A stretch of 12,390 nucleotides of DNA, from NCBI GenBank assembly GCA_023393155.1, contig JAEWML010000003.1, positions 1 to 12,390 of the forward strand, in the 5' to 3' direction. Every line of letters starts with the position of its first letter. Position 1 is the first letter of the stretch. Below, piece after piece: positions 1-12,390 of the stretch. Origin of the DNA: Bacillota bacterium (GTDB lineage Bacteria > Bacillota > Clostridia > Oscillospirales > Oscillospiraceae). The notes under the pieces are model-generated. The model made no database searches and was not told the origin of the DNA. It saw nothing but the letters and a program-made list of their open reading frames with translations. Made by a program: the position numbers and the translations under genes.

Positions 1-267
1 CGGCTTTGCGCCGAGGGCAGAGGCCCCGGTCAGATCGCCAAGCAGTTAAAAGCGGAACGGGTTCTGACACCCGCCAATTGCTACTACCGGCAGACTGGCG
101 TGGCGCTGGTAAATCTCGATACCACAAGGCCATATAACTGGAGTGACGCGAGTATCGCCAATATACTGTGCGAGGCCGGGTTGGACGAAGGAAAGGTTAT
201 CTTAACGAACGATACCCCTGCCTCCGCCAGAACCGCTCCAGCAGCCAGTACCGGTCCCGCCGCATGA
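1..267 (+). pseudogene. Serine recombinase, 3' part, with aberrant C-terminus (left-edge partial)
   Basis: The reading frame is open from base 1 and ends at TGA 265-267, giving 88 visible residues. Residues 1-56, with LCAEGRGPGQIAKQLKAE, LTPANCYYRQTG and TTRPYNWSDASIANIL, match from memory the 'recombinase' domain of large serine recombinases common in Clostridia (TnpX/phage-integrase type), which cut and rejoin DNA at attachment sites. In that family the ANIL stretch is normally followed by an acidic ED-x-x-YLG segment and then well over a hundred further residues. Here it runs into CEAGLDEGKVILTNDTP and a short Ala/Thr/Pro-rich tail, then stops. That suggests truncation, frameshift or a recombination junction near base 168. 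No continuation of the family was seen in the other two forward frames. The gene runs towards the endolysin gene. It could be the element's own decayed integrase or an unrelated resident gene. Family call fairly sure; pseudogene status an inference. Confidence 0.72.
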
Positions 268-305
268 ACAAAGGAAAGGGGCGGACAGCCGAAACTGCCC
301 GCCCC
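266..305 (-). terminator. Probable rho-independent terminator of the phage operon
   Basis: Bases 278-288 and 295-305 form an 11-bp G/C-rich stem with one mismatch around a 6-base loop. On the minus strand the stem is followed by TTTCCTTTGTT, a U-rich tract. It lies about 80 bases past the endolysin stop, where the leftward operon should end. On the plus strand the same hairpin is followed by a weaker T stretch. Confidence 0.6.
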
Positions 306-350
306 ACCACAGGGATTTTATGCCCCGTTCACTTTTTGTCCCTATGATAC

Positions 351-377
351 CCCGCCTTAGGGCGGCGGGCGCTTTTT
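351..377 (+). terminator. Hairpin with T-tract, probable plus-strand terminator
   Basis: CCCGCC at 351-356 can pair with GGCGGG at 364-369, or CCGCC with the GGCGG at 361-365. This is followed by CGCTTTTT (T-run 373-377) on the plus strand. It would stop rightward transcripts from the recombinase side before they run antisense into the endolysin gene. On the minus strand no U-tract follows. Confidence 0.5.
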
Positions 378-386
378 GCGAGGAAC

Positions 387-1082
387 TTACGGTTTAAGCG
401 TCTCCAGAAACCGGTGCAGAAACACCAGCATCTGCTCCCGGGTGCACCAGCTTTTATACTGATAGGTCCCGTCGCCAGCTCCCCGCACGATCCCGTTTTT
501 CTCAGCCCATCCGCGGGCCTCCTCCGAGAAATCGCCGGGAGGCAGCTCCCCCCGCTTTTGCAGCCATACGTTCATCATCGCGTCAAATTCGTTTTGGGTC
601 ACTTTTTCCTCCTCATACTCGGGGCGAAGCGCCCCCACCGCATACCGTGAAGCCCGCATCCTCCTCTGCACCTCGCCGCCGTTGGCGTCGCTGAGCGTAC
701 CGGTATTTCCCTCAATCGTGACAAGGCTTCCGTCGGTGTTCACCCGTTCAACCACGCCCACGTGTTCAATAACAGTTCCACTGAATTGGAAGAACACCAG
801 ATCTCCGGGCCGATAGTTTTTTTCCGCAAACAGCCCGTTTTTTCGGGCCCAATTTGCCAGAGCGCCGCTTGAGGCGGTTTTGCCCCCGCCATAGAACAGC
901 TCGCTCAGCCCCGCTTCCCGAAAGCACCACCAGAGAAATACGCAGCACCACGGATAGCTGTCTCCGGACGTTTCCCTTCCGTAGTAGGCAGTGTTGTATT
1001 TCACCTGATTGCTTCCAGCCGGGGATTCCTTCGTTCCCAGTTCCCGCCGCGCAACGGCCAGCAGTTTTTCCGCCCCTGTCAT
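387..1082 (-). CDS. Endolysin: CHAP-domain peptidoglycan hydrolase with SLH-like C-terminus
   Basis: A 231-residue lysis enzyme that would cut host peptidoglycan once holins open the membrane. Residues about 1-150 form a CHAP (NlpC/P60-like) cysteine amidase/peptidase domain. The likely catalytic Cys46 or Cys47 is in YPWCCVFLWWCF, His107 in IEHVGVVERV, and the polar partner near Glu124/Asn126 in EGNTG. After an acidic linker (about 155-165), residues 165-231 (GDFSEEARGWAEKNGIVRG ... TREQMLVFLHRF) resemble an S-layer-homology-type wall-binding module. No signal peptide is visible, as expected for holin-dependent export. The ATG overlaps the stop of the upstream holin gene by 4 bp (ATGA), implying translational coupling. 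It is the last gene of the operon. Catalytic class is sure; exact bond cleaved is not. Confidence 0.9.
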   Translation of the reverse strand: MTGAEKLLAVARRELGTKESPAGSNQVKYNTAYYGRETSGDSYPWCCVFLWWCFREAGLSELFYGGGKTASSGALANWARKNGLFAEKNYRPGDLVFFQFSGTVIEHVGVVERVNTDGSLVTIEGNTGTLSDANGGEVQRRMRASRYAVGALRPEYEEEKVTQNEFDAMMNVWLQKRGELPPGDFSEEARGWAEKNGIVRGAGDGTYQYKSWCTREQMLVFLHRFLETLKP

Positions 1083-1330
1083 GCTCTGTCCGCGCTCTTC
1101 AGCGCGTCCGCGGCGTCCCTGGCTGCGCCTGCCGCACGCTTGACGCCCTCGGCGTCTACTTTGCCCTCCGTGACGATATACGTCGTCACGGAGGCAATCG
1201 CCACCACTGCTCCCGCCACAGTGGAAATCACATTTTCATCCAGCCCAAACACCATGGCAAGGCCTGTGACAATTCCCGCCACAGCCGCCCACAGCTTTCG
1301 CGAGCTGAGCTTTCTCAGCAACTCTCTCAT
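1079..1330 (-). CDS. Holin-like small membrane protein
   Basis: An 83-residue protein with a basic N-terminus (MRELLRKLSSRK), two hydrophobic segments at about 13-30 and 36-54, and a charged C-terminal tail. This is the usual layout of Gram-positive phage holins, which permeabilise the membrane and release the endolysin. The ATG at 1330 is chosen because GGGGAG lies 6 bases upstream. A TTG at 1348 would add six residues without a good ribosome site and would overlap the preceding stop. The gene is coupled to the endolysin gene by an ATGA overlap. Holin role inferred from size, topology and position. Confidence 0.78.
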   Translation of the reverse strand: MRELLRKLSSRKLWAAVAGIVTGLAMVFGLDENVISTVAGAVVAIASVTTYIVTEGKVDAEGVKRAAGAARDAADALKSADRA

Positions 1331-1344
1331 AGAATTCTCCCCTC

Positions 1345-1611
1345 TCAAAAATCCTCGTCCATTCCCATCGCCGCGTCATAGATGATGCCGCCTCGGGTGT
1401 TCTCCGCCTTGCTCTTTCCAAAATACGCCGCCAGCACCACCGCCGTGGACGCTTGCAGCGCTCCAATCAGCGTGGTGAGATACGGTAGCGTCCCGGTAAA
1501 CTGGCTGCGGATTGCCAGATAGCAAAAATACAGCACCACGCATGTGCAAATTGCGTCCAGGCTCAAAATTCCCAGCGCAATAATTTTTGATGCCGTCAAT
1601 TTTCCTTTCAT
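1345..1611 (-). CDS. Small two-helix membrane protein, holin or holin partner
   Basis: An 88-residue protein with membrane segments at about 8-33 and 43-64, then a short polar tail (KSKAENTRGGIIYDAA ... DEDF). The start ATG has GGGGAGG 6 bases upstream and overlaps the stop of the XhlA-like gene (ATGA). The tail motif GGIIYDAA is familiar from small membrane proteins in Clostridia prophages, but I cannot name a family. It lies between the XhlA-like gene and a second holin-like gene, so it is probably a holin, an antiholin, or a membrane partner of the XhlA-like protein, analogous to XhlB in PBSX. Which of the two small membrane proteins forms the lesion cannot be told from sequence. Confidence 0.75.
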   Translation of the reverse strand: MKGKLTASKIIALGILSLDAICTCVVLYFCYLAIRSQFTGTLPYLTTLIGALQASTAVVLAAYFGKSKAENTRGGIIYDAAMGMDEDF

Positions 1612-1904
1612 ATAGTGCCTCCCCTCGTCAGCAGGAAGGTGACAAACGCCCCCGCCAAAATCAGAAGGACTTTGTCCACCAGTCCATCCCACCGTTTTCC
1701 CGGCCGACGCTCCAGCGCATCCATTTTCTCTCCCAATCGCGCCACGCTTTCGGCCACCGTCTCCTGCTTTGTCGCCAGCACCTCCACCGCAGTGGCCAGC
1801 CGCCGCAGCGTCTCCTGACTCTGCTCCAGCGCGCCGATCCGCCGGATGTTGGAGGACACACGTTCCTCCAGCGCCGTGATTCGTCCACTCCACCCCTGTT
1901 CCAT
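1608..1904 (-). CDS. XhlA-like lysis protein: coiled coil plus C-terminal membrane anchor
   Basis: A 98-residue protein. Residues about 6-66 are a heptad-rich coiled coil (ALEERVSSNIRRIGALEQ ... VARLGEKMDALERR). Residues 76-93 (LVDKVLLILAGAFVTFLL) are one membrane segment near the C-terminus. This matches XhlA-type haemolysin/lysis proteins, which act with a holin at the cytoplasmic membrane. The ATG at 1904 lies one base after the TAA of the upstream XkdU-like gene, so the lysis cassette follows the baseplate genes directly. The stop overlaps the next ATG. A longer in-frame reading begins upstream, but it lies inside the XkdU-like gene in another frame and has no support. Confidence 0.8.
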   Translation of the reverse strand: MEQGWSGRITALEERVSSNIRRIGALEQSQETLRRLATAVEVLATKQETVAESVARLGEKMDALERRPGKRWDGLVDKVLLILAGAFVTFLLTRGGTI

Positions 1905-1905
1905 A

Positions 1906-2472
1906 TTACACCGCCAATTCAAAGCTGTGCCACGTGTGTGCCGCGGCCTCCACCGCGTCCCATGTCCAGCCATAGTCCTCACACTCCGACCAGAGCATAT
2001 AGCGGAAGTAAAACTCCGTCTCCAGATGGCAGGGGATGATATCCAGCACAATTTTTTGAATCTGCGGAAATTCCTCCGGAATTCCTCCCACATCCGGGAA
2101 AATCACCCGGATGTGGCCTCCTCCCATTTCCTGAGCCAGCGCCTTGATGCCACAGCCGCTGATGGTTCGGTTGATCGCGTCCAGTGAAAAACTGTCCGCG
2201 TCAATCTGCATCAGCGCCGCGATAGCCCTTCGCCGCAGGGCAACGGTGTTTGCCGCAGGCCGCCTTGCAAACAGCTCCTCCCGCCGATGCAACCCCTCTC
2301 CCTCCGCCGTGCCGGTCAGCGCCTCCCGCTCGATATATTCCAGACGGACTGAAATGTCGTCCAGTCCCGTGGCTTGGGCAAACAGCTCGCTCTCGTTCAG
2401 CGTCCCGTCCCGGAGATCGTAAATGCCCAAGGGCGCCAGCAGGTTTTTCAAATGCGCTCCGTATTCCGCCAT
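1906..2472 (-). CDS. Baseplate protein, XkdU/YmfQ (DUF2313)-like, P2 gpI analogue
   Basis: A 188-residue protein. N-terminal MAEYGAHLKNLLAPLGIYDL, the middle IDADSFSLDAINRTISGCG, and the C-terminal LETEFYFRYMLWSECE and WDAVEAAAHTWHSFE fit the YmfQ/XkdU family of contractile-tail baseplate proteins. In P2 and PBSX this protein joins the baseplate periphery to the tail fibre. The ATG is one base after the TGA of the baseplate J gene, and the stop is one base before the next ATG. The gene that should follow, the tail fibre, is absent. Family assignment comes from motifs and position and is fairly sure. Confidence 0.82.
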   Translation of the reverse strand: MAEYGAHLKNLLAPLGIYDLRDGTLNESELFAQATGLDDISVRLEYIEREALTGTAEGEGLHRREELFARRPAANTVALRRRAIAALMQIDADSFSLDAINRTISGCGIKALAQEMGGGHIRVIFPDVGGIPEEFPQIQKIVLDIIPCHLETEFYFRYMLWSECEDYGWTWDAVEAAAHTWHSFELAV

Positions 2473-2473
2473 G

Positions 2474-3532
2474 TCACGCCCCCATTTCCGTTACGCGCAG
2501 CTCCCCCAGCGTGTAAAGAACCGTGGCGCTTCCCTGCCTGTCCGAGGAAGGGGACAGAATATGATAGTTTTTCACGCCGTCCACGGCGTAGATCAGCCGG
2601 CCAAGCTCCGCCAGCAGAATGGGCTTTCCCAGCAGCTTTCCCGTGAGCCACCCGGCAATTGCCTGCTCCGTCCGGCTTTTCACCGCGGCAAAATCTCCGT
2701 TCTCGCCCACGTCCAGCTCCACCGCCACCTCCAAGCGGCTTTCTTGCGGAGCCAGCACCCGCACATCCACCGCAATCTCCCGCTTGGCCTGCAAATCGGT
2801 CTCCACCTCTTGCAGCAGCGCCGCGTCCGGCGCCCCCGAGGATTTTGCAATGTACACATCCACCGTACCGATGCCCCTCGCCCGGCCCACCGCCACCGCT
2901 GCCGCCACGCCCTGATGCCGCAGTGCCTGTTCCTCGTAAAAGGCGGCGTTGGCCCCGTTTGGCAGCCGCTCAAAGCTGTCCAGCACCCGTGCGCGGAGGG
3001 CCTCGTCGCTCTCTGCGTCGCTCCCACCGGAAAATGCCGCCGGATTTGTGCACCCGGTAATTCCCATGGGACATGCCGCCAGCACCGTCACACTCCAGGC
3101 AGCGGCATTGCCGCCGCTTCCCGGCTCCAGCGCCTCGGCGGATACGTCCGCCGTCAACGTCCCCGCCGCCAGCACCGCCGCCCGGGTGGTCTGAAAGCGC
3201 ACCCCGCTCTCCGTCATGCACACGCTTCCCATGGGAATGCTCAAATCCTGCGCCGGCGCTTCCGCCACAGAAAACCGCAGCGTCCCCGCCGCCCGGGTCG
3301 CCGCCTGACGGACAATGCCCCGCATGGCTGCGTGATCATCCAGATAAGCACCCTGGGCCGTCTGGGGAAAGCTTTGATTCAGCACCCAGTCCGCCTGACA
3401 TTCCAGCGCCTGTACCTGCGCCGCCACCGCATACAGCCGCACCGCCAGATCACAGGCGTCCTCCGCACCGTAACCGGACCGCTCCCGGAATGCCGAGAGC
3501 AGCTCCTGATAAATTTCCTCCGTTGTTCTCAT
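2474..3532 (-). CDS. Baseplate J-like wedge protein (XkdT family)
   Basis: A 352-residue baseplate wedge component (P2 gpJ, Mu gp47, XkdT). Recognisable features are the helical N-terminus, the AYLDDHAAMRGIVRQAATRAAGTLRF segment at about 61-87 typical of baseplate J, the central NPAAFSGGSDAESDEALRARVLDSF block at about 162-187 that precedes the J domain, and the C-terminal half with alternating beta strands and helices. The ATG has GAGAGGAAAC immediately upstream. The gene follows the gp25-like wedge gene by 13 bases and precedes the gpI-like gene by one base, the standard wedge order in contractile tails. Length is normal for the family, with no sign of decay. Confidence 0.92.
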   Translation of the reverse strand: MRTTEEIYQELLSAFRERSGYGAEDACDLAVRLYAVAAQVQALECQADWVLNQSFPQTAQGAYLDDHAAMRGIVRQAATRAAGTLRFSVAEAPAQDLSIPMGSVCMTESGVRFQTTRAAVLAAGTLTADVSAEALEPGSGGNAAAWSVTVLAACPMGITGCTNPAAFSGGSDAESDEALRARVLDSFERLPNGANAAFYEEQALRHQGVAAAVAVGRARGIGTVDVYIAKSSGAPDAALLQEVETDLQAKREIAVDVRVLAPQESRLEVAVELDVGENGDFAAVKSRTEQAIAGWLTGKLLGKPILLAELGRLIYAVDGVKNYHILSPSSDRQGSATVLYTLGELRVTEMGA

Positions 3533-3545
3533 GTTTCCTCTCCCG

Positions 3546-3884
3546 TCACCGCACCGTAAGCTGCAGATTCAGCTCCTCCCCCTCGTAGTTCATCCGCACC
3601 GCCAGCTGATTTCCGTCCAATTCCACCTGCTCCACACGCAGGTTTTGTTCCTCCGCCAGCGCCTGTGCAACCGCCGCTTCCGCCGCGCCTTGCCGGTGGG
3701 AAGGCGATTCGCCTCCCAGCGCGTACAGTGTGCTGCCCAAATCCTCCAAAAGCGGAAACCCCCCCCGTCTTGCCGTCAGCCTGAACAGCACTCTTTGCAG
3801 CAGCGCGTCCCGGCCCTTCACCCGAACCGTTCCGCCCACGCCGTCGGCCACATAGTCCCCGCCTCTGATTTTCAGCTCCGTCAT
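3546..3884 (-). CDS. Baseplate wedge protein, gp25-like (XkdS/DUF2634 type)
   Basis: A 112-residue protein. The central FPLLEDLGSTLYALGG resembles the core of gp25/gpW-like baseplate wedge proteins, and the C-terminal half is alternating beta structure. This protein class nucleates sheath assembly on the baseplate. The ATG at 3884 is preferred over one 18 bases upstream: it overlaps the previous stop as ATGA and has GGAGGAG 7 bases upstream. It sits directly before baseplate J, as in PBSX (xkdS-xkdT), P2 and other contractile systems. Confidence 0.8.
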   Translation of the reverse strand: MTELKIRGGDYVADGVGGTVRVKGRDALLQRVLFRLTARRGGFPLLEDLGSTLYALGGESPSHRQGAAEAAVAQALAEEQNLRVEQVELDGNQLAVRMNYEGEELNLQLTVR

Positions 3885-4303
3885 TCCGATTCTCCTCCGC
3901 ACGTGCAGGGCTTGTAGACCTCGCCGTTCACACGCAACGTTCCGTTTATGTTCACCTGTCCCGTCAAAACGATGTTGCCCCGCAGCTCCACCGTCCCGTC
4001 GTTTTTGAGATACACGCTTCCGCCTTCAGCATGGATGTATACCTCGCCGGGCCGAAGCCCGGCAGGCGCATTCGTCTGCTTCGCTCCCGCCACGCAGGAC
4101 TCCTCCCCGCCGGTTCCGCCCTTGATAACCAGCACCGTCTCTCCCGCAGCGGGCCGCCAGGCGTACCCCCCCGGCCCGTAAACCGGGAGCGCCCGCACCT
4201 CGCCTTTGGTGACTACGCCCGCACTCTCTCCCGAAATACTCGTCACACCCAGATCAGCCCCGGGCACGGATACACCCGGTTTTGTCTGCTTTGATAACCA
4301 CAT
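3881..4303 (-). CDS. Short tail spike / baseplate puncturing protein (gpV/gp45-like)
   Basis: A 140-residue protein. Residues about 15-75 look like a small OB-fold domain (VVTKGEVRALPVYGPGGYAWRP, then ETVLVIKGG). Residues about 88-128 form short repeating beta strands (VYIHAEGGSVYLK, TVELRGNIVLTGQVNING), as in the triple-stranded helix of contractile-tail spikes. It would trimerise under the hub and pierce the envelope. The C-terminus has Cys-Thr-Cys-Gly-Gly and no visible His-x-His iron-binding tip motif. ATG 4303 is chosen for its AGGAG 9 bases upstream. An ATG at 4339 would add 12 residues and overlap the hub gene by 11 bases. The gene lies between the hub and the gp25-like wedge gene, as expected. 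Confidence 0.78.
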   Translation of the reverse strand: MWLSKQTKPGVSVPGADLGVTSISGESAGVVTKGEVRALPVYGPGGYAWRPAAGETVLVIKGGTGGEESCVAGAKQTNAPAGLRPGEVYIHAEGGSVYLKNDGTVELRGNIVLTGQVNINGTLRVNGEVYKPCTCGGESE

Positions 4304-4328
4304 CGCTTTTCGCTCCTCTCCACCCGGC

Positions 4329-5270
4329 TCATTTCTCACGCAGCGTCAACGTAACGGATTCTCCGCCGCCGTCAGCCCGTGTTCTGGCCTCCGCCACGCG
4401 ATAGGTCCCCGTCAGCCCCATCCGCGCCAGCTTTAAAACGGCCACGTCGCCGGGAAACGCCAGAAAGCCACCCGCCAGAGTCACTTCCACGGAAATCTCG
4501 TCCTCTTTTGACCTCGCAATCTGATACTCCCCGGTATACCGCATTTTGGCCCAGGTGCTCTGTCCCGGCGTGTACAGAACCCGGCGGCACTGCCCTCCCC
4601 GGGCAATCCACTCCTCGTTGCGCACGCTGTACGTCTGGTTTCTCGTCTTGTCGATTACCAGTATTTCAGACAACACGCCGTAGTGATCCTCCCGTTTTAC
4701 AAGCGACAAAACGTTTAATGAATCCGTAATTTCAAATGTCTTTCCCGTTTTTTCCTTGTCCGCCCACAACCGTCCAAACCGGTCAAAGCTTGGCGTAAAG
4801 CCGCCATAGGTCCTGCAAAAGTCTTCCAGCGCCTTCCACTGGCTGCTTCCCGCCGCCACGGTGTACATTTCCCCGCCGCTGCTGAGACTTGCCGTTTTGT
4901 CGCAGGGAATCCCGTAGGGCGTCACGTGATTTCTGATGATTTCCTCCAGCGTCGCCCCTTGATAGGCGGCTGCCCGGGCCTCGTTGTCCAGCAGCCGGGC
5001 GGCATAGCCCCGTCCCGCTACCAGTGCGCTGAGGCCCTCCCCCGTCTGGCGAAGCTCATACTCGTCCACAATTCCCCGCAGCAGCGCGGTTTCCCCGTCC
5101 ATCAGCGTAAACCCCGCCGCCTGCCGCAGCACCGGCTCCATTTCCGCCGTATAAAGACACGTCACCGCAAAGCTGTCGCAAGGCACAGTACCCGTATAGC
5201 ATACATCCCAGGTCAGCAGCGCAGGCAAATCGAAAACGCGATGATCGCACGTCGTAATTCTCCCCGTCAT
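4329..5270 (-). CDS. Baseplate hub protein, XkdQ / P2 gpD-like
   Basis: A 313-residue hub protein linking the tail tube to the spike. The [10 protein letters not shown] region near the N-terminus, the middle [19 protein letters not shown] and [19 protein letters not shown], and the C-terminal beta-rich part ([22 protein letters not shown]) fit the gpD/XkdQ late-control/hub family, which carries barrel domains around a helical insertion. Its ATG overlaps the stop of the LysM gene (ATGA). Order LysM protein-hub-spike-gp25-J matches PBSX xkdP-Q-R-S-T. Length is close to that of XkdQ. Confidence 0.85.
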
Positions 5271-5842
5271 TTCACCCGCACCTGATTTCCCGCATAGATG
5301 AGGTTTGGGTTTTTAATCTGGGGGTTTGCCGCAATCAGGCTTTGAAGCGTCACGCCATATTGCTTTGCTATCCCCCACAGCGTGTCGCCTTTTTTCACCG
5401 TGTACCATACGGCCGAGTCCGTGCTCTTCGCCGTGCCCGTCGCGCCGGTATTCTCCGCCGCGGTTGCCGCCGCCGTGAGAGACGCGCTCTGTCGGCAATC
5501 CTCCCAAAACTCAAATGCATATCCCACAAAATCCGGCTGCGGCTCCTCCGTTAACTGTAAAGATACGAAATACGCCTCTGCCGCCTGCCAGACGGGATGC
5601 ACCAGCAGCCCCGGCCCGTCCTGCTCGAACACTGCCGCCAGCTTTTGAAACTCCTGATAGGCGTTCACTCCCATGAACGCGCCCTGCCCCCGCATCACCC
5701 GGTGTCCCGGCCCCAACTCCTGCATGCAATATCGCCCGAAGGGCACCTTGTGCACCGCAATTTTTCTCTGCCATGTGACGGAATATGTCTCCGGATTGTG
5801 GGACCACACATAGTCCTTGTACCGCATCGGCGTCAGTTCCAC
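5267..5842 (-). CDS. LysM-domain tail protein (XkdP-like)
   Basis: A 191-residue protein. Residues about 1-115 form a conserved N-terminal domain typical of XkdP-type tail proteins ([17 protein letters not shown], then [21 protein letters not shown]). A low-complexity Ala/Thr linker covers about 119-145. A clear LysM module occupies about 147-191 ([19 protein letters not shown] ... [13 protein letters not shown]) and would bind peptidoglycan or help centre the hub. In contractile systems this class sits between tape measure and hub. The start is a GTG at 5842 with GAGGTG about 7 bases upstream; the next in-frame ATG is at 5827. The preceding gene ends 20 bases upstream and is not a normal tape measure. 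Confidence 0.87.
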
Positions 5843-5862
5843 GCCATCTCACCTCTCCTGTC

Positions 5863-6450
5863 TCAATACAGCGGATACCCGCCGTCATACCGTCTTGCGT
5901 CCCGCTGAAACGTCCGGGACAGTTCCCCGGCGGATACCCCGCCGTCCACCACCAGCACGGTTCCGGCGGTTTCGGCCGCGGCCCCTCCGCCCTCGAAAAA
6001 GAACTCCCCCGGGTAGATCATTTCCGCTCCGCCAAGCCCTTGTTCCGTGCCCGCGCCGTTTTTCCTCTGAATTGCATTTCTTCCCACATTCAGCCGTGCC
6101 GTCTCTGTCCGCCCGCTTCTTATAAAGGAGTTCTCCGCTCCCATGCTCCCCGCTGTGGCAATATCCGCATCCGTCAGTTCCCGTGTTCCCGCCGCCTGAT
6201 GAAGCCGCCCTTCCCCGCGCCGCGCCAGCAGCCGATTCCATGCCGCCATTTCTCCCGGAAAGCCCTGCCTTTCTTCCGGCTTCTCGGTGTGGGAGAGAAC
6301 CCGGAGAGCGCCGTCTCCGCCGCTCTCCGGCTCTGTCTCCCCGCCGCTCCCGGCCCGCTTCTCCTCGTCTTCCTCCCGCCGCTGCCCGCCGCCCAGCAAA
6401 GCGGCAAACATTGCCGCCTGCCGCCGCAGCGCGTCTTCAATGTAGTTCAT
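5863..6450 (-). CDS. Unrecognised 195-aa protein in the tape-measure position
   Basis: I do not recognise this family. It starts with an amphipathic helix (MNYIEDALRRQAAMFAALLG, 1-20). A charged, Gly/Glu/Arg-rich, probably disordered stretch follows at about 21-66, then a mixed region with some beta-like segments (FFEGG, TVLVVDGG). The end is a distinctive polar motif, ELSRTFQRDARRYDGGYPLY (176-195). No long coiled coil, hydrophobic membrane stretch, zinc-peptidase or muramidase motif typical of tape measures is present. The ATG overlaps the chaperone stop (ATGA), and the stop is 20 bases before the XkdP-like gene. So the gene is in register with its operon and shows no scar of a larger deleted gene. 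It may be a miniature tape measure or a replacement scaffold. Confidence 0.8.
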   Translation of the reverse strand: MNYIEDALRRQAAMFAALLGGGQRREEDEEKRAGSGGETEPESGGDGALRVLSHTEKPEERQGFPGEMAAWNRLLARRGEGRLHQAAGTRELTDADIATAGSMGAENSFIRSGRTETARLNVGRNAIQRKNGAGTEQGLGGAEMIYPGEFFFEGGGAAAETAGTVLVVDGGVSAGELSRTFQRDARRYDGGYPLY

Positions 6451-6761
6451 GCCCGCTTCCCCCGCATCGCCCGAAACCGCTCCGGATCAAAGCCGGCGTT
6501 TACTTCCGCGGGTAAATCAGTTTTTTTCCCCGCAAGCTGCCTTACAAGCGTCTCCATCTCTCCCGCCGTCAGTTCCTCCAGCACCGCCTCCGCGCTTTCA
6601 AACATCCGCTCTCCCCCAAGAAAACAGCTCTCCGCCAACACCCGGGCGTTGCACAAAAGCCCCCGCACCGTCTCGTTCTCCTCCTGTGCGGCCACGTCGC
6701 GCCAAATGCCCAGCAGTCGTCCCGCCGAAAGCGGCGTCAGTTTGTCCGGAGCCGTTTTCAT
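6447..6761 (-). CDS. Small tail assembly chaperone-like protein (XkdN position)
   Basis: A 104-residue, mostly helical acidic protein (LLGIWRDVAAQEENETVRGLLCNA, then FESAEAVLEELTAGEMETLVRQL). It sits directly after the tube gene, where tail assembly chaperones of the XkdN/gpE type lie. These chaperones coat the tape measure and recruit tube subunits. Its ATG overlaps the tube stop (ATGA) and its stop overlaps the next ATG (ATGA). It contains an A7 run (6521-6527), but the other forward frames close within about a dozen codons, so no frameshift-extended second chaperone form is apparent. Shorter than XkdN. Assigned by position, size and helix content rather than by a diagnostic motif. Confidence 0.6.
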   Translation of the reverse strand: MKTAPDKLTPLSAGRLLGIWRDVAAQEENETVRGLLCNARVLAESCFLGGERMFESAEAVLEELTAGEMETLVRQLAGKKTDLPAEVNAGFDPERFRAMRGKRA

Positions 6762-7147
6762 ACCGTCGTCTCAATGCGCCGGGAAGCCACCACAGTAATT
6801 TTTTCCGCCACCATGGCGTCCAGCTCACCCTGCTCGGAGATCGTACTCCACTGGCAACCCGAGTAGATAATCTTCCGGTCCGGTTTGCAGATCACCAGCG
6901 AAAAATCGCTGAGCTCATAAAAATTGATTCCGTCGGAAATTGCGTCGTCGGTGGCATACAGACGAGTCAGTTCCAAAGTATACTTGCTCTGTCCCTCGAT
7001 GGTTCCCACCGGCTCCCGCTCGCCAAATGCCTCCACGTTTTTGCTGGTCTTGCTGGCCTTGGCGGTGTAGCTCTGCACCACCGCCACCTTTTTCCCGTTC
7101 AGCTCCAGATAAATGTCCGCGCTGGTGGGAAATCCCATAACCTCCAT
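6758..7147 (-). CDS. Contractile tail tube protein (XkdM-like)
   Basis: A 129-residue protein forming the inner tube through which DNA would pass. The N-terminal PTSADIYLELNGKKVAVVQS, central GTIEGQSKYTLELTRLY and following FSLVICKPDRKIIYSGCQW are beta strands of the tail-tube fold seen in XkdM-type phage tube proteins. AAGGAG lies 8 bases before the ATG. It follows the sheath gene after a 34-base gap. Sheath-tube-chaperone order is standard for PBSX-like myovirus tails. Length is ordinary for the family. Confidence 0.87.
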   Translation of the reverse strand: MEVMGFPTSADIYLELNGKKVAVVQSYTAKASKTSKNVEAFGEREPVGTIEGQSKYTLELTRLYATDDAISDGINFYELSDFSLVICKPDRKIIYSGCQWSTISEQGELDAMVAEKITVVASRRIETTV

Positions 7148-7181
7148 GGCTCTCGCTCCTTTTCAGAAAGTTGTTTTCCGC

Positions 7182-8246
7182 TCACACCGTGATGTGGGCC
7201 GTCAGGTAAATCTGGTTCAGCCCGTGGGCCACCGCAAAGCTGAATTCCACAAGGCACGCGGTGGGGTCGTCCGCCGACACGCTCACCCGCACCTCGCCGT
7301 AGCTGTCGATGATCTCCGCCGCCAGCTTTTTTTCCAGCTCCACAATCACCTGCGACCGGATGGCCCCCCGGTTCTGCGCCGTGTTTTTGGTGCGGGAGAA
7401 TTTGCTGCGCAGCGAGGACCGCACCGCCGGAATCACGTCGTCCACAATCCGGATGGTGCTCAGCTCCCGCCATGTGGCGTCCGCCGTTCCGTCCGTGGTG
7501 GTTCTGGTCGTCACGCAGCGCACCGGGGAAATCACGCCCGCCACGCTCTCCAGAGGCGTCACGCCGCCCCGTACCAGCACGTCGACGTCGTTGTCCCCGT
7601 ATTCCGCGCTCAGTCCGCTCAGACCGTACAGCGCCGCTCCGTTCAGCGGAGCGGCCGGGTCGCTTCCTCCGGCCATGGCGCCTGCCATCGCTGCCGCGCA
7701 CAACACGCCCGAGGGCGCGCTCTCCCCGACCATGCCGTCCGGCCCTGTCAGCACCATCCGTTCGCTGTTCAGCTCCGCCGCGTGGGTTGTCAGCTCCGCC
7801 ACCGTCGCTCCGCCGGCTCCCACCACCGCGATTCGCTCTTTTCGTCCCGCGGACGAGGTTTCCACCGCCGTGCGCAGCGCCTGATGTACCGCAGCATCCG
7901 TACTGTCACATACCATGATTCGCACATCCTCCACGCCGCCCAGCGCGTCAAAGCCCGCCGTATAGTCCGAAACCGTGCCGCCGTCCGCCACCCGGACCGC
8001 CGCCACCTTGGACACTCCATTAAGAAACAGCAGCCGCAGAATCGCGCTCATCCCCGCCGCGCCCGCGTCCTCGCCGAACGCGCCAACGCCCTCGGTATAC
8101 CCCGTCAGCGTCGCCACCGCACCCTCAACGCCCTTGGCCGCTCTTGCCGCCACGCCCACGGTCTTGGCCCCGCTCCCGGCGGACACCACGGAGGACGCGT
8201 CGTAGGAGGAATACACCCCCGGCCGCTCATGCTTTGTCATGTTCAT
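7182..8246 (-). CDS. Contractile tail sheath protein (XkdK-like)
   Basis: A 354-residue sheath subunit. N-terminal KHERPGVYSSYDASSV is the typical sheath start that forms linker strands between subunits. The central region (about 90-190) carries an alpha/beta domain. The conserved C-terminal domain (about 240-354) includes ATWRELSTIRIVDDVIPAVR, RGAIRSQVIVELEKKLAAE and the final beta strands VEFSFAVAHGLNQIYLTAHI. It would polymerise around the tube and contract on triggering. It is compact: PBSX XkdK is over 100 residues longer, while the core domains are kept here. AAAGGGA lies 9 bases before the ATG, which overlaps the preceding gene by 20 bases. Confidence 0.93.
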   Translation of the reverse strand: MNMTKHERPGVYSSYDASSVVSAGSGAKTVGVAARAAKGVEGAVATLTGYTEGVGAFGEDAGAAGMSAILRLLFLNGVSKVAAVRVADGGTVSDYTAGFDALGGVEDVRIMVCDSTDAAVHQALRTAVETSSAGRKERIAVVGAGGATVAELTTHAAELNSERMVLTGPDGMVGESAPSGVLCAAAMAGAMAGGSDPAAPLNGAALYGLSGLSAEYGDNDVDVLVRGGVTPLESVAGVISPVRCVTTRTTTDGTADATWRELSTIRIVDDVIPAVRSSLRSKFSRTKNTAQNRGAIRSQVIVELEKKLAAEIIDSYGEVRVSVSADDPTACLVEFSFAVAHGLNQIYLTAHITV

Positions 8247-8733
8247 TTTTGATCGTCCCTTTCAGAATAAAGTCCAGCAGAGTCCCCGTATCACCGGAGT
8301 CCTCCGCCAGGAACACAGCCCTGCAAGCCGCGCTCCCCTTCCGTAAAAACATCCCCGTGGCTTTGTCCCACGCAATGCCGTTCCAGCTCATTTTCTCCAG
8401 CTTGAGCCCTGCGGGCAGTTTTTCCATCAGCGCGCCTGCAGCGGCCTCCATGGCCGTCTCGCAGTCACTCGCCCCCGCCGCCCGCACGCCGAGGGAAATC
8501 GTCACATCCATCTGCATTCCGTACAGCTCCCGGATGCTCCCTGTTTTTTCATCCCGCTTCTCGCCGAGATATCCGCTCAGCCCCACGGACTTTCCCTCCG
8601 CTGCCGCCACGTCCACAGACGCCACCGGCCCCTCATATTCCTTTGCCGCGCCCTCATAGGCGGCCATCGCCGCAAGCCCCGCGCCCTTCAGCGCGTCAAT
8701 CACCGCATCCCGCACCTGATTCAGTCCGTTCAT
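8227..8733 (-). CDS. Head-tail connector or tail terminator-type protein
   Basis: A 168-residue protein with an N-terminal helix (VRDAVIDALKGAGLAAMAAYEG), central beta strands (MQMDVTISLGVRA) and a helix followed by beta strands near the C-terminus. It occupies the slot between the head-closure protein and the sheath, where XkdI/XkdJ-like or tail terminator proteins lie in related phages. The ATG at 8733 overlaps the upstream stop (ATGA); an upstream in-frame start at 8769 would add only residues lying inside the preceding gene. No diagnostic motif was recognised, so the role rests on position and fold-like pattern. Confidence 0.65.
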   Translation of the reverse strand: MNGLNQVRDAVIDALKGAGLAAMAAYEGAAKEYEGPVASVDVAAAEGKSVGLSGYLGEKRDEKTGSIRELYGMQMDVTISLGVRAAGASDCETAMEAAAGALMEKLPAGLKLEKMSWNGIAWDKATGMFLRKGSAACRAVFLAEDSGDTGTLLDFILKGTIKNEHDKA

Positions 8734-9038
8734 TCCGCCGCCTTTCTCCGTTCCGTCAAAGCGGCCCACCAGCAGGCGGCTTTATCTCCCAGGCGTATTT
8801 CCTCGCAGTTGCGCACCGTATAGGTTCTCCCCTGAAATTCCACCCGGTCCCCCAGCCCTACTTCCGTCCTGCCAAGATAGGTCCATCGCCGGTCGTCCAC
8901 AGTTCCCAGAGAAGTGACTGCAAACGGCGCGGCTTTTTCCGTCTCCCTCGCAGGCTGAAAAAACGCCCGCGCCGCCGTGCCGTTCACCGTCACCGCCTGT
9001 CCGTATTTTCGGAAGATACGGTCCAACCGCGCCGTCAT
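8730..9038 (-). CDS. Head-closure / head-tail joining protein (XkdH-like position)
   Basis: A 102-residue, beta-rich protein (YGQAVTVNGTAARAFFQP, VTSLGTVDDRRWTYLGRTEV, GDRVEFQGRTYTVRNCEEI). These patterns are familiar from small head-tail joining proteins of Gram-positive phages. They form a ring that closes the portal-connector channel and receives the tail. The start at 9038 overlaps the upstream stop as ATGA. A longer open frame upstream (to 9284) is an unsupported Gly-rich shadow inside the previous gene. The end overlaps the next gene's ATG. Confidence 0.72.
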   Translation of the reverse strand: MTARLDRIFRKYGQAVTVNGTAARAFFQPARETEKAAPFAVTSLGTVDDRRWTYLGRTEVGLGDRVEFQGRTYTVRNCEEIRLGDKAACWWAALTERRKAAE

Positions 9039-9382
9039 CCCCGCACCCCCCGAAAGCGAAACTCCGCCGCCGTCACATAGGGCCCCATCAGCCGCTCCGC
9101 CTCCCGGCGCAGGGCCTCGGCACTCTTGCCGCCCTCCGGCTCCGTCACGGACACATTCCCCGCCGTAAACCGCATTCCGCCCCGGCCCGCCAGCAGGCCC
9201 GCCGCCGCGGAAAGTGCCGCCGCACAGAGGAATGCCTCCCGGCATTCCTCCGGCCCTACGCCCTCCCGGAGTCTCCCTGTCCACTCCTTCTCAGCCGCCT
9301 TGCACAACAGCGCCAGCGCCGTTTCCTCATCCTCTCCCGCGCCGGAGAGGGTCCTCGCCAGCGTTAAAATTTCCTCCTGCAT
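9035..9382 (-). CDS. Small helical head-tail connector protein
   Basis: A 115-residue, predominantly helical protein (EEILTLARTLSGAGEDEETALALLCKAAE, then AAALSAAAGLLAG). It lies directly after the major capsid gene, where connector/adaptor proteins that dock under the portal are encoded. ATG 9382 is chosen because GGGAG precedes it by about 8 bases. A GTG at 9412 would extend it by ten residues without a comparable site. No diagnostic motif; function inferred from size, helix content and gene order. Ala- and Glu-rich. Confidence 0.62.
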   Translation of the reverse strand: MQEEILTLARTLSGAGEDEETALALLCKAAEKEWTGRLREGVGPEECREAFLCAAALSAAAGLLAGRGGMRFTAGNVSVTEPEGGKSAEALRREAERLMGPYVTAAEFRFRGVRG

Positions 9383-9423
9383 TCTTGCGTCTCCCTTCTC
9401 CGCCGCTTTCACGCCGGAGTTTA

Positions 9424-10455
9424 TCAGATCTCCAGCACGCGGCTCGCTTCGGTAAACAGCTTCGCAAACCCGGAGATGGAGGTAATGGCCGCCCGCTCCA
9501 TCTGCCGGTCAATCAGCTTGTCATACTCCACCAGAACGTCTCCGGCGCAAATTTGCTCCAAAGCGTAGCCCTTGTCAAGGCCGATCAGCCTGCCTGCGGG
9601 CATGGCGCTGGTTCTCAGCAGTGTCGCACCCAGCGGGGTGGTCAGCGTGCCGGTCCCCTGGAAATTCAGTCCCGTCAGGGGATTCTGGAACTCGCTCAGC
9701 TTCAAAAGCTTCAGCATCACGTCGCCGCCCACCAGAATGGTGTTCATGGTGTAGGGGTCGAACTGGCTCCAAAATTCCAGCAGCGCGTCATAGCTCAGCG
9801 TCCCCTTGGTCCCGGAGATGGGCGCGGTGCCGATGGCGTAGCTTCTGGCCGGATTGCCGTTCCCGTCGCCGTCGCACAGGACCTTGATGGCGTCCTGTAA
9901 ATGCATTCTGCCGATGTAAGCGCCGATCTGCCGCAGCGTCACGGAGAACAGGTCCAGCCTCTGAAACCGGATCGCCTCATAGGAGGCCACCAGCATCCTG
10001 CCCCGCTTGTGCAGCCGCACCAGATTTTCCTGCGTCCGAATGGTGGTGGAGGGAATCGCGCCCCCCTCCTCCACACGCTTGAGCTCTTTCTCCTTCTCCG
10101 TGGGCACGGAGGCAATGGAGCGATAGTCCATTCCCTCGAAATTCGTCACCGTGGCGGTGATGGCGGGCAGAATGCTCTCCTCCTCCATCCCCTGGCGCAC
10201 CACCCGGGAGACAAACTCCGGGAACAGCACGGCGGAGTCGCTGGTTTTGAAAAACTTCTCCACCATGTCGCTGCCCGCGCCCTTTACCTTGATGTCAAAG
10301 CGCTTAAGCTGGCGCTGAAACGCGTCCAGCCCCTCCGCCGGGGTTCCTCTGTAATTTTCGCTGGGGTCCAGCTCCTCCAGTGTTTTGGAAAAGCTGCTGC
10401 CTGCCCTGTTGTACATGCCCTTTTCCAGCTTAATGTTCTCGTAATGATAAGCCAT
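9424..10455 (-). CDS. Major capsid protein
   Basis: A 343-residue protein forming the shell. The N-terminal about 60 residues are charged and helical. They are followed by MVEKFFKTSDSAVLFPEFVSRVVRQGMEEESILP at about 84-117, characteristic of capsid proteins of this PBSX/XkdG-like HK97-fold class. Next come an E-loop-like segment with IPSTTIRTQENLVRLHKRGRMLVASYEAI, and A/P-domain segments DAIKVLCDGDGNGNPA, DALLEFWSQFDPYTMNTILVGGD and LLRTSAMPAGRLIGLDKGYALEQICAGDV. AGGAG lies 8 bases before the ATG. It lies directly after the decoration-type gene and downstream of the protease. Length is within the usual range and it looks intact. Confidence 0.92.
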   Translation of the reverse strand: MAYHYENIKLEKGMYNRAGSSFSKTLEELDPSENYRGTPAEGLDAFQRQLKRFDIKVKGAGSDMVEKFFKTSDSAVLFPEFVSRVVRQGMEEESILPAITATVTNFEGMDYRSIASVPTEKEKELKRVEEGGAIPSTTIRTQENLVRLHKRGRMLVASYEAIRFQRLDLFSVTLRQIGAYIGRMHLQDAIKVLCDGDGNGNPARSYAIGTAPISGTKGTLSYDALLEFWSQFDPYTMNTILVGGDVMLKLLKLSEFQNPLTGLNFQGTGTLTTPLGATLLRTSAMPAGRLIGLDKGYALEQICAGDVLVEYDKLIDRQMERAAITSISGFAKLFTEASRVLEI

Positions 10456-10470
10456 ATCTTTTTCTCCTTC

Positions 10471-10815
10471 TTAAAGTGCGAAGGTGACGGTACCCGCCAC
10501 AGCGTCCACCTCTGCCACCAGATACTTCCGTCTCTCCGCGTCCGTCTTTACGCCGCCGTCCCCGTCGCCGCTCAGGCCGCACCATCCCAAAACCGGCGCG
10601 CTTCCCGTGTAGCCGGCGGTGACAAACCCGCCAAGCTGAACGGCGCAGGCGTCGCCGCCCTTGCCCATGGAAATTACCTGTCCGCAGAAGTCCTCTCCCT
10701 CGCCGCAGGGTCCGACGGATCCGTTCCCGCTGACCTTCACCATTTCGCCTTCCCGCACCTCGGTGCAGGAAAAGGTTGCCGCCCACTGTCCGATTCCCTC
10801 AAAAGAAATGTTCAT
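10471..10815 (-). CDS. Small capsid decoration/stabilisation-type protein
   Basis: A 114-residue beta-rich protein with repeating short strands and glycines (MVKVSGNGSVGPCGEGEDF, CGQVISMGKGGDACAVQLGGF, RRKYLVAEVDAVAGTVTFAL). This pattern and its position just before the major capsid gene fit head decoration/fibre-type proteins that strengthen the shell after expansion. It has five cysteines, unusual for its size. AAGGAGG lies 6 bases before the ATG, one of the strongest ribosome sites in the operon and consistent with a protein needed in many copies. Function inferred from position and composition. Confidence 0.7.
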   Translation of the reverse strand: MNISFEGIGQWAATFSCTEVREGEMVKVSGNGSVGPCGEGEDFCGQVISMGKGGDACAVQLGGFVTAGYTGSAPVLGWCGLSGDGDGGVKTDAERRKYLVAEVDAVAGTVTFAL

Positions 10816-10910
10816 TGTGCTCCTCCTTAAAATTTATCTTCTCTAGCCGCCCTGATCCCCTCGTCGTCACCATCGCTTCCCGGCCCTTTCCCAATGCAGC
10901 GGGGATTGCG
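10816..10910 (-). other. 95-base leader before the decoration and capsid genes
   Basis: This is the longest non-coding gap inside the operon. The minus strand ends in an A/T-rich stretch (AAGATAAATTTTAAGGAGG) carrying a strong ribosome site. No convincing -35/-10 pair and no stable stem longer than a few base pairs were seen. It may separate low-level protease expression from high-level capsid expression, but nothing firm supports an internal promoter. Confidence 0.3.
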
Positions 10911-11834
10911 TCACACCCGAAACAGATCCCCGTCTCCCTGCTCCGCGCCCCGGTCCGCCCGGCGAAGCTGCACGGAAAATATCTTCTCTGCCCGGGCCTC
11001 ATAGGCTTTTTTCAGCTCCAGCAGCTCCGTCTCCTCCAGCTTGTCCGCAATGGACTGAAACACTGCCCCGTCCAGAGCCTCGTCGCTCACCAGCGCCAGC
11101 CGCACCACCTCCCGGCGCAGCCCCGAAAGGTAATTCCGCCCCAGCTCCGCCTGCTTGCGTAGGGTGTCCCATGCCTCCCGGAATTCCTTCCGCTGTCCCA
11201 CATACTGCTCCAGCTCCGCGCCCGACTGACCGCCGAAACGCTTCATCACGCCCGCTTCTCTTTGGGCAGGCACCGCCACAAAGGACCATTCATAGGCGTC
11301 TTTCGGCTCCCGCAACTCCACGTAGCACAGCTTCCCGCCATAGCTCTGCCCCTTCTGGTGCTGGCAGCTTCCGCTCTCTTCGCCGCACACGGAGCAAACG
11401 CTCCGCCCCACCGCGCACCCCACAGATACCTCTTTTTTGATGCCGCCCTCGATCTCCGCAATCAGGTCCGCGTTTTTCTCGGTCTTCATCAGATAGGCCC
11501 AGGCCTTGAGATAGCAGTACCCGTCTCCCGCCGCCGTGCTGCGGCCTGCCTCATGCACCAGCTCCGTCCGGTAAATCCGCGCGGTCTGCCCCAGCGCGGA
11601 CCACTGGTGGTCAAACACGCCGCTTTTCCCCACGAACAAATCCCCCAGCGCGTTCAACGCCGCCTCGTCAAACCGCTCAAAATCCCGGTCCACCTCGTTG
11701 TCACACAGCCGCACCGCAAAGGTGTATACCTGCTCCGCCGCCAGCGTCCCCTTGGAAAAACGGTTAATCAGACCCATGTCGTCCTCTCCGGCCGCCCACC
11801 GCTCCGCCGTACCCGCGTCTTTTCGCACGTCCAT
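10911..11834 (-). CDS. Prohead maturation protease with helical, possibly scaffold-like C-terminus
   Basis: A 307-residue protein. The VYTFAVRLCDNEVDRDFERF opening, His76 in VFDHQW, Ser137 in KKEVSVGC and the EWSFVAVPAQREAGV block at about 182-195 are hallmarks of serine prohead proteases of the XkdF/herpes-assemblin type, which trim scaffold and capsid during head maturation. Between catalytic elements lies CSVCG ... CQHQKG (Cys147, Cys150, Cys157, His159), a probable zinc knuckle. Residues about 205-290 are charged and helical, possibly the fused scaffolding part. Start is uncertain: ATG 11834 has GGGGAG only 3 bases upstream, whereas ATG 11777 (MGLINRFSKG) has GGAGAGG about 5 bases upstream and fits family N-termini better. 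The gene sits between portal and capsid genes, as expected. Confidence 0.82.
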   Translation of the reverse strand: MDVRKDAGTAERWAAGEDDMGLINRFSKGTLAAEQVYTFAVRLCDNEVDRDFERFDEAALNALGDLFVGKSGVFDHQWSALGQTARIYRTELVHEAGRSTAAGDGYCYLKAWAYLMKTEKNADLIAEIEGGIKKEVSVGCAVGRSVCSVCGEESGSCQHQKGQSYGGKLCYVELREPKDAYEWSFVAVPAQREAGVMKRFGGQSGAELEQYVGQRKEFREAWDTLRKQAELGRNYLSGLRREVVRLALVSDEALDGAVFQSIADKLEETELLELKKAYEARAEKIFSVQLRRADRGAEQGDGDLFRV

Positions 11835-11881
11835 TTTCTCTCCCCTTTTTCAACCATTATGTAAACTTATTGCCCAGCGCG

Positions 11882-12390
11882 TCACGCCTGTTTCTCCGCC
11901 GCGTCGTTCTCGATTCTCAGCCTCCGGGCTTGCTCCAGATACAGCGCCGCCCGGGCGTCCTCCACCTCGTCCTGCAAATTCACATCCTCCCAAACCGTCT
12001 CAAAGCCGCACCCGTAGCCGTGCATCCGCAGCCACAAACTGCAAATCCGCTCCACGGCGGGATTCAGCGTTCGCCGAATGGCGGTAACCTCGGTGGTCAG
12101 CATGTCGGCCTGTTGGGCGCTCATCCGCTCGGTGGAATTCCAGCTCAGCCCCAGCATAAACGGGGGAATCCCCGTCTTGGCCACAATCTGCTCCAGAATC
12201 TGCCGTACCGGCACCTCGCTGTCCAATATCTGCTCGTCGGCGCCGATGGCCTTGATCTCCACGTCGCCCACCGCCACAAAATCCCGCACGCGCCCGCTTT
12301 TCGCGTCCTGCATGGCGGCGGACCACTCCTCCGCCAATTGCCGGCTGCGCTCCTCCGCCTGCCCCCGTCCGTCCTCTCCGGGCTTGCAGG
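11882..12390 (-). CDS. Portal protein, C-terminal part (cut by the right edge)
   Basis: 168 residues are visible and the frame is open to the right edge, so the first part is outside the window. Features typical of phage portal proteins are the DVEIKAIGADEQILDSEVPVRQILEQIVAKTGIPPFMLGLSWNSTERMSAQQ stretch, then the long helical stem (TTEVTAIRRTLNPAVERICSLWL) and a C-terminal charged helix. Portals form the dodecameric ring through which DNA is packaged, and which nucleates head assembly. It is the first gene seen of the leftward operon and ends 47 bases before the protease gene. The TTG at 12337 is an internal leucine codon, not a start. Confidence 0.9.
   Translation of the reverse strand, partial: CKPGEDGRGQAEERSRQLAEEWSAAMQDAKSGRVRDFVAVGDVEIKAIGADEQILDSEVPVRQILEQIVAKTGIPPFMLGLSWNSTERMSAQQADMLTTEVTAIRRTLNPAVERICSLWLRMHGYGCGFETVWEDVNLQDEVEDARAALYLEQARRLRIENDAAEKQA

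What the first reader, a model, noticed from the sequence alone, without database searches (positions are those of the whole stretch)
5863..6761. Contractile tail operon with no normal tape-measure gene
Sheath, tube, chaperone-like, LysM, hub, spike and wedge genes are all present in PBSX-like order, but the chaperone-to-XkdP interval holds a single 195-codon gene. PBSX XkdO and most myovirus tape measures are several times larger. In known tails the tape measure sets tube length and is needed to start tube growth, at roughly 1.5 Å per residue. A 195-residue ruler would give a tail of only about 30 nm. The ATGA overlap upstream and 20-base spacing downstream argue against a simple deletion.
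Basis: partly seen in the sequence, partly recalled or inferred. Interest (0 to 1): 0.82.

Follow-up and report, generated by a model that had tools for sequence, protein, structure and literature searches.

The report
Tiny tape measure, domesticated phage particle
Gut bacteria related to Oscillibacter carry a compact, long-inherited set of genes for a phage-like particle with a contractile tail whose presumed length-setting protein is unusually small; it may be an undescribed machine for moving host DNA between cells.

Summary
In detail: between the tail-assembly chaperone and the XkdP-like LysM gene lies only a 195-codon gene (5863-6450, minus). It is not a recent deletion. In 153 loci holding both neighbours, the tube-to-LysM interval never exceeds 1,535 bases. 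In 103 of the first 104 the interval encodes the same C-terminal motif; in 60 the window's N-terminal motif precedes it in one open frame, spanning 118-297 residues. Twelve of 30 genomes match neither of two large tape-measure families.

The larger finding is the setting: a 12-13 kb head, packaging and contractile-tail cassette of Oscillospiraceae in which I saw no integrase or replication gene. Its capsid gene occurs in 128 of 300 sampled family genomes, once in 127. In 26 genomes it tracks the host tree (Mantel r 0.95), with dN/dS below 1. That fits a domesticated, gene-transfer-agent-like particle; RcGTA has a ruler of similar size. GTA-like packaging is reported in Oscillospiraceae without a located operon (PMC12946183); this cassette is a candidate. 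Packaging, transfer and tail length are untested.

The parts
5863..6450 (-). slot gene, 195 aa: miniature tape-measure candidate (N-terminal helix, variable middle, C-terminal RDARRYDGG motif)
6447..6761 (-). tail assembly chaperone, single-frame, 104 aa
   Evidence: fold match 2ob9; frameshifted form in relatives; alignment A3
6758..7147 (-). tail tube protein, 129 aa, by position
   Evidence: phrog_27038, function not named; alignment A1
7182..8246 (-). tail sheath, 354 aa
   Evidence: PF04984, PF17482, phrog_279
8227..8769 (-). XkdJ-position gene before the sheath (terminator or connector, by position)
   Evidence: phrog_25177, function unknown
8730..9038 (-). head-tail connector, by position; start at an ATG inside the listed ORF 8730-9284
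   Evidence: tblastn in relatives
9035..9412 (-). head-tail connector, by position
   Evidence: no Pfam match
9424..10455 (-). major capsid protein
   Evidence: PF25209, phrog_3922
10471..10815 (-). small head gene, by position
   Evidence: no Pfam match
10911..11834 (-). XkdF-position gene (protease or scaffold, by position)
   Evidence: phrog_16951, function unknown; no Pfam match
11882..12388 (-). portal protein, cut by the window end
   Evidence: 89% identical to L001 and L002; PF04860 in L002 portal, below cut-off
5267..5842 (-). XkdP-like LysM / DNA_circ_N tail protein
   Evidence: PF01476, PF07157
4329..5270 (-). baseplate hub
   Evidence: phrog_177
3881..4339 (-). spike, by position
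   Evidence: phrog_25991, function unknown
3546..3902 (-). baseplate protein (XkdS/gpW position)
   Evidence: phrog_2669, phrog_975; PF10934 below cut-off
2474..3532 (-). baseplate wedge J
   Evidence: PF04865
1906..2472 (-). gpI/Gp48-like tail protein
   Evidence: phrog_521; PF10076 below cut-off
1608..2093 (-). coiled coil plus membrane-like segment, XhlA-like by eye; real start likely inside the listed ORF
   Evidence: relative L001 has no Pfam match over cut-off
1079..1348 (-). holin-like small membrane protein, by eye and position
   Evidence: no Pfam match over cut-off
387..1082 (-). CHAP endolysin
   Evidence: PF05257

Best explanation
The 195-aa gene is a minimal tape-measure protein: an N-terminal helix and a C-terminal motif that dock at the two ends of a short tail, joined by a stretch whose sequence hardly matters. 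It serves a compact contractile-tailed particle encoded by a 12-13 kb cassette (TerS, TerL, portal, head, connectors, sheath, tube, chaperone, ruler, baseplate) that Oscillospiraceae have domesticated and pass on mostly vertically. The particle most likely works like a gene transfer agent: made by some lysing cells, filled with host DNA by its own terminase, delivering it through a short contractile tail. Shown here: gene content, conservation, co-descent, purifying selection, slot architecture. Inferred: ruler function, short tail, random packaging, DNA transfer.
For: Slot: C-terminal signature in 103 of 104 loci, both end signatures in one open frame in 60; in 12 of 12 close pairs dN is lower in the ends than in the middle, and lengths differ by 4 residues or less in 10 of 12. 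Position after a G/GT-type chaperone. Cassette: 15 core genes detected in 43 of 46 genome loci with enough flank. Capsid in 128 of 300 family genomes, 57 of 86 of the genus of O. valericigenes, 20 of 20 of the genus of Flavonifractor sp. AGMB03687. Co-descent: Mantel r 0.952, 0 of 999 permutations; 14 of 17 well-supported host splits recovered. dN/dS 0.03-0.17 for TerL (5 pairs), 0.04-0.20 for capsid (7 pairs). TerL Walker A and one nuclease motif in 68 of 68. Short TerS forms lack the first 60 positions of the Pfam profile. Precedents: RcGTA ruler of about 216 residues; GTA-like packaging in Onthomonas, Oscillospiraceae, without a located operon.
Against: No packaging, transfer or microscopy data. 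The N-terminal signature was found only in the window's type of locus (64 of 104, 60 in frame with the C-end); 28 other loci and 12 with a single ORF show the C-end alone. In O. ruminantium GH1 (L001 = L027), one of the two nearest named relatives, and in L065 the two ends lie in different frames; L010 has no C-end. TerS of the window's type spans nearly the whole profile. No tail-fibre gene was recognised. A close relative of the window's CHAP endolysin lies beside the cassette in 7 of 30 genomes. 172 of 300 family genomes and 29 of 86 genus genomes have no capsid match. Two well-supported host splits are contradicted, and the portal match holds a stop in 2 of 24 loci. Cassette GC is 4.6 points above the flanks. 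No tape-measure family matches. One copy lacks its head genes (L034).
Confidence: 0.57

Rival explanations
1. PBSX-like killer: the same domesticated cassette makes headed particles that pack host DNA but do not inject it, and act as a bacteriocin against relatives.
For: Gene order like PBSX; PBSX packs 13 kb host DNA pieces and acts similar to a bacteriocin (passages of PMC7667829); L034 keeps the tail but lacks the head genes.
Against: TerL and capsid are among the most constrained genes, together with the tube, and TerL motifs are kept, more than a killer tail alone would need; no recognised tail fibre to vary target range.
Confidence: 0.25
2. The slot protein is not a ruler but a tail initiator or plug, and tube length is set otherwise (terminator, chaperone, or not set), as in T6SS, which has no tape measure (recalled).
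For: Low-confidence model with 73 of 195 residues helical (alignment of only 21 rows); composition rich in Ala, Gly, Glu, Arg; no tape-measure family match; only the C-end is shared by nearly all loci.
Against: Position after the chaperone; two conserved ends with a variable middle in the window's type of locus; similar length between close species despite a diverged middle.
Confidence: 0.23
3. The tail uses an ordinary tape measure supplied in trans by another prophage or locus of the same cell.
For: 18 of 30 cassette genomes have a PF10145 or PF20155 match somewhere at E up to 0.001.
Against: 12 of 30 have neither. Many genomes are drafts and other tape-measure families were not searched, so absence is not proof.
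Confidence: 0.06
4. Decaying prophage in which the tape measure was truncated.
For: No replication genes seen; L034 is partly deleted; slot ends out of frame in O. ruminantium GH1 and L065; portal stop in 2 of 24 loci.
Against: Capsid matches show no internal stop in 128 of 128 genomes, 3 of them partial; dN/dS below 1 for all genes and pairs computed; short interval in 153 of 153 loci; co-descent.
Confidence: 0.04
5. A small temperate phage or satellite still moving between hosts.
For: IMG/VR holds it as viral contigs; GC above flanks; a tyrosine integrase (by eye) lies next to one copy (L014); a weak Recombinase match lies beside the window's copy (E 0.079).
Against: Neither of those two recombinases has a relative in the other 106 loci held at that point; none recognised by eye among flanking ORF clusters shared by 5 or more loci (short flanks); host-like tree; one capsid match in 127 of 128 genomes. 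Other recombinase families were not searched.
Confidence: 0.05

Closest known systems
RcGTA (Rhodobacter capsulatus gene transfer agent)
   Same: Compact head-tail cluster and vertical inheritance (recalled); tape measure of about 216 residues, five tube discs, 49 nm tail (passages of PMC7296036)
   Different: Non-contractile tail (recalled); its ruler is a 113-residue helix plus beta part; no sequence relation tested; transfer shown there, not here
FpGTA of Faecalibacterium (PMC12946183; abstract, sections 9, 10, 26 and passages seen)
   Same: Gut Clostridia, packaging genes without replication genes, called near-ubiquitous in its genus
   Different: Called podovirus-like, two separate operons (10.5 and 5.5 kb); sheath, contractile and tape measure occur 0 times in the main text; sequence relation not tested
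PBSX of Bacillus subtilis
   Same: Order of contractile tail genes (recalled); defective, packs host DNA (passages of PMC7667829)
   Different: PBSX has a large tape measure XkdO and a tail fibre XkdV (both recalled); here the slot is 195 aa and no fibre was recognised
Phage tape-measure proteins (PF10145, PF20155)
   Same: Position after the chaperone
   Different: No family match; no strongly hydrophobic stretch at the median; model mostly low-confidence

Membership tests
Gene transfer agents | Cluster encodes head, packaging motor and tail | tested here: met
   15 core genes in 43 of 46 loci with full room; TerS upstream. In the window itself TerL lies beyond the end
Gene transfer agents | No integrase or replication genes in the cluster | tested here: inconclusive
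   none recognised by eye; two neighbouring recombinases have no relatives in other loci; no family scan of all flanking ORFs
Gene transfer agents | Vertical inheritance under purifying selection | tested here: met
   2 of 17 host splits contradicted
Gene transfer agents | TerS without DNA-binding domain (as stated for FpGTA) | tested here: inconclusive
   8 TerS tested: of 5 short ones 4 match only profile 61-135 of 141, all below cut-off and two weak (E 0.04, 0.11), 1 matches nothing; 3 of the window's type span 5-130
Gene transfer agents | Packages random host DNA | not testable with these tools
   needs sequencing of particle DNA
Gene transfer agents | Transfers genes between cells | not testable with these tools
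   needs marker transfer
PBSX-like defective phages | Contractile tail gene order (recalled) | tested here: met
PBSX-like defective phages | Large tape measure in the slot (recalled) | tested here: not met
   tube-to-LysM interval at most 1,535 bases in 153 loci
PBSX-like defective phages | Tail-fibre gene (XkdV-type, recalled) | tested here: inconclusive
   none recognised after gpI in the window; no dedicated search
Tape-measure proteins | Position directly after the tail assembly chaperone | tested here: met
   in 12 loci one ORF fills the interval and no separate chaperone was recognised
Tape-measure proteins | Family match PF10145, PF20155 or a PHROG | tested here: not met
   0 families
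Tape-measure proteins | Long helical rod | tested here: not met
   helices 3-19, 65-89, 94-109, 174-188; mean pLDDT 59
Tape-measure proteins | Length kept while sequence drifts | tested here: inconclusive
   10 of 12 close pairs within 4 residues, pairs partly overlapping, no null model; N-to-C span 118-297 across 60 loci
Tape-measure proteins | Sets tail length | not testable with these tools
   needs microscopy

The most novel reading that the evidence does not exclude
This cassette is the unidentified gene-transfer-agent locus of Oscillospiraceae: an old contractile-tailed GTA, its capsid gene present in over 40% of sampled family genomes, whose tail ruler has been reduced to docking ends and a stretch that is free in sequence but held in length. 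It would account for the GTA-like packaging reported for Onthomonas, and the natural range of ruler sizes would let tail length be tested against ruler length across species.
Probability: 0.44. Interest if true: 0.87.

Novelty: new variant of a known kind. Interest (0 to 1): 0.74.

Why it matters
If the particles package and deliver host DNA, a major family of gut Clostridia has a built-in route of gene exchange that has been overlooked because its genes sit in databases as prophage fragments or hypothetical proteins. The ruler question is directly testable: loci in the set have slot proteins of 164 aa (L012, L090) or 297-298 aa (L072, L076, L083) in otherwise comparable cassettes, so tail lengths should differ about 1.8-fold if the protein is a ruler.

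Tried and rejected
Recent deletion of a larger gene: rejected for the family. Large ruler elsewhere: not excluded for 18 of 30 genomes. Free phage relatives: only 5 phage records match the sheath, the best two being unannotated human faecal contigs at 64% and 57%; the slot protein matched none. L026 was a chance match to an unrelated virus and was dropped. The C-end search was done three ways: strict pattern 78 of 104, looser pattern 102 of 104, profile 103 of 104. A strict N-end pattern found 61 of 90; the profile found 64 of 104, 60 in frame with the C-end, which corrected my earlier belief that both ends occur throughout. An SLH domain in the endolysin, suspected by eye, was not found by Pfam. 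Relation to FpGTA was not tested. Literature searches; I saw listings and starts of abstracts, in which nothing describes this locus (25 of 1,186 papers seen; 12 of 653).

Full report
What is in the window. On the minus strand the window holds portal (cut by the window end), an XkdF-position gene, a small head gene, major capsid, two connectors, an XkdJ-position gene, sheath, tube, chaperone, the 195-aa slot gene, a LysM/XkdP-like gene, hub, spike, W, J, gpI, small membrane-type genes and a CHAP endolysin; several of these names rest on position only, as marked in the parts list.

The short slot is a family trait. The tube protein found 26 loci in IMG/VR, 25 of them true relatives (L026 dropped), and 252 relatives among GTDB genomes, of which the best 80 were kept. 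Where record titles name a genus, they are Oscillibacter, Dysosmobacter, Flavonifractor, Pseudoflavonifractor, Intestinimonas, Pelethomonas or Pseudoscilispira; the rest are Oscillospiraceae, Clostridia or Clostridiales. Of 107 loci (window included) 104 have both the tube and the LysM gene; of 65 locus entries new from a sheath scan (best 80 of 126) 49 do. In all 153 the interval is at most 1,535 bases; no locus was dropped for length. Some entries are the same contig or genome in two collections (for example L001 and L027): 150 slot sequences with the C-end pattern are 141 distinct.

Anatomy of the slot protein. Profiles of the two ends, built from 21 aligned sequences of the window's type (A2; these were picked for a recognisable start), were run over all frames of the 104 intervals. 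The C-end (LSRxFQRDARRYDGGFxLY) is found in 103; both ends in one open frame in 60, spanning 118-297 residues, median 185; both ends but in different frames in 3 (L001 and L027, the same genome, and L065); N-end alone in L010; C-end alone in 40. The 40 are 28 loci, mostly of the Flavonifractor type, whose starts look similar by eye but score nothing, and 12 in which a single ORF of 211-403 aa fills the interval. With a simple pattern and first start codons, ORF length is 101-403 aa, median 194, in 102 of 104. AlphaFold2 gives mean pLDDT 59 with helices at 3-19, 65-89, 94-109 and 174-188. In 12 close pairs dN is lower in the 25+25 end residues than in the middle in 12 of 12, dN/dS in 11 of 12; total length differs by 4 residues or less in 10 of 12 and by 10 and 12 in the others. 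The pairs overlap and no null model was run. A profile search found 878 proteins among 7,995 scored, 120 listed, the named ones mostly hypothetical proteins of Oscillibacter and relatives (only lengths 0.55-1.75 times the query can appear).

The chaperone. It is modelled with confidence (pLDDT 87.6); its best PDB match is the HK97 tail assembly chaperone, probability 0.91, E 0.21. In 26 loci that I grouped by layout as Flavonifractor-type, 22 have an A AAA AAA heptamer at codon 108-119 that leads into a -1 frame of 98-101 aa; the other 4 have one ORF of 212-224 aa; 1 of 77 other loci has any such site. The -1 frame ends in the same N-x-x-FD stretch as the window's single-frame chaperone. This is the known G/GT pattern (recalled) and marks the slot as the tape-measure position. 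In the 12 single-ORF loci no separate chaperone was recognised; 4 of 12 carry a chaperone-like end.

No replacement found in some genomes. PF10145 matches 8 and PF20155 16 of 30 genomes with the cassette; 12 match neither. Over the cut-off, PF10145 matches lie in frames of 613-1,635 aa (11 of 11), PF20155 matches in frames of 646-832 aa (16 of 18; the others 275 and 3,155). Known-genome controls ring in 7 and 5 of 14. Other families were not searched and many genomes are drafts.

A long-kept cassette. Of 46 genome loci with enough flank, 43 have all 15 core genes (chaperone and slot not counted); L103 and L104 lack a detectable second connector; L034 lacks portal to XkdJ and the sheath start. 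TerL to gpI spans a median of 12.4 kb in 42 loci. One ORF cluster directly before TerL occurs in 54 loci, the number that had an upstream flank; it is the small terminase. Some clades share chromosomal neighbours. Capsid matches: 29 of 30 genomes behind my loci, 28 with one match; 128 of 300 of the family, 127 with one match, none with a stop, three partial (completeness was not told); 57 of 86 of the genus of O. valericigenes, 52 with one match, two of the others split pieces; 20 of 20 of the genus of Flavonifractor sp. AGMB03687. For 26 genomes (of 30 tried, those with a ribosomal L2 match), six ribosomal and eleven cassette proteins give Mantel r 0.952 (0 of 999 permutations), single genes 0.82-0.95; 14 of 17 well-supported host splits recur, 2 are contradicted. 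These genomes were chosen for having the cassette. dN/dS is below 1 for every gene and pair computed (16 genes, 7 partly overlapping pairs, some genes missing in some pairs); TerL (0.03-0.17), capsid (0.04-0.20) and mostly tube are lowest.

Packaging. TerL keeps Walker A in 68 of 68, Walker B in 65, and three nuclease motifs in 58, 68 and 67 (patterns recalled). TerS of the window's type spans positions 5-130 of the 141-position Terminase_2 profile (3 of 3); of five short ones (91-104 aa) four match only positions 61-135, all below cut-off and two weakly, and one matches nothing. I take the missing part to be the DNA-binding part (recalled). FpGTA TerS is said to lack an obvious DNA-binding domain, but the window's own type does not show this loss.

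Mobility. By eye no integrase or replication gene is in the cassette. A fragment beside the window's endolysin matches Recombinase weakly (E 0.079, below cut-off), and L014 has an integrase next door; neither has a relative in the other loci. A close relative of the window's endolysin lies beside the cassette in 7 of 30 genomes, so lysis and receptor binding may be encoded elsewhere, as with FpGTA operon II.

Known systems. RcGTA has a tape measure of 113+83+20 residues, five tube discs and a 49 nm tail (passages). PMC12946183 (abstract, sections 9, 10, 26 and passages) describes the podovirus-like FpGTA and reports GTA-like packaging in Onthomonas (Oscillospiraceae, 3 of 25 events); four MAGs were searched, one of them Onthomonas, and one, Faecalibacterium, gave a strong operon. 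The same paper assigns another Oscillospiraceae event (34.9 kb fragments) to generalised transduction, and I saw no fragment size for Onthomonas. PBSX packs host DNA and acts similar to a bacteriocin (passages). Six searches listed nothing that describes the present cassette.

Judgement. Domesticated and mostly vertically inherited: about 0.9. Slot gene a miniature ruler: about 0.7. GTA rather than killer: about 0.6 to 0.65 given domestication. Packaging, transfer, receptor binding and tail length are inference.

Noticed in passing
window 1-267 +: ORF running off the window beside the endolysin; weak Recombinase match (PF07508, E 0.079, below cut-off), no relative in 106 other loci.
   Followed up: partly
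L012-L019, L021, L023, L082, L085, L090-L093, L095, L096, L102, L104-L106, gene after the tube: A AAA AAA slippery site with a cysteine-pair (zinc-ribbon-like, by eye) second part in the chaperone; fused in L020, L022, L101, L103; no such site in 76 of 77 other loci.
   Followed up: yes
L079, L085, L100, L102, L103 upstream of terL: Small terminase of 91-104 aa; four of five match only positions 61-135 of the profile, one none.
   Followed up: partly
L001 and L027 (O. ruminantium GH1), L065, tube-LysM interval: The two ends of the slot protein lie in different frames: real frameshift or assembly fault.
   Followed up: partly
L034 7843-9985: Portal to XkdJ and the sheath start are missing while the tail remains; natural deletion or assembly fault.
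   Followed up: partly
L014 4336-5310: Repeated coding stretch at the portal end, seen in translations.
   Followed up: no
L014 15565-16737 -: Integrase and phage-type regulators (by eye) directly after the cassette, perhaps a second prophage alongside.
   Followed up: no
window 7182-8246 -: Sheath of only 354 aa; its match to phrog_279 begins at profile position 211 of 489.
   Followed up: no
L155 position 3 and L156 position 338: Endolysin homologue upstream of TerL instead of downstream of the tail genes.
   Followed up: no
loci L077-L080, L084, L086-L088, L094, L098-L100: A single ORF of 211-403 aa replaces chaperone and slot gene between tube and LysM gene; C-end conserved.
   Followed up: partly
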